64,000 nt of DNA from Clostridiales bacterium (lineage in GTDB: Bacteria; Bacillota; Clostridia; Lachnospirales; Lachnospiraceae): positions 62,001-126,000 of the forward strand of contig JAJQCD010000017.1 in the NCBI GenBank assembly GCA_021202925.1, in the 5' to 3' direction. Below the pieces are notes generated by a model. It searched no databases. It saw nothing but the letters and a program-made list of their open reading frames with translations, and was not told where the DNA came from. Shown here in pieces: positions 1-64,000 of this stretch. Position 1 is the stretch's first letter, and each line of letters opens with the position of its first letter. A program made the translations under genes and the position numbers.

Positions 1-1
1 C

Positions 2-205
2 CTCTTCATCCACTCCCTGCAGGATTACAACTGTCCCTTCTCCGAAGGAATGCAGATGTTCGCCGGTCTCAAATACCATCATGTCCCATCCCGGGTCTGC
101 GCAATCGAAGGCGAGAACCACAGTCTCTCCCGTTCCGGAAAGCCCCGGCACCGCATCCGCCGTCTCGCGGAAATCACCGACTGGATGAATCAGTGGCTGA
201 AATGA
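2..205 (+). CDS. S9 family peptidase, C-terminal end (partial)
   Basis: This is the last 67 codons of a gene that begins outside the window; the stop is TGA at 203-205. The reading frame gives a tail typical of prolyl-oligopeptidase/acylaminoacyl-peptidase (S9) enzymes. A stretch DYNCPFSEGMQMFAGL corresponds to the region after the catalytic Asp, and GENHSLSRSGKPRHRIRR contains the catalytic His of the alpha/beta-hydrolase fold (the H of ENH). In the family the catalytic Ser and most of the hydrolase domain lie upstream, so they cannot be checked here. A strong bidirectional terminator follows directly. Family assignment rests on this tail alone, but the GENH-LSRSGKPRHR motif is very characteristic. 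Confidence 0.85.
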   Translation, partial: LFIHSLQDYNCPFSEGMQMFAGLKYHHVPSRVCAIEGENHSLSRSGKPRHRIRRLAEITDWMNQWLK

Positions 206-250
206 AACGATCCGCCAATGCCGAACCAACATTGGCGGATCGTTTCCTTT
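205..250. terminator. Bidirectional intrinsic terminator
   Basis: A perfect 16-bp stem (205-220 paired with 230-245, loop about 9 nt) ends in a TTT-rich tract on the plus strand, with A-rich flanks for the other strand. It separates the convergent S9 peptidase and peptide-binding protein genes. Confidence 0.85.
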
Positions 251-1926
251 TATTCCGTAAAGTACGCCGTCGAATAATTCGGCTGGCCACCCGGTGCGCA
301 GACAATCCCTTCGAGGTTCGCATCCCTCAATGCCACATCACCGTAGTCAAACAGAGGAATCAGATAAACCATGTCCTGAATCAGGTAATGCTCCGCGTCA
401 TGCAGCGCCTCCATATACTCCGTCGGGTCGACGATATAGGAAGCGTCCTCTATCATCTGGTCAAAGGCCGGATCATCGACCGCCGCAACGATCTGCATGC
501 TTCTGGTCCACAGATCAAGATAATAAGAGGGATCGATCGCATCGGAATAACCATAGCGGCTCAGTTCGAAATTGCCATTGTCGATCTGATCATAGAACAC
601 GCCGGATTCCACCACTTCCAGATCGATCTCAATGCCCGCATTCTTCCACTGCTGCTGTAGCAGCTGCGCGATATCCGCATGCAGAGAGGAATCGGAATAT
701 TTGTACTTCAGATGAAGCGGATTCGACTCATCATATCCCGCATCTGCCAGAAGCCGCTTCGCCTCTTCCAGATCGTATTCCAGGAACTTTTCCTTCTCAT
801 CGCTCTCGACACGGAAATCCTTCTCCGCTCCCTGCATCCCGGACGGGACATAGCCATGGATCGGCGGATACAGCTTACCGAGATTTGCGCTGATCGCATC
901 CTTGTCAATTGACAGTGCCAGGGCCCGGCGAACATTTACATCCTTCAGCACCTCTGGTCCTGTCTCGCCACTGTTGATCGCGACAAAATAAACCGCGACC
1001 GACGGCAGGATCCACACGGAATCCGGGTCTTCGTAGGAATCTGCAATCGTCGTATTCACCCCGATTGCTACATCCAGATCCCCGATTTGAAACGACGCTT
1101 CTTCTGCGTCCGGATCCATCATGACCAGAAAAGTAATCTTGTCAACCGTCACGTTCTCCGCGTCATAATACCGGTCATTCTTGACGATAACCGCCTTCTC
1201 ATTCTCGTTGCACTCCTCCAGGATATAGGCACCAACCGACGGATAACCGCCCTCCAGCGCCCACTCGCTTCCGTGCGCCTCCACAAAATCCTCACGCAAC
1301 GGCATGAATACCTGCGTCTTTAACAATGTAGTAAAGAACGCACACGGCTTCGTCAGGTGATAGACAATCGTCTGCTCATCCTGCGCCTCCACGCCGGTGA
1401 AATCCGTCAGGTCAGACGCTTCCAGATCGCTGTTGTTCGCATACTCCGCCGCGCCCTCAATAAACTTGACCAGATAATTGGTCGACCACGCATTCTCTGC
1501 ACCGTAGGTCAGATTGCGCTTGATTGCATAGACGAAATCATCTGCGACCAGATCCTCTCCGTCGCTCCACTGAAGTCCATCCTTCAGAGTGACCGTATAC
1601 GTCAGACCATCCTCACTGACCGTGTAATCCTCTGCCAGATCCGGAATCACCGCGCCGGTCTCATCCTTCTTAAACAGTCCGGCACAGGTGTGTTCCAGCA
1701 CATAGCTGTTGACCGTCTCCGTATTCAGTCCCGGATCCAGTGTCGTAAACTGCGCGTCGATCGCGACCGTCAGTTCCACACTCTCTGCGCTTTCCGCGCC
1801 GGTCTCCGCTCCGCCGCTGCCGCCCGTACTTCCCGTACTGCTGCTTCCTCCGCCCGTCGAACAACCGGTGAGCGCACCGGCCAGCATCGAAAACGCCAGA
1901 AGCAGCGCAATTCCATTTTTCTTCAT
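250..1926 (-). CDS. ABC transporter substrate-binding lipoprotein, family 5 (oligopeptide/dipeptide)
   Basis: Predicted 558-residue extracytoplasmic solute-binding protein of the OppA/DppA family (SBP_bac_5), which delivers peptides to an ABC importer. The start at 1926 (MKKNG) is chosen because GGAGGA lies about 8 nt upstream; an earlier in-frame start adds five residues but has no ribosome site. Residues 1-21 form a lipoprotein signal peptide ending in the lipobox LTGC, with Cys22 as the lipidated residue, followed by a Gly/Ser linker. The body contains the family pattern DPGLNTETVNSYVLEHT, LKDGLQWSDGE and the VRRALALSIDK segment. No permease or ATPase genes are next to it, so it may be an orphan receptor or work with a transporter elsewhere. 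The substrate cannot be told from sequence. Confidence 0.92.
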   Translation of the reverse strand: MKKNGIALLLAFSMLAGALTGCSTGGGSSSTGSTGGSGGAETGAESAESVELTVAIDAQFTTLDPGLNTETVNSYVLEHTCAGLFKKDETGAVIPDLAEDYTVSEDGLTYTVTLKDGLQWSDGEDLVADDFVYAIKRNLTYGAENAWSTNYLVKFIEGAAEYANNSDLEASDLTDFTGVEAQDEQTIVYHLTKPCAFFTTLLKTQVFMPLREDFVEAHGSEWALEGGYPSVGAYILEECNENEKAVIVKNDRYYDAENVTVDKITFLVMMDPDAEEASFQIGDLDVAIGVNTTIADSYEDPDSVWILPSVAVYFVAINSGETGPEVLKDVNVRRALALSIDKDAISANLGKLYPPIHGYVPSGMQGAEKDFRVESDEKEKFLEYDLEEAKRLLADAGYDESNPLHLKYKYSDSSLHADIAQLLQQQWKNAGIEIDLEVVESGVFYDQIDNGNFELSRYGYSDAIDPSYYLDLWTRSMQIVAAVDDPAFDQMIEDASYIVDPTEYMEALHDAEHYLIQDMVYLIPLFDYGDVALRDANLEGIVCAPGGQPNYSTAYFTE

Positions 1927-1982
1927 AAAGTATTCCTCCACTTTCCTGAATCATGATCTTCTGCAACACGTTAATCAAGTAG

Positions 1983-2011
1983 AGTATACAACCAAATGCA
2001 TAAAAACGCAA
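1983..2011 (-). promoter_or_regulatory. Sigma-A promoter of the peptide-binding lipoprotein
   Basis: On the reverse strand TTGCGT (2006-2011) and TATACT (1983-1988) are separated by 17 bp, about 55 bp upstream of the start codon. Confidence 0.65.
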
Positions 2012-2048
2012 CTTTATTATCCACGAATCTTTCCGTCCAGCCGATCAT

Positions 2049-2423
2049 TTATCGGTGATCGCACCGCTCACACTGCGTCATGATATGTTCCGCATCCTCC
2101 TTATAAAAAATGCCCGACCACGCACAGATGCTCTGCAGAATGGGAACAACAGAATTCCCCTTCTCTGTCAGCGAATATTCGACCCGCGGTGGAATCTCAT
2201 CGTAGGATTTGCGCACAATGACCTGATCGGCAATCAGTTCCTTCAGGGTAGCCGCCAGAACCGCATCCGTGATGTTGCACATCTCCTTGCGCAGTTCGCT
2301 GTAGCGCAGGGTTTCTTTGGATGCAAGGACACAGATAATCCGCGATTTCCACTTTCCCCCGAACACATTCAGGCCATATTCCAGTGGGCAGCGGATATCC
2401 TCTTTCAACTTTTTCTGATACAT
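2049..2423 (-). CDS. HxlR-family winged-helix transcriptional regulator
   Basis: A 124-residue protein with the complete HxlR domain. The signature CPLEYGLNVFGGKWKSRII is at residues 12-30, a helix-turn-helix region RYSELRKEMCNITDAVLAATLKEL follows, and the wing contains PPRVEYSLTEKG. HxlR proteins are small dimeric DNA-binding proteins, many of which sense thiol or electrophile stress through a conserved cysteine. Cysteines here are at the N-terminal CPLEYG (Cys12) and in the C-terminal CERCDHR tail. The ribosome site AGGAGGTG is about 10 nt upstream of the ATG. The next gene upstream on the same strand is a small flavin-type protein whose promoter shares an unusual element with the glutaredoxin-like gene at 6388; HxlR is the obvious candidate to bind it, which is an inference. 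Confidence 0.92.
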   Translation of the reverse strand: MYQKKLKEDIRCPLEYGLNVFGGKWKSRIICVLASKETLRYSELRKEMCNITDAVLAATLKELIADQVIVRKSYDEIPPRVEYSLTEKGNSVVPILQSICAWSGIFYKEDAEHIMTQCERCDHR

Positions 2424-2492
2424 GATGCATACACCTCCTCTCCTGCGCCTATTATACAGGAATTCTCCAGAATTTCATAGTCGCGGTTTTTC

Positions 2493-2523
2493 AGAAAAAA
2501 AAGCGGACTCATTACGGGTCCGC
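2493..2523 (-). terminator. Intrinsic terminator after the flavin-type gene
   Basis: Reverse-strand stem GCGGAC/GTCCGC (2503-2508 with 2518-2523) followed by a run of eight or more U (2493-2502). Confidence 0.75.
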
Positions 2524-2544
2524 ATCCATCTCGTATCCTGGCTC

Positions 2545-2940
2545 TTACAGAACCTTCTTGTTGTCCGCACCCGGCGTTGTCACAATGACCGCACTCGGTG
2601 TGATGAGCAACGCGCCCTTCGCGGTTGCTGCGCCATTGAACATCTTCTCGACCATCGCCTTGAATTCCGCCACGATTGCGCCCTCGGTCAGATACTCCGC
2701 AGTACCCTTGATCTGATATCCCTCCAGCGTCTTGGCATCATAGGCCGAAATGGCAATCTTGCCGTCATTCGCCCGGATATTGTTCAGGGTCGTCTCCAGG
2801 AACACATCACCGACAGCCAGCTTCCCATCCTCTGTTACCGTCTTAAAAGCAACCGGAACCACATTCGGCTCACCGTTCGCACAGGTCGCCAGATCCCACA
2901 TGCTTTCTGCCAGAACCTTCTTCACATTTTCGTTCATCAT
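2545..2940 (-). CDS. Pyridoxamine 5'-phosphate oxidase-like flavin-binding protein
   Basis: A 131-residue protein with the split-barrel fold pattern of the PNPOx-like superfamily. The N-terminal MWDLATCANGEPNVVPVAF strand pair is the part that usually contacts the flavin phosphate, and the middle has ISAYDAKTLEGYQIKGTAEYL. Such small proteins bind FMN, F420 or haem and are usually annotated as general-stress or flavin-reductase proteins. The substrate here is unknown. The start at 2940 follows AGGAGGT by about 8 nt; the second ATG directly after is equally possible. It is transcribed toward the HxlR regulator, but a terminator separates them. Its promoter region shares a 23-bp element with that of a glutaredoxin-like gene 3.4 kb away. 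Confidence 0.8.
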   Translation of the reverse strand: MMNENVKKVLAESMWDLATCANGEPNVVPVAFKTVTEDGKLAVGDVFLETTLNNIRANDGKIAISAYDAKTLEGYQIKGTAEYLTEGAIVAEFKAMVEKMFNGAATAKGALLITPSAVIVTTPGADNKKVL

Positions 2941-2978
2941 AAGAATGACCTCCTCAATTAAGATTTGTAACTGTGATC

Positions 2979-3027
2979 ACTATAATCAATTTACTGTCTG
3001 GCGGCAAGATATTAGTAAATTTATTAG
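2979..3027 (-). promoter_or_regulatory. Promoter plus putative operator shared with the gene at 6388
   Basis: Reverse-strand -10 TATAGT (2979-2984) and -35 TTGCCG (3002-3007) are 17 bp apart. A 23-bp element (3005-3027) overlaps the -35 and extends upstream; its core ATTAGTAAATTTATTAG is an imperfect palindrome. The same element, with 20 of 23 identical bases and at exactly the same distance from the -10, lies at 6461-6483. Confidence 0.6.
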
Positions 3028-3069
3028 CCGCTTTTAAATTTCATAGCGGCTCACTAATTCAATAATATC

Positions 3070-3098
3070 TTTACATTTTAAATCTCCCTGTTTATAAT
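3070..3098 (+). promoter_or_regulatory. Sigma-A promoter of the TSCPD gene
   Basis: TTTACA (3070-3075) and TATAAT (3093-3098) separated by 17 bp, divergent from the flavin-type gene. Confidence 0.7.
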
Positions 3099-3143
3099 GA
3101 AAACGTAATTGCAAACATGTTACCATACAGAGGAGGGGTCGAA

Positions 3144-3404
3144 ATGCATTTCCAGAAATATCCGAAGGGCGTCTGTTCCAAACAGATTGATTTTGACCTG
3201 GAGGGAAATATCGTAAAAAATATTCACTTTACCGGTGGCTGCAACGGCAACCTGAAGGCCATATCCATCCTCACGGACGGGATGACCGTAGAGGAAATCG
3301 AACGCAAATTAAAGGGAAATACCTGCGGAAGGAGACCAACCTCCTGCGCCGACCAGTTTGCGATCGCCGTGCGAGAGGCCTATGACGAAGCTTCCAACCA
3401 ATAA
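3144..3404 (+). CDS. TSCPD domain-containing protein (TIGR03905 type)
   Basis: An 86-residue protein consisting almost entirely of a TSCPD domain. The diagnostic pattern is present: KGVCSKQIDF near the N-terminus, FTGGCNGNLKAIS in the middle, and CGRRPTSCADQFAIAV with the TSC-D box near the C-terminus. The cysteines probably bind a metal. The same domain occurs at the C-terminus of some class II ribonucleotide reductases; free-standing versions are common in Clostridia and have no established function. The start at 3144 follows AGGAGG by 8-9 nt; the in-frame ATG 27 nt upstream lacks a ribosome site. Confidence 0.85.
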   Translation: MHFQKYPKGVCSKQIDFDLEGNIVKNIHFTGGCNGNLKAISILTDGMTVEEIERKLKGNTCGRRPTSCADQFAIAVREAYDEASNQ

Positions 3405-3418
3405 CTGCCATATCAGAG

Positions 3419-3455
3419 CGGCCGGTTTTCCGCGTAAATGCGGAAAACCGGCCGG
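3419..3455 (+). terminator. Intrinsic terminator
   Basis: Perfect 12-bp stem (3422-3433 with 3440-3451) with a 6-nt loop, followed by a T-rich tract; it lies directly after the TSCPD gene. Confidence 0.8.
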
Positions 3456-3542
3456 TCTCCTTTACTTCTCTCTGCTTTTCCTGCCCACTGTGTTCTCCCA
3501 ATACCTTACTCTTTCCTGTATCTCAGTCTCTGACATGGCTGC

Positions 3543-4571
3543 CTACAGTGTCCCGATCGGTGAAGTCGTCGAACAAAATCCTGCCTCCCGGATCGCCTCG
3601 TTGGCATCACTCAGCATCCGCCGATAGTCTTCCATGCTCAGGTCAACCCGAAGCGAAGCGGCGTTTTCCTCAATCTGGGCCGGTTTTCTCGCGCCACAGA
3701 GGATATTCATCGCCGGACTGTACATCGTCGACCATTTGATCACCAGATTGGCAATCGAACAGTGATATTTTTCAGTCAGATCAGACCATCCGCTCATCAT
3801 GCGATTGGCAATGGCGAGAGTTTCCGGATACCACCAGGCTTTGTTTTCCCGCGTCTCTCCCGCCCTGGGGACATAATCATTGGAAATTTTACCGGTCAGA
3901 AGTCCCTGCTCGATCGGGGAATAGGTCTGGAGTGTAATACCGTTCTCCTCGCAGAATTGCAGCAATCCGGTATCAATCCGACGGTCGAGCATGCTGAATT
4001 TTTCCTGCACTACATCAACCGAACCATATTTCAAATATTCCTTCACATAATCGACATCGACATTGGACACGCCGATTGCCCGGATCAGGCCTTCCTCTTT
4101 CATCCGCAGCAGTTCTCCCATGGTTTCTTCAATCGGAGTAAAGCCATCGGTTTTGCACTGCCAGTGGGTGAAGAGGATGTCAATATAATCGGTTCCCATT
4201 TCCTTTAAGCTGAGTTCCAGATCTCGGCGAATCGCAGACGCCCGCAGATCCCGGTACACCTCATGCCCGTCACGGCTGAAATGATATTCACCTGTCCCGT
4301 CATACCACTGAAGACCACATTTCGTAGACAGAATCACTTTCGAACGGCGGTCCCGAATTGCCTGACCAACAATAGACTCGCTGTGTCCAAAACCGTATAC
4401 CCGTGCCGTATCCACCCAGTTAATCCCGGCGTCAAGCGCCTCATGAATGGTGCGAACAGAAACCCGATCATCGTTATCACCCCACCAGCTGCCCCCGCCA
4501 ATTGCCCAGGTACCCAGAGACAGCTCGCAGGCCGAAATCCCAGACCGGCCGATCATACGCTGATTATTCAT
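3543..4571 (-). CDS. Aldo/keto reductase
   Basis: A 342-residue NAD(P)H-dependent oxidoreductase with the AKR (beta/alpha)8-barrel pattern. GTWAIGGGSWWG and NWVDTARVYGFGHSE carry the catalytic Asp and Tyr, TKCG the catalytic Lys, FTHWQ the His, and the C-terminal GARKPAQIEENAASL segment binds the cofactor phosphate. It belongs with the YghZ/GSP69-like group; the physiological substrate cannot be inferred. The start at 4571 follows AAGGAG by about 10 nt; an ATG 30 nt upstream would include the ribosome site in the coding region and is less likely. It has its own promoter with a stem-loop at the predicted 5' end of the transcript. Confidence 0.92.
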   Translation of the reverse strand: MNNQRMIGRSGISACELSLGTWAIGGGSWWGDNDDRVSVRTIHEALDAGINWVDTARVYGFGHSESIVGQAIRDRRSKVILSTKCGLQWYDGTGEYHFSRDGHEVYRDLRASAIRRDLELSLKEMGTDYIDILFTHWQCKTDGFTPIEETMGELLRMKEEGLIRAIGVSNVDVDYVKEYLKYGSVDVVQEKFSMLDRRIDTGLLQFCEENGITLQTYSPIEQGLLTGKISNDYVPRAGETRENKAWWYPETLAIANRMMSGWSDLTEKYHCSIANLVIKWSTMYSPAMNILCGARKPAQIEENAASLRVDLSMEDYRRMLSDANEAIREAGFCSTTSPIGTL

Positions 4572-4616
4572 AACCAATTGTTCTCCTTCTGCATGTATCA
4601 TATTTTCTCCAGATTC

Positions 4617-4669
4617 AACCTTTCCATGAAAGGTTACGTATATTATACCGTTTCAAAAATAATATGCAA
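4617..4669 (-). promoter_or_regulatory. Promoter and 5'-terminal stem-loop of the aldo/keto reductase gene
   Basis: Reverse-strand TTGCAT (4664-4669) and TATAAT (4642-4647), spacing 16 bp. The predicted start of the RNA coincides with an 8-bp hairpin, AACCTTTC/GAAAGGTT with a CAT loop (4617-4635), which may protect the mRNA end. Confidence 0.6.
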
Positions 4670-4845
4670 GAACACAACAGTTGAATATGAAAAGTTTTGT
4701 CTTACACCGATTTATCAATTCCAAAAAAATGCTGTCCATGCAGCATACAGTTCTGATTCCATGCACAAAATGTTTCTTGTATTCCTGTCTCTGATATCGT
4801 ATAATACCCTAATATCGCATAAAATTGTTCCATTTCTTCAAATGG
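4670..4845. other. Intergenic region without recognised gene
   Basis: AT-rich spacer between the PLP enzyme at 4910 and the reductase promoter. No open reading frame with a ribosome site, tRNA or repeat was seen apart from the terminator at 4846-4885. Confidence 0.5.
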
Positions 4846-4885
4846 AGAGACGCGGATCCATCGACCCACGCCCTCTCCATCTTAC
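4846..4885 (-). terminator. Terminator of the glrx-like/C-S lyase operon (copy 1)
   Basis: Imperfect stem between GGAGAGACGCG and CGCCCTCTCC with loop ATCCATCGACC. The sequence is nearly the same as the terminator after ridA at 6603-6640, which marks the duplicated segment. Confidence 0.5.
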
Positions 4886-4909
4886 CATTTCTGAATGATT
4901 ATCATAATT

Positions 4910-6103
4910 TTACAGCTGTTTTGCGCATACGCATGCCTTCGCCAGGCGTTCCACAGCAGTATGTACGTTCGCCGGGTCGGTCGCCACATTCATACGAATA
5001 AAGCCCTTGTATTCATTCCCGAACCATTCTCCGTAGTCCACGCCCAGTCGGCACTTGCCCTGAACGACTTCCACGATATGCTCCGGCGCTATATAAGCGC
5101 GCAAATCAACCATAGGCAGGTAAGTCGCCTCCAGGCAGCACACAGTCGCCTTCGGAAGTTTCTCTGCCAGAGCCGACTTCAGATACTGATAATTATCACG
5201 AATCACTTCCAGCACAAGATTCAGCCACTCTTCGCCATGACGATAGCCCGTCTCTGTGGCAATCATACCCATCACGCTGATCTCCGTCCGGTTCATCGCC
5301 GCCGCAAAGCGGTCATAAATTTCTCTCAGTTTTTCACTGGGAATGACCACATGAGCATGAATCAATCCGGCCAGATTAAACGCCTTTGTAGCAGAATTCA
5401 GCATGATAACCATATCCTGATATTTCCCACCGGATACGGCCGCCGCCGGAAGAAACGTTTTGTCCCCCACAATCAGATCCTGATGAATTTCATCACTTAC
5501 CACCAGCACATGATGCTTTTTGCAGATCGAAAACAGCCGGTCCAGTTCCTCCTCTGTCCATACCCGTCCAATCGGATTATGCGGAGAACACTGGATAAAC
5601 ATTTTTACATCATTTTCAACGATTGCCTTTTCGATCGCCGCGTCATTCATGGTGAAATAGCCGTCCTGATAATTCAATGGCACTTCCACCAGTTTTCTGT
5701 GATTGTTTCTGACCACATCATAGAACGGAGAATATACCGGCGTCAGAATCATACAGGCATCTCCCGGTCTTGTAAAAGCAGCGATCGACCAGGCAATCCC
5801 CGTCACACAGCCCTGGCTGAACCTCATCCACTCTTTCTTCACCGGTAAATGATTGTGTTTCTCCATCCATTCAGAAAAGGTCTGATAATATCTGTCCGGT
5901 ACAACCGTATACCCAAATACGCCGTGATCCACGCGTTCACGAAGCGCTTCCCGGATGGCGTCGCAGACAGCAAATTCCATGTCTGCGACCCACATGCCAA
6001 GGAGATCATCTTCTCCGAATTTCTCCTTCATCCCATCCCATTTCATACAGTCTGTACCACGACGTTTTACAAGATATTTCTGTAAAAAATCCTGTTTCGT
6101 CAT
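4910..6103 (-). CDS. PatB/MalY-type PLP-dependent C-S lyase/aminotransferase (copy 1)
   Basis: A 397-residue fold-type I PLP enzyme. Members of the PatB/MalY group split cystathionine or other cysteine S-conjugates into a thiol, pyruvate and ammonia; some act as aminotransferases. Visible landmarks are LLGMWVADMEFAVCDAI at the N-terminus, NPIGR (Asn176), SDEIHQDL (Asp204) and the PLP lysine in NSATKAFNLAG (Lys240). The usual PSKTFN box is here SATKAFN, as in the copy at 7069 but unlike the third enzyme at 10081. The start at 6103 (MTKQ) follows AGGGGTGG; a GTG nine bases earlier is possible. It is 27 bp downstream of a glutaredoxin-like gene, forming a two-gene operon. The exact reaction is not certain. 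Confidence 0.9.
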   Translation of the reverse strand: MTKQDFLQKYLVKRRGTDCMKWDGMKEKFGEDDLLGMWVADMEFAVCDAIREALRERVDHGVFGYTVVPDRYYQTFSEWMEKHNHLPVKKEWMRFSQGCVTGIAWSIAAFTRPGDACMILTPVYSPFYDVVRNNHRKLVEVPLNYQDGYFTMNDAAIEKAIVENDVKMFIQCSPHNPIGRVWTEEELDRLFSICKKHHVLVVSDEIHQDLIVGDKTFLPAAAVSGGKYQDMVIMLNSATKAFNLAGLIHAHVVIPSEKLREIYDRFAAAMNRTEISVMGMIATETGYRHGEEWLNLVLEVIRDNYQYLKSALAEKLPKATVCCLEATYLPMVDLRAYIAPEHIVEVVQGKCRLGVDYGEWFGNEYKGFIRMNVATDPANVHTAVERLAKACVCAKQL

Positions 6104-6130
6104 TTGTTCCACCCCTGAAATTTCTCTCTC

Positions 6131-6388
6131 CTATAAGCTCGCCAGTACCTCCTGCAGATCAAGCGTCTGCTTTCCGTCCTCCATCTCAAAAAGCGGAATC
6201 CCCAGTCCGTCGTTTGCCTTTACCTGATCATAGAGAGGGCTGGATTCACGGATCTTCATCAATGCTTTCAGCGCAGCAAAATCGGTGGAAATGTTCTGGA
6301 AATCCACCTGCGCCCCTTTTTCCTTCAGCTTGATAATAGAATACAGAGTATCCTGACAAAAACTGCTTCCGGTCACTTTTACTTTCAT
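6131..6388 (-). CDS. Glutaredoxin-like small protein (copy 1)
   Basis: An 85-residue protein with the short thioredoxin/glutaredoxin fold. The first beta strand MKVKVTGS is followed by the active-site region FCQDT (single Cys11, so a monothiol CxxT type), and GIPLFEMEDG contains the cis-Pro loop. It lies directly upstream of the C-S lyase gene and pairs with it again at 8352-8609. Thiol exchange with the products of C-S cleavage is a reasonable guess, but nothing shows it. The ribosome site AGGAGG precedes the ATG. Confidence 0.75.
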   Translation of the reverse strand: MKVKVTGSSFCQDTLYSIIKLKEKGAQVDFQNISTDFAALKALMKIRESSPLYDQVKANDGLGIPLFEMEDGKQTLDLQEVLASL

Positions 6389-6434
6389 GTTCGTTTCCTC
6401 CTGAAATATGATTTTGCTTCATTAAGCTATACTC

Positions 6435-6483
6435 AGTATAAAAAATCTGCTGTGAGGACACAAGACATTAGCAAATTTATAAG
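6435..6483 (-). promoter_or_regulatory. Promoter plus putative operator of the glrx/C-S lyase operon
   Basis: Reverse-strand -10 TATACT (6435-6440) and -35 TTGTGT (6458-6463), 17 bp apart. The 23-bp element 6461-6483 with core ATTAGCAAATTTATAAG matches the one at 3005-3027 in sequence and position. Confidence 0.6.
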
Positions 6484-6602
6484 TCCCTATGAAATTCCAG
6501 AGTCCGCATTGCCACATGTGCGTTCTGCTCCATTCCAAAAACATCTGTCAGGGACACACAAAACGTGTCATTCAGAAATGCCAGAAACAACTGACAGAAA
6601 AA

Positions 6603-6642
6603 GAGGGCGCGAATCCATCGACCCGCGCCCTCTCCATCTTCA
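6603..6642 (-). terminator. Intrinsic terminator after ridA
   Basis: Stem GAGGGCGCG/CGCGCCCTC with a U-run on the reverse strand (AAAAAG on the plus strand before the stem). It ends the operon from the PLP enzyme at 11301 through ridA. Confidence 0.8.
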
Positions 6643-6652
6643 TTCCTTTTCC

Positions 6653-7021
6653 TTACTTCTCGGCTGCCGCCTCGATCTCGCACAGCACGCCCTTCGGAAG
6701 TGTCTTCACAGCAACACAGCTTCTCGCCGGCTTGGAGGTGAAGAACTTCGCGTAGACTTCATTGAATGCAGCGAAATCGCCCATATCTGCCAGGAAGCAG
6801 GTGGTCTTGAAGACCTTGTCCAGTCCGCTGCCTGCTGCTTCCAGAATCGCGCCTACATTCTTGCAGCTCTGCTCAGCCTGTGCTGCAATCCCTTCCGGAA
6901 CCTCGCCGTTTGCCGGATTTACCGGAATCTGGCCGGAGGTATAGACGATGCCGTTTACCTCAAAGCCCTGTGAATACGGTCCGATTGCTCCCGGTGCGTT
7001 TGTTGTGTTGATCAGTTTCAT
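6653..7021 (-). CDS. ridA: RidA family reactive enamine/imine deaminase
   Basis: A 122-residue RidA (YjgF/YER057c/UK114) protein. It has the signature GAIGPYSQG near the N-terminus, SGQIPVNPANGEVPEGIAAQ, the trimer-interface region FLADMGDFAAFNEVYAKFF, and the ending PKGVLCEIEAAA. The conserved substrate-binding Arg is in KPARSCVAVK. RidA hydrolyses enamine/imine intermediates released by PLP enzymes before they damage other proteins. Its position directly after a PatB/MalY-type lyase fits this role well, because such lyases release 2-aminoacrylate-type intermediates. The start at 7021 (MKLINT) follows AAAGGTG; a GTG nine bases upstream is less well placed. Confidence 0.95.
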   Translation of the reverse strand: MKLINTTNAPGAIGPYSQGFEVNGIVYTSGQIPVNPANGEVPEGIAAQAEQSCKNVGAILEAAGSGLDKVFKTTCFLADMGDFAAFNEVYAKFFTSKPARSCVAVKTLPKGVLCEIEAAAEK

Positions 7022-7068
7022 AATGTTCACCTTTTACCCCTTTCTGATTGATTGTCATCATTTTGCAG

Positions 7069-8250
7069 TTATTCTGCGCATGCCTTTGCCAGGCGCTCCA
7101 CGGCGGTATGTACGTTCGCCGGGTCGGTCGCCAGGTTCATGCGAATGAAGCCCTTGTACTCGTCTCCGAACCACTCTCCGTAGTCCACGCCCAGGCGGCA
7201 CTTGCCCTGGACGACATCCACGATATGCTCCGGCTCCACATAGGCGCGCAGATCGATCATGGGAAGATACGTTGCTTCCAGGCAACATACCGTCGCCTTC
7301 GGAAGCTTCTCTGCCAGAGCCGTCTTTAAATACTGATAATTGTCCCGTAGCACTTCCAGCAGAGCCTCCAGCCACTCTCCACCATAGCGATAGCCGGTTT
7401 CCGTGGCAATCATCCCCATGACGCTGACCTCCGTCCGGTTCATGCCGGACGCAAAGCGGTCGTAAACCTTTCTCAGCTCCTCATTCGTAATAATGACATG
7501 AGAGTGAAGGAGCGTCGCCAGGTTGAAAACCTTGGTTGCAGAGTTCAGCGTGATCACGATATCCCGGTATTTCCCGCCGGATACCACGGCAGCCGGAACA
7601 AACGGCTTGTCTCCCAGCACGAGATCCTGATGAATCTCATCGCTTACAACCAGAACGTGATGCTTTTCACAGATAGCGAGCAGCCGATCCAGCTCCTCCT
7701 CTGTCCATACCCGGCCGGCCGGATTCTCCGGCGAGCACTGGATATACATCTTTACATTCTGCTCCACGATCGCTTTCTCGATCGCCTCATAATTCAGAGT
7801 GAAATAGCCGTCCTCATAATTCATCGGCACCTTCACCAGTTTCCGGTCATTGTTCGTCACCACATTGTGGAACGGATAGTAAACCGGCGTCAGAATCATG
7901 CAGGCGTCGCCAGGCTTTGTGAATGCCGCAATCGACCAGGCGATTCCGGTCACGCAGCCCTGAGAAAACCGCACCCATTCCTTCTGAATCGGGAACTGAT
8001 GCCTCGTCTCCATCCAGTTGGAAAACGCTTCGTAGTAGCTGTCAGGCACAACCGTATAACCGTATACACCATGCCGGACCCGCTCCATCAACGCTTCCGT
8101 AATCGCATCACAGGTAGAAAACTCCATATCGGCAACCCACATGCCCAGAAGATCCGCCTCACCAAACTTCTCCTTCAGGCCATCCCACTTCATGGACGAC
8201 GTACCGTGCCGTTCCACGAGATATTTCTGCAAAAATTCCTGTTTATTCAT
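7069..8250 (-). CDS. PatB/MalY-type PLP-dependent C-S lyase/aminotransferase (copy 2)
   Basis: A 393-residue paralogue of the enzyme at 4910-6103, alignable over its whole length without large gaps and visibly about three quarters identical. It shares LLGMWVADMEFSTCDAI, NPAGR, SDEIHQDL and the PLP lysine motif NSATKVFNLAT. It is followed 47 bp later by ridA and preceded by a glutaredoxin-like gene, so the pair is a duplicated module. The spacer to the upstream gene (8251-8351) contains two strong stem-loops that copy 1 lacks. Function is the same as proposed for copy 1, with possibly different substrate range. Confidence 0.9.
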   Translation of the reverse strand: MNKQEFLQKYLVERHGTSSMKWDGLKEKFGEADLLGMWVADMEFSTCDAITEALMERVRHGVYGYTVVPDSYYEAFSNWMETRHQFPIQKEWVRFSQGCVTGIAWSIAAFTKPGDACMILTPVYYPFHNVVTNNDRKLVKVPMNYEDGYFTLNYEAIEKAIVEQNVKMYIQCSPENPAGRVWTEEELDRLLAICEKHHVLVVSDEIHQDLVLGDKPFVPAAVVSGGKYRDIVITLNSATKVFNLATLLHSHVIITNEELRKVYDRFASGMNRTEVSVMGMIATETGYRYGGEWLEALLEVLRDNYQYLKTALAEKLPKATVCCLEATYLPMIDLRAYVEPEHIVDVVQGKCRLGVDYGEWFGDEYKGFIRMNLATDPANVHTAVERLAKACAE

Positions 8251-8274
8251 TTGTTCGCCCCCAGGTTTTATAGT

Positions 8275-8343
8275 AAACGACGTAAGTCGTTTTGCTCTGC
8301 GCCTGACGCAAGGCAGCGTAAGCTGCCATTCCTCATGCGTCAG
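8275..8343 (-). repeat. Two stem-loops inserted between glrx-like and C-S lyase genes
   Basis: First hairpin: AAACGAC-GTAA-GTCGTTT (8275-8292). Second is nested: outer stem CTGACGCA/TGCGTCAG (8303-8310 with 8336-8343) and inner stem GGCAGC-GTAA-GCTGCC (8312-8327). Both inner loops are GTAA. They lie inside an operon and may be an mRNA processing element or a small REP-like insertion; the first duplicated module has only a 27-bp spacer here. Confidence 0.55.
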
Positions 8344-8351
8344 TGTGCATC

Positions 8352-8609
8352 TTATGCTTTTGCCAGTACTTCCTGCAAATCCAGTGTCTGCGTCCCGTCT
8401 TCCAGTTCAAAAAGCGGGATTCCCAGTCCATCGTTTTCCTTTACCTGGTCATAAAGAGAGCTGGATTCCCGAATCTTCATAAATGCCTTCAGGGCTCCAA
8501 AGTCCACGGAAATGTTCTGAAAATCTACCTGTACGCCTTTCTCCTTCAGCTTTATAATAGCATACAACGTATCCTGGCACAAGTTGCTTCCCGTCACTTT
8601 TACCTTCAT
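8352..8609 (-). CDS. Glutaredoxin-like small protein (copy 2)
   Basis: An 85-residue paralogue of the protein at 6131-6388 with the same length and the same landmarks: MKVKVTGS, a single active-site Cys11 in LCQDTLY, and GIPLFELEDG. Most differences are conservative. It is translated from an AGGAGG site and sits between the NhaC-type transporter and the second C-S lyase, within one probable operon. Role unknown; association with thiol products is inferred from context only. Confidence 0.75.
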   Translation of the reverse strand: MKVKVTGSNLCQDTLYAIIKLKEKGVQVDFQNISVDFGALKAFMKIRESSSLYDQVKENDGLGIPLFELEDGTQTLDLQEVLAKA

Positions 8610-8662
8610 TTTCTTCCTCCTCCTTCTTTGAATGAATGATCACTTTGTGCATTACCAGGCGC

Positions 8663-10000
8663 TCAGACCTGCGCATTCTTCTCCTCTTTTGTGCGCAGCA
8701 GGCCAAGCTGAATCGTGGCACAGGTAAACAGAATCAAAAATACCGGATAGAACTGCCAGCGGATGATCTCGCCATAGCTCGCACCACCATACTGGTTTAC
8801 CAGAAGCACCGCGCTGTCATGAGGCACCAGCATCAGAGCCGCGCAGGCGAAAATATCCAGAAGACTCGCCAGACGCTTCGGTGCAATCTTGTACTTGCCG
8901 CCCAGTTCCTTGGCAATCGGTGCCGAAATGATAATTGCAACCGTATTATTCAGCGTAATACCGGCAATCGCCATGGAAATCAGGGAAATCACATACTGGC
9001 AGGACTTGCTGCTCTTGATCTTCTCGCTCATGGTGCTGACCAGCCAGTCCATACCACCATAGTAACGAATCAGCTCGATCATACCGGAAACCATTGCTGC
9101 GAAGACTGCCAGATAGAACATGTCTTCCATACCTGCACTCACTGCCATCGCCCAGTCAAAGAAACCAATGGTTCCCATCACCATACCAATCACACCGGAC
9201 AGAACGATACCAACCAGCATGACGATAATGACATCGACACCGGCAATCGCCGTAATCAGAACGACCACATATGGGATAACCTCAATCACATTGTAACTCA
9301 GATCCTCCGCAACAGCCGTGCCGCCGCCTGTCGAACCCAACAGCCAGTAAAGAAGGATCGTAATAATCGCAGCCGGAGCGGCAATGGTTACATTCATACG
9401 GAACTTATCCCGCATCTCCGCGCCGACGCCCTTGGTCGCGCAGATGGTCGTATCCGAAATAACCGAAAGGTTGTCTCCGAAATACGCGCCCGCAATACTC
9501 GCCGCGCCTGCCATTCCAATATTCAGACCGGCCTTCTGGGCAATCGCCATTGCCACCGGGATCATCGCAACCTGCGTTCCCATCGCGCTGCCGATACAGG
9601 TGGAAATAAAGCAACTCAGAATAAAGATACCCGGAACCAGAAACTGTGCGGGAATCAGGGAAATACCCATGTTCACAATTGATTCCTTGCCACCCATCGC
9701 TGAAGCCGCCGACTGAAATGCTCCCGCCATCAACACGATGATTGCCAGCATGCCAACGCCCGAATTACCATATCCTCTGGTGTACACCTCCAGCTTCTGG
9801 CTTACTGTCTCTTCCCGGTCGTAGCAAAGCAGGGCTACCATAATGGTAATCAGAATGGCCGTATACCGGGACATGATGCTGAACGGGCTTTCTCTGCCCA
9901 GTATGGTAAAGACTATACCACAACCGACGTACAAAATCAGGAACAGTAACATCGGGAACAGCGCCAGCGCTTTATAGTTCTTTTTGCATCTCTCGTTCAT
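8663..10000 (-). CDS. NhaC-family Na+/H+ antiporter-like transporter
   Basis: A 445-residue integral membrane protein with 11-12 predicted hydrophobic segments. It has the NhaC-family motifs CIGSAMGTQVAMIPVAMAIA and AYFGDNLSVISDTTICATKGVGAE, the region usually involved in ion binding. The family includes Na+/H+ antiporters but also exchangers for organic anions and amino acids. Because the gene lies inside an operon of C-S lyases and RidA, an amino-acid or thiol-compound exchanger is as likely as a pure ion antiporter; this is inference. Spacing to the upstream PLP gene is 80 bp and to the downstream glutaredoxin-like gene 53 bp. Start chosen after AGGAGA. Confidence 0.85.
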   Translation of the reverse strand: MNERCKKNYKALALFPMLLFLILYVGCGIVFTILGRESPFSIMSRYTAILITIMVALLCYDREETVSQKLEVYTRGYGNSGVGMLAIIVLMAGAFQSAASAMGGKESIVNMGISLIPAQFLVPGIFILSCFISTCIGSAMGTQVAMIPVAMAIAQKAGLNIGMAGAASIAGAYFGDNLSVISDTTICATKGVGAEMRDKFRMNVTIAAPAAIITILLYWLLGSTGGGTAVAEDLSYNVIEVIPYVVVLITAIAGVDVIIVMLVGIVLSGVIGMVMGTIGFFDWAMAVSAGMEDMFYLAVFAAMVSGMIELIRYYGGMDWLVSTMSEKIKSSKSCQYVISLISMAIAGITLNNTVAIIISAPIAKELGGKYKIAPKRLASLLDIFACAALMLVPHDSAVLLVNQYGGASYGEIIRWQFYPVFLILFTCATIQLGLLRTKEEKNAQV

Positions 10001-10080
10001 TTTCTCTTCTCCTGTTATTTATGTAGATGACCTCTTTCGGCCAGTGTAACCGCAAACATACCCAACTCGTTTTCCGTACT

Positions 10081-11301
10081 TTAATTCTCACCGAGATATT
10101 TCTCCGTGTGCTTCGTGTTGACCGCCTCACAGATCCGCTTCAGTCCTTCTGTCAGAACCGACTTCGGGCAGGCCAGATTCAGACGAATGAACCCATCCGA
10201 ATTCTGCACGAACATATTGCCTCCCTCCAGCAGCACACCGGCCTTATAGGCAAAGAACATCGGCAGATTCTCATCCGGCTCAAAATAAGCGTTCAGATCC
10301 ACCCAGGCCAGATAAGTCGCCTCCGACACACGGTATTTCGCCTTCGGCAGATGCTCCCCCAGGTATTCGCCCACGAAACGGAAATTCTCATCCAGATAAT
10401 CCCGCAGCTCCTCCAGCCATGGCTCGCCCTTCTCATAGGCAGCCTGTGCGGCGGCAATGCTCAGCGGATTGTCAAAATTGTAATGCTTATCCAGCCAGAT
10501 TGTCTTCAGTCCCTCGTCACGGATCAGCACATTGGAGATCATCATGCCGGCCAGGTTAAAGGTCTTGCTCGGCGCCATGCAGGTGACCAGTCTCTTATAA
10601 TCCGGCATCACCTTGCCCAGCGGAATGTGATGCTGATTTCTGCGGATCAGATCGCAGTGAATCTCATCGGAGATCACCCACAGGTTATTCTTCTCGATGA
10701 TTTCCGCCATCTTCTCCAGCTCTTCCTGACTCCATACCCGGCCACTCGGATTGTGCGGATTACAGAGAATGAACAGAGTCGTCTTCTCATCCTTTGCCTT
10801 CTCTGCCAGATCGTCAAAATCGATGGAATAACGGCCATCCTCATAGATCAGATCAGAGCAGACGCACGCCCGGTTGCTCGCATCCGCCGCATATTTGAAA
10901 TATGCATAGGAGGGGGTCAGGAACAGGACCTTCTCATCCGGCTTGCAGATATACTCAACCATCTCAAAAAGTGCCGGAATGATACCGTTCGACATCACGA
11001 GTTCTTCCCGCTCAAAGCTCCAGTCATAACGCCGCTTGCACCACGCCGCAAAAGCATCAAAATAACTCTTCTCAAACACTCGGGTGTAACCGAAAATCCG
11101 CTTGTCCAGACGCTCCCGCATGCCGTCGATGACCACGTCCGGCGTGGCAAATTCCATATCCGCTACCCACATGCGGATAAATTCCTCATCCTTATACGGG
11201 AAAGTCATGCTGTCGTCCGCATGGAAGATATAGCCGCGGAATCCGTCCGTGTTCATGGCATTGGTATGCCGCCGGTCAATAATTTCATCAAAATTGTACA
11301 T
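10081..11301 (-). CDS. PatB/MalY-type C-S lyase (third, divergent copy)
   Basis: A 406-residue fold-type I PLP enzyme of the PatB/MalY family, clearly related to but much more distant from the enzymes at 4910 and 7069. Visible motifs are FIRMWVADMEFATPDVV, NPHNPSGRVW, SDEIHCDL and the canonical PLP lysine box APSKTFNLAGM (Lys246), which is the form found in characterised cystathionine beta-lyases. It is the first gene of the operon running toward ridA and is divergent from an XRE regulator; its promoter is overlapped by a palindrome that is repeated near the regulator gene. Beta C-S lyase activity is the best guess. Confidence 0.92.
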   Translation of the reverse strand: MYNFDEIIDRRHTNAMNTDGFRGYIFHADDSMTFPYKDEEFIRMWVADMEFATPDVVIDGMRERLDKRIFGYTRVFEKSYFDAFAAWCKRRYDWSFEREELVMSNGIIPALFEMVEYICKPDEKVLFLTPSYAYFKYAADASNRACVCSDLIYEDGRYSIDFDDLAEKAKDEKTTLFILCNPHNPSGRVWSQEELEKMAEIIEKNNLWVISDEIHCDLIRRNQHHIPLGKVMPDYKRLVTCMAPSKTFNLAGMMISNVLIRDEGLKTIWLDKHYNFDNPLSIAAAQAAYEKGEPWLEELRDYLDENFRFVGEYLGEHLPKAKYRVSEATYLAWVDLNAYFEPDENLPMFFAYKAGVLLEGGNMFVQNSDGFIRLNLACPKSVLTEGLKRICEAVNTKHTEKYLGEN

Positions 11302-11346
11302 CTCTCATTCGCCCTTTCTTTTATTCACGCTGCAGCTTGTAAACCG

Positions 11347-11375
11347 ATTGTATCAAACAAAATACAAGAAAGCAA
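11347..11375 (-). promoter_or_regulatory. Operon promoter with embedded operator (site 1)
   Basis: Reverse-strand -35 TTGCTT (11370-11375) and -10 TACAAT (11347-11352) are 17 bp apart. The palindrome TTGTAT-N8-ATACAA (11348-11367) fills the spacer and overlaps the -10. Its geometry (TGTAT-N8-ATACA) is identical to site 2. Confidence 0.65.
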
Positions 11376-11464
11376 ACCGGTTGGATTTTCGCCAGAGTAA
11401 AATAATTTTAAAAAAAATTTCATGTCAATGGATTTTTTGAGGGATTTATGATAAAATGAAAACC

Positions 11465-11484
11465 ATGTATTGAAAAAAATACAT
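11465..11484. promoter_or_regulatory. Operator site 2 at the XRE regulator gene
   Basis: ATGTATT-N6-AATACAT is a perfect 7-bp inverted repeat whose inner halves give GTAT-N8-ATAC, as in site 1. It lies 8 bp downstream of a possible -10 (TAAAAT, 11452-11457) and 64 bp upstream of the regulator's ATG, consistent with autoregulation. Confidence 0.6.
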
Positions 11485-11547
11485 CCAATCGCAGTTTGTT
11501 TGATTTATAAGAAACTTTTTTCAATCCATCTCAACGGAGGAACTGCC

Positions 11548-12255
11548 ATGTCAGAAATCAACCTGGAAATTGGAAAACAGATCCGTAATTTCCGCAAAAG
11601 CCGCAAATTAACTCTGGATGAGTTGTCTGCTCTCATCTGCAAGAGTAAGTCCACCATCTCCAAATACGAAAAGGGAGAGATCTCTGTGGATATTGAAACG
11701 CTGTATGAAATCGCCGACGCCCTGCAGGTTCATGTCGAACAGCTGCTGTACTGTCGTCCCAATCAGGCTGTACTCGCGGCCAGGGATAGCAACCCGGCTT
11801 TTTTCGCCGGATGCTCCCGTTTCTTTTCCTATCTGTTTGACGGGCGAAACAACAAGCTGATGCGCTGTGTCTTTGACGTACTCTCGGAGACGTCCGACCA
11901 GAATTATAAAATCATGATGTATATGAATTTCAAAGACTATGAACATTACCGGATCTGTGAAAATACCTATTGGGGCTACATTGAACATTACGACGCCATC
12001 ACCAATATCCAGCTGACAAATCAGGATACGCCCATGGAGAAGGCCAGCGCCCAGATTCTGGCCTCCTACCTTGACTCGGACACCAAATGGGGACTGTTCA
12101 ACGGTTTTTCGTCCCGCCCCATGATGCCGATCGCTACGAAAATGCTTTTTTCCAAGACAAGGCTGAAGGAAGACGCGGATCTCGCCCGGCAGCTGAAGAT
12201 TTCCCGCGAAGATATCCGCCTGCTGAAGTTTTATAATATGCTTTCTGTCCTGTAA
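11548..12255 (+). CDS. XRE-family helix-turn-helix transcriptional regulator
   Basis: A 235-residue protein with an N-terminal Cro/C1-type HTH (residues about 8-62). This is visible as IGKQIRNFRKSRKLTLDELS, then CKSKSTISKYEKGE and DIETLYEIADALQVHVEQLL. The remaining about 170 residues form a C-terminal domain without a recognised motif, perhaps a ligand sensor. The start at 11548 follows CGGAGG by 7 nt; upstream in-frame codons extend the frame but have no ribosome site. It is divergent from the C-S lyase/RidA operon and two matching palindromes lie in the shared intergenic region. It is therefore the likely local regulator of that operon and of itself. Confidence 0.9.
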   Translation: MSEINLEIGKQIRNFRKSRKLTLDELSALICKSKSTISKYEKGEISVDIETLYEIADALQVHVEQLLYCRPNQAVLAARDSNPAFFAGCSRFFSYLFDGRNNKLMRCVFDVLSETSDQNYKIMMYMNFKDYEHYRICENTYWGYIEHYDAITNIQLTNQDTPMEKASAQILASYLDSDTKWGLFNGFSSRPMMPIATKMLFSKTRLKEDADLARQLKISREDIRLLKFYNMLSVL

Positions 12256-12321
12256 ATTCTTTCCCGGACGGAGCCTGAACTTTAGAAAATTAGTTTTATT
12301 TCCTCCCGTCTCTGTCCGGCG

Positions 12322-12350
12322 TTGTCTCAGTCGGCTTTTTATGGTAGAAT
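12322..12350 (+). promoter_or_regulatory. Promoter of putP
   Basis: TTGTCT (12322-12327) and TAGAAT (12345-12350) separated by 17 bp, 42 bp before the start codon. Confidence 0.6.
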
Positions 12351-12392
12351 AACTTTATTTCGTTCATTCAGTATGGAAAAGGAGGAACCTGT

Positions 12393-13928
12393 ATGACAAC
12401 ATCTCAAATCGGCGTGATCATCGCCATCCTTGCATATCTGGCCGTTATGATGTACATCGGCATTTACTACAGCAGGCGCGGAGGCGCGGGGTCATCCGAT
12501 GAATTCTATCTCGGCGGCCGAAAGCTGGGACCCTTCGTGGCCGCCATGAGCGCGGAAGCGTCGGATATGAGCAGCTGGCTGCTCATGGGACTGCCCGGTG
12601 TCGCCTATCTGACCGGTATTTCAGACGCGGGCTGGACCGCGCTTGGCCTTGGCCTTGGCACCTATTTCAACTGGCTGCTGGTCGCCAGACGGCTGCGGCG
12701 CTACACGATCGCCTGTGGTTCGATCACGATCCCGGATTTCTTCTCCCGCCGCTTCCGCGACGAGAAGCACATCCTGGCCTGCATCGCAGCCATCGTGATT
12801 CTGATTTTCTTTATCCCCTATACGGCTTCCGGATTCAAGGCGGTCGGCACTCTGTTCTCCAGCCTGTTCTCCGTTGACTATCATGTGGTCATGATCATTG
12901 GCGCCCTGGTCGTCATCAGCTACACGATCACTGGTGGCTTCCTGGCCGTATCGACGACCGACCTCATGCAGAGCATCGTCATGTCCATCGCCCTGATTGT
13001 CATCATTTTCTTCGGGCTGAGCCAGGCAGGCGGCTGGAGCGTCGCCGTGGAAAATGCGAAATCCCTTCCCGGATACCTGTCCATGACCCAGATGTATGAC
13101 CAGGCAAGCAATGCGTCCACTCCCTACGGCCTGATCACCATCGTGTCAACCATGGTCTGGGGACTTGGCTATTTCGGCATGCCCCATATCCTGTTGCGCT
13201 TCATGGCAATCGAGGATGAAGACAAACTCCCATTCTCCCGCCGCATCGCCACCGTCTGGGTCTTCATCTCCATGTTTGTGGCGATTCTGATCGGGCTCAT
13301 CGGATACAGCGTCTCTCAGGCGGGGAATCTTCCCGTCTTCACCACCAGTTCGGAATCGGAGACGGTCATCATCCGCCTCGCCGGTCTGCTGTCGGAACAC
13401 GGCTTCATTCTGGCTCTGATCGCCGGTATTGTTCTGGCCGGTATTCTGGCCTCGACCATGTCAACCGCTGATTCCCAGCTGCTGACCGCTGCCTCCGGCG
13501 TATCCCAGAACCTGCTGCAGGATTTCCTGGGCATCAAAATGGATAATGCCACGCAGCTTCTGGCTGCCCGTCTGACGGTACTCGGCATCTCGGTCATTGC
13601 CATTATCCTCGCATGGAACCCGGACAGCTCCGTCTTCACCATCGTTTCCTTCGCCTGGGCCGGTTTCGGCGCCGCCTTCGGCCCGACCATGCTCTTCGCC
13701 CTCTTCTGGAAACGCACGAACTTCTATGGAGCCCTGGCTGGCATGGTCGCCGGTGCGGTGATGGTCTTCCTCTGGAAATACGGCGTCCGGCCGCTCGGTG
13801 GTGCCTGGAACGTCTATGAGCTGCTGCCCGCCTTCCTGGTCGGCTGCGTGTTCATCGTCGTCGTCTCCCTCGTCACCCCCGCTCCCTCGCAGGAGATCTG
13901 TGACGAATTCGACTCGATTGGAAAATAA
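12393..13928 (+). CDS. putP: Sodium/proline symporter
   Basis: A 511-residue member of the sodium:solute symporter (SSS) family with about 13 hydrophobic segments. It carries the PutP hallmark SAEASDMSSWLLMGLPG near residue 53 and GGRKLGPFVAAMSAE just before it, where sodium and proline are coordinated in the family. LAGILASTMSTADSQLLTAAS, the typical TM8 sodium-site motif, is also present. The length fits characterised PutP proteins. It has its own promoter and an AAGGAGG site. It probably imports proline with Na+ for nutrition or osmotic protection; related SSS members transport other solutes, so the substrate is a family-based assignment. Confidence 0.93.
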   Translation: MTTSQIGVIIAILAYLAVMMYIGIYYSRRGGAGSSDEFYLGGRKLGPFVAAMSAEASDMSSWLLMGLPGVAYLTGISDAGWTALGLGLGTYFNWLLVARRLRRYTIACGSITIPDFFSRRFRDEKHILACIAAIVILIFFIPYTASGFKAVGTLFSSLFSVDYHVVMIIGALVVISYTITGGFLAVSTTDLMQSIVMSIALIVIIFFGLSQAGGWSVAVENAKSLPGYLSMTQMYDQASNASTPYGLITIVSTMVWGLGYFGMPHILLRFMAIEDEDKLPFSRRIATVWVFISMFVAILIGLIGYSVSQAGNLPVFTTSSESETVIIRLAGLLSEHGFILALIAGIVLAGILASTMSTADSQLLTAASGVSQNLLQDFLGIKMDNATQLLAARLTVLGISVIAIILAWNPDSSVFTIVSFAWAGFGAAFGPTMLFALFWKRTNFYGALAGMVAGAVMVFLWKYGVRPLGGAWNVYELLPAFLVGCVFIVVVSLVTPAPSQEICDEFDSIGK

Positions 13929-14043
13929 AGGAACGCTATGCATGTAAAAAATGGAAGAGAGAGCAACCTTTCAGAAAGCTTGTTCCCTCCTCCGTTTTAT
14001 TCTGTCGCAACAGAATGATATCTGCACCAGTTTCTCTATACGC

Positions 14044-15333
14044 TCAATTTCGAAGACATCCAATGGGGATCACATATACGTCATCTGGTCTTTTATATCC
14101 ATACTGTGTACCGGTTATGACGATCTTTAAATCGGGTAATCGTAGTTTTGCCTGCGTCTCCGTCTCATTATATTGCCGGATCAGTGCCTCGATCTCCGAC
14201 AAATGTTTCGCCCCATCATCAATATCACTGCTGCCTAACTTAAACTCAATCAAAGCATACTTTCCACTCCTTAAATGCAAAACACAATCCGCTTCCAGCC
14301 CATAGCGATCATGATAATAGGAAACTCTGCCTCCCAATGCATTAGAATAAATCTTCAGATCACGGATACAAAGTGTTTCAAAAATAAAACCGAAGGTCTT
14401 CAAATCAAGGTTGAAATAATCCGGATCCACACCCAACGCCGCAACCACCAGAGACGGATCCACAAACTCCTTTTTATCGGTTGCCTGAATTGCACTTCTG
14501 GAGCGAATTGCCGGACACCACGCTTCCACATCCTGAATAACATAAAGTTTCTTTAGGGCTTTCACATAATCATAGAAAGTAGAATCACCCATATCAATAT
14601 TTGCATTGATATCTTTCAGGATAGAACGATTGGTCGCAAGCGTAGAAATGTTTCTGGCATAGGAACGCAAAAGCAGCCGTGTGCTGGTTTCATTCCGTCG
14701 CACCCCATCCACATTCGAAATATCATCCTGACATAAGCCTTCAAAATAGCTTTGTGCAATCATCAGTTTTGCTCTGTCGCTTTTCTTGCGAACAGAGGAC
14801 GGCCATCCACCTCTGCAGGCCGCAAAAATCAGGTCATCCACTGACAGTTTCGAAACACAACCGTCATCAGGAAATTCCTGCGATTGGAACAACCCTGACA
14901 ACGACACCGCGCCATTGGATTCTCCCGTCTCGTAAAGACTCATAGGATACATACAGAGCGTATCAATACGACCGGTTCCGGTATGCATAATGCTGGTTTT
15001 ATCGATAGAATTGGATCCCGTCAAAATATACAAACCATCTTCATTCCGACGATCCACCGACACACGAACCGCATCCCATAGATTGGGAGCAATCTGCCAT
15101 TCATCAATCAGACGGGGATTTTCTCCAACCAACAGATTCGACGGCTTTATTTTAGCTGTCTCCATATACATATCTCGCTTATCCGGGTCTTGCATTTCAA
15201 TATAGCTTTTTGCAAACTGTTTTGCAGTTGTCGTCTTTCCACACCATTTGGGACCAACAATATGCACAGCGCCGAATGTCTCAAGTTTTAACTCCAATTC
15301 CTCGTCACAAATCCTTGCAATGTAATCTTTCAT
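14044..15333 (-). CDS. AAA-type ATPase with DUF4143 domain
   Basis: A 429-residue protein of the widespread prokaryotic ATP-binding family with a C-terminal DUF4143 nuclease-like domain. The Walker A motif is GPKWCGKTTTAKQF (residues about 27-40), a Walker B-like RLIDEWQIAPNLWD follows, and the sensor region is ILTGSN. The C-terminal half has EADCVLHLRSGKYALIEFKLG, where E-D-IEFK resembles a PD-(D/E)xK nuclease core. The function of this family is not established; roles in defence or mobile-element biology have been proposed. The coding sequence is more AT-rich than its neighbours. It is flanked upstream by four 23-bp repeats, possibly its operator. Confidence 0.85.
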   Translation of the reverse strand: MKDYIARICDEELELKLETFGAVHIVGPKWCGKTTTAKQFAKSYIEMQDPDKRDMYMETAKIKPSNLLVGENPRLIDEWQIAPNLWDAVRVSVDRRNEDGLYILTGSNSIDKTSIMHTGTGRIDTLCMYPMSLYETGESNGAVSLSGLFQSQEFPDDGCVSKLSVDDLIFAACRGGWPSSVRKKSDRAKLMIAQSYFEGLCQDDISNVDGVRRNETSTRLLLRSYARNISTLATNRSILKDINANIDMGDSTFYDYVKALKKLYVIQDVEAWCPAIRSRSAIQATDKKEFVDPSLVVAALGVDPDYFNLDLKTFGFIFETLCIRDLKIYSNALGGRVSYYHDRYGLEADCVLHLRSGKYALIEFKLGSSDIDDGAKHLSEIEALIRQYNETETQAKLRLPDLKIVITGTQYGYKRPDDVYVIPIGCLRN

Positions 15334-15400
15334 CGAACCAATTCCTCCACGATCTTATGATTACATTATACTATTTTCTTAAAATTATTCAATAAGCGTC

Positions 15401-15492
15401 GAATAGATTTGTTGGTTTTCGTCGTATAGATTTGTGGTTTTCTGGCAAATAGATTTTTGCATTTTTGACGGATAGATTTGCGATACAATAAA
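15401..15492. repeat. Four tandem 23-bp repeats upstream of the DUF4143 ATPase
   Basis: Units begin at 15401, 15424, 15447 and 15470, each exactly 23 bp, sharing nnnATAGATTTG or ATAGATTTT followed by a T-rich half. The array lies 68-159 bp upstream of the ATPase start and downstream of the proS terminator. The regular two-turn spacing suggests a protein-binding array; there are no spacers of the CRISPR kind. Confidence 0.75.
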
Positions 15493-15502
15493 ATTACAAA
15501 AG

Positions 15503-15527
15503 CCCCCGGAACTGTGTTCCGGGGGCA
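15503..15527 (-). terminator. Intrinsic terminator of proS
   Basis: Stem GCCCCCGGAAC/GTTCCGGGGGC with a 3-nt loop; the reverse strand continues TTTTGTAATTTTA. Confidence 0.85.
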
Positions 15528-15550
15528 TATTCCTGTTCGAACCGTTTCTC

Positions 15551-16984
15551 TTAGTACGCTCTTCCCCAGTAAACCATCTTCTTCGCCGGTTTTCCACAGC
15601 AGACGCAACGATCGGAAAGCGATTCCTGTGCAAACGGCATGCAGCGCGAGGTAGCGGAAAGATCTTCTTTAATCTTGTCCTCGCATTCCTGACAGCCGCA
15701 CCACATCGCCTTCACAAAACCAGGCTTCTCCTCGATCGTCCTGCAGAACTCCTCATACTCCGTCGCCTCATACGTATGAGCCGCCAGATGCTTCTTCGCG
15801 CGCTCAAACATGTCGCGATGAATCGTATCCAGAAGCTCACCGACCCTGGCCACAATCTCATCCAAGGAAACCGTGATCTTCTCATGCGTATCGCGGCGCA
15901 CCAGCACGGCTTCGTTATTCTGAATGTCTCTCGGACCGATCTCCACACGAACCGGAATGCCGCGCATCTCTGACTCACTGAACTTCCAGCCCGGGCTCTT
16001 ATCCGAATCATCCACCTTCACACGGAAACCGGACAGCATATCACGAATCTCGAACGCCTTGTCCAGTACGCCTTCCTTCTGCTGCTGAATCGGAACGATC
16101 ATCACCTGCGTCGGCGCAATCCACGGCGGCAGAACCAGGCCATTGTCATCGCCATGTACCATAATGATCGCGCCAATCAGGCGGGTCGTCATCCCCCAGG
16201 AGGTCTGATGGACATACTGCAGGGAATTGTCCTTCGCCGCATACTGGATGTTGAACGCTTTCGCAAAACCGTCCCCAAAATTATGGCTGGTACCGCACTG
16301 CAACGCCTTGCCGTCATGCATCAGCGCCTCAATCGTATAGGTCGCCTCCGCGCCAGCGAACTTCTCCTTGTCTGTCTTCTGCCCGCGCACAACCGGAATC
16401 GCCAGCTCTTCCTCACAGAAATCCGCGTATACATTCAGCATCTGAATGGTGCGCTCCTCCGCCTCCTGTGCCGTCGCGTGAGCCGTATGGCCCTCCTGCC
16501 ACAAAAACTCCCTGGTACGCAGGAAAGGACGCGTCGTCTTCTCCCAGCGCACAACCGAACACCACTGGTTATATACCTTCGGCAGATCCCGATACGAATG
16601 GATATCCTTTGCATAAAAATCACAGAACAACGTCTCCGAGGTCGGACGCACACACAGGCGCTCCTGCAGTGGCTCCAGTCCACCATGCGTCACCCATGCC
16701 ACCTCCGGCGCGAATCCTTCTACATGATCCTTCTCTTTCTGAAGCAGACTCTCCGGGATAAAAAGCGGCATATACACATTCTGCACGCCCACCTCCTTGA
16801 AGCGGCTGTCCAGTTCCTTCTGAATATTCTCCCAGATTGCGTACCCGGCCGGCTTGATCACCATACAGCCCTTCACGCTCGTATAATCACAGAGCTCCGC
16901 CTTCTTCACTACATCCGTATACCACTGTGCAAAATCTGCATTCATGGATGTAATCGCTTCTACCAGCTTCTTGTCCTTTGCCAT
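15551..16984 (-). CDS. proS: Proline--tRNA ligase (short, ProS type 3)
   Basis: A 477-residue class II aminoacyl-tRNA synthetase that charges tRNA-Pro. Its length and the lack of an inserted editing domain place it with the archaeal/eukaryotic-like bacterial form. Landmarks are [18 protein letters not shown] at the N-terminus, motif 2 with [40 protein letters not shown], and motif 3 with [26 protein letters not shown]-terminal zinc-binding domain contains CGCQECED and CVCCGKPA and ends in YWGRAY, as in this subfamily. No T-box was found in the leader; a consensus promoter lies 112 bp upstream. Confidence 0.97.
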
Positions 16985-17096
16985 AATTAAACTCCTTAAA
17001 AATAAACGGATGCTTCAGACAGCGTTCTCCCGTATGGCCTGCAGCCATCCGAAACCGTTCGAATAAATATAGAATCCAACTCATTCCACACGCACG

Positions 17097-17125
17097 ATTT
17101 TACGCCGAATTCAATTCTTTGTCAA
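17097..17125 (-). promoter_or_regulatory. Sigma-A promoter of proS
   Basis: Reverse-strand TTGACA (17120-17125) and TAAAAT (17097-17102) separated by exactly 17 bp. The resulting leader is about 105 nt and lacks T-box sequence features. Confidence 0.8.
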
Positions 17126-17232
17126 CCGCAATTCTTATCGCTGTTCTTGCAGCAATGCGCACAGACGATAACCCGCAGCAACAAATCTCCGGTCTTCTAC
17201 CGCACGATGAGCCCTTCCGCTTCCCGTAGAGA

Positions 17233-17610
17233 TCAGTCTTCTCCGCCCTCGACATAAATCACCAGACTGTGTGGAAGGCAGGCAATTACACCACCCCGTT
17301 CATCGATCGGATACGAATACACGCAGATCTGATCCGCGCAGTTTCCCTCCGTCACGGAAAGCTGCCCATCCTTCACCTGAATCCGGTTATAATTGCCCGC
17401 TCCGTCGTCAATCAGCAGTTCCGTATCCTCCGAAAGATCAAGCCGCTCGTATACCCTCCCCTGATACTGAACGACCGCATATATGCCCGGATGAGCCGCC
17501 GCCCTCTGCCGCTGCACCAGCCAGCCAATACCTGCCACCAGCAGGATCGACGCCACCAACAGGATGGTATTTCGCTTCTGCCTGGATGTTGTCTTTCCGT
17601 TCTTTTCCAT
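17233..17610 (-). CDS. NusG domain II-containing membrane-anchored protein
   Basis: A 125-residue protein with an N-terminal cytoplasmic basic stretch, one membrane helix (NTILLVASILLVAGIGWLV, residues about 13-31) and an extracytoplasmic NusG-domain-II region. The family pattern is CADQICVYSYPIDERGGVIACLPHSLVIYV at the C-terminus. Despite the name it is not a transcription factor; such proteins commonly sit beside FMN-binding flavoproteins and are thought to belong to extracytoplasmic flavin electron-transfer systems. Here it is 113 bp downstream of the FMN/FAD lipoprotein gene's stop, on the same strand further toward proS. The start at 17610 is preceded by GGGAG at 8 nt. Confidence 0.8.
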   Translation of the reverse strand: MEKNGKTTSRQKRNTILLVASILLVAGIGWLVQRQRAAAHPGIYAVVQYQGRVYERLDLSEDTELLIDDGAGNYNRIQVKDGQLSVTEGNCADQICVYSYPIDERGGVIACLPHSLVIYVEGGED

Positions 17611-17723
17611 TGCGCAAACTCCCAAATGGCTCCGGTTAAAAACTGCCGGACAGCCCGCAAGTGGACTGCCCGGCATAATGGAGCCTGTTCGTTAAAAATC
17701 TTCCTTCATTTCATCAGTACTGA

Positions 17724-20363
17724 TTACTGGTTATCCGCGTCAATCGTATTGGCAGCCGTACGGCCGGAAACCAGAATCTCAACGATTGCGTTGCCACCCA
17801 GACGGTTGCCGCCATGGATGCCGCCAGTCACCTCACCGGCTGCATACAGACCAGAGATCACACTGCCATCTGCAGTCAGGACATGGCGATCCACATCGAT
17901 GCAGACGCCGCCCATGGTATGGTGAGTGGAAGGAGCCATGATACGAACACGTAACAGCACGCCATCCAGGGTGTAGCTGTCTTCTACATAATTGTCCGCC
18001 GCATCCTTATCCGCATAACCAACCAGATCACTGGCCTGACTCTTTCCAACATTCTCCGGCTGCTCACCTGCCATAATCGCTTTATCATAAGCTTCGATGG
18101 TAGCATAGATATCTTCCGGGTCAGCAGTCATCCCAAATTCGTCCAGGATCGTCTGCAGTTCTTCTTTGCTGGAAGCGAAGTAAACTCTTCCTTCAACTTC
18201 GTCCTTTCCTGCTACATTATTGACATAATCATCATACGGATATGGACGTCCTACCATTACATCCGCATTGGAAATTTCAAGGAATACACCCTGGGAGCCG
18301 TTATATTCAATACCGTTAGCAAACTCGCCCAGAGACAGAACATCGCGCTCTGCGGACTCATTCACGAAACGTTCACCGGTGGTCGGGTTGATATACACCG
18401 CGTAGGTTCCTGCGCCAAAGGAAAGATTTCCATTGTCAATCCAGGAGATCGGCATCATCTGCGTCCAGCCCTCTCCGGTCGTAGCCGCACCGACTTCTTC
18501 ACTCATCGCAATTCCATCACCCTGCATGGAAGAACGGTTTGTTGTCTTTGTACTGGACGAAATGTAACTGGGATCCCAATATGTATTTGTATCCATAACC
18601 TTGCTGATATTGGCCGCATAACCGCCGGTCGCAAGGACAACGCCCTTGTTTGCATTGGCAATGACCTTCGTGCCGTCATACATCGTCGCCTGTACGCCCA
18701 CAACAGCACCGCTGTCATCCAGCAACAGGTTCTCCGCAGTCGTCCTGGTCATGATCTTGTTCTGATCCGCTGTCTCCGAAGTGACAAGCAACGTATTCTC
18801 TGTCGTCATAAAGTAAGTGCCCCAGTTGCCGGTTCCGTCTGCTTCGCCGTCGCCGTCCAAGTCGCAGCCCTGATAGCCGTTCTCTCTGTACCAGAGAGCG
18901 CCGATCAGCGTCGTCTGGCTTGCGTCATCAAACAGAGCGCCCTGATCCTCCAGCCATTCCTTCAGACCCTGACCGCCATTGACAAACTGGCTGACCAGAT
19001 CAAAGTCGCCGTATATCCATTCACTCTTATCCGAGCTCATACGCAAACCGCCATAATAAGTCTGGAAAATATGCAGGTTTACGGTCGAGAACAGTGTGAT
19101 ATCGCTCTCCGGAACACCGGCATCCAGCTGCGGCTGTGCCCAATCCAGATATGCCTGGATCTCCGCCTTCAAAGCCTGCAGCGTCGGCAGATATTCCTCA
19201 TGAACACCGTGCTGGCTCAGATCATCAATCTCACCCGCAACATATTCATGATCCTGATAATAATCCCCGTCAAACGGCTCCTCAGACCAGTTAAGGATCG
19301 TCTTCAGCGTGTCGATGCAGCCCTGTACGGACATCACCTTGTCATAAGTCTGTCCATCGTAATCCCAGACCGCCGATGTTGCGTCTGGATCATCCGCATC
19401 CCATACCAGATACGGCATCACAGACTGATAATATCCGCCGGATACCAGCGTATTACCGCCGATCTCCGCGTTCTCCTCGATCACCAGCACGGTATCGCCA
19501 TTCTGCGCCGCCTGTGCCGCCGCGGCCATACCTGCGCCGCCCGCGCCCACAACGACAATGTCATACGTCTCTTCGATGTCCGCCTGCGCCTCATGCACAA
19601 CCGTATTCTTCTTAAATGTGCTCAGATCAGAAGCGCCTGCCTGCTCTGCTGCGTCGTTCAGCGCTTCCTTGATCGCCCGGCTTGTAAACGTCGCGCCGGA
19701 TACGGAATCTACGCCAGAGCCATTGGCCTCAATCGCATCCGCAAACATAATATCATACGCGATATCGCCCACATGCGCCGTCTCTGCAGATGCATTCACC
19801 TGAATATCTGTGATCGCGTCGTCACCAAAGGTCACATCCAGTACCACATCGCCGTTGTAACCGGCGCCGGTACCGGTATAGGTTCCCGCTGTATAGGTAA
19901 CCTCACCATTTTCTGCAGACACTGCCGCCTGCTCGCCGCTCTGCGCCGCTTCGATCGCCGCCTGCGCTGCTTCCTTCACCGCATCCGACGTGATCGTCGC
20001 TCCGGACACTCCGTCAATCTCTGCGCTCTGCGCGTCCAGGATCTGCTGTGCCAGCTCCTCCAGTGCCGCGCCTCCGACCGACTCGGTCTCATCGTCGCCG
20101 ACCGCTTTCACCTCGGTGATGGAACTCTCATCCGTCGTGATCGTCACAGAAACTGTCCCGCTAAAACCGGAAGCCTCTCCCGTGTAAGTGCCTGGGACAT
20201 ATGCGCCCGATGCTGCCGCTGCCTCGGTCTCTTCCGCCGCTGCCGCCGTCGTCTCCGCTGCCGCTGTCGTCGTCGCGGTCGAGCTGCTGCCGCCGGAACA
20301 TGCAGTCGCAGATACAGCCATCACTGCTGCCAGACCCAATACCAACTGTTTCTTCATTCGCAT
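17724..20363 (-). CDS. FMN-binding/FAD-dependent fumarate reductase-like lipoprotein
   Basis: An 879-residue exported flavoprotein. A lipoprotein-like signal peptide ends at SATAC (Cys22), followed by a Thr/Ala/Glu-rich linker. Two FMN-binding domains follow, each with the ApbE flavinylation motif: DGVSGATIT (117-125) and DSVSGATFT (219-227), where the Thr is the expected covalent FMN site. The C-terminal two thirds is a FAD-dependent reductase with VVGAGGAGMAAA (270-281), a THHTMGG active-site segment and the FAD tail GLYAAGEVTGGIHGGNRLGG. No CxxCH haem motifs are present. Such proteins reduce fumarate, urocanate or related acceptors outside the membrane. Starts at 20363 and 20357 are both possible. 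The flavinylating ApbE is not in the window. Confidence 0.92.
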   Translation of the reverse strand: MRMKKQLVLGLAAVMAVSATACSGGSSSTATTTAAAETTAAAAEETEAAAASGAYVPGTYTGEASGFSGTVSVTITTDESSITEVKAVGDDETESVGGAALEELAQQILDAQSAEIDGVSGATITSDAVKEAAQAAIEAAQSGEQAAVSAENGEVTYTAGTYTGTGAGYNGDVVLDVTFGDDAITDIQVNASAETAHVGDIAYDIMFADAIEANGSGVDSVSGATFTSRAIKEALNDAAEQAGASDLSTFKKNTVVHEAQADIEETYDIVVVGAGGAGMAAAAQAAQNGDTVLVIEENAEIGGNTLVSGGYYQSVMPYLVWDADDPDATSAVWDYDGQTYDKVMSVQGCIDTLKTILNWSEEPFDGDYYQDHEYVAGEIDDLSQHGVHEEYLPTLQALKAEIQAYLDWAQPQLDAGVPESDITLFSTVNLHIFQTYYGGLRMSSDKSEWIYGDFDLVSQFVNGGQGLKEWLEDQGALFDDASQTTLIGALWYRENGYQGCDLDGDGEADGTGNWGTYFMTTENTLLVTSETADQNKIMTRTTAENLLLDDSGAVVGVQATMYDGTKVIANANKGVVLATGGYAANISKVMDTNTYWDPSYISSSTKTTNRSSMQGDGIAMSEEVGAATTGEGWTQMMPISWIDNGNLSFGAGTYAVYINPTTGERFVNESAERDVLSLGEFANGIEYNGSQGVFLEISNADVMVGRPYPYDDYVNNVAGKDEVEGRVYFASSKEELQTILDEFGMTADPEDIYATIEAYDKAIMAGEQPENVGKSQASDLVGYADKDAADNYVEDSYTLDGVLLRVRIMAPSTHHTMGGVCIDVDRHVLTADGSVISGLYAAGEVTGGIHGGNRLGGNAIVEILVSGRTAANTIDADNQ

Positions 20364-20394
20364 TTCCTCCTCCTTTAATTGAAATCACAGATTC

Positions 20395-20422
20395 ATTATA
20401 GCAGTTGTGAAAAAAAAACAAG
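20395..20422 (-). promoter_or_regulatory. Promoter of the FMN/FAD lipoprotein gene
   Basis: Reverse-strand TTGTTT (20417-20422) and TATAAT (20395-20400), spacing 16 bp, preceded by a long A/T tract. Confidence 0.55.
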
Positions 20423-20473
20423 CAGAAAATGCACAAATACTATTTTTCTTTTATGTAACTTTCTTTTCTGTTA

Positions 20474-22282
20474 TCACTCAAACTGCGAGGCATACAGCCC
20501 GTAATAAAATCCCTTCTGCTCCATCAGCTCCCGGTGGGTTCCCTGCTCCACCACATTCCCCTGACTGACAACCAGAATCCGGTCGGCATTCTGGATCGTT
20601 GAGAGACGGTGAGCAATCACAAAACAGGTCTTATCATGCATCAGCCCGCGCATGGCGGCCTGAATCTGGCGTTCTGTATTGGTATCAACATTGGACGTCG
20701 CCTCGTCAAGAATCAGCATCTTCGCATCGTAAAGCATGGCCCGCGCGATCGTCAGCATCTGCTTCTGCCCTTTCGAAATATTGCCGCCATCCTCACCGAG
20801 GACGGTATCATAACCATCCGGCAGCAGCATAATGTAGTGATGGATATTTGCCGCCTTGGCCGCCGCAATCACTTCTTCCCGCGTGGCGCCTTCCTTACCA
20901 TAGGCAATGTTCTCATAGATCGTTCCGCCGAAGAGCCACGTATCCTGCAGCACCATGGCATAGGAGCGGCGCAGGCTGCTCCTCGCGAGATCCCGGATTT
21001 CGTGCTCATCCACCCGGATTTCTCCTTCATCCACATCATAAAAACGCATCAGCAGATTGATGATGGTCGTCTTCCCGGCCCCGGTGGGACCGACAATCGC
21101 GATCAGCTTTCCAGCGTCTGCTTTGAGATTGAAATGATGGATAATCATCTTATCCGGATCATAGCCAAATGAGACATCCCGCAGTTCCACATCGCCCTTC
21201 ACCTGCTCCGGAATCACTGCGTCCTCCCGATCCGGTTCTTCCTCCGGCTCGTCCAGGAGCCGGAAGACACGGTCGGCCGCGGAGAGCGCCGAATAAATCT
21301 CGTTGATGATATTCGCAATCTCATTGATCGGCCCCGAAAACTTGCGGGAATACAACACGAAAGAGGAAATATGTTCCAACGTCACGGTTCCCATCAGATA
21401 AAGCAATGCACCGAACATGCCGACCATCGCCAGTCCAATGTTGTTGATACACCCGACCGTCGGTCCGATCGTCATGCCATAATACTGCGCATTGTAATAA
21501 GCGTCTGCCGCTTCGTCGTTAACCTCATCGAATTTCCCCAGGTAGGTATCCTCACGGCCATACGCCAGAATCGTCTTCTGACCGGAAAAATATTCCTCCG
21601 CACAGCCATTCATCTTCCCATAAGCCGCGGACCGCTTCGAAAACAGCGGCCGGGTGATGCGGCTCATGTGTGTCGTATAATACAGTGCGAGCGGAATCGT
21701 TACGCACATGGTCAGCGACAGGATCGGACTGATATAGATCATCATCAGAAACGAACCCGCCACCGTAACCAGACTGGTCATGATCTGAACCAGATCGGTC
21801 GAAATGCACAGGCAGGCCACATCAATATCATAAGAAACACGGCTGATGATATCACCGGCCGCATTCCGGTCAAAATACCGGACCGGTAGCCGCATCAGCT
21901 TGTCAAAGACGTCTCGCCGCATCCGCTGCCCGATCCGCCGCCCTGTATGCATCATGATAAAATTGATTACCAGTGTCAGAAGCGACGAGGATACATAAAA
22001 GATCAGCATCCGTTTCGCATAGTAAAAGACCCGGGTAAAATTGACATTTCCGGCTCCGGCGGCTGCCTCCGCGATCGCCTTTCCCGCCAGGATCGGCCCG
22101 ATCAAAGCCAGGACATTACTCACCAGGCAGAGTACCAGCGCCAGCAGGATATAAAACCGGAACTGCGCCGCGTAATGGACAAGACGGAGAAATGCGCCGC
22201 TCCTATCCTTAAGGCTGCGCCCCTTTCCCATAAAATCATCCGGATTGCTGTTGCTTTTCCATCGTTCCGCAGGCATGCTCAT
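20474..22282 (-). CDS. Heterodimeric ABC exporter subunit B (ATPase-permease)
   Basis: A 602-residue type IV ABC transporter half with six hydrophobic segments in the first about 340 residues and a C-terminal nucleotide-binding domain. Walker A is GPTGAGKTT, Walker B MLILDEATSNVD with intact catalytic Glu, and the H-loop IAHRLST is intact. The signature is degenerate (ISKGQKQ in place of LSGGQ). The partner encoded 11 bp upstream shows the opposite pattern, so the two should form one complete and one degenerate ATP site, as in BmrC/BmrD-type exporters. It is the last gene of a marR-ABC-ABC operon. Export of drugs or other amphipathic compounds is probable. Confidence 0.93.
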   Translation of the reverse strand: MSMPAERWKSNSNPDDFMGKGRSLKDRSGAFLRLVHYAAQFRFYILLALVLCLVSNVLALIGPILAGKAIAEAAAGAGNVNFTRVFYYAKRMLIFYVSSSLLTLVINFIMMHTGRRIGQRMRRDVFDKLMRLPVRYFDRNAAGDIISRVSYDIDVACLCISTDLVQIMTSLVTVAGSFLMMIYISPILSLTMCVTIPLALYYTTHMSRITRPLFSKRSAAYGKMNGCAEEYFSGQKTILAYGREDTYLGKFDEVNDEAADAYYNAQYYGMTIGPTVGCINNIGLAMVGMFGALLYLMGTVTLEHISSFVLYSRKFSGPINEIANIINEIYSALSAADRVFRLLDEPEEEPDREDAVIPEQVKGDVELRDVSFGYDPDKMIIHHFNLKADAGKLIAIVGPTGAGKTTIINLLMRFYDVDEGEIRVDEHEIRDLARSSLRRSYAMVLQDTWLFGGTIYENIAYGKEGATREEVIAAAKAANIHHYIMLLPDGYDTVLGEDGGNISKGQKQMLTIARAMLYDAKMLILDEATSNVDTNTERQIQAAMRGLMHDKTCFVIAHRLSTIQNADRILVVSQGNVVEQGTHRELMEQKGFYYGLYASQFE

Positions 22283-22293
22283 CCCTCCTTCTT

Positions 22294-24012
22294 CTACGCG
22301 ATATCGCCCATCTGGGACTGATAAATGTCCAGATATACCGGGCAGGTCCGAAGCAGCTCCTCATGCGTTCCGTAACCAATCATCCGGCCATTGTCCAGCA
22401 CAAGGATGTGGTCCAGGTTCATAATCGAACTGACCCGCTGGGCAATCATGATCAGCGTGGAACTGCCATACTCGCCGCGAATCGCCTTCCGTAGCGAGGC
22501 GTCAGTCCGATAATCCAGCGCACTCGATGAATCATCCAGAATCAGAATATCCGGGTGCGCCGCCAGCGCACGGGCAATCAGCATCCTCTGTTTCTGTCCG
22601 CCGCTTAAGTTTGCCCCCTTGATGTCTGCCTGGTACTGATAGCTGCCGGGAAGTCCCTCGATGAAATCCGCGATATTGGCGGTCGCGGCCGCACGGCTCA
22701 CCTCATCCGCCTTTATGCCGCGGCCAAAGGAAATGTTTTCAAACAGACTGTCATGAAAAATCACGTCATTCTGAAACACGACGCCAAACATCCCACGCAA
22801 CCTGTCCTTCTCGTAAGTACGCACATCTCTGCCATGAATATAGACATGGCCATGGTCGCAATCGTAAAAGCGCATTAACATATTGACCAGCGTCGTTTTT
22901 CCGCTTCCTGTTGCCCCAATGACGCCGAGCGATTCCCCTTCCCGCACGGAAAAGCTGATGTCGTCCAGGCACTGCTCTCCCGTCTTGTGATAGCTGAAAC
23001 TCACATGCTCAAAGACGATATGAGCGTCGGATTCCACCACATGTCCCTCCATCGGCAGTACCTCCTGATCTTCCGGCGTCTGCAGGACCCGGTCAATGCG
23101 GTTTGCTGAGGCAACGGCTTTCGAAGCCATCATGAAAATCCGGTTCAGGTTCATTACGCCCTGCAGGATCATATTAAAATAGGTAAGAAACGCCAGAATC
23201 ACGCCCGGTCGGATTGTTCCGTTGTTCACCCGGTAAGCCCCGACAACCACAACCAGCGTCAGCCCGGTATTCAGCGCCAGCTGCATGATCGGGCCAGGCA
23301 TCGCCATCGTGACGCTTGCCCGGATATCATCTGCCGTCAGCTTCTCATTCGCCTGACGAAAACGCTCCCGTTCATAATCCTCCTTTGTCAACGCCTTGAC
23401 CACGCGAATGCCGGTGATGTTCTCACGCATGACGCGCACCACCTGATCAACGCTGCCCTGTACCTTCAGATACAGCGGGATACCATAGCGCGTAATGATA
23501 AAAATCGCCACGCCCAGCACCGGCACCATCACGCACAGAATACCGGAGAGCACCGGATCCATCAGCATGGTTACGATGATGCCACCGATCAGCATCATCG
23601 GCGCACGCACGCCCAGGGCCTGCCCGGACACCATAAAATCCTGTACGTTGTAGGAATCCGAGGTCATGCGGGAGGTCAGCGAAGGAAGGCCGAAGCGGTC
23701 AAACTGCGTGCCGGACAAATGGATCGTTTTCTCAAACATGTCATGGCGAAGTCTGCGGATGCAGTTCTTGCCAGTATAAACTGCCTTGCGGTTCGCAAAA
23801 ATATTGAGTGTCCGGGCCATAACCGCCGTCAGAATCATGCACAGTCCCCAGAGAATGACCATGAAAATCTGTCCGGTCGGCACCACATAATCAATGATAT
23901 GCTCCAGGATATAGGGAACCATCAGCTCACAAATCGTACCGGATGCCTTAATCGTCATACAGGCGGCAACCCGCAGCCTGTATGGTTTCAGATAGCGAAG
24001 AATCAGTCGCAT
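22294..24012 (-). CDS. Heterodimeric ABC exporter subunit A (degenerate-site half)
   Basis: A 572-residue ATPase-permease with six hydrophobic segments and a C-terminal nucleotide-binding domain. Walker A is GATGSGKTT and the signature is canonical LSGGQKQR. The residue after Walker B is Asp rather than Glu (LILDDSSSALD) and the switch His is Gln (IAQRVSS). These changes mark the non-hydrolysing site of an asymmetric heterodimer whose other half is encoded next (20474-22282). The gene start overlaps the end of the MarR regulator gene by 10 bp, showing translational coupling. Local MarR control suggests the exporter is induced by its own substrates. Confidence 0.93.
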   Translation of the reverse strand: MRLILRYLKPYRLRVAACMTIKASGTICELMVPYILEHIIDYVVPTGQIFMVILWGLCMILTAVMARTLNIFANRKAVYTGKNCIRRLRHDMFEKTIHLSGTQFDRFGLPSLTSRMTSDSYNVQDFMVSGQALGVRAPMMLIGGIIVTMLMDPVLSGILCVMVPVLGVAIFIITRYGIPLYLKVQGSVDQVVRVMRENITGIRVVKALTKEDYERERFRQANEKLTADDIRASVTMAMPGPIMQLALNTGLTLVVVVGAYRVNNGTIRPGVILAFLTYFNMILQGVMNLNRIFMMASKAVASANRIDRVLQTPEDQEVLPMEGHVVESDAHIVFEHVSFSYHKTGEQCLDDISFSVREGESLGVIGATGSGKTTLVNMLMRFYDCDHGHVYIHGRDVRTYEKDRLRGMFGVVFQNDVIFHDSLFENISFGRGIKADEVSRAAATANIADFIEGLPGSYQYQADIKGANLSGGQKQRMLIARALAAHPDILILDDSSSALDYRTDASLRKAIRGEYGSSTLIMIAQRVSSIMNLDHILVLDNGRMIGYGTHEELLRTCPVYLDIYQSQMGDIA

Positions 24013-24533
24013 CGTTCGCCCACCTCCCTGTCGCCCGCATTCGCATCACAGGGAAATACACAGCCGATTCTTCGGTCAATCGGTATGGCCTCCCAGCTCG
24101 CACGCAGCTTCTCCAACAGCCGGATCATCTCCTCCTGCTCCTCCGAATCCAGCACATCATAGAGGACACTCTGCCGGCGACGTCGCGCAAGCCAATGTTC
24201 CTGTACATCTGCCCGTCCCGCCTCGGTAATGGCGATGATAAAGCGCCTTCGATCCGTTTCATCGCGCTTCCGGGTGATAAACCCGGCGTTCTCCAGCTTC
24301 GTCAGGATCTCGCTGGTTGAACTCGGCTGAATATTCAGACGGTTCTGCAAGTCCTGCTGGGTCATTGAACCATGCCTGTTCAGGATGCGCAGCACCCTTC
24401 CCTGACTGCAACGCCCCCCGAGGCTGTGATTGAGCATGCGCGTCGTCTGCAGCATCAGTTCCGACAGTCGTTCCTGTCGGGTAACCGGTTCTGACATCGG
24501 TTCATTTTGATTCTCTTTCTTCCGGCAATCCAT
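24003..24533 (-). CDS. MarR family transcriptional regulator
   Basis: A 176-residue winged-helix regulator. The HTH region has GRCSQGRVLRILNRHGSMTQQDLQNRLNIQPSSTSEILTKLENAGF, and the wing is RKRDETDRRRFIIAITEAG, both typical for MarR. The start at 24533 follows AGGAGGGG by 8 nt; an upstream TTG would extend the frame but is poorly placed. It is the first gene of an operon with a heterodimeric ABC exporter and overlaps the next gene. A long perfect inverted repeat sits directly downstream of its -10 box. Repression of its own operon until a ligand binds is the usual mode for this arrangement. Confidence 0.93.
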   Translation of the reverse strand: MDCRKKENQNEPMSEPVTRQERLSELMLQTTRMLNHSLGGRCSQGRVLRILNRHGSMTQQDLQNRLNIQPSSTSEILTKLENAGFITRKRDETDRRRFIIAITEAGRADVQEHWLARRRRQSVLYDVLDSEEQEEMIRLLEKLRASWEAIPIDRRIGCVFPCDANAGDREVGERCD

Positions 24534-24561
24534 CCTTTGCCCCTCCTGTTGCGGCAACGAA

Positions 24562-24600
24562 AATTCATTCGGTACCTATTGATTCGGTACCGAATGAATT
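24562..24600. promoter_or_regulatory. MarR operator: long perfect inverted repeat
   Basis: Arms AATTCATTCGGTACC (24562-24576) and GGTACCGAATGAATT (24586-24600) are perfectly complementary with a 9-bp spacer. The right half also forms a self-contained 14-bp palindrome, ATTCGGTACCGAAT. It begins directly downstream of and touches the -10 of the marR promoter. Confidence 0.75.
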
Positions 24601-24626
24601 ATACGAAAAATCTCTATTTATGTCAA
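24598..24626 (-). promoter_or_regulatory. Consensus promoter of the marR-ABC operon
   Basis: Reverse-strand TTGACA (24621-24626) and TATAAT (24598-24603), 17 bp apart: a perfect sigma-A consensus, so strong repression would be needed. Confidence 0.85.
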
Positions 24627-24654
24627 GGCGTGACAGCCGAATACGGAAATAAAA

Positions 24655-24683
24655 TTGAAATAGACAAAGATTTATGCTATACT
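24655..24683 (+). promoter_or_regulatory. Promoter of the LTA-synthase-like gene
   Basis: TTGAAA (24655-24660) and TATACT (24678-24683), 17 bp apart. Confidence 0.7.
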
Positions 24684-24697
24684 CTCTGGCAGAAAGT

Positions 24698-24720
24698 CCG
24701 GGGCGCCAAAGGCGCCCCGG
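24698..24720 (+). other. GC-rich hairpin in the 5' UTR of the LTA-synthase-like gene
   Basis: Perfect 10-bp stem CCGGGGCGCC/GGCGCCCCGG with an AAA loop, starting about 9 nt after the predicted RNA start and ending 7 nt before the GGAGG site. There is no U-run, so it is not a terminator. Confidence 0.6.
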
Positions 24721-24743
24721 ATTACAGTGGAGGTTATTTCTGC

Positions 24744-27269
24744 ATGAACGGAAGACGAAGATTTCTGATCGGCCTGCTTGCGGCCGCAACAATATTGCTT
24801 GATCTGGCGGGAACGGCATGGAGCCTGCACCGCTATCCGCAGCGAATCCTCTCTCAGGATGCACTGTTCGGCGTGGACCATATCAACCTGAACGAATTTG
24901 ATGCCGAAGAAGACGGCACCCTGACGGCCCTCTCAGATGATCCCTGGATCTATTATGTTCTCGAACAGCCCATGAACATCCAGCAGATCTCGGTGACAAC
25001 CTCTCATGTAGGCGGCCCCGCGACCCGGGCTCAGTTCTATCTGATGCCGTCACTGGCCTTTCAGGAAACGGATCTGAGAGACGGGACAGTCTCTGTCCGC
25101 TTCGGGTACGGACAGGAGCGAGACGGAGTCAGTGCTGTCCGCCTGGATATGGCCACAGACACTGGTGCGGTTGTCCTGGTCGAACAGGCTGTCATCAACA
25201 GCCGCATATCCGTCATCTTAAACTGTCAGCGTATCATGGCAATCGGGCTGATCGCCGCAGGACTTGCCATGGCTGAATGCCTCGGCTGGCGGCGACTGAT
25301 CCGCGACCGCAAGCACAGATCTGTCTGCATCTTCGCCACGCTTGCCCAGGCAGCGGCAAAGCTCGCCATCCTCTGGCTGCTTCGCGGCAATCTCCTGCAC
25401 AACAACGAAGCGAAAGCATTCTATCTGCTCTCCTGGATGCTGGTTCTCGGGCTGGAGGTGTTCTCGGTCGCGGCGCTCTGGATCGGTTCCGGCACATCCC
25501 GGCACAACCTCTGGTTTTCCTATGGACTGGCCGTTCCCTTCGCCGCCGCGGAATTTGCCGTCACCGAACTGCTGACCCTGGTTCCGTTCAATTTTCAATC
25601 ATCCGGCTATTTCGCGCTGAATCTGCTGATCCTCTGGCTGACGGCAGCCTTTCTGCTTCTGATTCTGCGCAGAGGCGCATTTGCCTTTTCCCTTGTCTCG
25701 GTCGCCCTCACAATCCTGGCCGCAGTCAACCACTACTACAGCATTTTGCGGGGCAACCCGCTCGAATATTTCGACATCGCCCTCGCGCGCACGGCGGCCG
25801 GCGTGGTCAGCCATTATACATTTGCCCCCGACCGGGAAACGGTGGCGGCTTTTCTGGCCATGGGCGTCATCATCCTCGTCGGATTCGCGGCTCTCGGTGT
25901 ACGCGGCTGCAAAACACGACCGAAAACATTTGCGGCAAACCTGGCTGTCACCGCCCTGGCCGCTGCACTCCTTCTCCCCCATGTACCATTGATTGAAAAT
26001 TTCGCCAATCTGCAGATCATCAGCAGCGAGAAGGGATATCTGCTCTCCTTTGTCTCCTTCATCCGCATGGGCAAAGTCACCAGACCGACAGGATATTCGA
26101 CCGACGCGGTTCGCGAGATTCTCGAAACGGCAACGACGGGAACCGCGAATGATACCTCCGCGGAGCACGCAGCATCTTCCACGCCGAACATCATTGTCAT
26201 CATGGATGAAGCGTTCGCTGACCTGCCGGATATTTTCGGTTTTCTGACAACAGACGATGTTCTGCCCCATATCCATGCCATGTCAGAAAATACTGTCCAT
26301 GGGCGACTGCTCACCTCTGTCTACGGCGGAGGGACGGCAAACACAGAATATGAATTTCTGACCGGAAACAGTCTGCACTATTTCCCGGTCGGTTGCAGCC
26401 CCTATGTACAGTATCTGGGCAGTGAACAGCAGTCTCTCGCCTGGCGTCTGGAGCATCTCGGCTACGAATCGGCCGCTTATCACCCGTACCTGGGAATCAG
26501 CTATCGCCGCGAGGAAGCATACCCGCTTCTCGGACTGGAACCGTTTTACACCATCGACGATGAACTCCCTCACGAAAGCTATATCCGCTCCTATATCAGC
26601 GACCAGGCGGATTTTGACAATATCATTTCCCTGTATGAGAACCGGAATCCGGATCAGCCGTTTTTCCTGTTCAATGTCACCATGCAGAATCACGGCGGTT
26701 TCGCGACCGAAGATTACGGGCTGGATCTCTCGCTCCGCCCCATTGACAGCCGCCTCCAGAATGACGGCCTGCTGGAATATCTCTATCTGATCCATGAGAC
26801 GGACGCCGCCTTTTCCAGTCTCGTCGACTACTTCTCCCAGGTTGAGGAGGATACGATCATCCTCCTTTTCGGCGACCACCAGCCAAGCATGGATCAGGAT
26901 GTGATCGAAACAATGGGACAGATCGTCCTCGATCGGGAAGGTGTGGAAGACGACCAGCGTTATTACTATTCCACCTTTGTCATCTGGGCAAACTACGATA
27001 TCCAGGAAGAACACAATGTTCTCTCCTCGCCCAATTATCTGCGGGCGCTCTTACTCGATACCGCCGGTGTTGAGACGAATGCCTTTGAGCGTTTCCTTCT
27101 GAACATGTCCCGGGAATATCCCGCAATCAATGCCTACGGATATCTCGACGCGCAGGGGAACTGGTCCTTCCGCAGCGACGAAGAAGATGGATTCCTGCGC
27201 GATTACCACTATCTCGTCTATCAGAATGTGTTCGACAAAAAGAATATGGAAAGCGGATACTATGAATAA
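24744..27269 (+). CDS. LTA synthase family sulfatase-fold membrane enzyme
   Basis: An 841-residue membrane protein. Several hydrophobic segments occupy roughly residues 10-420, followed by an extracellular alkaline-phosphatase/sulfatase domain of the LtaS group. Motifs seen are NIIVIMDEAFADL (metal-binding Glu/Asp), YGGGTANTEYEFLTGN (expected nucleophile Thr), NVTMQNHGG and LFGDHQPS (metal ligands). LtaS-family enzymes move glycerol phosphate from phosphatidylglycerol to glycolipid or polysaccharide chains. The N-terminal part is longer than in LtaS itself, so it may modify another polymer. The start at 24744 follows GTGGAGG; the frame is open further upstream but without a ribosome site. It is divergent from marR. 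Confidence 0.87.
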   Translation: MNGRRRFLIGLLAAATILLDLAGTAWSLHRYPQRILSQDALFGVDHINLNEFDAEEDGTLTALSDDPWIYYVLEQPMNIQQISVTTSHVGGPATRAQFYLMPSLAFQETDLRDGTVSVRFGYGQERDGVSAVRLDMATDTGAVVLVEQAVINSRISVILNCQRIMAIGLIAAGLAMAECLGWRRLIRDRKHRSVCIFATLAQAAAKLAILWLLRGNLLHNNEAKAFYLLSWMLVLGLEVFSVAALWIGSGTSRHNLWFSYGLAVPFAAAEFAVTELLTLVPFNFQSSGYFALNLLILWLTAAFLLLILRRGAFAFSLVSVALTILAAVNHYYSILRGNPLEYFDIALARTAAGVVSHYTFAPDRETVAAFLAMGVIILVGFAALGVRGCKTRPKTFAANLAVTALAAALLLPHVPLIENFANLQIISSEKGYLLSFVSFIRMGKVTRPTGYSTDAVREILETATTGTANDTSAEHAASSTPNIIVIMDEAFADLPDIFGFLTTDDVLPHIHAMSENTVHGRLLTSVYGGGTANTEYEFLTGNSLHYFPVGCSPYVQYLGSEQQSLAWRLEHLGYESAAYHPYLGISYRREEAYPLLGLEPFYTIDDELPHESYIRSYISDQADFDNIISLYENRNPDQPFFLFNVTMQNHGGFATEDYGLDLSLRPIDSRLQNDGLLEYLYLIHETDAAFSSLVDYFSQVEEDTIILLFGDHQPSMDQDVIETMGQIVLDREGVEDDQRYYYSTFVIWANYDIQEEHNVLSSPNYLRALLLDTAGVETNAFERFLLNMSREYPAINAYGYLDAQGNWSFRSDEEDGFLRDYHYLVYQNVFDKKNMESGYYE

Positions 27270-27282
27270 TCCTGATACAGAA

Positions 27283-28687
27283 TCACTCTTTCCCATTCCA
27301 GCAATAAGTACAGACGCACTCCTGCGGAAGCCCAATCGACCGGATCAGGTCGTCCAGCCGGTGGTAACGCAATGTTGTGAAATTCAGTTCCCTGCGGATT
27401 TCCTCGACCATCTCCTCATATTTGGGGGAATCCGGGTTGGAATATTCTTCCAGCAATTCCGGAGTGCACGTTCCCTCCTTCCTGAGGATAACCCGGCGCG
27501 CGATCAGATCCAGTTCCGACTTTGACCGGGAAAAATTCAGATATTTGCATCCAAATAAAAGCGGCGGACAGGCCGGACGAATATGCACTTCCTTCGCCCC
27601 ACTGCTGTACAGGAATTCCGTCGTCTCTCCCAGCTGCGTCCCCCGCACGATTGAGTCGTCGATGAGCAGCAGCCGTTTCCCATGAATCAGCGCCTCAACC
27701 GGAATCAGCTTCATCTTCGCAATCAGATTGCGCTGGCTCTGGTGAACCGGCATAAAGGAGCGCGGCCAGGTCGGCGTATACTTGATAAACGGTCTCGCAA
27801 ATGGAATACCCGAACGGTTGGAATACCCGATCGCGTGTGCAGTTCCGGAATCGGGTACACCGGCAACCAGATCCGCCCCCGACATTATCACGCGACGCCA
27901 ACATGTCTCCGCAGCGATAACGCATCTCTTCCACGTTGACGCCCTCGTAACAGGACGTCGGGTATCCGTAATACACCCATAGAAACGCACAGATCCTCAT
28001 CTTGTCGCCCGGCTGCTGCACGACGCGGCAACTGTCCGCCCGGATAAAATCAATCTCTCCCGGCCCCAGTTCATGCACGTCATGATATCCCAGATTCAGA
28101 TACGCGAAACTCTCAAACGATACACAGTGCGCATGATCATTTTTCCCAACGATAAGCGGAGTGCGGCCAAGGCGGTCACGTGCGGCAAAAATACCGTGTT
28201 CATTGAGAATCAGAATCGACAGAGAACCTTCCACGATCTCCTGCACATAACGAATTCCCTCCACAATGGATGGTTTCCGGTTGATCAGACTTGCGACAAC
28301 CTCCGTCGCATTGAGCCTTCCCTCGCTCATCTCCATATACTGCGTAAAGCCGTCTGCCATCGCCTCCTTCGCGAGCTGCTCCAGGTTCTGGATCACACCG
28401 ACGGTCGTAATCGCGTAGCTGCCCAGACGGGAAGCAATCAGAAGCGGCTGAGGCTCATTGTCAGAAATGCAGCCAATCCCCGCCGTCCCTTCCAGTTCCT
28501 CCAGGTCATGCTCAAATTTAGTCCGGAACGGCGCGTTCTCAATGTTGTGGATCGCGCGATGGAATCCCTTTTTTCCATATGTCGCCATTCCGCCTCTGCG
28601 CGTTCCCAAATGAGAATGGTAATCCACACCGAAAAACAAATCATTCGTACAGCTCTGCTGCGATATCACTCCAAAAATGCCACCCAC
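27283..28687 (-). pseudogene. PurF-like amidophosphoribosyltransferase paralogue, frameshifted
   Basis: Two reading frames together encode one PurF-like protein of about 467 residues. The N-terminal part contains FGVDYHSHLGTRRGGMA, ARDRLGRTPLIVG and SFESFAYLNLGY. It runs out of frame at a run of five C on the plus strand (27876-27880); removing one base joins RDNVGADLVAGVPDSG and restores the PRPP motif LLLIDDSIVRGTQL in the second frame. The likely start is GTG at 28687, 7 nt after GGAGG. In true PurF the mature N-terminus is the catalytic Cys (CGVFG); here it reads GGIFG, so glutaminase activity is not expected. This Cys-less form may be a family of its own. The frameshift may be real or a homopolymer error. 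Confidence 0.8.
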
Positions 28688-28736
28688 GGTATTTCCTCCC
28701 ATTGTCCTTTGCATTTGTTTCAACAGTTGCTCAGCT

Positions 28737-28766
28737 ATTATACCCTGACATACAGAACAATGTCAA
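28737..28766 (-). promoter_or_regulatory. Promoter of the PurF-like gene
   Basis: Reverse-strand TTGACA (28761-28766) and TATAAT (28737-28742), spacing 18 bp. Confidence 0.7.
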
Positions 28767-28886
28767 TCGGTAGCGGATTCATTTTGCACTGGCACTTGCC
28801 GACTTCTGGCCCCTGTTCTTCCTTATTCCGTTCCCGCGCTGCATAAAAAAGATTCTGTTCAGCGCCGGGATACGAAAACACCCCTC

Positions 28887-28925
28887 TGCCAAAGTCCTCC
28901 ATATGAAATCGGCAAAGGGGTTTGA
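28887..28925 (-). terminator. Intrinsic terminator of the coiled-coil gene
   Basis: Reverse-strand stem AACCCCTTTGCC/GGCAGAGGGGT with one internal mismatch, followed by GTTTTCG. Confidence 0.6.
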
Positions 28926-28980
28926 TTTTCGTTGACAGAATTCATTCTGTTTTATCTATGTGTATGTACAGGCGAAACTC

Positions 28981-29277
28981 TTACGCAATCCCCAAATGAT
29001 CTTTTACATGCTGCAATTCCGCGTCCAGGTGATTCACCTTCAGATAGTACATCATGCTTTGATGAAGGGATTTCAATGCCTCGTCCAGCTTTCGATCCAG
29101 ATTCATGTGTCCCTCGGCAATCAACTGAATATTCCGGTTGGTCTCGTTTTCGAGAGTAATCCTGATCGCTTTTACTTCTACTTTTGTGTGTTCGTGATCA
29201 GCTTTCAAAGCGGCAAGATTGCTTTCGATGCTGTCCACTTTCTCTAACAGTAAATCAAGCTTCTCACTGTCCGTCAT
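28981..29277 (-). CDS. Small coiled-coil protein of unknown function
   Basis: A 98-residue, strongly charged, almost entirely helical protein. The first half has heptad-like spacing (EKLDLLLEKVDSIESNLAALK and following) and an ENETNRNIQLIAEGHMNLDRKLDEAL segment. This pattern is common in small Clostridia/Bacilli proteins of unknown role, some encoded near mobile or defence genes. No catalytic motif, signal peptide or membrane segment is present. It has its own consensus promoter, a good AGGAGG site and its own terminator, so it is a monocistronic gene. It lies at the edge of an AT-rich toxin-antitoxin island. Confidence 0.75.
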   Translation of the reverse strand: MTDSEKLDLLLEKVDSIESNLAALKADHEHTKVEVKAIRITLENETNRNIQLIAEGHMNLDRKLDEALKSLHQSMMYYLKVNHLDAELQHVKDHLGIA

Positions 29278-29306
29278 CCTGCTCCTCCTTTCCTGATTGT
29301 TCTCAC

Positions 29307-29335
29307 ATTATACCGGACTTTTCGACATCTTTCAA
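29307..29335 (-). promoter_or_regulatory. Promoter of the coiled-coil gene
   Basis: Reverse-strand TTGAAA (29330-29335) and TATAAT (29307-29312), 17 bp apart. Confidence 0.75.
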
Positions 29336-29416
29336 GGGACACATTTCATAATGTCCAGTTTTTACATTTGACGAAACCGAGCCCGCCTTACTCCTGTATT
29401 GATAATATACCGAATA

Positions 29417-29435
29417 CAAAAGCCGCCTTTCGCGG
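29417..29435 (-). terminator. Possible terminator of hicAB
   Basis: Short stem CCGC/GCGG (29423-29435) followed by CTTTTGT on the reverse strand; weak. Confidence 0.35.
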
Positions 29436-29468
29436 AGCTGACGGTAGATGTTTCTGATTTCATATCTG

Positions 29469-29813
29469 TTAACCTCTCTGTAAAGTCAGTTCATTCCTCA
29501 CAGCTTTCTCAACAAAGCTGTTCAGGCTTATCTGGTTCGTTGCTGCGAAAATCGCAGCCTCTCTGTGCAGTTCAGGTGAGATCCGGACATTGAAACTGCC
29601 CTTATATGCTTTCTCTGGCTCGATACCTTCTTCCTTACAAAGCTCCAGATAGTCATCCACTGCACCATGAAAATCTTCGACCAGTTCCTTTGCCGTTTCT
29701 CCCTCATAAGAAATCAACGCACGTATTCCCATAACCTTCCCAAAGAATACACCATCATTTTCAGAAAATTCCACGCTTCCGACATAACCTTTATAATTCA
29801 TCGTGTTATTCAT
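29469..29813 (-). CDS. hicB: HicB-type antitoxin
   Basis: A 114-residue HicB protein. The N-terminal partially degraded RNase H-like domain is visible as MNYKGYVGSVEFSENDGVFFGKVMGIRALISYEGETAKELVEDFHGAVDDYLELC. The C-terminal part (SFNVRISPELHREAAIFAATNQISLNSFVEKAV) is a ribbon-helix-helix DNA-binding domain. HicB neutralises the HicA mRNA interferase and represses the operon. The start codon overlaps the reconstructed stop of hicA by four bases (ATGA), the usual coupling in this operon. A 24-bp palindrome upstream of hicA is its probable operator. Confidence 0.92.
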   Translation of the reverse strand: MNNTMNYKGYVGSVEFSENDGVFFGKVMGIRALISYEGETAKELVEDFHGAVDDYLELCKEEGIEPEKAYKGSFNVRISPELHREAAIFAATNQISLNSFVEKAVRNELTLQRG

Positions 29814-30062
29814 AAAAGCACCTCCGCTTCTAATTTTTCAATAATCTGTTTTTTGAGAATCCAGCAATTCTTTCCTTGGGTGCGGTTTATGAAGTAAAAT
29901 TGGAGTTCTGCCATTACAAATAAATTTAACCCTCGATCCACTGGTTTTTCCTTTGTCAGACCGCCCATAACCGAAACAGCCAAGTAATTGCTCTGTTTCT
30001 TCAAATGTAAAATCTTTAGGCTTTGATTTTAACCTCTTAACCAGCTTATCTTTTTGCCCCAC
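29810..30062 (-). pseudogene. hicA: HicA-type mRNA interferase toxin, frameshifted near the C-terminus
   Basis: A small toxin with the HicA double-stranded-RNA-binding-like fold: KLVKRLKSKPKDFTFEETEQLL, then GSRVKF and the catalytic His region LLHKPHP. As read, the frame ends after 74 codons (29838). If one T of the six-T run at 29851-29856 is removed, the frame continues QKQIIEKLEAEVLL and stops at 29810, overlapping the hicB start in the standard way. The tail matches the usual HicA C-terminal helix. So the frame is either truly broken, leaving a truncated toxin with its catalytic His intact, or affected by a homopolymer error. The start is GTG at 30062, 8 nt after GGAGG. Confidence 0.85.
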
Positions 30063-30101
30063 AAATGAAACCTCCGATCCTTGATCATCTCCTCTTTATA
30101 T

Positions 30102-30130
30102 AGTATATCACAGAGATCATTAAATTGCAA
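30102..30130 (-). promoter_or_regulatory. Promoter of hicAB
   Basis: Reverse-strand -35 TTGCAA (30125-30130) and -10 TATACT (30102-30107), 17 bp apart. The -35 is inside the palindrome at 30124-30147. Confidence 0.7.
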
Positions 30131-30147
30131 CTAATATTAGTTGCAAT
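30124..30147. promoter_or_regulatory. 24-bp perfect palindrome, probable HicB operator
   Basis: Half-site ATTGCAACTAAT followed directly by its exact reverse complement ATTAGTTGCAAT. It overlaps the -35 of hicAB. HicB proteins with ribbon-helix-helix domains bind such sites. Confidence 0.75.
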
Positions 30148-30421
30148 CTTGAAGTCAAAAGAAATCCATTGTTCGATACACATTCGGATTCTGTTCGAGA
30201 AAATCTGAAAGAAACAGTGGCAAAGCTACCTGCTTTCCATATGACCTTTTCAATAAGGCTAATTATTTCACAGCCCCCAAAAATAATTTTAATAATGAAT
30301 TTATATGCTTCTTCTTGACAATCAAATCAAATAAGCGTACCATAATGTACCAATCGAAAAAATTATGAGGTTTGTAAAAAATACCAGTAGATTTTTTTCT
30401 AAAATCGTGTATACTATAAAT
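30148..30421. other. AT-rich intergenic region
   Basis: No open reading frame with a ribosome site was seen. It holds the left copy of a 12-bp direct repeat (30266-30277) and, at its end, a -10-like TATACT (30410-30415) upstream of the structured RNA, without a convincing -35. Confidence 0.45.
30266..30277 (+). repeat. Left 12-bp direct repeat flanking the RNA/toxin unit
   Basis: TTTCACAGCCCC; an identical copy lies at 31289-31300, so the two bracket a unit of about 1.0 kb. Confidence 0.45.
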
Positions 30422-30560
30422 GAACAGAGATATTAAAGTACTTTCACACTTGCTAACAAGTGTTTTTTGGCCGACAAGGCTGCTATTGAAAGGATAATTT
30501 GACCGACGAGGTCTCTCTGGTTCGCCAGAGTAGGGTATGGTTAGCGCCGTACCCTTTTTT
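30422..30560 (+). ncRNA. Structured RNA upstream of a PemK-like gene (possible type III antitoxin RNA)
   Basis: Five stem-loops lie in 110 nt. (1) ACACTTG-CTAA-CAAGTGT followed by a T-run (30446-30468). (2) GGCC-GACAA-GGCT (30469-30481). (3) GACC-GACGA-GGTC (30501-30513). Stems 2 and 3 begin exactly 32 nt apart, share the loop GAC(A/G)A and differ by compensating base pairs. (4) CTCTGG-TTCG-CCAGAG (30515-30530). (5) GGGTATGG-6nt-CCGTACCC plus six T (30533-30560), an intrinsic terminator 14 nt before the toxin gene's ribosome site. Promoter, repeated RNA units, leaky terminator and a MazF/Kid-fold gene form the organisation of type III toxin-antitoxin loci. A cis-acting attenuator is the alternative. 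The 5' end is a guess from the -10-like box. Confidence 0.55.
30533..30560 (+). terminator. Intrinsic terminator between structured RNA and PemK-like gene
   Basis: 8-bp stem (30533-30540 with 30547-30554, one G-U pair), 6-nt loop TTAGCG and six T. It stands between the presumed promoter and the gene, so it must be read through for expression. Confidence 0.8.
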
Positions 30561-30588
30561 CATATAAAAAACTAAGGAGAGTTGCTGA

Positions 30589-31263
30589 TTGAAAGAATAT
30601 TTGAAAGCGCAAAGCAAAACTGATGAAACAATCCTTGCTAATTCATTTAGCACGGATGAACTTGAGCGATTTTCTAAATCTGATTACCGCTGGGCAGATA
30701 ACCGTTCAAAACAATTTCGCCACAAAACCGTGAAAAAAGGTGAGATTTATCAATTCGAATTTGGTAAGAATTTCATACCTGAAATGTCATACGAACACAG
30801 AGGACTTGTTATAGGAGTAAAGCAGAAGCTACTGTATGTGCTTCCTATCTTCTCTTACAATCCTACAAAACATACTGATGTATATCATCCTGTTGATCAC
30901 CCAACATCCAAAAGTGATATGTTTTTATTGAAAAGCAGTGAATTTTCCTTCATCAGCCATGACTCTGTTTTAAAGCTTAATGATATTCGAACCGTCAGTA
31001 TAAACCGTATATTGTATCAGCAAAATGGTATGATTCCACCATCCTCAGATACATATAAGCAGATTGAAAAACTCGCGCTGCAAAAATACTTTCCGTCTTT
31101 TGCATATGATTTTACCCAGATGGAACAAATTATCAGTGATCTTGAAAATAAGTTGAAAGAAAATGAAGAAACTCAAAAACAGCTGACTGCTGAAAATGAA
31201 GCACTTAAAGCTAAAATAGCTGAACTCTCCGAAGCATTAGAAAAGTCAAGACCACCGGCTTAG
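30589..31263 (+). CDS. PemK/MazF-fold toxin-like protein with C-terminal coiled coil
   Basis: A 224-residue protein; the start is TTG at 30589, 8 nt after AAGGAGA. Residues about 49-143 resemble the PemK/MazF/Kid barrel: KKGEIYQFEFG (first strand), EHRGLVIGVK (the R-P-V-V position), LLYVLPIFSYNP, and KLNDIRTVSINRILY, which matches the QIRTIDKRRL element of MazF. Residues about 175-220 form a strong coiled coil with heptads (LENKLKENEETQKQLTAENEAL). ToxN-type type III toxins have the same fold, so an endoribonuclease is plausible, but the sequence is far from known ToxN or CptN. Base composition is clearly more AT-rich than nearby housekeeping genes, which suggests transfer. Confidence 0.65.
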   Translation: MKEYLKAQSKTDETILANSFSTDELERFSKSDYRWADNRSKQFRHKTVKKGEIYQFEFGKNFIPEMSYEHRGLVIGVKQKLLYVLPIFSYNPTKHTDVYHPVDHPTSKSDMFLLKSSEFSFISHDSVLKLNDIRTVSINRILYQQNGMIPPSSDTYKQIEKLALQKYFPSFAYDFTQMEQIISDLENKLKENEETQKQLTAENEALKAKIAELSEALEKSRPPA

Positions 31264-31278
31264 CCGGTGACTTGTTCT

Positions 31279-31300
31279 GGGGCTGTTTTTTCACAGCCCC
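31279..31300 (+). other. Hairpin after the PemK-like gene
   Basis: GGGGCTGT/ACAGCCCC with a T-rich loop (31279-31300). Its right arm contains the second copy of the 12-bp direct repeat (31289-31300). There is no U-run after the stem. A further 9-bp inverted repeat AACATGCAG/CTGCATGTT follows at about 31307-31343. Confidence 0.5.
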
Positions 31301-31422
31301 AATACAAACATGCAGCTCCGCCGTAAAGGTAGAACTGCATGTTGAAATGTTAGCTACAGAATCACAAAATGGCAAACTTATTCCATTTATAATTACAGAT
31401 TCACAACTGGCCAGGCAGACAA

Positions 31423-33612
31423 TTACAGGTGCAGCACCCGGTCACGGATCTCCTGCGTCCGTCCCTGATTCCAGAACTGCGTGCCGATGTAGCCGCAGGT
31501 ACGGCGGGCGACACTCATCTTGCTCTGATCGCGGTTGCCGCAGTTCGGGCACTCCCAGATGAGCTTGCCGGACTCATCCTCGACGATCTTAATCTCTCCG
31601 TCATATCCGCAGCACTCACAATAATCGCTCTTGGTATTCAGTTCCGCGTACATGATATTATTGTAAATAAACTGCATCACGGTCAGAACAGCCGGAATGT
31701 TGTTCTGCATGTTCGGAACCTCGACATAGCTGATCGCGCCGCCCGGTGAAAGCTTCTGGAACTCGGACTCAAAACTCAGCTTGGTAAAGGCGTCGATCTC
31801 CTCGGTCACATGAACGTGATAGCTGTTCGTAATATAATTCTTGTCCGTCACACCCTTGATCACGCCGAAACGCTTCTGCAGACACTTCGCGAACTTGTAG
31901 GTGGTAGACTCCAGCGGCGTGCCGTACACGGAATAGCTGATATGCTCCGCGGCCTTCCACTCCGCACACTTATCATTCAGGCGCTGCATCACAGCCAAGG
32001 CAAACGGCTTCGCCTCCGGGTCTGTATGCGACTTTCCGGTCATGCGGACGCACATCTCGTGCAGACCCGCATAGCCCAGAGAAATCGTCGAATAACCGTC
32101 ATAAAGAAGCTTATCGATCTTCTCCCCCTTCTGTAAGCGTGCCAGAGCACCATACTGCCAGAGAATCGGAGCCACATCAGACACGGTCCCCAGAAGGCGT
32201 TCATGGCGGCAGCGCAGAGCCTTGTGGCACAGCTCCAGGCGTTCATCCAGAATCTCCCAGAAGCGATCCATATCTCCCTCCGCCGTGCAGGCCACATCCA
32301 CGAGATTGATCGTCACGACGCCCTGATTGAAGCGGCCGTAAAATTTGTGTGTGCCGTCCGGATTGCGCTGGTTATCCTCTACCGTCAGGAAGGAACGGCA
32401 TCCCATGCAGGTATAGACATTCCCCTTCTTCAGTTCCCGCATCATTTTCGCAGAAATGTAATCCGGCACCATGCGCTTCGCCGTACATTTCGCAGCCAGC
32501 TCCGTCAAATACCAGTATTTGGAATCTTCAGTAATATTATCCTCATCCAGCACATAGATCAGCTTCGGGAACGCCGGAGTAATCCAGACGCCGCGTTCAT
32601 TCTTCACGCCCTGCATCCGCTGCACCAGAACTTCCTCGATAATCATCGCCAGATCGTCCCTGGTCCGCCCCTCCGGCGCCTCATCCAGATACATGAACAT
32701 CGTCACAAACGGCGCCTGGCCGTTGCAGGTCATCAGTGTGATCAGCTGATACTGGATCGTCTGGATGCCGCTTCGGATCTCATCGCGCAGGCGGCACTCC
32801 ACCACCCGGTTGATAATCACCTCGTCCAACGGCTCCCCACACAGCCGACGCTCCTCAATAACGCACCGCTTCAGCTTCTGGCGGCTGACATCCACAAACG
32901 GCGCCAGATGAGCGAGGCTGAAGGACTGGCCTCCATACTGGTTGCTCGCGACCTGCGCGACGATCTGCGTCGTCACGTTACATGCGGTAAAGAAGCTGTG
33001 CGGCTTCTCGATCATCGTCTCGCTGATGACCGTGCCGTTCTGGAGCATATCCTCCAGATTGATCAGATCGCAGTTGTGCTCCCTCTGCGCGTAATAATCC
33101 GTATCATGAAAATGGATAATCCCTTCCTCATGCGCCTGGACAACGTCCTCCGGCAGCAGCACGCGGCGGCTCAGATCCCGGCTCACTTCACCCGCCATAT
33201 AATCTCTCTGGGTTGAATTGATCACCGGGTTCTTGTTCGAGTTCTCCTGCTTGACCTCCTCATTGATATGGTCGATCAGGGCAAGAATGCCGTTATCCGT
33301 CGTATTGGACTTGCGGGTAATCTCTCTGCGATAACGGTAGCGCACATACTTCTGCGCGACCTCATAACCGCGCATCTCCATGATGCCGGTCTCCACCATA
33401 TCCTGAATATCCTCCACACTGACCGCATGTGTGGAATCACCGACCTTCCTGGCGATGGTATCCGCTACCGCGCGAATCTGATACTCATTCATTCGATGAA
33501 GAACGTCCACGCTCTGATTCGCCTTGCCGATCGCGTTCACAATCTTGCTCTCGTCAAAGTCAACCTCTTTTCCGTTCCTCTTGATTACGTTGGTCCTTAC
33601 CTCAATCCCCAT
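31423..33612 (-). CDS. nrdD: Anaerobic ribonucleoside-triphosphate reductase (class III)
   Basis: A 729-residue glycyl-radical enzyme that makes deoxyribonucleotides without oxygen. An N-terminal ATP-cone (VIKRNGKEVDFDESKIVNAI, residues about 8-100) senses ATP/dATP. The catalytic barrel has HFHDTDYY and YTCMGCRSFL. The C-terminus has the zinc ribbon CECCGYDG...CPNCGN and the glycyl-radical loop RRTCGYIGTQFWNQGR. The start at 33612 (MGIEV) follows GAGTGGAG; an upstream extension lacks a ribosome site. The activase gene nrdG, which normally lies directly downstream, is missing; the AT-rich toxin unit occupies that place. Two NrdR boxes upstream indicate NrdR repression. Confidence 0.96.
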   Translation of the reverse strand: MGIEVRTNVIKRNGKEVDFDESKIVNAIGKANQSVDVLHRMNEYQIRAVADTIARKVGDSTHAVSVEDIQDMVETGIMEMRGYEVAQKYVRYRYRREITRKSNTTDNGILALIDHINEEVKQENSNKNPVINSTQRDYMAGEVSRDLSRRVLLPEDVVQAHEEGIIHFHDTDYYAQREHNCDLINLEDMLQNGTVISETMIEKPHSFFTACNVTTQIVAQVASNQYGGQSFSLAHLAPFVDVSRQKLKRCVIEERRLCGEPLDEVIINRVVECRLRDEIRSGIQTIQYQLITLMTCNGQAPFVTMFMYLDEAPEGRTRDDLAMIIEEVLVQRMQGVKNERGVWITPAFPKLIYVLDEDNITEDSKYWYLTELAAKCTAKRMVPDYISAKMMRELKKGNVYTCMGCRSFLTVEDNQRNPDGTHKFYGRFNQGVVTINLVDVACTAEGDMDRFWEILDERLELCHKALRCRHERLLGTVSDVAPILWQYGALARLQKGEKIDKLLYDGYSTISLGYAGLHEMCVRMTGKSHTDPEAKPFALAVMQRLNDKCAEWKAAEHISYSVYGTPLESTTYKFAKCLQKRFGVIKGVTDKNYITNSYHVHVTEEIDAFTKLSFESEFQKLSPGGAISYVEVPNMQNNIPAVLTVMQFIYNNIMYAELNTKSDYCECCGYDGEIKIVEDESGKLIWECPNCGNRDQSKMSVARRTCGYIGTQFWNQGRTQEIRDRVLHL

Positions 33613-33673
33613 GGTTCTCCACTCCTCGTATCTGTAAAATAAAGCGGAACATGTCCTGACCATATTCCCTCAA

Positions 33674-33704
33674 CGGGCATGCCCGCCCAAAGCCGCAAAC
33701 GGCT
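33674..33704 (-). other. Two short inverted repeats in the nrdD leader
   Basis: CGGGCATGCCCG (33674-33685) and AGCCG-CAAA-CGGCT (33691-33704), between the NrdR boxes and the gene. No known riboswitch consensus was recognised. Confidence 0.4.
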
Positions 33705-33751
33705 TACTACATCTTGTAATTATTATGTCGCCTTCCCACTAAATGTGGGGT
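33704..33751 (-). promoter_or_regulatory. Paired NrdR boxes upstream of nrdD
   Basis: Box 1 TTACTACATCTTGTAA (33704-33719) and box 2 CCACTAAATGTGGGGT (33736-33751) both fit the core CWANATNTNG of the NrdR consensus acaCwAtATaTwGtgt. Their starts are 32 bp apart, three helical turns, the spacing known for NrdR operators. Confidence 0.65.
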
Positions 33752-33840
33752 GGAACGTTATCTATCATACTACAAACTTCTGCAAAAGGGAAGGGTTATT
33801 TTGTGTTATTTTTTTAACAGTTCAGGTGCTTCTGACCGTG

Positions 33841-33880
33841 CCAAAATTTCCTTGAATATTTTGGCTGATTGAGGTATGAT
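33841..33880 (+). promoter_or_regulatory. Promoter of the D,D-carboxypeptidase gene with overlapping inverted repeat
   Basis: TTGAAT (33852-33857) and TATGAT (33875-33880), 17 bp apart. The inverted repeat CCAAAAT-N10-ATTTTGG (33841-33864) covers the -35 and could be an operator. Confidence 0.55.
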
Positions 33881-34022
33881 GGTATACGGCTTCGCCGGTT
33901 CCGTCCAACGTCTCAGACACCGTCCGATCCGGATTCGGATCTTTACGACCGGCTCCATGACGGCCGCCTGTTCTGCAGCCGGCCACACACATTCACGATA
34001 ATCATACTTAGGAGGATTTCCC

Positions 34023-35684
34023 TTGCGATACAGAATACAGCAGTTCCTGTGTTTTCTGCTTGCCTTTCAGCTTTTCACCATCACGGCCTGGGCAAAGCCG
34101 GACTGGCCCTCGGATACAGGGATCCTGGCAGAGTCCGGGATTGTCATGGATGCCGACTCCGGCGCCATCCTCTTCGGTCAGAACATTCACGTCGCCAGCG
34201 CACCGGCCAGCATCACCAAGATTCTGACTGCGCTGATTGTACTGGAGAACTGTCAGCTCGATGAAATGGTAACCTTTACCGATGAAGCGGTATATACGGT
34301 GGAAGCGGACAGCGGGAACAAGCTCAGTCTCCAGTCCGGCGATACCCTGTCCGTAGAAGACTGCCTCTACGGCATGCTTCTGGTCTCCGCCAACCAGGCA
34401 GCCAATGCTCTCGCCATTCATGTGGCCGGAAGCATCGACGCATTTGCCGAACAGATGAATGAGCGCATAGCCGAACTTGGCTGCACAGAGAGCCATTTCG
34501 ACAACCCCTCTGGTTTGAATGGCGACACCCAGTATGTAACTGCTTATGATATGGCGCTGATTGCCCGGGCGGCCTACGCCAACGAAGATCTTCTCGCCAT
34601 CAGCCGCGAAACCAGCCACCGGATTGGCGGAGTCGCCCTTTTCCCGGACGGCCAGACCATCCGCCAGGAGAACCGCCTGCTGACCACCACAGACCCGTCA
34701 GATCCTTATTACTGCCCTTCCGCGGTTGCAGGTAAGACCGGCTATCTTCTTGCTGCAGGCAACACCCTGGTCATATACGCCGAGCAGGATGGCAGGCGCC
34801 TGGTTTCCGTCATTCTGAAAGGACAGAGCGGCCAGTATTATCTGGACTGCAAATCGCTCCTTGAATTTGGTTTCCGCAGCTTCCGGAATCTCGATATTGC
34901 CGAAAATGAAGCCCGCTATGTCTCAGGCGACGAAATCATCAATCTGGATACCGGTTCCTTTCCCGCCTCGGATCTGATGGTAGAAAGCGGCCGGTTCGTC
35001 ACCCTGCCTGTCGGTGCTTCCTTCACGGACGCAGACCTGACCCTGGACTCGCTTCCGCCGGATCATCCTGAAAACGCCGTTGCACTCTTTCGCTACACCT
35101 ACAATGACCGTGTGATCGGCGAAGCGTTCCTGATGGCGAAAGAAGGAGTGACTGTTGCCATCGCGAATGACAAAGAGACAGAGACCGGGCTGGCAGAACC
35201 GGTAACGGGCGCTTCGGAAACAGAACCTCCCACGCAGGAGACGCCGGAGACATCCGCTTCAGAGGCAACACCCAGCGATACTCCCACAACCAGAGAACCT
35301 GTCGACAGGCAAAGCGTCTGGATTGCCGGCACGGTAATTGCCCTCCTGGCTGTGATGGCCGGAATCATTCTCTGGATGATCCGGCGCAGAAAGAAGGAGG
35401 CCGCTTTGCTCGCCGAGCGTCGTGCACGCCGTCGGGAACGCCTGAAGGAATCCGGCGAAGAAGAAGCGTTTGAGCAGCTCCTTGCCAAACGCCGCGAGAA
35501 GGCATCTCCGGAAAGGCAAGAAGATCACACCGATGCCACAGATTCGAATCCTGCCGTTCCGAATACCGGCTCCGATCCGGACAATACCGCTGACTCCACT
35601 AAGATTGACCACGAGTCTGCCAGGATTGACCAGGAGTCCAGAGAGCCGGAAGCTCAGACGGACGATCCGGATTCCAACGATTAG
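34023..35684 (+). CDS. D-alanyl-D-alanine carboxypeptidase (PBP5/DacF type)
   Basis: A 553-residue low-molecular-weight penicillin-binding protein that trims the terminal D-Ala from peptidoglycan stem peptides outside the membrane. The start is TTG at 34023, 7 nt after AGGAGG. An N-terminal signal peptide ends near AWA (24). The SxxK/SxN/KTG catalytic triad is complete: SITK (Ser63, Lys66), SAN (122-124) and KTG (238-240). A beta-rich C-terminal domain follows, then a Thr/Glu-rich linker and a membrane helix (about 430-450). Unusually, a charged cytoplasmic tail of about 100 residues (RRRKKEAALLAERRARRRER, then an acidic Asp/Ser/Thr-rich end) follows the helix; most family members end with an amphipathic anchor. 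Confidence 0.93.
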   Translation: MRYRIQQFLCFLLAFQLFTITAWAKPDWPSDTGILAESGIVMDADSGAILFGQNIHVASAPASITKILTALIVLENCQLDEMVTFTDEAVYTVEADSGNKLSLQSGDTLSVEDCLYGMLLVSANQAANALAIHVAGSIDAFAEQMNERIAELGCTESHFDNPSGLNGDTQYVTAYDMALIARAAYANEDLLAISRETSHRIGGVALFPDGQTIRQENRLLTTTDPSDPYYCPSAVAGKTGYLLAAGNTLVIYAEQDGRRLVSVILKGQSGQYYLDCKSLLEFGFRSFRNLDIAENEARYVSGDEIINLDTGSFPASDLMVESGRFVTLPVGASFTDADLTLDSLPPDHPENAVALFRYTYNDRVIGEAFLMAKEGVTVAIANDKETETGLAEPVTGASETEPPTQETPETSASEATPSDTPTTREPVDRQSVWIAGTVIALLAVMAGIILWMIRRRKKEAALLAERRARRRERLKESGEEEAFEQLLAKRREKASPERQEDHTDATDSNPAVPNTGSDPDNTADSTKIDHESARIDQESREPEAQTDDPDSND

Positions 35685-35750
35685 AGGCTGCATCCACCCA
35701 TCCGAAATACCCCTGGCGTTATGGCCTTCGGAATTTTCCAATATGACACG

Positions 35751-35788
35751 AAGAGGCCCGGGAAACAAAACCGTTCCCCGGGCCTCTT
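35751..35788. terminator. Bidirectional terminator
   Basis: Perfect 12-bp stem AAGAGGCCCGGG/CCCGGGCCTCTT with a 14-nt loop between convergent genes, followed by T-rich sequence on the plus strand. Confidence 0.8.
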
Positions 35789-35813
35789 CCTTTGCTCTCT
35801 GCACATTCTCCGC

Positions 35814-37097
35814 CTACTCTGCATTCGCGAACTCTGTCATCTCCAGTCCATAAGTCAACGCGGCATAAGCATTCGGAAACCCTCCGCAAGCCACCTTATC
35901 CGTGAGACCGGCTGACTTCCTTGCCGTAGCCAGCAGAATCGGTTTAACGTCCGACAGGCTGATATCCGTGCGGAACGAATACAGAAGCGCCGCCACACCG
36001 GTCACCATCGGCGCCGCCATAGATGTTCCCGTCATATATCCATAGCCATTTTCGGCAGTCGTACTGACAATATAGGTTCCCGGCGCCGCAATATCCACCG
36101 TATTCACACCATAATCCGAACTCTCATGCAGATTCCCATCGAACATCAGATTTGCCACCGAAATAATGTTGTCCAGGTTGTAGCTGGAAGGATAGTCCGG
36201 ATGTTCATCAATGTTAATTCCGATACCATTCGAATCCCCATTTCCGGCGGATACCACAAACAGCATCTTCGAATCTCTCATGACCTGTTCCAGTGTCGGA
36301 TAATACGTCTTCGTTCCAAAACTCAGGTTACAGATCGACGCACCATTCGCTTCCGCATATTGAATCGCCGCAATCACGGCGCTCTCCTCGCCGCGCCCGG
36401 CTTCCGTCCCCAGCACCTTCAGTGACATGATTTTGACATGACTGTTGTCTGTGATCCCTGCGATGCCAAAACCGCCACGCTCCGCCGCGATCGTCCCCGC
36501 AGCGTGGGTACCATGCGTGTCCTCCGCGCCCTCATAGATCTGATTCGTATTGTTGAAGAAATTCCATCCATTGACGTCATCCACATACCCGTTGCCATCG
36601 TTGTCGATCCCATCTCCCGGAATCTCATCTTCATTTACCCAGGCTGCCCCGGCCAGCTCCGGATGACTGAAATCAATTCCCGTATCGATCACCGCAACGA
36701 TAACATCGCGGCGTTCCGCCGTGCTCGCATCGTACAGCTCCCAGGCAGGAAGCACATTGATATCTGCTCCTCTCCTCGCCGTAATCGTCTTCACCCGGTA
36801 CGCGTCCGGTCCTTCCACCGGGGAACCGATTCCAAGATAATTCCCCAGATCGATTCGCCAGGCCAGTGACGGATGCGACTCCTGGAACCGGTTTACAATC
36901 TCCTGATATGCCAGTTCCGCATCATTCTTGAGTCCCCACTGATATTGCGAATAAGTATCCTTTACGGACAGATTTGCCACACCGGGACCATACACATGAG
37001 TCATGAAATCCTTCTCCGCCGCAAACATTCCGGTCGGTGCCCCCACGACCATACCAGCAGCCAGAACGGCCGCCGCCCATCTCCTGCCAGTCTTCAT
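35814..37097 (-). CDS. Secreted subtilisin-like serine protease (S8 family)
   Basis: A 427-residue exported protease. The signal peptide (residues 1 to about 26) ends before AEKDF. The catalytic triad is clear: Asp in VAVIDTGIDFSHP, His in DTHGTHAAGTIAAE and Ser in GTSMAAPMVTG. The oxyanion Asn is in SAGNGDSNG. An insertion rich in Asp/Asn (PGDGIDNDGNGYVDDVNGW) after the Asp motif looks like a calcium-binding loop found in many clostridial and Bacteroides subtilases. A pro-region of about 90 residues precedes the catalytic domain. The start at 37097 follows AAAGGAG by 8 nt; the longer frame upstream has no ribosome site. Confidence 0.93.
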   Translation of the reverse strand: MKTGRRWAAAVLAAGMVVGAPTGMFAAEKDFMTHVYGPGVANLSVKDTYSQYQWGLKNDAELAYQEIVNRFQESHPSLAWRIDLGNYLGIGSPVEGPDAYRVKTITARRGADINVLPAWELYDASTAERRDVIVAVIDTGIDFSHPELAGAAWVNEDEIPGDGIDNDGNGYVDDVNGWNFFNNTNQIYEGAEDTHGTHAAGTIAAERGGFGIAGITDNSHVKIMSLKVLGTEAGRGEESAVIAAIQYAEANGASICNLSFGTKTYYPTLEQVMRDSKMLFVVSAGNGDSNGIGINIDEHPDYPSSYNLDNIISVANLMFDGNLHESSDYGVNTVDIAAPGTYIVSTTAENGYGYMTGTSMAAPMVTGVAALLYSFRTDISLSDVKPILLATARKSAGLTDKVACGGFPNAYAALTYGLEMTEFANAE

Positions 37098-37257
37098 TCC
37101 ATAAACTCCTTTGCTGACTTTCACACTGATATCATCAGAAAACACATGAAAGAGTATAACACACAATCCACGAAAAATATTGAATAAAATGTGAAAGATT
37201 ACTTACAAATTCACTCTCATTGAATCCGGCAGCTTCGCCTGTATGCTGTAACAATCA

Positions 37258-37287
37258 GAAAAGGCCAGCAGGCTGCGCCTGCTGGCC
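37258..37287 (-). terminator. Intrinsic terminator of tuf
   Basis: 10-bp stem GGCCAGCAGG/CCTGCTGGCC with a 5-nt loop followed by TTTTCTG on the reverse strand; end of the str operon. Confidence 0.85.
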
Positions 37288-37306
37288 AATATCAATCGCT
37301 CAAAGA

Positions 37307-38500
37307 TTAGTCGACAATCTTTACTACGCTTCCGGAACCAACGGTACGACCGCCCTCACGGATAGCGAAACGAAGACCCTGCTCCATCGCGACCGGATGA
37401 ATCAGCTCAACGGTCATCTCAACGTTATCACCAGGCATGCACATCTCAACGCCTTCCGGCAGATCGCAAACACCAGTCACGTCAGTGGTTCTGAAATAGA
37501 ACTGCGGACGATAGTTGTTGAAGAACGGCGTATGACGGCCACCCTCATCCTTGGTCAGGACGTAAACCTGAGCGGTGAACTTGTTGTGAACCTTAACAGA
37601 ACCCGGCTTTGCAACAACCTGGCCACGCTCGATCTCGGTTCTCTGCACACCACGCAGCAGAACGCCGATGTTATCACCTGCCTGAGCCTCGTCAAGCAGC
37701 TTACGGAACATCTCGATACCGGTAACAACGGTCGAACGAACGTCTTCCTTGATACCAAGAATCTCAACTGCGTCATTCAGATGCAGCGTACCACGCTCCA
37801 CACGGCCGGTAGCCACGGTACCACGGCCAGTGATGGTGAAGACATCCTCGATCGGCATCAGGAACGGCTTATCCGTTGCACGAACCGGATCCGGAATCCA
37901 CTCATCTACGGCATCCATCAGTTCCATGATCTTGTCGCCCCACTCGCCGGAGCAATCCTCCAGAGCCTTCAGTGCAGAACCCTGGATAATCGGGGTATCG
38001 TCGCCCGGGAACTCATACTCGTTCAGCAGCTCACGGATCTCCATGTCAACAAGCTCCAGCAGCTCCTCATCATCAACCATATCGCACTTGTTCATGAATA
38101 CGACAATGTACGGTACGCCTACCTGACGGGACAACAGGATGTGCTCTCTGGTCTGCGCCATGACACCGTCGGTAGCAGCAACAACCAGGATTGCGCCATC
38201 CATCTGAGCCGCGCCGGTGATCATGTTCTTAACATAGTCAGCATGTCCTGGGCAGTCCACATGTGCATAATGTCTCTTCGCGGTCTCATACTCTACGTGT
38301 GCGGTAGAAATGGTGATACCACGCTCTCTCTCTTCCGGAGCCTTATCGATCATATCGAATGCGACAGCCTGGCCCGTGCCGAATCTCTCATGCAGAGTCT
38401 TGGTGATCGCTGCGGTCAGGGTGGTCTTACCATGGTCTACGTGGCCGATGGTGCCGATGTTACAATGCGGTTTGGTTCTCTCAAACTTTGCTTTTGCCAT
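37307..38500 (-). CDS. tuf: Elongation factor Tu
   Basis: A 397-residue GTPase that carries aminoacyl-tRNA to the ribosome. The G-domain shows [31 protein letters not shown] and GSALKAL; domains 2 and 3 are complete, ending in [10 protein letters not shown]. Its length is normal. It lies 155 bp after fusA and has its own consensus promoter in that spacer, plus a short GC hairpin (about 38524-38537) in its leader and an AAGGAGG site. So it is expressed both with the str operon and separately, as is usual for this protein. Confidence 0.98.
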
Positions 38501-38562
38501 TTTAAAGCTTCCTCCTTAATCAAGGCCCCCTCGGGGCTGTCTTTTATGATAGGCTGTTTTTT

Positions 38563-38591
38563 ATTATATGCGATTTCCGCAATATTTTCAA
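38563..38591 (-). promoter_or_regulatory. Internal promoter of tuf
   Basis: Reverse-strand TTGAAA (38586-38591) and TATAAT (38563-38568), 17 bp apart. Confidence 0.75.
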
Positions 38592-38602
38592 GCCCGTTTT
38601 TC

Positions 38603-38637
38603 CAGGTTTCAGAAGGCCGGAAAAACCCGCTGAAACC
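38603..38637 (-). other. fusA-tuf intercistronic hairpin
   Basis: AGGTTTCAG/CTGAAACCT (38603-38611 with 38629-38637), 17-nt loop. It lies just after fusA and may be a partial terminator or processing site. Confidence 0.5.
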
Positions 38638-38655
38638 TTAGATTCTTTTCATATT

Positions 38656-40776
38656 TTACTTCCTGTGCTCGTTGATGATCTTCTCCTGCACAGACTTCGG
38701 AACCTGCTCATATTTCTCAAAGAACATCGAGTAGTTGCCGCGGCCCTGCGTCTTGGAACGAAGATCCGTCGAATAACCGAACATCTCAGCCAGCGGCACA
38801 AATCCCTTGACGATCTTTCCGCCGCCGACATCATCCATGCCTTCGATCCGTCCGCGTCTTGCATTGATATCGCCGATGACGTCGCCCATATATTCTTCCG
38901 GCATCGTGACCTCGACCTTCATAATCGGCTCGAGCAGAACCGGGGCGCCCTTCTGCATGGCCTCCTTGAAAGCCATGGAACCGGCAATGTGGAATGCCAT
39001 CTCAGAGGAGTCGACCTCATGATAGGAACCATCATACACATTTGCGTGAACGCCCAGTACCGGGAATCCGGCAAGAACGCCGCACTTCGTGGCCTCTTCG
39101 ATACCTTCGCCAACCGCCGGGATATACTCCTTCGGAATCGCGCCACCGACAACGGTCGACTCGAATTCGAAGGTCTGCTCGCCGTTCGGATCCATCGGCT
39201 CGAATTTGACCTTACAATGTCCATACTGTCCACGACCACCGGACTGCTTCGCATACTTGCTGTCCACCTCTACCGCCTTGGTAAAGGTCTCCTTATAAGC
39301 AACCTGCGGTGCGCCGACATTCGCTTCTACATTAAACTCACGCAGCAGACGGTCTACAATGATCTCCAGATGCAGCTCGCCCATACCGGAAATGATCGTC
39401 TGTCCAGTCTCGGTATTGGTAGAAGCGCGGAAGGTCGGATCTTCCTCCGCCAGCTTCGCCAGAGCCTCGCTCATCTTGCCCTGACCAGCCTTCGTCTTCG
39501 GCTCGATTGCGATATCGATAACCGGCTCCGGGAACTCCATGGATTCCAGGATCACCGGATTCTGCTCGTCACAGATGGTATCGCCCGTGCTCGTGAACTT
39601 GAAGCCAACCGCAGCCGCGATATCACCGGAATAGACCTTATCCAGTTCCTGTCTCTTATTCGCATGCATCTGCAGGATACGACCCACACGTTCCTTCTTG
39701 CCCTTCGTCGCGTTCAACACATAAGAACCAGCATTCAGGGTTCCGGAATATACGCGGAAATAAGCAAGTCTTCCCACGAACGGATCCGTCATAATCTTGA
39801 ACGCCAGCGCAGAGAACGGCTCCTCGTCAGAGGAATGACGCGCGACTTCATTGCCGTCCATGTCAGTGCCCTTGATGGAAGGAATGTCCGTCGGAGCCGG
39901 CATGAACTCAATGACTGCGTTCAGCATTCTCTGCACGCCCTTGTTCCGGTAAGCGCTTCCGCAGGTTACCGGAACAGCGGTACACTCGCAGGTTGCTTTC
40001 CGCAGAACCTTCTTCAGGTCCGCAATGGACGGCTCCTCGCCTTCCAGGTACTGCATCATCAGGTCGTCATCCAGTTCGCAGATCTTCTCGACCATCTCTA
40101 CATGATACAGCTCCGCATCGTCCTTCATGTCATCCGGAATCTCTTCGACCGTGACATTGTCGCCCTTTTCATCATGGTAAATATAGGCTTTCATCTCAAA
40201 CAGGTCGACGATGCCCACAAACTCATCTTCCTTACCGATCGGAAGCTGAATGCAGATCGCATTCTTTCCAAGTCTGGTACGGATCTGCTCGACAGCACCA
40301 TAGAAGTTCGCACCCATGATATCCATCTTGTTGATGAATGCCATACGCGGTACGTTGTAGGTATCCGCCTGACGCCATACGTTCTCAGACTGGGGCTCTA
40401 CGCCTCCCTTGGCACAGAACACGCCGACAGCGCCGTCCAGTACACGAAGGGAACGCTCCACCTCAACGGTGAAATCGACGTGTCCGGGAGTATCGATAAT
40501 ATTGATACGATATTCCGGCTCGCCCTTGATCGGTCTGTTATCCTCACCATGGATGGTCCAGTGGCATGTAGTAGCCGCAGAAGTAATGGTAATGCCCCGC
40601 TTCTGCTCCTGTGCCATCCAGTCCATGGTGGCCGTGCCTTCATGAGTATCACCGATTTTGTAGTTTACACCAGTGTAATACAGGATACGCTCGGTCAATG
40701 TAGTCTTACCCGCATCGATGTGAGCCATAATACCAATATTCCTGGTCCTCTCCAGGGGATATTCTCTTCCAGCCAA
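38656..40776 (-). CDS. fusA: Elongation factor G
   Basis: A 706-residue translocation GTPase of normal length. G-domain motifs are [25 protein letters not shown] and [10 protein letters not shown]. Later domains include [32 protein letters not shown] and [13 protein letters not shown]. The start codon is TTG at 40776, about 8 nt after AGGAGG; no ATG is better placed. The gene follows rpsG after 15 bp and belongs to the rpsL-rpsG-fusA-tuf (str) operon. Confidence 0.98.
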
Positions 40777-40791
40777 AGCTTTTTCCTCCTA

Positions 40792-41262
40792 TTAGAATCT
40801 GAAATGGGAGAAGGCCTTGTTCGCCTCTGCCATCTTGTGCATATCTTCTTTCCGCTTTACGGAAGCGCCGGTATTGTTGGCCGCATCCATAATCTCATTC
40901 GCCAGTCGGTCGATCTGGGTCTTCTCGCCTCTCTTGCGGGAGAACATGGTGATCCAGCGTAGCGCCAGCGTCTGGCGTCTCTCCGGCTTCACCTCGATCG
41001 GTACCTGATAGGTCGCGCCGCCGATACGCTTCGCCTTTACCTCCAGCACCGGCATGATGTTGTTCATCGCCTCTTCAAAGACCTCCAGTGCCGGCTTGCC
41101 GGTCTTCTCTTCCACACGGGCAAATGCACCGTATACAATCTTCTGCGCAACGCCTTTCTTACCGTCCAGCATGATATTGTTGATCAGCCTGGTGACGGTC
41201 TTATTGTTGTACAGAGGATCTGCCAATACGTCTCTCTTCTGAATATGTCCTTTACGTGGCAC
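40792..41262 (-). CDS. rpsG: 30S ribosomal protein S7
   Basis: A 156-residue primary 16S rRNA-binding protein of the small-subunit head. It reads [20 protein letters not shown] from the second residue, then [11 protein letters not shown] and the C-terminal [10 protein letters not shown], as usual. The start is GTG at 41262, placed after AAGGAGG; an earlier in-frame ATG would add 16 residues not found in S7. It is the second gene of the str operon. Confidence 0.97.
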
Positions 41263-41440
41263 GTTACTTCCCTCCTTAATCATGAAATGAATTAATTCAT
41301 CGGTACTCACATGTTTCCATAAAAATGTGTCCGCGCCGGAATCTCTATTTTCTGCAACCTACAGTCAATATCAATCACAGCGCAACTGCCCAACAGCAGT
41401 CACTTTTTACTTGCGTTAGTGGTACAAATCCCTCCGGCTC

Positions 41441-41860
41441 TTACTTCTTTGCCTTCGGTCTCTTGGCGCCGTACTTGGAACGGGCCTGCTTACGGTTCGC
41501 TACACCCGCGGTATCCAGGGTACCACGAATGATGTGATATCTGGTACCAGGAAGATCCTTTACTCTTCCGCCACGGATCAGCACCACGCTATGCTCCTGA
41601 AGATTGTGTCCCTCTCCCGGAATGTAGCTGGTTACCTCGATGCCGTTGGAAAGACGTACTCTGGCGATCTTACGAAGTGCAGAGTTCGGCTTCTTCGGGG
41701 TAGCAGTCTTCACTGCGGTGCAGACGCCTCTCTTCTGAGGAGAAGAAGTGTTGATGGCACGCTTCTGAAGAGAGTTGAAACCCTTCTGCAATGCCGGTGC
41801 GGTAGACTTCTTCGCAGCTGTCTGTCTTCCCTTTCTGACTAACTGGTTAAATGTTGGCAT
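41441..41860 (-). CDS. rpsL: 30S ribosomal protein S12
   Basis: A 139-residue decoding-centre protein. It starts [12 protein letters not shown] and contains [20 protein letters not shown] with the lysine where streptomycin resistance arises (wild type here), and [20 protein letters not shown]. The C-terminus KRPKAKK is normal. The start at 41860 follows AGGAGGTG. First gene of the str operon, with a consensus promoter about 90 bp upstream and 178 bp before rpsG. Confidence 0.98.
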
Positions 41861-41950
41861 TCCTTTCACCTCCTGTGATATTGTCTGTTGGTTGCCTGTT
41901 TACAGCTTTTTGCGCACAAAAAAGAGCGGTTCTTTTTCACACGCCATCTT

Positions 41951-41979
41951 ATTATATCGGTACCTGCGCCGCCTGTCAA
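41951..41979 (-). promoter_or_regulatory. Promoter of the str operon
   Basis: Reverse-strand TTGACA (41974-41979) and TATAAT (41951-41956), exactly 17 bp apart: full consensus. Confidence 0.85.
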
Positions 41980-42102
41980 GGGACTTTTTCCCGATTTTAC
42001 CTGAGTTTTGCATCTTTTAACAAAAATAAGTATACGCAAGACATAATTAGACGCAGACAGAATAGGATAATACCAATCGTTTTGTCTGTGAAAGGCTGTC
42101 TC

Positions 42103-42462
42103 ATGAACACTTCCATACCGAAAGCGCTGCTGCGCTCGCTTCTGCTCTCCTATCTGCTGTCCGGTATCCTGATTCTTGCCACCGCTCTCATCCTCTATCG
42201 GCTGGAATGGAAGGAAGGCCAGGTATCGACTGCCGTCTACGTCGTCTATACACTGGCCTGCCTTGCCGGTGGCTTCGCCTGCGGCCGCGCCGTGAAAGAA
42301 CGCCGGTTCTTCTGGGGACTGGCCGCAGGGCTTCTTTATTTTCTCGTATTACTCCTGGTCTCCTGCGTGCTGAACCACGATTGTCCACCGGAACTCGAAG
42401 GAATGCTTCCCGTCTGTGCCTGCTGTGTGGGAGGCAGCATCGTCGGCGCCATCTTCAGCTGA
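42103..42462 (+). CDS. TIGR04086 family membrane protein
   Basis: A 119-residue hydrophobic protein with four predicted membrane helices (residues about 12-32, 43-60, 69-89 and 103-118). The pattern Gly-Gly-Phe-Ala-x-Gly at the second helix and the terminal GGSIVGAIF fit the TIGR04086 family, which is widespread in Clostridia and has no known function. The start at 42103 follows AAAGG; the upstream open frame has no ribosome site. It is divergent from rpsL and convergent with lspA. Confidence 0.7.
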   Translation: MNTSIPKALLRSLLLSYLLSGILILATALILYRLEWKEGQVSTAVYVVYTLACLAGGFACGRAVKERRFFWGLAAGLLYFLVLLLVSCVLNHDCPPELEGMLPVCACCVGGSIVGAIFS

Positions 42463-42479
42463 ACGCACCGCGAATGATC

Positions 42480-42953
42480 CTATCTGGATTTCCGGCGAAT
42501 CCCGCCTGCCATATCACAAAGAAAAAGCACGGCGGCTCCCGTGAACACAAACAGATCGCCCAGGTTGAGCACAACTTTCTTCAGTTTGCCGGCCCGGATA
42601 CTGAAATAATCGACGACGTAGCCTCTTGTAAAGCGGTCGTACAGATTGCTTCCTGATCCGCCGATCACAAACGCCAGCCCCAGCTTGCGCCCCGTCTCTC
42701 CTGGCCTGGAAAGCAGGCCAAACAGAGCCCCCGCCAGGCCGGAGGTTACCGTCAACGGAAGCAGCCGCACCAACTCCCGGTGGCTTTCCAGAAAGCCAAA
42801 CGGAAACCCCGCATTGTGATTGCGGTAAAGCCAGATCGTATCCCTTGTATGAAGAACCGGTCTCGGAAAATTCTCCGGATCCTGTTTCTCGATTCGGGAC
42901 TTCAGTACCTGATCGCCCACGGCGATCGCCCCTGCCAATGGCAAATAAAACAT
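42480..42953 (-). CDS. lspA: Lipoprotein signal peptidase (signal peptidase II)
   Basis: A 157-residue membrane aspartyl peptidase that removes signal peptides from lipoproteins. Conserved boxes are AVGDQVLK (box I), NHNAGFPFG, GGSGSNLYDRFTRGYVVDYF with the first catalytic Asp, and LNLGDLFVF with the second. About four hydrophobic segments are seen. The sequence is rather divergent (NHNAGF in place of the usual N-GAAF), so it may be a second LspA. The start at 42953 follows GGAGGTG; its gene is divergent from a subtilase gene with 41 bp between the two starts. Confidence 0.85.
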   Translation of the reverse strand: MFYLPLAGAIAVGDQVLKSRIEKQDPENFPRPVLHTRDTIWLYRNHNAGFPFGFLESHRELVRLLPLTVTSGLAGALFGLLSRPGETGRKLGLAFVIGGSGSNLYDRFTRGYVVDYFSIRAGKLKKVVLNLGDLFVFTGAAVLFLCDMAGGIRRKSR

Positions 42954-42994
42954 TACTTCACCTCCACATTTTTCATGAAAGGAAGGGCTCTTCC

Positions 42995-44725
42995 ATGTCC
43001 TCATGCAGCGAACCACCCGTCTCCGAAGATTACGCTGATTTTATCATCAATTTCTCTCCGCGCCCCGTTCGCGAATTATACGAAGCAGAGGAAAACACAT
43101 GCGTCAGCCTCATCAATCAGGATTACGCGATTGTCTATCGTCCGTTGGCGCAGATCGAACCTCTGTCTCTCTCCCGCTACCCCTATGCTTCGATTCCAAA
43201 GTTATACGGTCTTCTTGACATGAGCGCACTTGATGAAAGCGGAATCACACCAGTCATCCTGCCCCCATCTGAAACCGCTTCCGGAAAAGGCGTTCTCCTC
43301 GGCCTGATCGACACGGGAATTGACTACACCAATCCTCTGTTCCGGTACGCTCATGGAACCAGCCGTATTCTTGCGATCTGGGATCAGACCGCGCAATCTC
43401 AGGAAAGGGCTTCCCAGACAAACCCGCTGCCCGCCTATGGTGCCGTCTACACCGCCGCACAGCTGAACGAGGCGCTCGCCTCCGACGATCCGCTGCAAGT
43501 CGTTCCCACCACAGACACCAATGGACATGGCACTTTTCTCGCAGGTGTCGCTGCCGGAAGCCGTATCGACACCCCCGTCTCCTTTTCCGGCGCCGCGCCG
43601 GACTGCAGCCTCGCCATCGTCCGGCTCAAACCGGCCAAGAAGTACCTGCGGGATTTCTTCCTGATTCCCGAAACAGCCATCGCTTACCAGGAAAACGACA
43701 TCATGGCCGCCGTCAGCTGGCTGCTCTCCGTTGCAGCCCTGCACTCCATGCCTCTCGCCATCTGTCTCGGTCTCGGCAGCGGGCAGGGCAGTCACGATGG
43801 CGTCTCCCCGCTGTGCATGCAGCTGGAATCCCTCACCGGATCCACGGGGCTTGCCGTCGTCGCCGCTGCGGGGAATGAAACCGGCTACCACCTGCATTAT
43901 CTCGGTTCGCCCACGCAGGATCAGGAATATGAAGACGTGGAACTGCGCGTCGGAGAAAATGAATCCGGTTTCTGCATGGAAATCTGGGCCTGGGCTTCGG
44001 AACTCTACCGTGTCAGCCTCGTCTCCCCCGCCGGACAGTCCGCCGGACCGATTCCCGCCATCTCCGGCAATGAAACCGTCATCCCATTTCGACGGGATAA
44101 TACCCGTGTCTCTGTTACCTGCCAGCTTTCCGAAGGAGCCTCCGGAAGCCAGCTGATCTTTCTGCGCTTTGAATCGCCGTCCGCCGGTATCTGGCACATC
44201 CGGGTCCACCCGGAAGTTTCCCTCTCCGGGCGATTCCACATCTGGCTCCCTCTGCACTCATTTGTCACAGAAGAAACCGGCTTTCTGCACCCGGATCCGA
44301 ATACCACAGTTACAGATCCCGGTAACGCAGCCATGCCCCTCACCGTCAGCACCTACGATCACTCTGGCGGCAGTATCTGGATCCATTCCAGCCGGGGCTT
44401 CACCCGCTCTCTGCGGATCAAACCGGATCTGGCTGCTCCCGGCGTGGCTGTTCAGGGGCCGGCTGTCACCTCCGAACCGGATACGCCGCAACCGGCTAAC
44501 GGCCCCGCCTTCACGCGTCGCTCCGGCTCCTCCGTCGCGGCGGCGATCACGGCCGGCGCCGCGGCCGACCTTCTTTCCTGGGCCATTCCCGGAGAGAACG
44601 CCACCTATATGACCGATACCGCCATCAAATCCATGCTGATCCGCACAGCCGGGCGCAGCCCGTCCTGGCGTTACCCCAACCGACAGTGGGGATACGGAAC
44701 GCTCGATCTGAATGCCTCATTCTGA
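42995..44725 (+). CDS. S8 family peptidase (Csp-like)
   Basis: A 576-residue subtilase without a signal peptide. The N-terminus (DFIINFSPRPVRELYEAEENTCVSLINQDYAIVY) is the pro-domain type found in clostridial Csp germination proteases and related cytoplasmic subtilases. The triad is intact: Asp in LLGLIDTGIDY, His in TDTNGHGTFLAG and Ser in RSGSSVAAAI. A beta-sandwich insertion lies between the oxyanion Asn (AAGNET) and the Ser, as in Csp proteins. A germination role is possible, but many non-sporulating relatives keep such genes. The start at 42995 follows AAGGAAGG. Confidence 0.88.
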   Translation: MSSCSEPPVSEDYADFIINFSPRPVRELYEAEENTCVSLINQDYAIVYRPLAQIEPLSLSRYPYASIPKLYGLLDMSALDESGITPVILPPSETASGKGVLLGLIDTGIDYTNPLFRYAHGTSRILAIWDQTAQSQERASQTNPLPAYGAVYTAAQLNEALASDDPLQVVPTTDTNGHGTFLAGVAAGSRIDTPVSFSGAAPDCSLAIVRLKPAKKYLRDFFLIPETAIAYQENDIMAAVSWLLSVAALHSMPLAICLGLGSGQGSHDGVSPLCMQLESLTGSTGLAVVAAAGNETGYHLHYLGSPTQDQEYEDVELRVGENESGFCMEIWAWASELYRVSLVSPAGQSAGPIPAISGNETVIPFRRDNTRVSVTCQLSEGASGSQLIFLRFESPSAGIWHIRVHPEVSLSGRFHIWLPLHSFVTEETGFLHPDPNTTVTDPGNAAMPLTVSTYDHSGGSIWIHSSRGFTRSLRIKPDLAAPGVAVQGPAVTSEPDTPQPANGPAFTRRSGSSVAAAITAGAAADLLSWAIPGENATYMTDTAIKSMLIRTAGRSPSWRYPNRQWGYGTLDLNASF

Positions 44726-44780
44726 CGCTTTCCTGTCAGCAATCTCATTCCGATCTGGCCCGCACCTGACAGGAACCGTC

Positions 44781-46241
44781 TCATCCACCTGTGCGCATTT
44801 CAATCAGCGGCCCGCCTTTTTTCTCCAGATAAGCGCGTGTAATGACCACCGAGCCGATATTCGGGTCTTTGGGAATCTCATACATGATATCCAGCATAAA
44901 TTCTTCCATAATCGCCCGGAGCGCACGCGCTCCGGTCTCCCGCTTCATGGCCTCTGACGCAATCCACTCCAGAGCATCCTCATCAAAAAGCAGCCGCACC
45001 TCATCCATCGCCAGAAGCTTCTGATACTGACGCAGGATCGCGTTCTTCGGCTCTCTTAAAATCCGCACCATCATGTCCTGCGTCAGCTTTTCCAGCGTCA
45101 CCACAACGGGAAGTCTCCCCAGAAATTCTGGAATCATACCGAACCTGCGCAGATCCTCGTTGGTTACCTGGCTTAAGACGCCCTGCCCGGAATCGAAACT
45201 GTCCCGCAGCACCGCGCCAAACCCCATCGATGATTTCTCCATCAGACGGCGCCGGATGATCTCCTCCAGATCCGGAAACGCACCACCGCAGATGAACAGA
45301 ATATTGTCTGTGTTCACCGTGGCCGTCGGCGTCAGGGCATTTTTCTGATTGGAGCCGACCGGCACCTTCACGACGCTGCCCTCAAGCAGCTTCAGCAATT
45401 CCTGCTGTACAGACTCACCGCTGACATCCCGGGACGTCATCTGCTGTTTCTTGGCAATCTTATCAATCTCATCAATGAATATGATCCCGTGCTCCGCTTT
45501 TTCCACATCATTGCCTGCGACGGACAACAGCTTCGATACAACACTCTCAATATCATCCCCGATGTATCCGGATTCCGTCAGGGACGTGGCGTCCGCAATG
45601 GCAAGCGGCACGTCCAGCAGCCGCGCCAGAGTCTTCACCAGAAATGTCTTGCCGCTCCCGGTCGGCCCGATCATCAGAATATTCGACTTCTCAATCTGCA
45701 CGCCGTCGTCCGCATCCGCCGTTTTCGACTGCCTCATTTCCTCCGCACAGACCCGTTTGTAATGATTATAAACAGCCACAGAAACGACCTTCTTCGCCTT
45801 CTCCTGCCCAATCACAAAATCATCCAGCTGTGCCTTGATCCGATGCGGTGCCGGAACATCCTTCCATGCGAATTCCGGTTCTGCATTTTTCTTCTTTTTC
45901 TTCAGCTGCTGCGTTTTCGGGACTTCCATTCCGGGAAAATTCCCGTTCAGAAAGGGCATCCCCATGGCCGGGGTAAAACTGACCTTTGACCAGTCAATTT
46001 TTGACAAATCAACCCCCTTCCCCATCACGGAATCAAACACCTTCTGAAGACAGTCATGGCATACATACAGATCACCCGGCATACTGAACATCGCGCCCGT
46101 CTGGCTCTCCGGGCGGTGACAGACGCAGCAGATCTTCTCATATTCCTGCGTATCCGTTTCGCTCTTTCCTTCATCCATTTTCCCGGCCGCTTCTTCTGTA
46201 TTTTCGTTCCCCGGTTTTTTCACTTCATCTTTCTCATCCAT
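44781..46241 (-). CDS. ClpX-like AAA+ unfoldase (divergent)
   Basis: A 486-residue ATPase. The N-terminal zinc-binding domain has CCVCHRPES...CHDCLQKV (CxxC pairs). A long linker rich in Lys, Pro and Gly follows, then the AAA+ module with Walker A GPTGSGKT, Walker B IIFIDEIDKI, the sensor/Arg-finger region PEFLGRLPVVV, and sensor 2 GARALRAIMEE. Pore loop 1 reads GYIGDD (usually GYVGED), and the RKH-loop region is shortened. It is about 60 residues longer than a standard ClpX, mainly in the linker. It probably delivers substrates to ClpP; it may be an extra, specialised ClpX. The start at 46241 follows GGCGGAG. Confidence 0.85.
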   Translation of the reverse strand: MDEKDEVKKPGNENTEEAAGKMDEGKSETDTQEYEKICCVCHRPESQTGAMFSMPGDLYVCHDCLQKVFDSVMGKGVDLSKIDWSKVSFTPAMGMPFLNGNFPGMEVPKTQQLKKKKKNAEPEFAWKDVPAPHRIKAQLDDFVIGQEKAKKVVSVAVYNHYKRVCAEEMRQSKTADADDGVQIEKSNILMIGPTGSGKTFLVKTLARLLDVPLAIADATSLTESGYIGDDIESVVSKLLSVAGNDVEKAEHGIIFIDEIDKIAKKQQMTSRDVSGESVQQELLKLLEGSVVKVPVGSNQKNALTPTATVNTDNILFICGGAFPDLEEIIRRRLMEKSSMGFGAVLRDSFDSGQGVLSQVTNEDLRRFGMIPEFLGRLPVVVTLEKLTQDMMVRILREPKNAILRQYQKLLAMDEVRLLFDEDALEWIASEAMKRETGARALRAIMEEFMLDIMYEIPKDPNIGSVVITRAYLEKKGGPLIEMRTGG

Positions 46242-46264
46242 CGATTGTACTCCGCCTTTCGGTT

Positions 46265-46317
46265 CTGATACAGAAATACTCAGAGTGCGAAACACACTCT
46301 GAGTATTTCTGTATCAG
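46265..46317. repeat. 23-bp perfect inverted repeat between htrA and clpX
   Basis: Arms 46265-46287 and 46295-46317 are perfectly complementary (CTGATACAGAAATACTCAG... ) with the 7-nt loop CGAAACA. It is not followed by a U-run on either strand. Confidence 0.8.
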
Positions 46318-46366
46318 GTATCTTCCCTGTTTTATTGTATGTCAAATTCCATTTGCGGTCAACCAG

Positions 46367-47794
46367 TTAATTCACCTCTGCCGCCGGCTTCGTCCCCAGC
46401 GTAATGCTGACGGTCCGTTCAACATATTCTCCGTTTTCCAGGGACTGTACGGTGAGATCAACGGTATCGCCCCCTTTATAATAGGTGAGCATCTCTTTCA
46501 GCTCCGCCATGGTCTTCACGGACTGGCCGTCAAACTTAGTAATGATATCCTTCTCTCTCAGATCAGACGCGGCAGCCGCACTGTCCTCGACAATCTTATA
46601 TACATAAACGCCGCGCGGCATATCATACATCTGAGCAGCCGTCTCGTCGATATTCTGTCCCTGAATACCCAGGTAACCCTGCTCTGCCTCATCCACCAGG
46701 ATACGGGTCTTCTTGTTCATCAGCTCATTGATGATATCTTCCGCCTGTGAAATCGGGATCGCATAGCCCATCCCCTCAACGCTGGTAGAGGAATATTTCG
46801 CCGCATTGATGCCGATTACCTCACCGTTCATATTCAGAAGTGCACCGCCGCTGTTGCCCGGATTGATTGCCGCATCGGTCTGAAGCAAATTCTTCGTCGT
46901 CGACTCATCCGTCTGCACTTCCCGGTTCAGAGCACTGACGTAACCGACCGTCACGGACTGCCCGTAACCAAGCGCGTTGCCGATGGCAATGACACCCTGC
47001 CCAACCTTCAGCTCATCTGAATCACCGAGCGTCGCAATCTTGATCTGACTCATCGTTTCCGCAGAAATGTCGCTCAGCTGTACGGCAATCACGGCCAGAT
47101 CACTGTCCGAATCCGTTCCCTTAATCAGAGCGCCAACCTGCGCGTCATCGATAAACGTCACCGTCAGCTCGCTGGAATCCTCCACCACATGATTGTTCGT
47201 CACAATCAGAAGCTCGTCATCATTCTGACCGACGATGATACCGGAACCACTGCTCGGCACCTCAACCGTCTGGCTCTGTCCAAACCAGTTGCGCTGTTCA
47301 TAAGTCATGGTATTGTTGATTGCCACCACAGATGGCATCGCCTTTTCCACAATCGAAGAGACATCCATCAGAATCGCCGGGTTGGCATTCGCAACAGCCG
47401 AACGATTCTCCTCCGGCGCCGCCTGTGTCTCCGCCTGCGCGATCGTCACCGGCTCTGTCTCTGTTTCGACACTCGCCACATATCTGCCTTTCACATATTC
47501 GCCGACGGTATTGACGCCAAACATCGTCGCACCTGCCAGAACACCGAACAGCACGGCCGCTGCCGCCACTCCTGCAATTTTTGCCCCGGTTGCAGGCGAT
47601 TTCCTCTCCCGCTGCGGCCGATCAGCGGGAATATACGACATGTCCCGTCCCGCGCCGGTCTGACGATATGTCATTCCGTCGTCCGGCTGCACCGCGTCCC
47701 CGTTTCCTGTCTCACGGTTGACCGATCCGCCAGCTATCTGTTCTTCCTCACTTCCTGTACCTGTGTAATATTCTCTGTTCTCATCTTCAAACAT
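46367..47794 (-). CDS. HtrA-like serine protease with PDZ domain
   Basis: A 475-residue membrane-anchored quality-control protease. The N-terminal about 70 residues are cytoplasmic and acidic; one membrane helix follows (IAGVAAAAVLFGVLAGATMFGV). The trypsin-like domain has His in TNNHVV, Asp in DSDLAVIAV and Ser in NPGNSGGALLN. The C-terminal PDZ domain contains GYLGIQGQ, ASDLREKDIITKFDGQSV and ends in EVN. It degrades misfolded proteins at the outer face of the membrane. A 23-bp hairpin follows the gene before clpX. Confidence 0.95.
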   Translation of the reverse strand: MFEDENREYYTGTGSEEEQIAGGSVNRETGNGDAVQPDDGMTYRQTGAGRDMSYIPADRPQRERKSPATGAKIAGVAAAAVLFGVLAGATMFGVNTVGEYVKGRYVASVETETEPVTIAQAETQAAPEENRSAVANANPAILMDVSSIVEKAMPSVVAINNTMTYEQRNWFGQSQTVEVPSSGSGIIVGQNDDELLIVTNNHVVEDSSELTVTFIDDAQVGALIKGTDSDSDLAVIAVQLSDISAETMSQIKIATLGDSDELKVGQGVIAIGNALGYGQSVTVGYVSALNREVQTDESTTKNLLQTDAAINPGNSGGALLNMNGEVIGINAAKYSSTSVEGMGYAIPISQAEDIINELMNKKTRILVDEAEQGYLGIQGQNIDETAAQMYDMPRGVYVYKIVEDSAAAASDLREKDIITKFDGQSVKTMAELKEMLTYYKGGDTVDLTVQSLENGEYVERTVSITLGTKPAAEVN

Positions 47795-47983
47795 CGTGCG
47801 AATCTCCTTTCTTCTTTCAGTCTATATTCCATCTGTCTATCCCACCCGGGCGGTCATCCGTTTCCTGTCCGATCGCTTCATGGTTGTGATGGGATGTAGA
47901 GTTTCCTTTGTTTTCAAGACAAAATATAACAGTCTTTTGTGTCGGAATTGTGATAAAAAACGGTTGATTAAATGAACGTAAAG

Positions 47984-48031
47984 AAGCCCGGAACCATGCT
48001 TCTGCACTGGAAGTCTATGGCTCCGGGCCTT
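47984..48031 (-). terminator. Intrinsic terminator of the LCP gene
   Basis: Long stem AAGGCCCGGAGCCAT/ATGGTTCCGGGCTT on the reverse strand (one wobble/mismatch), followed by CTTT. Confidence 0.7.
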
Positions 48032-48087
48032 CCGGATTCCTGCTTTCGTCAATCTGCTGCCAGGCCGATCATATCCCGGACAGGCGC

Positions 48088-49965
48088 TCATTGCCCTGGA
48101 GCGGAAACCACTCCATTATGCGATGCCGTCGTCGTCTCTGTCGTCGTTCCTCCCGGTCCGGAAGCTGCGCTCGGCGTCGTTGAACTGCCCGTTGTAGATG
48201 CAGCGGTTGTTGTGGCCGCCGTTGTCGGTGCTGCCGTCGTCGAACTGGATGGCGAAGATCCGGTCGTCGAAGCGGTCGGTGTTGTGGTCGAAGACGAAGT
48301 CGTCGACTCCGCTGTGGTAGAAGCCGCTGTCGTCGAAACCGTCTCGCCCGGACGGCTCACCGTAGAGGGCATCAGGGTATCATCCTCATCGTCGCTGTCT
48401 TCATCGTCTTCATCGTCATCTTCGTCCTCATCATCCGCCGCTGCCGTCGTTGCCCCCGGTCTCAGCGAAGTGCCGGATGTGGCTAACGGCCTTCCCGCCT
48501 CGTCGGTCTCCGCCTCCGTCGTCGACTCCGAAGTCGATTTCGACGAAGAACCGCTCCCGGATTCCTTCTCATCGTCTTCCTCATCCTCGTCCTCATCATC
48601 CGCTGATGTTGTTGTCTTCGACGAGGTCGAACTGTCCGCTGCCGTGGTCGACTTCTGCGTCTGAATGACGCCCCCGTCCGTTCCGACATGGTCGACATAC
48701 TGCCCTTCCTTATAAATTCCGGTATCGCTGGAAATCTTCGCACTGATCGTCTTCACGGTATCAGACGGTTCATAGCTGTCGTCATCATACAGGAATTCAT
48801 GTAGCTTCTTCACATTGCTCTCCAGGGTCGCGGGCACAACCACCGCACCCTTCTTGCCCATATTCGCTTCTCCCCGCGCCTGCGGAAAACCGGTCGTCTC
48901 CGTCAGGTGGAACTGCGTAATATTCTTCGCGTTGCTCACCAGATCGTCCACCCACAGGCTCGTATAAACATTCGGGAATACCGTTCCAATCAGCGTATAC
49001 AGAGTCTGGAAATCGGACTGCTGCGCCTTTTCAAACGCGAGCTGAATGATCTTACGCTGCCGTTCCGTACGGGCATAATCCGTATCCATCAGGCGCAGAC
49101 GCCCATACGCTACCGCCTGCACACCGTCCAGATGATTTTCTCCCGCGTGCGTCAGCTGAGTCGAGCCAATGCCGGTCGCCTTCACCGTCTCGGTAATAAA
49201 TGAGTTAATATAGTAAAATTCTGCCTTGCTCAGTTCCACATCCACGCCGCCCAAGACATTGATTCCCTGCGCCACGGCCTTCCAGTTGAAGGTGACAAAA
49301 TCCGTAATATTGAGATCCAGATTCCGGTTCAGCGCCGATACCGCCTGCCCGGCTCCACCGACAAAATAAGCCTGATTGATCTTGTTGTAAGAGCTGCCCT
49401 CATCCATATTCAGATAGGTGTCCCGATATACACTGACCAGCCGGATCTCTCCCGTCTCCAGATTGATGCTGCAGATGATAATGACATCCGAATTCGTCGA
49501 TTTCTGAATCGCACTGTCACGCGCATCGACGCCGAACACCGCAATCGTCCAGTAACCGGTCATTCGCTCCTGACTCGCCACGTTGATATCCTCATTCGTC
49601 GTAATCTGGGCGATCACTTCCTCATCCGGTTTCTGAATCTGCGAAGTCAGGCGAAGCCAGAATCCATACCCGAAAATGAAGGCCAGCGCAAAGACTTCCG
49701 CGATAATCATCGTGATCATCCGGCGGCGCTTTTTCTTCCTGCGCGCATAGACCTCTTCCATCTCCGGGAAATAGACACCATCGTCGCCCCTGGAACGTTT
49801 CCGGCTGCCGCCTGCACCTTTCTGGTCTGCACGATGGCTCTGACCGATGATATTCAGTTCCTCCGAACCGCGACCCGACGCATCGGAATCGGTCTTTCCG
49901 CCGGAAATCTTCGGATTCCGACGGCTTCGGCCACGCCCCGATTCTTCATCAAAATCATGACTCAT
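48088..49965 (-). CDS. LytR-CpsA-Psr (LCP) family protein with long acidic Ser/Thr-rich tail
   Basis: A 625-residue membrane protein. A basic cytoplasmic N-terminus (1 to about 78) and one membrane helix (MITMIIAEVFALAFIFGYGF) are followed by the LCP domain: GVDARD, DVIIICSINLETGEIRLVSVYRDTY, NKINQAYFVGG, GGVDVEL and YGRLRLMDTDYARTERQRK. These contain the Asp/Arg residues that bind Mg and the polyprenyl pyrophosphate. LCP enzymes attach wall polymers or capsule to peptidoglycan. The last about 200 residues are low-complexity, alternating Ser/Thr-rich and Asp/Glu-rich runs, far longer than usual and probably extracellular. It heads the polysaccharide gene cluster, suggesting that this polymer is its substrate. 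Confidence 0.93.
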   Translation of the reverse strand: MSHDFDEESGRGRSRRNPKISGGKTDSDASGRGSEELNIIGQSHRADQKGAGGSRKRSRGDDGVYFPEMEEVYARRKKKRRRMITMIIAEVFALAFIFGYGFWLRLTSQIQKPDEEVIAQITTNEDINVASQERMTGYWTIAVFGVDARDSAIQKSTNSDVIIICSINLETGEIRLVSVYRDTYLNMDEGSSYNKINQAYFVGGAGQAVSALNRNLDLNITDFVTFNWKAVAQGINVLGGVDVELSKAEFYYINSFITETVKATGIGSTQLTHAGENHLDGVQAVAYGRLRLMDTDYARTERQRKIIQLAFEKAQQSDFQTLYTLIGTVFPNVYTSLWVDDLVSNAKNITQFHLTETTGFPQARGEANMGKKGAVVVPATLESNVKKLHEFLYDDDSYEPSDTVKTISAKISSDTGIYKEGQYVDHVGTDGGVIQTQKSTTAADSSTSSKTTTSADDEDEDEEDDEKESGSGSSSKSTSESTTEAETDEAGRPLATSGTSLRPGATTAAADDEDEDDDEDDEDSDDEDDTLMPSTVSRPGETVSTTAASTTAESTTSSSTTTPTASTTGSSPSSSTTAAPTTAATTTAASTTGSSTTPSAASGPGGTTTETTTASHNGVVSAPGQ

Positions 49966-49985
49966 GTTGTTACCTCATTCAGCAC

Positions 49986-51398
49986 TCAATATGCGTTTTT
50001 ATTGATGAAACCCTTAAAAAATGTCAGAAACAGGATCTTGAAATCCAGTCCAAGCGTCCAGTTTTCAATATAATACAGATCATGTTCAATCCGCTTCGCA
50101 ATGGAAGTATCTCCCCGATAGCCATTGATCTGCGCCCATCCGGTCATACCTGGCCGCACCTGATGCTTAATCATATAACGTGGAATTTCCTCTCTGAATT
50201 TCTCCACAAAAAACGGACGCTCCGGTCGCGGCCCGACCAGGCTCATATCCCCAATCAGCACATTAAACAGCTGCGGCATCTCATCAATACTGGTTTTCCG
50301 GATGAACCGCCCAACCGGCGTCACGCGCGAATCATGCGGCGACGTCCAACGGCTCTGCTCTTTCTTCGGATCCTGCACCTCCATGGAACGGAATTTGTAC
50401 ATCCGAAAAGGACGGTTGTGCAATCCCACCCGTTCCTGACTGAAAATCAACGGCCCCCGCGAAGTCAGCTTGATCAGAATCGCCGTCACAATCATAACCG
50501 GCGAAAAAAGAATCAATGCTACGACCGCGCCAAAAATATCCACAATGCGCTTGATTGTGGCATTGAGCAGATCATTCAACGGCACCCGCCGGATATTGAT
50601 CACCGGAAGTCCCTGCAGATCTTCCGTGTATGGCCTTGTCGGAATAAATTTATTGTAATCCGGAATAAATTTGGTGTGTACGCCGGACTTCTCACAGGCA
50701 GCAACTACCTTCTCCAGTCCCCCGTATTCCTGAATGCTCAATGTGATCGCAATCTCGTCGAGGAAATTCATACTGAGAATCGGATTCAGTTCATCAAGCT
50801 TCCCGATGATCCGGATTCCCCGGTACTCCTCTCCCAGGGCTTTGTGATTGTCCAGGATACCATACACCCGGTACCCCCACTCGGGATTCTGCATGATGCG
50901 ATCAATATAACTCTCCGCCGCGCCGCTGTAACCCACCAGCAGCAGGTGCTTCTGATTATACCCCTTCGCCCGCATCGTGCGCAGCATCTGGCGAATCAGG
51001 TTTCTTTCAACCGTCTCCGCCGCAATGTTCGTCACAAAGAAGCAGGCCAGAAACCTGGACGAAAATTCCCGCAGATACGGATCCTTCCGCCCCAGATACA
51101 GCACAGTCGCGAAAAGAAACAGTCCGATGATGTTCGCCTTGCAGATATTCGCAAATTCTGCCCGGCGCGCCTGCACCCGCTTGGGCGTAAACAGATGAAA
51201 AGCCGTATACAAAATCAGGTAGACCGGCACAATCGCCACAAGCGCACGCATATAAAACCAGGCAGGCAGTACGCCTCCGGTCTCAAACCATCCGCTCCCG
51301 AGCATGCAGTACCAGCTCAGGACATAGGCCGCGATAATCACCAGCGCATCCAGGACGACATGCAGACGATTCAGTCTCTCTTGATTATCTTTTATCAT
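49986..51398 (-). CDS. Undecaprenyl-phosphate sugar-1-phosphate transferase (initiating enzyme)
   Basis: A 470-residue polyprenol-phosphate hexose-1-phosphate transferase. It has about four N-terminal membrane helices, a middle nucleotide-binding-like CoA-fold region (LLVGYSGAAESYIDRI) and a C-terminal catalytic domain. The latter contains IFSQERVGLHNRPFRMYKFRSM, SIDEMPQLFNVLIGDMSLVGPRPERP and RPGMTGWAQINGYRGDT. It puts the first sugar phosphate (commonly glucose or galactose) on undecaprenyl phosphate for exopolysaccharide or capsule synthesis. It starts after AGGGTGAG and precedes the LCP gene by 20 bp. Confidence 0.95.
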   Translation of the reverse strand: MIKDNQERLNRLHVVLDALVIIAAYVLSWYCMLGSGWFETGGVLPAWFYMRALVAIVPVYLILYTAFHLFTPKRVQARRAEFANICKANIIGLFLFATVLYLGRKDPYLREFSSRFLACFFVTNIAAETVERNLIRQMLRTMRAKGYNQKHLLLVGYSGAAESYIDRIMQNPEWGYRVYGILDNHKALGEEYRGIRIIGKLDELNPILSMNFLDEIAITLSIQEYGGLEKVVAACEKSGVHTKFIPDYNKFIPTRPYTEDLQGLPVINIRRVPLNDLLNATIKRIVDIFGAVVALILFSPVMIVTAILIKLTSRGPLIFSQERVGLHNRPFRMYKFRSMEVQDPKKEQSRWTSPHDSRVTPVGRFIRKTSIDEMPQLFNVLIGDMSLVGPRPERPFFVEKFREEIPRYMIKHQVRPGMTGWAQINGYRGDTSIAKRIEHDLYYIENWTLGLDFKILFLTFFKGFINKNAY

Positions 51399-51483
51399 GA
51401 TGTCTCACCCTGCAAATTCCGCCAAAAAACGCCCCTCCGGCGTGTTTTCACGGTTCCACCCATATATCAGTTCAATGCTAACG

Positions 51484-51489
51484 ATTATA
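51484..51489 (-). promoter_or_regulatory. Possible promoter (-10) of the sugar-transferase/LCP operon
   Basis: Reverse-strand TATAAT with an upstream TG; no clear -35. It lies between the glycosyltransferase operon and the transferase gene. Confidence 0.4.
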
Positions 51490-51540
51490 CACGAATTTTC
51501 CTGTTTGGGCTATTAATTTTTTCTTAAATAGGCATATCTT

Positions 51541-52524
51541 TCACCGTTCCTTCTTTTTCATCTGCCGACGGGAAAATTCTGCGCAGTACAGGACGGTTCC
51601 CCAGATCAGTTCCCACTCAGCCGCGAGATAGTCGGCCAGATGTTCCCTGCGATAGCGTACCCGCTTTGTCTGATGCGCGGTGCGAAGTCCCTCCCACACA
51701 CCTTCCAGGTAAGCCTTCCCGAAGCCTTTCTTTTTAAAAAAGAAATACTTCACCAGAATTCCAAGGACAAGCGGCGCCGCATGGATCAAAAGCAGCAGAT
51801 CCGGCATATTTTTGTAGTTCAGATACACATTGTTGCGCGCCGCCAGGCGCACCTTGAACTCGTTGTATTTTGAACCGCTGGTGCCGCTTCCCACATGATA
51901 GACCACTGCCTCCGGACAATACCAGTTGACATACCCGGCAAGCTTCGCCCGCCACCCCACATCGATGTCCTCCAGATAAGCAAAATGCATCTCGTCGAAG
52001 AGGCCGATTTCCTCAAAAACTGACCGGCGATAGATCGCTGCTCCCGCGCAGGCGGAAAAAACCGGGCATGGCCGGTCATAGCGCCCGGTTTCCTGACCGA
52101 CGCCCCGCTGATATGCCCATCCCATGACACTGTACATATCCCCGGCATCATCCATCCGGTCCCTATGGTACAGCTGAATCATCTTCGGGCTGACCGAAAA
52201 AATACGCGGCGACGCCTCGATTGCGCGAAGCAGCGCTCCGACATACCCCGGTTCCGCCTCGGTGTCATTATTCAGAAGGATCACATAGGGCGTTTCCGCC
52301 GCACGGATTCCCACATTCACCGCTCCGGAAAAACCGGTATTCTCCGGCAGCAAAACAGACGGGATTTCATGACTCTTCAGCCACTCGGCACTGCCGTCCG
52401 TCGAACCGTTATCCACCACCAGCACCTCAAAATCCTGGCAGGTCTGTGCCGCCAGCGCCGCCATGCATGGCTCCATGAACCGCAGACCATTGTAATTCGG
52501 AATGATAATCGTCGCTTTTTTCAT
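51541..52524 (-). CDS. GT2 family glycosyltransferase (rhamnosyltransferase-like)
   Basis: A 327-residue inverting glycosyltransferase. The GT-A domain begins TIIPNYNGLRFMEPCM, has VVDNGSTDGSAEWLK, then ILLNNDTEAEPGY, where the NDT replaces the DxD metal site as in the RfbF/WbbL rhamnosyltransferase group. DEMHFAYLEDIDVGWRAKLAGY carries the catalytic acidic residues. A C-terminal amphipathic/hydrophobic stretch (LLLLIHAAPLVLGILVKYFFF) probably attaches to the membrane. It is the last gene of an eight-gene operon beginning at 60797. Donor sugar not determinable. Confidence 0.92.
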   Translation of the reverse strand: MKKATIIIPNYNGLRFMEPCMAALAAQTCQDFEVLVVDNGSTDGSAEWLKSHEIPSVLLPENTGFSGAVNVGIRAAETPYVILLNNDTEAEPGYVGALLRAIEASPRIFSVSPKMIQLYHRDRMDDAGDMYSVMGWAYQRGVGQETGRYDRPCPVFSACAGAAIYRRSVFEEIGLFDEMHFAYLEDIDVGWRAKLAGYVNWYCPEAVVYHVGSGTSGSKYNEFKVRLAARNNVYLNYKNMPDLLLLIHAAPLVLGILVKYFFFKKKGFGKAYLEGVWEGLRTAHQTKRVRYRREHLADYLAAEWELIWGTVLYCAEFSRRQMKKKER

Positions 52525-52550
52525 CCTGCATTCTCCTCATCCCCACACGC

Positions 52551-54749
52551 TCAGACTTCCAGTCTGTATGGTTCTCCGATTTTTTCCTTCAGCAGATCAC
52601 GCAGTGCGAAATTCGACTTACGCAGCGTCAGGTTCGGATTGTAATACGGATCTCCGTTTTTCAGAATATCCGGCCAGCGCCGGGCAAAAATTGCAACCTC
52701 ACGGTTAAAACGCGCCACCTTCTCCGGCGTATCCTCCAGTCCTCTCGACTTGGATTCATAGTGATACATCACCGCATAGGGATTGTACACCACCAGTTTC
52801 CCCGTCTCGCGCACCTTCATGCAGTAATCGATGTCATTAAACGCCACCGCAAGCTCCTCCGTGAAGCCGCCCACCTGCCGGAACAGTTCTGCCCTGGTCA
52901 TCATGCAGGCCGCCGTCACGGCACTGTAATCCTGCGCGCACATGGCCCGGTGGAAGTAACTGTTTTCCGCCTCATGCAGCCCGATAAACGTATGCCCCGC
53001 GATGCCGCCAAATCCGATCACGACGCCCGCATGCTGGATCGTATTGTCCTGATACAGAAGTCTCGCGCTCACCACGCCCACATCCGGTCTCTGCAGATAT
53101 CCCAGCATCTCCTCAAACAGGTTTTCCGCAATGATTTCCGTGTCATTGTTCAGGAACAGGAAATACTCGCCCCGTGCAAACTGTGCGCCAAAATTATTGA
53201 TTGCGGAGTAGTTGAATTCCCGCTCCCAGGTCACGACCTTCACCTGCGGAAATTCCTTCTGAATCCTGTTGTAATATGCAAACGTTTCCCGATCCGTGCT
53301 GTTGTTCTCAATCACGATAAATTCCAGATTCCGATACGTCGCTTTCTCCATAATGGAACGGATACACAGATCCAGATCTGCCACATGATCCTTGTTCGGA
53401 ATAATAACGGACACCAGCGGATTCCCCTGTACCTCAAAAAACGTATGGTAAATACCGTAATCGACTCCCTTTTCCACCCTCACCGCCGGAATCCCACAGC
53501 GCTTATAGTGCGCCATAATCGCCCGCGCTCCCGCCTCAAAGGCATACATCTTGCTCTGTGGATTGCTGGCCGTCGAATCCTGATGGCAACGCCAGTGATA
53601 GAGTACCTTCGGGATGTGCGTGATCTCCCTGGCCCGCTCCGTACAGCGGAAAATAAAATCATAATCCTGCGCACCGTCGTACTCGTGGCAGAACCCGCCC
53701 ACCTGTTCCAGGAGCGTCCGCCTGACCACGAACAGATGGCAGATATAATTGACGCTGGTCAGCAGATCGCCATTGAAATCCGGCTTGAAATGCGGATCAA
53801 AGAGCGCTCCGCCATCCATATCCAGCTTGTCCTCGTCCGAATAGATCACGTCACTCTGCGGGTGTTCTCCGATTGCCTTTGCCACCTCGAACAGCGCATG
53901 TTCCGGCAGCGTGTCGTCATGATCAGCCAGGACAATAAAATCTCCCTTCGCCATCGCAAGCGCCGCGTTCGTATTGCCAGCAATGCCACGGTTCTCTCCC
54001 AGATCCAGACACCGGAAACGGGAATCCTCCTTCGCATATCGTTCCATGACCCTCTGTACGGTCGCACCCTCGCCCGCCGGGCTGCCGTTCGCCACACAGA
54101 CCTCCCAGTTCGGATAGGTCTGCGCCAGGATGGAATCCATCATCTCACGAAGATATTTTTCCGGCGTCCGCCAGGCAGGAATCACAATCGAAAACAACGG
54201 CCGCACCGGCAGATTCGCCGTCCGCTGGGCGGCCAGTTCTTCGTCCGTCGGCTTCGTTAACGCCACCCACTCGCCATAATCATAATCATTATCCAATCCC
54301 TGAATTTTATGCTTGGATTTCAAAAACAACGCCTTCAGCCCATGTTTTTTCCAAAACTCCCAGGCCACCCGCACCGTCTCCATATTCATCAGGTCATGAA
54401 TCTTCTCCATGCGCTTATGCGCGACACTCGCACGCTTCGCGACCAGCTCCTCATTATAGCGAATCTTTGCCGTCTTCCCGTCGCAGCGGATCAGCAGCCA
54501 GTAGTCTTTCCCACGCGTATACGGGAACTGAATGTCAAATCCAAAATCCCGGTCGTATACCTTCTTATAATAAATCTGGCTCACATCATCCCGACGGGTG
54601 GAAACCAGCCGAATCCGCACCGGCTGCCGGTTCTCATCCAGGACACGAAACTGCGCACGGGAATCCGGCGTCCGTCCAATGACCCAGCCATTCAGCTGAA
54701 TCGAATTCTCCCGGATCCGCACCACGTCAACCTTATACTTCATCTGCAT
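52551..54749 (-). CDS. Large glycosyltransferase with two GT2 domains
   Basis: A 732-residue protein. Residues 1 to about 150 form a beta-rich N-terminal region (GWVIGRTPDSRAQFRV, DFGFDIQFPY). Two GT-A domains follow: domain 1 has FSIVIPAWRTPEKYLREMMDS, VLADHDDTLP and SDEDKLD; domain 2 has SVIIPNKDHVADLDLC, VIENNSTDRE and LFLNNDTEI. Such tandem GT2 proteins occur in rhamnan and O-antigen type clusters and can add two residues or alternate linkages. It overlaps the upstream gene by 17 bp, so it is coupled to it. The donors are unknown. Confidence 0.9.
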   Translation of the reverse strand: MQMKYKVDVVRIRENSIQLNGWVIGRTPDSRAQFRVLDENRQPVRIRLVSTRRDDVSQIYYKKVYDRDFGFDIQFPYTRGKDYWLLIRCDGKTAKIRYNEELVAKRASVAHKRMEKIHDLMNMETVRVAWEFWKKHGLKALFLKSKHKIQGLDNDYDYGEWVALTKPTDEELAAQRTANLPVRPLFSIVIPAWRTPEKYLREMMDSILAQTYPNWEVCVANGSPAGEGATVQRVMERYAKEDSRFRCLDLGENRGIAGNTNAALAMAKGDFIVLADHDDTLPEHALFEVAKAIGEHPQSDVIYSDEDKLDMDGGALFDPHFKPDFNGDLLTSVNYICHLFVVRRTLLEQVGGFCHEYDGAQDYDFIFRCTERAREITHIPKVLYHWRCHQDSTASNPQSKMYAFEAGARAIMAHYKRCGIPAVRVEKGVDYGIYHTFFEVQGNPLVSVIIPNKDHVADLDLCIRSIMEKATYRNLEFIVIENNSTDRETFAYYNRIQKEFPQVKVVTWEREFNYSAINNFGAQFARGEYFLFLNNDTEIIAENLFEEMLGYLQRPDVGVVSARLLYQDNTIQHAGVVIGFGGIAGHTFIGLHEAENSYFHRAMCAQDYSAVTAACMMTRAELFRQVGGFTEELAVAFNDIDYCMKVRETGKLVVYNPYAVMYHYESKSRGLEDTPEKVARFNREVAIFARRWPDILKNGDPYYNPNLTLRKSNFALRDLLKEKIGEPYRLEV

Positions 54750-55701
54750 CTATTCCTTCTCTATTTCCGTCAAAGTTCAACCGTTCTTCTTCGATCACCA
54801 GCGGCCGGTGCATGACTCTCTGGTTGATGGAAAGCACATACTCGCCCACCATGCCAATGAAAAAAATCTGCACCGAGCCGAGAAATAACATTCCAAGCAG
54901 CAGTGGAATCGTGCCCGCCACAAAGCGATCCCACCAGATCAGCTTCATAACCAGATAGATCAGCGCGATCGCCGCCGAGCAGAGAATGCTGAAGCCACCG
55001 ATGAAGGTCGCAAACCGCAGACCGGCCTTCGTATAGGAAGTTACACTGAGCATGGCTGCATCGTAGAGCTTATAGAAATTGTTGTGTGTCTTGCCCGCCC
55101 GCCGTTTCGGCTGCTCATAAGGAATCTCCTTGCGCTTATAGCCCAGCTCCGCCACGATCCCGCGCAGGAACGGCGTCGGATCGTCCAGTCTGCGCAGCAC
55201 CTCAATAAACTCCCTGTCGTAAAGCCCCGAACCGGTAAAATGCTCGATCTGCTCCACATCCGACAGCTTGCGGATTGTTTTGTAATACATACTGCGCAGC
55301 CAGTACATGAGCGGATTTTCTTTGCTGCTGGTTTTGATACCGATGACAATCTTGTAGCCTTCTTCCCATGCCGCCACATACTTCGGAATCAGTTCAACCG
55401 GATCCTGGAAATCCGCCACCATCTCGATCACACAGTCGCCCGTCACCTGCAGAATTCCGTAATACGGCGAATTAAACTGGCCGAAATTACGCGCATTAAA
55501 AATCGCCTTGATCCTGGGATTGGCCGCACAGAGTCGACGCAGGATCGGACGGGTCTGATCGGTGGAATCGTTGTCGATAAACACCAGTTCGTAATCGTAC
55601 TGCGGCAGATCCCGTGTCAGCGTCTCGATGACCGCCTCGCTGATCGGTCCTACATTCTCCTCTTCATTATAACAGGGAATGAGTATACTGAGTTTCTTCA
55701 T
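54733..55701 (-). CDS. GT2 family polyprenyl-phosphate glycosyltransferase (GtrB/DPM1-like)
   Basis: A 322-residue protein with an N-terminal GT-A domain, SILIPCYNEEENVGPISEAV, VFIDNDSTDQT and MVADFQDP, and two C-terminal membrane helices (about 230-255 and 265-290). This is the layout of GtrB/YkcC enzymes that load a sugar on polyprenyl phosphate as a donor for use outside the membrane. The matching GtrC-type transferase or flippase is not seen in the window. It overlaps the epimerase gene before it by four bases (ATGA). Confidence 0.92.
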   Translation of the reverse strand: MKKLSILIPCYNEEENVGPISEAVIETLTRDLPQYDYELVFIDNDSTDQTRPILRRLCAANPRIKAIFNARNFGQFNSPYYGILQVTGDCVIEMVADFQDPVELIPKYVAAWEEGYKIVIGIKTSSKENPLMYWLRSMYYKTIRKLSDVEQIEHFTGSGLYDREFIEVLRRLDDPTPFLRGIVAELGYKRKEIPYEQPKRRAGKTHNNFYKLYDAAMLSVTSYTKAGLRFATFIGGFSILCSAAIALIYLVMKLIWWDRFVAGTIPLLLGMLFLGSVQIFFIGMVGEYVLSINQRVMHRPLVIEEERLNFDGNREGIDADEV

Positions 55702-56651
55702 CCTTTTCCTCCTGCCGGTTCCCGGAGCATCCGCCGGATCCCTTCCGCAAAACCGATCCGTTCCTCCCAGGTCCCGTTCGTCAGATACAAAAGCTGCCCG
55801 GTCTCCGGGCAGATGGAGAGTGCCCCCTCCTTTGCCTGCACGAATGTGCCAAACTCCAAACTGCCCCTTCCGCCGCAGAGATCCTGAATCTCCTGAACGA
55901 AATCGCGCAGCACCCGCGTATCCCGGGACGCCACATTCACCACATGACTCCCGCCCGCATGCGCATCGCTGAACCGGTACAGCTCCACCACCGCCCGCGC
56001 CGCGTCTTCAATTTCCATGAAATTCCAGCGGTGTCGGCAGGCGCTTAAAGAGACCGTCAGCCCCTGCGGCAGATCACGCGTCAGGGTCGAAATGATCGAC
56101 CAGGGATGATCTCCACGCCCATAAACACTGAAAAAGCGAAGATGATAAAAGGTCAGCCCCCACTGGAGACACCGCTGCCTCGCGTCATCATAAAAACGCA
56201 GCTTCGCCTTGCCATATTCATTCACCGGATGGCATTCCATGGATTCTTCCATCCGTCCGTCCGGCGTAATGCCATACTCCACCCGGGAACCGGCATCCGT
56301 AAAGAACCGGCACCCCAGCTGCCTGGCCGCTTCCAGGCATTGAAGCGACCCCTGGATATTCATCTCCTGAACCGCCTGCGAATCAATCTCTGCCCGGTTC
56401 ACACCGCCCCAGGCGAAATGAAAAAAGGCGTCCGCATGCCCCACCTGATCCCGGCAGACCGAAACTGCTTCCTGCATGGTTCCGCAGAGCAGATGGAAAT
56501 GTTCATGACACGGCAACGTCTTTTTGCCTGCCGATTCCGGGCGCACCAGACCATATACCATCGCGCCCTCAGCCAGCAGCATCTGCGCCACATGGCTTCC
56601 GATAAAGCCCGTCACTCCGGTCATCACAACCCGTTTTCCCGTCAGTTCCAT
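55698..56651 (-). CDS. NAD-dependent epimerase/dehydratase (SDR), second of two
   Basis: A 317-residue extended short-chain dehydrogenase. The cofactor loop is MTGVTGFIGSHVAQ, and the catalytic Tyr/Lys pair is in NEYGKAKLRF. FHFAWGGVNRAEIDS resembles the substrate loop of related sugar epimerase/reductases. It is similar in layout to the SDR at 57865-58812 (both have the YGKAK active site and the DHxWS segment), so they probably arose by duplication and act at different steps. It most likely reduces or epimerises a nucleotide-linked ketosugar. Three ATGs follow GAGAGG; the last, at 56651, is best spaced. Confidence 0.88.
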   Translation of the reverse strand: MELTGKRVVMTGVTGFIGSHVAQMLLAEGAMVYGLVRPESAGKKTLPCHEHFHLLCGTMQEAVSVCRDQVGHADAFFHFAWGGVNRAEIDSQAVQEMNIQGSLQCLEAARQLGCRFFTDAGSRVEYGITPDGRMEESMECHPVNEYGKAKLRFYDDARQRCLQWGLTFYHLRFFSVYGRGDHPWSIISTLTRDLPQGLTVSLSACRHRWNFMEIEDAARAVVELYRFSDAHAGGSHVVNVASRDTRVLRDFVQEIQDLCGGRGSLEFGTFVQAKEGALSICPETGQLLYLTNGTWEERIGFAEGIRRMLREPAGGKG

Positions 56652-56681
56652 CATCATTCCTCTCACAGCCTTTCACACGGT

Positions 56682-57917
56682 TCAGACCCGTTCCTTCGAT
56701 AACTGCTCAATCCGGTTGATTCGCATGGTCAGCACGGAAACATCCGGGGCATATCGTCTTCTTATGATTTCTGCAATTTCATCCGTATAGCCGGGAGCGA
56801 CAATCAGAATCGCATCCACCGGTTTTTCAAAATAATACTCCGGAGAAACAATCGGAATGTGCGAGGCCGGAGCAAAACGTCCCTGCTTAAACGGCGCCGA
56901 ATCAATGATGTATTCCACGCTTCCGGCCAGTCCTGCTGTCGACGCCAGCGTAAAGCCCTGGTGGCTCGCTCCCCAGATCGCAAACTTCTTTCCTTCCGCC
57001 GCCAGCTTCGTCTTCCATTCCCGAATGCTTGCAAGCACCGCTTCCCGTCCCAGGAAAAGCGGCTCCATGTTCTCTACCGATACCTGCCGACGATCCCCAT
57101 CCTCCACCGCCGCACATTTCCTTACGATCATGGAAATCGTATCCCGGTTGATCCTGGTCTCCTCCAGCACGGCAAAACCACAGTGCTCCAGTAAATTCCG
57201 CAGTGTCTCAAACGAATAATACGCGATATGATCGTGAAGCAGCTCGTAATAGCTTCCCCGCTCCAGAATATACTCCAGGCTCGGCACGGTAATCAGCCCC
57301 ATGCCGTCCTCCGCCAGATTGTTGCGGATGCTGCGCAGCATCACATCCGGATGTGGCTGATGCTCCAGGAAATTGAATGACAAAAACACATCAAACGGGC
57401 CGTCCGGAAGCGTCCAGCCCTCCTCCGGCGCCGGAAGCATGGACGCTTCCGGTCCCTGGCCGAAGACCTGATCGGCACGCTCCGTGAACTCTCGCCATAC
57501 ACGGAGTCCGTCCGCACGCGCCATGCGCACCAGCTCCTCTTTATGTTCGATTCCGTAAGCTTCCACCGGAAAATCCCGCAGGAAATTCAGAAATTCTCCA
57601 CGCCCGCAGCCAACCTCCAGGAAGCGTTTTCCTTCCAGATGCCAGGTCTCAATCAGATGGCGATACTGTTCGGTCCGCAGATCGCGCATGGTAGCGGTCG
57701 CTCCGCCCGCCCGGATCACGTCACGATAGTAATGCACCGGTTCACATCCCAGCTGCACCAGCCCACACGCATCGCACTGATGCAGCGTCAGCGTCATCCC
57801 CCGGTCTTCCCCCACCGTCGCCGCATCCGGAATATCCTGCGCCGATACCGGCGCCTCTCTCAGTTCAAACAAACACCGATCCGGCAGGATCGCCCCGCAG
57901 GCAATGCAATGTCTCAT
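56682..57917 (-). CDS. Class I SAM-dependent C-methyltransferase (NDP-sugar type)
   Basis: A 411-residue three-part methyltransferase. An N-terminal zinc-binding domain has CIACG (Cys3/Cys6) and CDACGLVQL; the central Rossmann domain has FLEVGCGRGEFLNFL and VFLSFNFLEHQPHPD; the C-terminal domain has FAIWGASHQGFTLASTAGL. This three-domain layout is that of sugar C-methyltransferases such as TylCIII, which methylate C3 of a 4-keto-NDP-sugar, though other family members act on non-sugars. The start at 57917 follows GAGGAGGG and lies inside the end of the upstream SDR gene (53-bp overlap), showing tight coupling. Confidence 0.88.
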   Translation of the reverse strand: MRHCIACGAILPDRCLFELREAPVSAQDIPDAATVGEDRGMTLTLHQCDACGLVQLGCEPVHYYRDVIRAGGATATMRDLRTEQYRHLIETWHLEGKRFLEVGCGRGEFLNFLRDFPVEAYGIEHKEELVRMARADGLRVWREFTERADQVFGQGPEASMLPAPEEGWTLPDGPFDVFLSFNFLEHQPHPDVMLRSIRNNLAEDGMGLITVPSLEYILERGSYYELLHDHIAYYSFETLRNLLEHCGFAVLEETRINRDTISMIVRKCAAVEDGDRRQVSVENMEPLFLGREAVLASIREWKTKLAAEGKKFAIWGASHQGFTLASTAGLAGSVEYIIDSAPFKQGRFAPASHIPIVSPEYYFEKPVDAILIVAPGYTDEIAEIIRRRYAPDVSVLTMRINRIEQLSKERV

Positions 57918-58812
57918 GAATTCCCTCCTCAAATGTCCACTCAGGCCGCCAGCAGGTCTCCCGGCAAATCTTTCCGATATCCGGCAACAAGTCAGCCGCC
58001 CCTTCCGCATTCTGCGGCCGCTCTCCATACGCACAGGTCCCTCTGCCGCCGCAAATCCGGTGCATCTCTTCAATATAGGACTGCAACGGCCGCGTATCCT
58101 CACCGGCAATATTATAGACACCGGAACGGCCCTCTGTCAACAGGCAGACGAGTGCAGTCGCCGCATCATCAATATAAAGAAAATTCCATTTCTGTGTGCA
58201 GGCTCCAAGCCGCATGATTCCACCCTTCTGAAACGTTCGCAGGCACTCGTTCACCAACGACCAGAAATGATCACCGGGGCCATAGACGCTGAATATTCTG
58301 GTATGAATATATTCCAGGTTCAGACTCTTGCAAAGAGCCTGTGCTTCCCGGCCAAACTCTGCCTTCGCCTTTCCATATTCCGACACCGGCGCAAGCCGTG
58401 CATCCTCATCAATCAAATGGTGGTATATCCCATACTCCGCCTGTGACCCGGTAAAAAGGAACCGCCTGCAGCCAAGCGCCGCCGCTGTCTGCACAGCCTG
58501 AAGAGACAGGCGTACATTTCCCTGCTGTATCTCCCGTTTCCTGCGGTTCTCACTCCCCGCGCCATCCCAGGCAATCTGAATCCAGGCATCCGCCTTAAGC
58601 CCGCTCTCCCCGGCCAGATCACGGATATCTTTCATATCCAGTTCCCGGATGTTCACACACGTCCTTTTCTCAGCCGGAATTACTTCCAGCAAATGAGCCA
58701 GGCTCAGAGATTGCGGACGGACGACCGCCTCCACCTGATGTCCCCGCCTCAACAATTCCCGTACCGTTGCCGCGCCGATGAAGCTGCCCGCTCCCGTCAC
58801 TACTATTTTCAT
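57865..58812 (-). CDS. NAD-dependent epimerase/dehydratase (SDR), first of two
   Basis: A 315-residue extended SDR with VTGAGSFIGAATVRELL at the N-terminus (NAD(P) loop) and the active site SEYGKAKAEF. A C-terminal segment is GVYNIAGEDTRPLQSYIEEM, as in NDP-sugar epimerases/reductases. It starts 5 bp after the ThDP enzyme gene and overlaps the methyltransferase gene by 53 bp. It is probably the ketoreductase or epimerase for the sugar made by its two neighbours. Confidence 0.88.
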   Translation of the reverse strand: MKIVVTGAGSFIGAATVRELLRRGHQVEAVVRPQSLSLAHLLEVIPAEKRTCVNIRELDMKDIRDLAGESGLKADAWIQIAWDGAGSENRRKREIQQGNVRLSLQAVQTAAALGCRRFLFTGSQAEYGIYHHLIDEDARLAPVSEYGKAKAEFGREAQALCKSLNLEYIHTRIFSVYGPGDHFWSLVNECLRTFQKGGIMRLGACTQKWNFLYIDDAATALVCLLTEGRSGVYNIAGEDTRPLQSYIEEMHRICGGRGTCAYGERPQNAEGAADLLPDIGKICRETCWRPEWTFEEGIHETLHCLRGDPAGSVFV

Positions 58813-58817
58813 ATCGG

Positions 58818-60797
58818 TTAACCCTTGATCCTCGGAATAATCATCATCGCATCCATCTCTTCATCCGGCAAAAACGGCGACAGATCCTCAAGCGGCGGCG
58901 ATACCATGGTTCCGTCCGGCAGCCGCTTCGCCGCTGACTTCGGTTCAAATTTCTGATCCGTCGTCACATAGAACTCACAGATCACCGGGCCGTCCATGAC
59001 GAGCGTTCGCTCGACTGCTTCCGCCAGTTCCTCATTGTGATGCGCCGACACATACGGATAGCCGTAAGCGGCCGCAAGCTTCTCCATGTCCGGAAAACTC
59101 AGATCACGGCTGTCCACACCGATTCCCACCAATGGCTCGCCAAAGTAATTTTTCTGTGTCTGCCGGATGGAATGGTACCCGCCATTATTGATCACAAAAA
59201 TCTTGATCGGCATCCGATGATGGATGATCGTCTGCAGCTCCTGCAGATTCATCTGAATGCTCCCGTCTCCGGTCAGCACAATCACATCATGCTTCGACGC
59301 CGCATCCCCTTCGTAAACCGGATCATGGACCGCCATGCAGGCGCCAATCGCCGCCGGCAGGTCATAGCCCATCGACGCAATCGCCGAATTGGAAATGAAC
59401 CGCTGCCCTTTCTTTATGATGTAGGCATGTCCGCCCACCACGCACGCCGAACCATTGCCCACGACCGTCACCTGATTCTCCGAAAGGCGTCCGGACAGTT
59501 CCTTCACCACCGCATAGACGTTCGCCTCCCTTTCCGCGTCCGGGACAAGCTGTCCGGGCTGGATCACCGGATAACGCTCCCGCCACAGCCGACAGGTTTC
59601 CAGCCACGTCATCCCCGGCAACCCCTCTCCACCGTCAAAAAGCGGAGAAACCACGGAAGCGCCTTCATCCGCCGCATACTCCTCGCGCAGCACCGCTGCC
59701 ATCGTCTCCAGCAGATCTCTCGCGTCCGCATGAACCGGCATATCAATATGGACGCTCGGCTTCTTCAATTCTTCCTCATCCACATCGCAGACAATCACAT
59801 AGGCCGCCCGCGCCCAGGTCTCGTAATTGTATCCTACCTGCCGGATATTCAGCCGACTCCCCACAGAAAAGACCAGGTCACTGTTCTGCACCGCCAGGTT
59901 CCCCGGCCGGTCGCCCATATTGCCCGGCCTCCCCGCATAATACGGATACTCATCCCAGACACAGTCCTGGTTGTTCCAGCCGGTCACAACCGGAATGCCG
60001 AGCCGGTCCGCCACCTCCAGAAACGCGTCGTACGCTCCTGCAATGCGAATGCCGTTACCGGTATAGAACACCGGCCGTCTGGCCGTCCGTATTTTCTCAA
60101 TGATCGTCCGCGCCAGCTCCCGCGTCACCCGCGGCGCCGGTGCTCTCCGCTCCTCGCCACTGCCCGCAAAATCCTCGCGGATCGCATGACTCTGCGCCCC
60201 ACAGGCCCAGCCGGTTCCTCCGTTCTCATAATCGGCCGCATCAAATCCGATCAGTTCCTCTTCCTCCACATACGCCCCCTGCACATTCAGAGGAATATCC
60301 AGCCACGTCGGCCCCGGCCGGCCCGTCTGCGCCAGATACAGCGCCTTCTCCAGGCAGAACCGGATCCGCAGCGGGTCAATCACCATCTCGCAATATTTTG
60401 TCATGCAGGCGATCGCCTTCGTAATATCAAACTCCTGGTCGCCCATCGCCCGGATCTTCGTCCCCGACCACCGCGCCGTCGTATCATAGCGCACCTGCCC
60501 GCTGATCACAAGCATCGGAATCGAATCCAGCCAGCCGCCGACCACACCGGTGATTGCGTTTGTTCCACCCGGTCCCGTCGTCACGCAGAGCAAGCCGATC
60601 TTATTGTGAATCCGCGCATACGCCTCTGCCGCGATCGCGCAGGCCTGTTCGTGATGCTGATACAGACAGGAAAGCCCCTCCTGATGACCAAACGAGTCAT
60701 TCAAATGCATCGCGCCGCCACCCACCACCGTAAACGCCTGGTTGATCCCGGCCTCCACAATCTTCTTTGCCATATAATCTGAAACCTTAATCTTCAT
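58818..60797 (-). CDS. Thiamine-diphosphate-dependent enzyme (acetolactate-synthase-like)
   Basis: A 659-residue ThDP enzyme of the acetolactate synthase/benzoylformate decarboxylase superfamily. The N-terminal PYR domain has VVGGGAMHLNDSFG, HHEQACAIAAEAYAR (catalytic Glu-equivalent in HEQA) and TGPGGTNAITGVVGGW. The C-terminal PP domain has GDGSIQMNLQELQTI followed by NNGGYHSIRQTQ, the Mg/ThDP-binding GDG-x-NN motif. Inside a sugar gene cluster, a two-carbon transfer from pyruvate to a ketosugar, as by YerE in yersiniose synthesis, is attractive, but a standard 2-keto-acid ligase cannot be excluded. The start at 60797 follows GGAGGG. First gene of the operon. Confidence 0.88.
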   Translation of the reverse strand: MKIKVSDYMAKKIVEAGINQAFTVVGGGAMHLNDSFGHQEGLSCLYQHHEQACAIAAEAYARIHNKIGLLCVTTGPGGTNAITGVVGGWLDSIPMLVISGQVRYDTTARWSGTKIRAMGDQEFDITKAIACMTKYCEMVIDPLRIRFCLEKALYLAQTGRPGPTWLDIPLNVQGAYVEEEELIGFDAADYENGGTGWACGAQSHAIREDFAGSGEERRAPAPRVTRELARTIIEKIRTARRPVFYTGNGIRIAGAYDAFLEVADRLGIPVVTGWNNQDCVWDEYPYYAGRPGNMGDRPGNLAVQNSDLVFSVGSRLNIRQVGYNYETWARAAYVIVCDVDEEELKKPSVHIDMPVHADARDLLETMAAVLREEYAADEGASVVSPLFDGGEGLPGMTWLETCRLWRERYPVIQPGQLVPDAEREANVYAVVKELSGRLSENQVTVVGNGSACVVGGHAYIIKKGQRFISNSAIASMGYDLPAAIGACMAVHDPVYEGDAASKHDVIVLTGDGSIQMNLQELQTIIHHRMPIKIFVINNGGYHSIRQTQKNYFGEPLVGIGVDSRDLSFPDMEKLAAAYGYPYVSAHHNEELAEAVERTLVMDGPVICEFYVTTDQKFEPKSAAKRLPDGTMVSPPLEDLSPFLPDEEMDAMMIIPRIKG

Positions 60798-60834
60798 AAA
60801 GCCCTCCATCTTCACGCGCCAACAATCTTTGTCC

Positions 60835-60843
60835 ATTATACCA
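60835..60843 (-). promoter_or_regulatory. Extended -10 promoter of the polysaccharide operon
   Basis: Reverse-strand TGGTATAAT, an extended -10; no good -35. This and the promoter at 60993 are the only signals seen in the 60798-61168 gap. Confidence 0.55.
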
Positions 60844-60992
60844 CACTTCCTGAAACCTTGCATCATCAAGTTTCCCACCCCTCCCGTCTGCCCAGCCGTA
60901 TGAGACGCCACCTGTCGGACCGCCTCCGCATGGCCGACCGCACCTGCCTTCCAGAGCATCCATCCCGTGCCACTGCTTCCAGTAGCCTGCCC

Positions 60993-61021
60993 TTTTCAGA
61001 CGGAAACCGATGCGCTATAAT
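60993..61021 (+). promoter_or_regulatory. Promoter of the first cell-wall-binding protein gene
   Basis: TTTTCA (60993-60998) and TATAAT (61016-61021), 17 bp apart; leader of about 145 nt. Confidence 0.55.
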
Positions 61022-61168
61022 CACAACCGTAATGCAGCAACGGATTTCGGCAAATCCGAATGTGCAACGCATATCGGCCGCGCAACCGGCACAGAACACA
61101 TTCCGGATACGGAAACAGACGGATGCAGTGCAACCTGCACCGCCACATAGTAAAGGAGACATTTATTT

Positions 61169-62521
61169 ATGAGAAAGCAATTCAGAACACTGGCTGTATT
61201 ATCCGCCGCGGCACTGATGGCTGCGGCCGCACCGGCACTTGGCGTCACCATTCCGGGGCTCGCACAGACCGCCCTGGCCGCCTCCGCCGGATGGACGACC
61301 GTCGACGGCGAACTGCGTTACCAGGACAGCGACGGTTACTACATCACCGACACCTGGAAGAAGAAAGACGGCGACTGGTATTATCTGGACGAAGATGGTC
61401 GGATCGCCAGATCTGTCCTCGTAGACGAATATTATGTCGATGAGGAAGGCAAACGGGTATCCTACCGCTGGATTGGCATCGACAATGAAGACGAGTGGGA
61501 CGATGAGGCTCCGGAGACCTGGTGGTATTACTTTGGCAAAGATGGCAAAGCCGCGACATCCGAGTGGCAGGTCATCGACGGACACTACTACTACTTTGAC
61601 GACGAAAGTCACATGCAGACCGGCAAGCTGGAACTGGACAGCTACATTTATTATCTCGGTGAAGAGGGTGACGGTGTCCGCAAGACCGGCTGGGTCGAAC
61701 TGGAAAACGAGAACGAGGACTACGATGAGGATACCGTCTGGCATTATTTCGACAGCAAGGGCCGCATGATCATGGACGAAGTTGACCGCAAAATTGACGG
61801 CAACTACTATACCTTTGAAGATGGCATCCTGCAGACCGGTTGGTATAAGCTGCCCCAGGACGCTTCCGCAACTGCCTCCGATGCAGCAGCCGCTTCGGTC
61901 CTGCCCATCGAGTCCTGGCAGTACTACGAGGATGATGGCAAGCGAGCCAGTGGCTGGTATGAGATCGAAGGCGCGCCCGGCGTCAGCGAGGATGATGAAG
62001 AGTACCGTTTCTATTTCAAAAACGGAAAAGCTTACCACGCGGGAACCGGCATCCAGGTCTTCGCGATCGACTCCAAACGCTACGGCTTCAATGTCCGCGG
62101 CGAGATGCAGACGGACCTTCAGGTAGTCACTCTGGAAGATGGAAGCTTCGCCAACTATTACTTCGGTGACGACGGCATCATGAAAACCGGCAAGCAGGTC
62201 ATCTACAACGAAGACCTGGGTGAAAATCAGACCTGGTTCTTCTATACCGATGGCAGCAGCAAGGGACAGGGCTATCACGGCGTTCGCGACAACAACGTCT
62301 ACCGTCAGGGCCTGCGGCTCGATGCAGACCGTGACCTGCGCTACGCTCCCGTCGAACTGGACGGAGTCACCTATCTGGTCAACGCCTCCGGAACCATTCA
62401 GAAAGCAGGTTCCTCCTCTAAATCCTCCGAGAAGCCGGAGCTGGGCAAGGGCTATAAGGATATTAAGGACGCGAACGACCGGATCTGGACCGTTGATACG
62501 AACGGCATCGTTCAGCCTTAA
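61169..62521 (+). CDS. Secreted protein with acidic cell-wall/choline-binding-type repeats (1)
   Basis: A 450-residue exported protein. The signal peptide has the basic MRKQFR start, a hydrophobic core and a probable cut after ALAA near residue 39. The rest is built almost wholly of about 20-residue aromatic repeats (DGDWYYLDEDGRIARS, DGHYYYFDDESHMQTG, GNYYTFEDGILQTGWYKL), the pattern of CW_binding_1/glucan-binding repeats. The repeats are unusually rich in Asp and Glu. No enzyme domain is present, so it is probably a structural or adhesive wall protein rather than a hydrolase. It has no LPXTG anchor. Ribosome site AAGGAG. Confidence 0.88.
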   Translation: MRKQFRTLAVLSAAALMAAAAPALGVTIPGLAQTALAASAGWTTVDGELRYQDSDGYYITDTWKKKDGDWYYLDEDGRIARSVLVDEYYVDEEGKRVSYRWIGIDNEDEWDDEAPETWWYYFGKDGKAATSEWQVIDGHYYYFDDESHMQTGKLELDSYIYYLGEEGDGVRKTGWVELENENEDYDEDTVWHYFDSKGRMIMDEVDRKIDGNYYTFEDGILQTGWYKLPQDASATASDAAAASVLPIESWQYYEDDGKRASGWYEIEGAPGVSEDDEEYRFYFKNGKAYHAGTGIQVFAIDSKRYGFNVRGEMQTDLQVVTLEDGSFANYYFGDDGIMKTGKQVIYNEDLGENQTWFFYTDGSSKGQGYHGVRDNNVYRQGLRLDADRDLRYAPVELDGVTYLVNASGTIQKAGSSSKSSEKPELGKGYKDIKDANDRIWTVDTNGIVQP

Positions 62522-62587
62522 AAACAGTCGTACCCGGCTCAATCATTTACAAAATCCTTACGTTTCCTTACAATCCGGCCGGAAGTA

Positions 62588-62616
62588 TTGCCAGTCATTC
62601 CCTCAACTGCTATAAT
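62588..62616 (+). promoter_or_regulatory. Promoter of the second cell-wall-binding protein gene
   Basis: TTGCCA (62588-62593) and TATAAT (62611-62616), 17 bp apart. A second possible pair, TTTACA/TACAAT, lies at 62546-62574. Confidence 0.7.
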
Positions 62617-62658
62617 GAACCTGAGCATGAAAAAGCAAAGGATTGAGGTGATGAAGTC

Positions 62659-62979
62659 ATGAGGAGAACGGGAAAGATTCTGATTCTGGCAACCGCCTGT
62701 CTGTTCCTGGGAGTATTCCCCTCCATGGCCGGAGAATGGATTGAGACAGAGGATGAGGAATGGCAGTATATTCAGGATGACGGAACCCCGGCAACCGGAT
62801 GGCTTGAAGTGGATGATGAGACCTATTATCTGGATGAAGATGGCTACCGGAAGTCCAATTACTGGCTGAAATATGACGGCGACTGGTATTACCTGGACGA
62901 AGACGGTGTTCTGGCCTCCGATACCTGGGTTGACAATTATTACGTCGACGAAGAAGGCAGGATGGAAAAGAAACGTTAA
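62659..62979 (+). CDS. Small secreted cell-wall-binding repeat protein (2)
   Basis: A 106-residue exported protein. A signal peptide of about 23 residues ends near SMAGEW. Four short acidic aromatic repeats follow: EEWQYIQDDGTPATGW, DETYYLDEDGYRKSNY, DGDWYYLDEDGVLASDTW and NYYVDEEGRMEK. The third is nearly the same as repeats of the protein encoded just upstream, so these genes share an origin. There is no further domain. It probably binds the cell surface only. Confidence 0.85.
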   Translation: MRRTGKILILATACLFLGVFPSMAGEWIETEDEEWQYIQDDGTPATGWLEVDDETYYLDEDGYRKSNYWLKYDGDWYYLDEDGVLASDTWVDNYYVDEEGRMEKKR

Positions 62980-62987
62980 TGACACAC

Positions 62988-63013
62988 GAGGGCGCGTCTC
63001 TGACGCGCTCTTT
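62988..63013 (+). terminator. Intrinsic terminator
   Basis: Stem GCGCGTC-TCT-GACGCGC followed by TCTTT, 8 bp after the stop codon of gene (2). Confidence 0.7.
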
Positions 63014-63105
63014 GGCGTTGTCTGACGCCGGTTTCCCATACCGGATATTCCACCGTCCGGAATCATTACACGGAAATCGTTATAGAATCTTCAGATTTTA
63101 GACAG

Positions 63106-63134
63106 TTGTTTCGTTTTCCGTTTTGTGATATGCT
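63106..63134 (+). promoter_or_regulatory. Promoter of the third cell-wall-binding protein gene
   Basis: TTGTTT (63106-63111) and TATGCT (63129-63134), 17 bp apart; leader of about 110 nt. Confidence 0.5.
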
Positions 63135-63253
63135 TGATTACGACGAAATGAGGAAAGGATCCATTGAAGACAATCGTTACCAATCCACGGCGTCTCCCTC
63201 TCACATGTGGAGCGCCGCAAGAAAGAAGACAAAGATTTGGAGGAGATTAACCT

Positions 63254-64000
63254 ATGAAGAAGAAATTTCTTGGCGTCACCACATTAGCCATTGGCCTGAC
63301 CCTGGCTTCTGCTATGACTGCGTTTGCCGGCTCCTGGAAGACCGATAGCCTGGGAACCTATTATGAGAACGATGACGGAACCCGCCCGGTTTATGGCGGC
63401 TGGTTCACGGATCCGGATACCGGATATGTTTATTTCATGAACCCGGATGCTTACATTATGACCGACACAGAAGTACTCGGCTACAAGCTGGCATCTGACG
63501 GTCGCCGGATCGACAAGACCGAGGAGGAGCTCGCTGCCGAAGAGGATGCGAAGAACGCAGCCACCGCGAAGTCCCGGACAAAGTCTAAGCCGTCCGATGC
63601 TTCCTCCGATGCGAAAGCAGCCGGCAACGCTGCAAAGAAAGCGGATTACGCGGTCACCACGACCCGTCTCTCCTACCAGGCTGAGATGACAACCTTCATG
63701 AACACCGTATTCCGCGCAGCAGGCAAGGCTACCACGACAGCCGGCATTGTCGGCGATTCCCAGAAGGATAACACCGAGGTCATCTATTTCTTCGCCACCC
63801 CGGACGGCTACCGGTATTTCACCGCTACGCTGCCGCTGAGCGCGAAGTCCACCTCGCTCAATTATGTGCCTTACTCACTGATCCTGACTTACAACTACGA
63901 CTCCATGGGCGGCGATGATGCGACACTCTACGGAGACGCATTCAACAGTCTGGTGCTTTCCGCCCTCGGTCCGACAGTCGGTCAGTCCGTGATTGATACC
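63254..64000 (+). CDS. Secreted cell-wall-binding repeat protein (3), partial
   Basis: The first 249 codons of a gene that continues past the window. The signal peptide MKKKFLGVTTLAIG... ends near AFAGSW (25-26). One or two wall-binding-type repeats follow (GTYYENDDGTRPVYGGW, GYVYFMNPDAYIMTD), then a charged Ala/Lys/Glu linker (about 90-135). The remaining region (TTRLSYQAEMTTFMNTVF...) has no motif I recognise. Unlike its two neighbours it therefore carries a second, possibly functional domain. The ribosome site GGAGG is about 9 nt before the ATG. Confidence 0.8.
   Translation, partial: MKKKFLGVTTLAIGLTLASAMTAFAGSWKTDSLGTYYENDDGTRPVYGGWFTDPDTGYVYFMNPDAYIMTDTEVLGYKLASDGRRIDKTEEELAAEEDAKNAATAKSRTKSKPSDASSDAKAAGNAAKKADYAVTTTRLSYQAEMTTFMNTVFRAAGKATTTAGIVGDSQKDNTEVIYFFATPDGYRYFTATLPLSAKSTSLNYVPYSLILTYNYDSMGGDDATLYGDAFNSLVLSALGPTVGQSVIDT

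Follow-up and report, generated by a model that had tools for sequence, protein, structure and literature searches.

A candidate type III-like toxin-antitoxin locus of Clostridia combining a conserved hairpin RNA with a PemK/MazF-like gene

Known RNA antitoxins and the organisation of the new locus

In the type III toxin-antitoxin families ToxIN, CptIN and TenpIN, an RNA with a repeated element, a terminator and a gene of the Kid/MazF fold follow one another in one transcription unit (PMC5086642, PMC4627078), and the excess of RNA over toxin is presumed to be set by read-through of the terminator (PMC5086642). As far as these and two further accounts go, the type III set is composed of the three classical families together with AbiF and AvcID (PMC5086642, PMC4627078, PMC12373285, PMC10511110). 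In the AbiF/RCd22 pair of Clostridioides difficile (RF03085), the gene is preceded by an RNA about 100-130 nt long that carries two hairpin motifs and a terminator of its own; RCd22 is reported to bind AbiF directly and thereby to neutralise it both in cis and in trans, the protein being modelled as a dimer (PMC12373285). The RNA of AvcID directly inhibits a deaminase unrelated to ToxN, with no terminator predicted between the two parts (PMC10511110), and type III control is therefore not limited to ToxN.

The locus described here lies in a 64,000-nt stretch of DNA, referred to below as the window, in which positions are counted. On the plus strand, a chain of hairpins (30441-30555) leads into a run of six T, a ribosome binding site AAGGAG (30574-30579) and a TTG-started gene of 224 codons (30589-31263), the probable toxin gene as judged from sequence comparison, profiles and a structure model. 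A first-pass annotation, made from the letters alone, had pointed to stem-loops ending in T6 directly before the ribosome site of this gene, and this arrangement holds, with hairpins at 30447-30555 and T6 at 30555-30560. Upstream of the RNA, a -10-like hexamer TATACT was noted by eye at 30410-30415 (plus strand) with a poor -35 element; the promoter scan favoured a different, spurious site in the window. In 32 of 48 sequences, the best site of the scan is an exact TATAAT located 61-111 nt 5' of the second loop, and TTGACA-17-TATAAT is present in L047, L049 and L051. Inspection by eye showed little space for a second promoter between RNA and gene in most of the loci printed.

Similarity to ToxIN, CptIN and TenpIN extends to the order of RNA, terminator and Kid/MazF-class gene and to the presence of a repeated RNA element. 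The RNA is directly upstream of the gene and linked to it, the terminator lies between the two, and tandem repeats are found in a reduced form, with a single one in locus L033. Differences concern the protein, which has no PF13958 match and carries a coiled coil, and the RNA, where pseudoknot repeats of 34-50 nt in the classical families (lengths as given in PMC12373285) contrast with two 13-nt hairpins 32 nt apart. AbiF/RCd22 is the closest in layout and offers the best functional parallel for the new pair, although AbiF is a HEPN protein whereas the new one has similarity to PemK; no match to RF03085 was found in 30380-30620 at E up to 5. AvcID differs from the new pair in its enzyme, in its RNA and in having no predicted terminator between the parts.

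A survey of the window with Rfam gave no match at gathering scores. With the threshold relaxed to E 5, PreQ1 (E 0.23) and U3 snoRNA (4.1) were the sole matches in 30380-30620, and both were rejected, being far under their gathering scores. Four letter versions of the hairpin were not found in the literature searched, nor was any RNA antitoxin for such a PemK-like protein described in it, most subscription journals and bioRxiv being outside the scope of this search. Thousands of candidate RNAs from human microbiomes, three of them located before ToxN genes, are reported in PMC8040213, and the new RNA may be present among these candidates, unrecognised.

Structure of the RNA and its linkage to the gene

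The substructures of the RNA are described from 5' to 3', all on the plus strand. A possible closing helix seen in the alignment, CTTTC (30441-30445) with GAAAG (30488-30492), encloses the 5' hairpin and hairpin 1; 78.0% of its cells are paired and 3 of 5 pairs change on both sides, while it is lost in some divergent members. The 5' hairpin, CACTTG/CAAGTG (30447-30462), is variable among relatives (69.9% of cells paired), and the lower regularity of both elements comes partly from poor alignment of divergent members in this part. A U-tract (30463-30468; 34 of 41 sequences read TTTTT across five aligned columns) precedes conserved hairpin 1, GGCC-GACAA-GGCT (30469-30481), in which 99.4% of cells are paired and all four pairs show two-sided changes. 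Conserved hairpin 2, GACC-GACGA-GGTC (30501-30513), is preceded by UUU and paired in 100% of cells, with two-sided changes in 3 of 4 pairs. It is followed by a spacer hairpin, CTCTGG/CCAGAG (30515-30530), paired in 95.1% of cells and changed on both sides in 5 of 6 pairs, and by the intrinsic terminator (30532-30560), comprised of a stem at 30532-30555 and T6 at 30555-30560, where the 3' end of the RNA is predicted. The terminator is paired in 98.8% of cells, and 5 of its 10 pairs are changed on both sides.

The two conserved hairpins start exactly 32 nt apart in the window, at 30469 and 30501, and share the loop GAC(A/G)A, as had been noticed on first inspection. Measured between starts, the distance is 32 nt in most loci; in the others that the script resolved, it ranges from 28 to 34 nt. 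The hairpin 1 loop reads GAYRA in 40 of 41 aligned sequences, and near-constant loops are combined with changing stems, of which 12 versions exist in hairpin 1 and 5 in hairpin 2. U-rich stretches are located upstream of both GACRA hairpins, and conservation of the RNA resides in stems, loops and these short stretches. The "repeat" in the window is accordingly limited to the hairpin and its preceding U-rich stretch, and the 32-nt units are otherwise dissimilar. There is no evident pseudoknot, long ToxI-type repeat or spacer-like stretch in the RNA.

Folding of 30435-30566 gives -44.9 kcal/mol, compared with a mean of -30.8 for shuffled sequences (z -3.79), and 1 of 200 shuffles was as good. 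Comparative evidence is decisive and confirms that the structure is real. In the alignment of 41 sequences, 35 tested pairs are paired in 90.5% of cells, 26 of them changed on both sides, and covariation is 0.260. The means of 500 column shuffles were 83.8%, 13.2 +/- 2.0 two-sided pairs and 0.161, and none reached the observed values; sliding the partners by 1-3 columns gave maxima of 47.9% paired cells, 17 two-sided pairs and a covariation of 0.092. The conserved covariation by which the first-pass annotation proposed to judge the RNA is thus strong. Nested hairpins account for the covariation seen, and the loops are near-invariant, so no covariation is readable in them.

A peptide-pattern scan of a collection of genomes from 84,980 species revealed 48 homologous loci, 49-79% identical in the best segment. 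Judged by their record titles, the loci come mostly from Lachnospiraceae and other Clostridia, some being titled Oscillospiraceae or other. One copy, L010, 73% identical to the window protein of Clostridia, carries the title Candidatus Gastranaerophilales; mis-binning is our guess. With the protein profile, the gene was found in 14 of 397 genomes in the family survey, three of them distant, and in 2 of 291 genomes in the class survey, own genome counted; its distribution is therefore scattered and rare.

For the RNA, a covariance model (R1) was built from the 41 aligned sequences, window included. Seven loci (L009, L030, L033, L038, L040, L042 and L054), near-duplicates of members or odd forms, were left out of this alignment, as was L053, which has no upstream sequence, and all seven match R1, several of them being near-duplicates of members. 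In 47 of 48 loci the RNA is located directly or shortly upstream of the gene, and the contig of the remaining one, L053, begins inside the gene. The first-pass annotation had raised the question whether such an RNA always precedes homologues of the protein. Among close loci this is so in the 47 just mentioned, and it is missing beside three distant relatives only. These three share 25-30% identity in the core, and at E up to 1 the RNA is absent from all 35 comparison loci, composed of the three, 20 PemK/MazF loci and 12 ToxN loci. The distant homologues (L090, L091 and L092) are about 260-271 aa long with a similar core, and two of them are located near phage-like genes (by eye).

In the genus survey, R1 matches were detected in 3 of 21 genomes, namely the own genome, G691, where the RNA is degenerate and the gene is missing next to it, and one chance match. 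A shorter core model, R2, found none besides the own genome under strict filters in a phylum-wide survey of 298 genomes, class members included. Weak R1 matches were dropped as chance, seven in the family survey as well as those in G558 (E 1.6e-7), G523, G533 and G680; they correspond to a terminator-like hairpin only (by eye), and R2 gave one match in these 12 loci, at E 0.5. The mobile-carrier search disclosed no match in phage or plasmid records or viral contigs.

The protein and its flanking genes

The protein of 224 aa comprises N-terminal helices, a PemK/MazF-like core at about 47-150 and a C-terminal coiled coil at about 169-220, the last already recognised in the first-pass annotation. 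For PemK/MazF (PF02452), 13 of 15 core sequences, distant ones included, match at E up to 1 (best 1.7e-6), and only four families are matched by any of the 15 at this threshold. Among whole proteins of the family, 18 of 32 match PF02452 at E up to 0.1 (best 0.0014). The core of the window protein itself reaches E 0.013 along profile positions 1-94 of 109, with 16.2 bits against a curated cut-off of 23.1, and this match is weaker than a chance-looking one to Gal11_ABD1. The gene had been described as MazF/PemK/Kid-like on its motifs; this description stands as a weak relationship repeated among relatives, while the window protein taken by itself stays under the cut-off.

ToxN (PF13958) was not matched by any of the 15 core sequences at E up to 1, and the whole window protein reaches neither the PemK nor the ToxN family. 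Its matches in Pfam, NCBIfam, PADLOC and most of PHROGs fall in the coiled coil, with the exception of phrog_1412 at residues 36-96 (E 0.0025). Of the 32 family members, 28 match this group, "mazE-like" in PHROGs, with E values of 0.1 or lower (best 1.1e-6). The three distant homologues look like phrog_1412 but differ in the absence of the RNA and of Q55, E69 and R71. Family profiles for Abi_2/HEPN were matched neither by the 15 core sequences nor by the window protein.

In profile comparison, the 15-sequence core profile scores 24.6 to a local PemK alignment and 26.2 to a local ToxN alignment. Both values exceed all 60 column shuffles each (maxima 19.7 for PemK and 17.2 for ToxN) and the reversed profiles. 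With hhalign the same profile gives a probability of 14% each, over stretches of 23 and 35 columns; when the profile is restricted to the 12 RNA-linked sequences, the values drop to 1.4% for PemK and 0.2% for ToxN. The stretch aligned with ToxN sets EHR-GLVIGVKQKLLYVLPIFSYNPTKH over QHR..GVVVICNKRKYLIPLSHPVEKH. Judged from these sequence comparisons, kinship of the core with PemK is likely, and that with ToxN is suggestive.

The AlphaFold2 model has a mean pLDDT of 83.6 and a pTM of 0.65, other models being as low as 58.7. In our reading, its predicted order of strands and helices is compatible with the Kid/MazF fold, to which a long C-terminal helix is added. Solved structures were also searched by sequence and the results set aside: the full protein gave weak coiled-coil matches only, and MazF chains appeared for the core at E about 0.09, ranked after two unrelated chitin-biosynthesis chains at about 0.06. 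The new core resembles type II MazF/PemK/Kid in a weak but nearly full-length profile match. Differences are the coiled coil, one changed residue and the fact that no common protein antitoxin was found. At what we take to be the MazF Thr position, the new family has Phe or Cys (by eye).

The alignment of 32 proteins shows 44 invariant columns, 18 of them within residues 51-76. Invariant in the 12 RNA-linked sequences and missing in all three RNA-less distant homologues are 22 residues, including Q55, E69 and R71. Along the first 94 codons, dN is 0.009-0.027 and dS 0.22-0.74 in 6 of 8 pairs with unsaturated dS, which shows purifying selection on this part of the compared copies.

Flanks of the loci were compared in frames of two lengths. 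Frames of 100 or more codons gave 17 similar pairs, the strong ones coming from the close relatives L029/L030 and L037/L038/L039 and the remaining ones being 25-46% identical. When frames of at least 30 codons were compared up to 1500 nt on each side, at the window and at the 36 unbroken loci, 25 similar pairs emerged from 74 flank pieces, mainly within the same close relatives, and no piece is tied to more than four others. This second comparison disclosed no third gene common to loci beyond close relatives, and because flank frames are not shared more widely, the RNA-gene pair does not appear to be accompanied by a protein antitoxin.

Proposed function, alternatives and variant loci

We consider a two-part, type III-like module, composed of an RNA antitoxin and a toxin of the Kid/MazF/ToxN class, to be the best explanation, with a probability of roughly 0.7. 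The first-pass annotation had arrived at a type III-like reading, which is supported by the linkage in 47 of 48 loci, the strong covariation and PF02452 in 13 of 15 cores; inhibition itself is what we infer. Its caution that two short repeats might mark a new family also stands: the RNA has two short hairpins and not long pseudoknot repeats, so a new family with a type III-like mode of action is a better name for the pair than ToxIN, CptIN or TenpIN.

In the mechanism proposed, a promoter upstream of 30440 would give an RNA of about 130-140 nt. Most transcripts would end at the terminator (30555-30560) and rarer read-through would carry the toxin gene, so that RNA would outnumber toxin. The encoded protein, probably an endoribonuclease that cuts mRNA and belongs to the Kid/MazF/ToxN fold class, would be kept dimeric or multimeric through its coiled coil. 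Both GACRA-loop hairpins, together with the single-stranded U-rich stretch preceding each of them, would attach to the toxin and obstruct its active site. If transcription stopped, as in phage infection or stress, or if the locus were lost, the RNA would decay first and the toxin would be freed. The layout, the Kid-like core, the absence of a common protein partner and the tolerance of about 300 extra nt in L031 fit an RNA acting on the protein in trans.

If the proposal is true, type III control would gain a further family, distinct in its RNA architecture and with a protein akin to PemK and perhaps to ToxN, which would bear on how RNase toxins came under protein or RNA antitoxins. Gut Clostridia would be given an unrecognised addiction or anti-phage module, and the covariance model makes the pair easy to annotate.

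Decay of the loci was followed as well. The toxin frame is unbroken in 36 of 48 loci and broken or truncated in 12, some frame breaks in metagenome assemblies being possibly assembly errors. The RNA is present at all 36 unbroken loci and at 11 of the 12 broken ones, the twelfth being L053, which starts inside the gene. In the family survey, a strong RNA match (E below 1e-23) was found in 17 genomes, and in 24 at E up to 0.01. Of the 17, 11 have the close protein and six have no gene match, two of the latter (L059 and L062) retaining the start of the toxin gene; this orphan set overlaps in genomes with the set of 48 loci. Further orphan RNAs are L096 and the degenerate L105. In L096 (genome G406) both loops are GGCAA, the terminator-like hairpin is different and longer, and no toxin gene match was found. 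The pattern fits loss of the toxin before the antitoxin, but the asymmetry alone is modest evidence because the gene is five to six times as long as the RNA and would usually break first by target size. By our arithmetic, the chance of zero RNA-first losses is about 0.18 for 11 events and 0.05 for 19.

These observations bear on the possibility that the RNA is a cis-acting leader only, whose hairpins are bound by the protein or another factor controlling terminator read-through or translation, with no need to neutralise the protein. The RNA belongs to the 5' leader and its terminator immediately precedes the ribosome site, so the same linkage would be expected, and once the terminator 3' arm is removed, the freed 5' arm does pair upstream (mean probability 0.56). 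However, this pairing has no recurrent partner, and no terminator-replacing pairing recurs in 8 or more of the 41 sequences. A leader-peptide or antiterminator mechanism, looked for within these limits and among ATG frames of at least 8 codons, which 24 of 41 RNAs do not have, was set aside. Also against a leader, the RNA is kept with about 300 extra nt between terminator and gene (L031) and where the gene is broken or gone, and a Kid-like protein without a common protein antitoxin needs some inhibitor. Altogether, we regard a role in cis only as unlikely.

Two other explanations are more doubtful still. Instead of inhibiting the protein, the RNA could serve actively as guide, cofactor or bait within a defence complex of RNA and protein; linkage would be the same, and paired hairpin RNAs of the AbiF type are described together with RNases thought to stand near the origin of Cas13 (PMC12373285). 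The conservation confined to stems, loops and short U-rich stretches, with no evident spacer-like stretch, and the gene-less RNAs, which fit an inhibitor better than a cofactor, make this improbable. We give the least credence to a type II (PemK/MazF) toxin with an overlooked small protein antitoxin and an incidental RNA. It would account for the PF02452 similarity and would suit the HicAB-like pair just upstream in the window, but the same count of frames (ATG starts only) and the lack of any flank frame common beyond close relatives (at least 30 codons, up to 1500 nt away) make it very improbable.

Within the type III-like reading, one unprocessed RNA might clamp a coiled-coil dimer of a Kid-fold RNase by two simple hairpins, one per subunit and without pseudoknots, the number of hairpins tracking oligomerisation; we hold this only tentatively. 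It is suggested by L033 (2700-3564), the sole locus with a single GACRA hairpin, hairpin 1 being missing, among 36 unbroken relatives and the window. Its protein is the shortest (187 aa), with most of the coil missing and 19 residues after the KYF motif, compared with 37-64 in the others measured by script. The idea is weakened by L043, in which a protein of 195 aa with a short tail of 28 residues (our count) is accompanied by both hairpins. L033 would offer a ready natural test of stoichiometry. A promoter-like TTGATT-17-TATAAT is located in it immediately before the remaining hairpin. In L031, 319 nt separate the modelled RNA end from the unbroken gene and the RNA is kept; the roughly 300 extra nt (2681-3001) lie between terminator and gene and contain inverted repeats (by eye).

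On the other side of the unit in the window, a minus-strand gene (31423-33663) presumably encodes an anaerobic ribonucleotide reductase, as read by eye. A clean empty site was sought in a same-genus genome and not accepted, the gene beside the reductase being different there and the insertion boundary impossible to place. A 98-aa protein of coiled-coil type (28981-29277, minus strand), with no match above Pfam cut-off, adjoins a HicAB-like toxin-antitoxin pair, which is likewise on the minus strand (29469-30062) and lies some 380 nt upstream of the RNA. HicB is matched at E 3.2e-24 and HicA at 0.0016, the latter under its cut-off, and two unrelated toxin-antitoxin modules, the HicAB-like pair and the RNA-gene unit, are probably adjacent in this segment.
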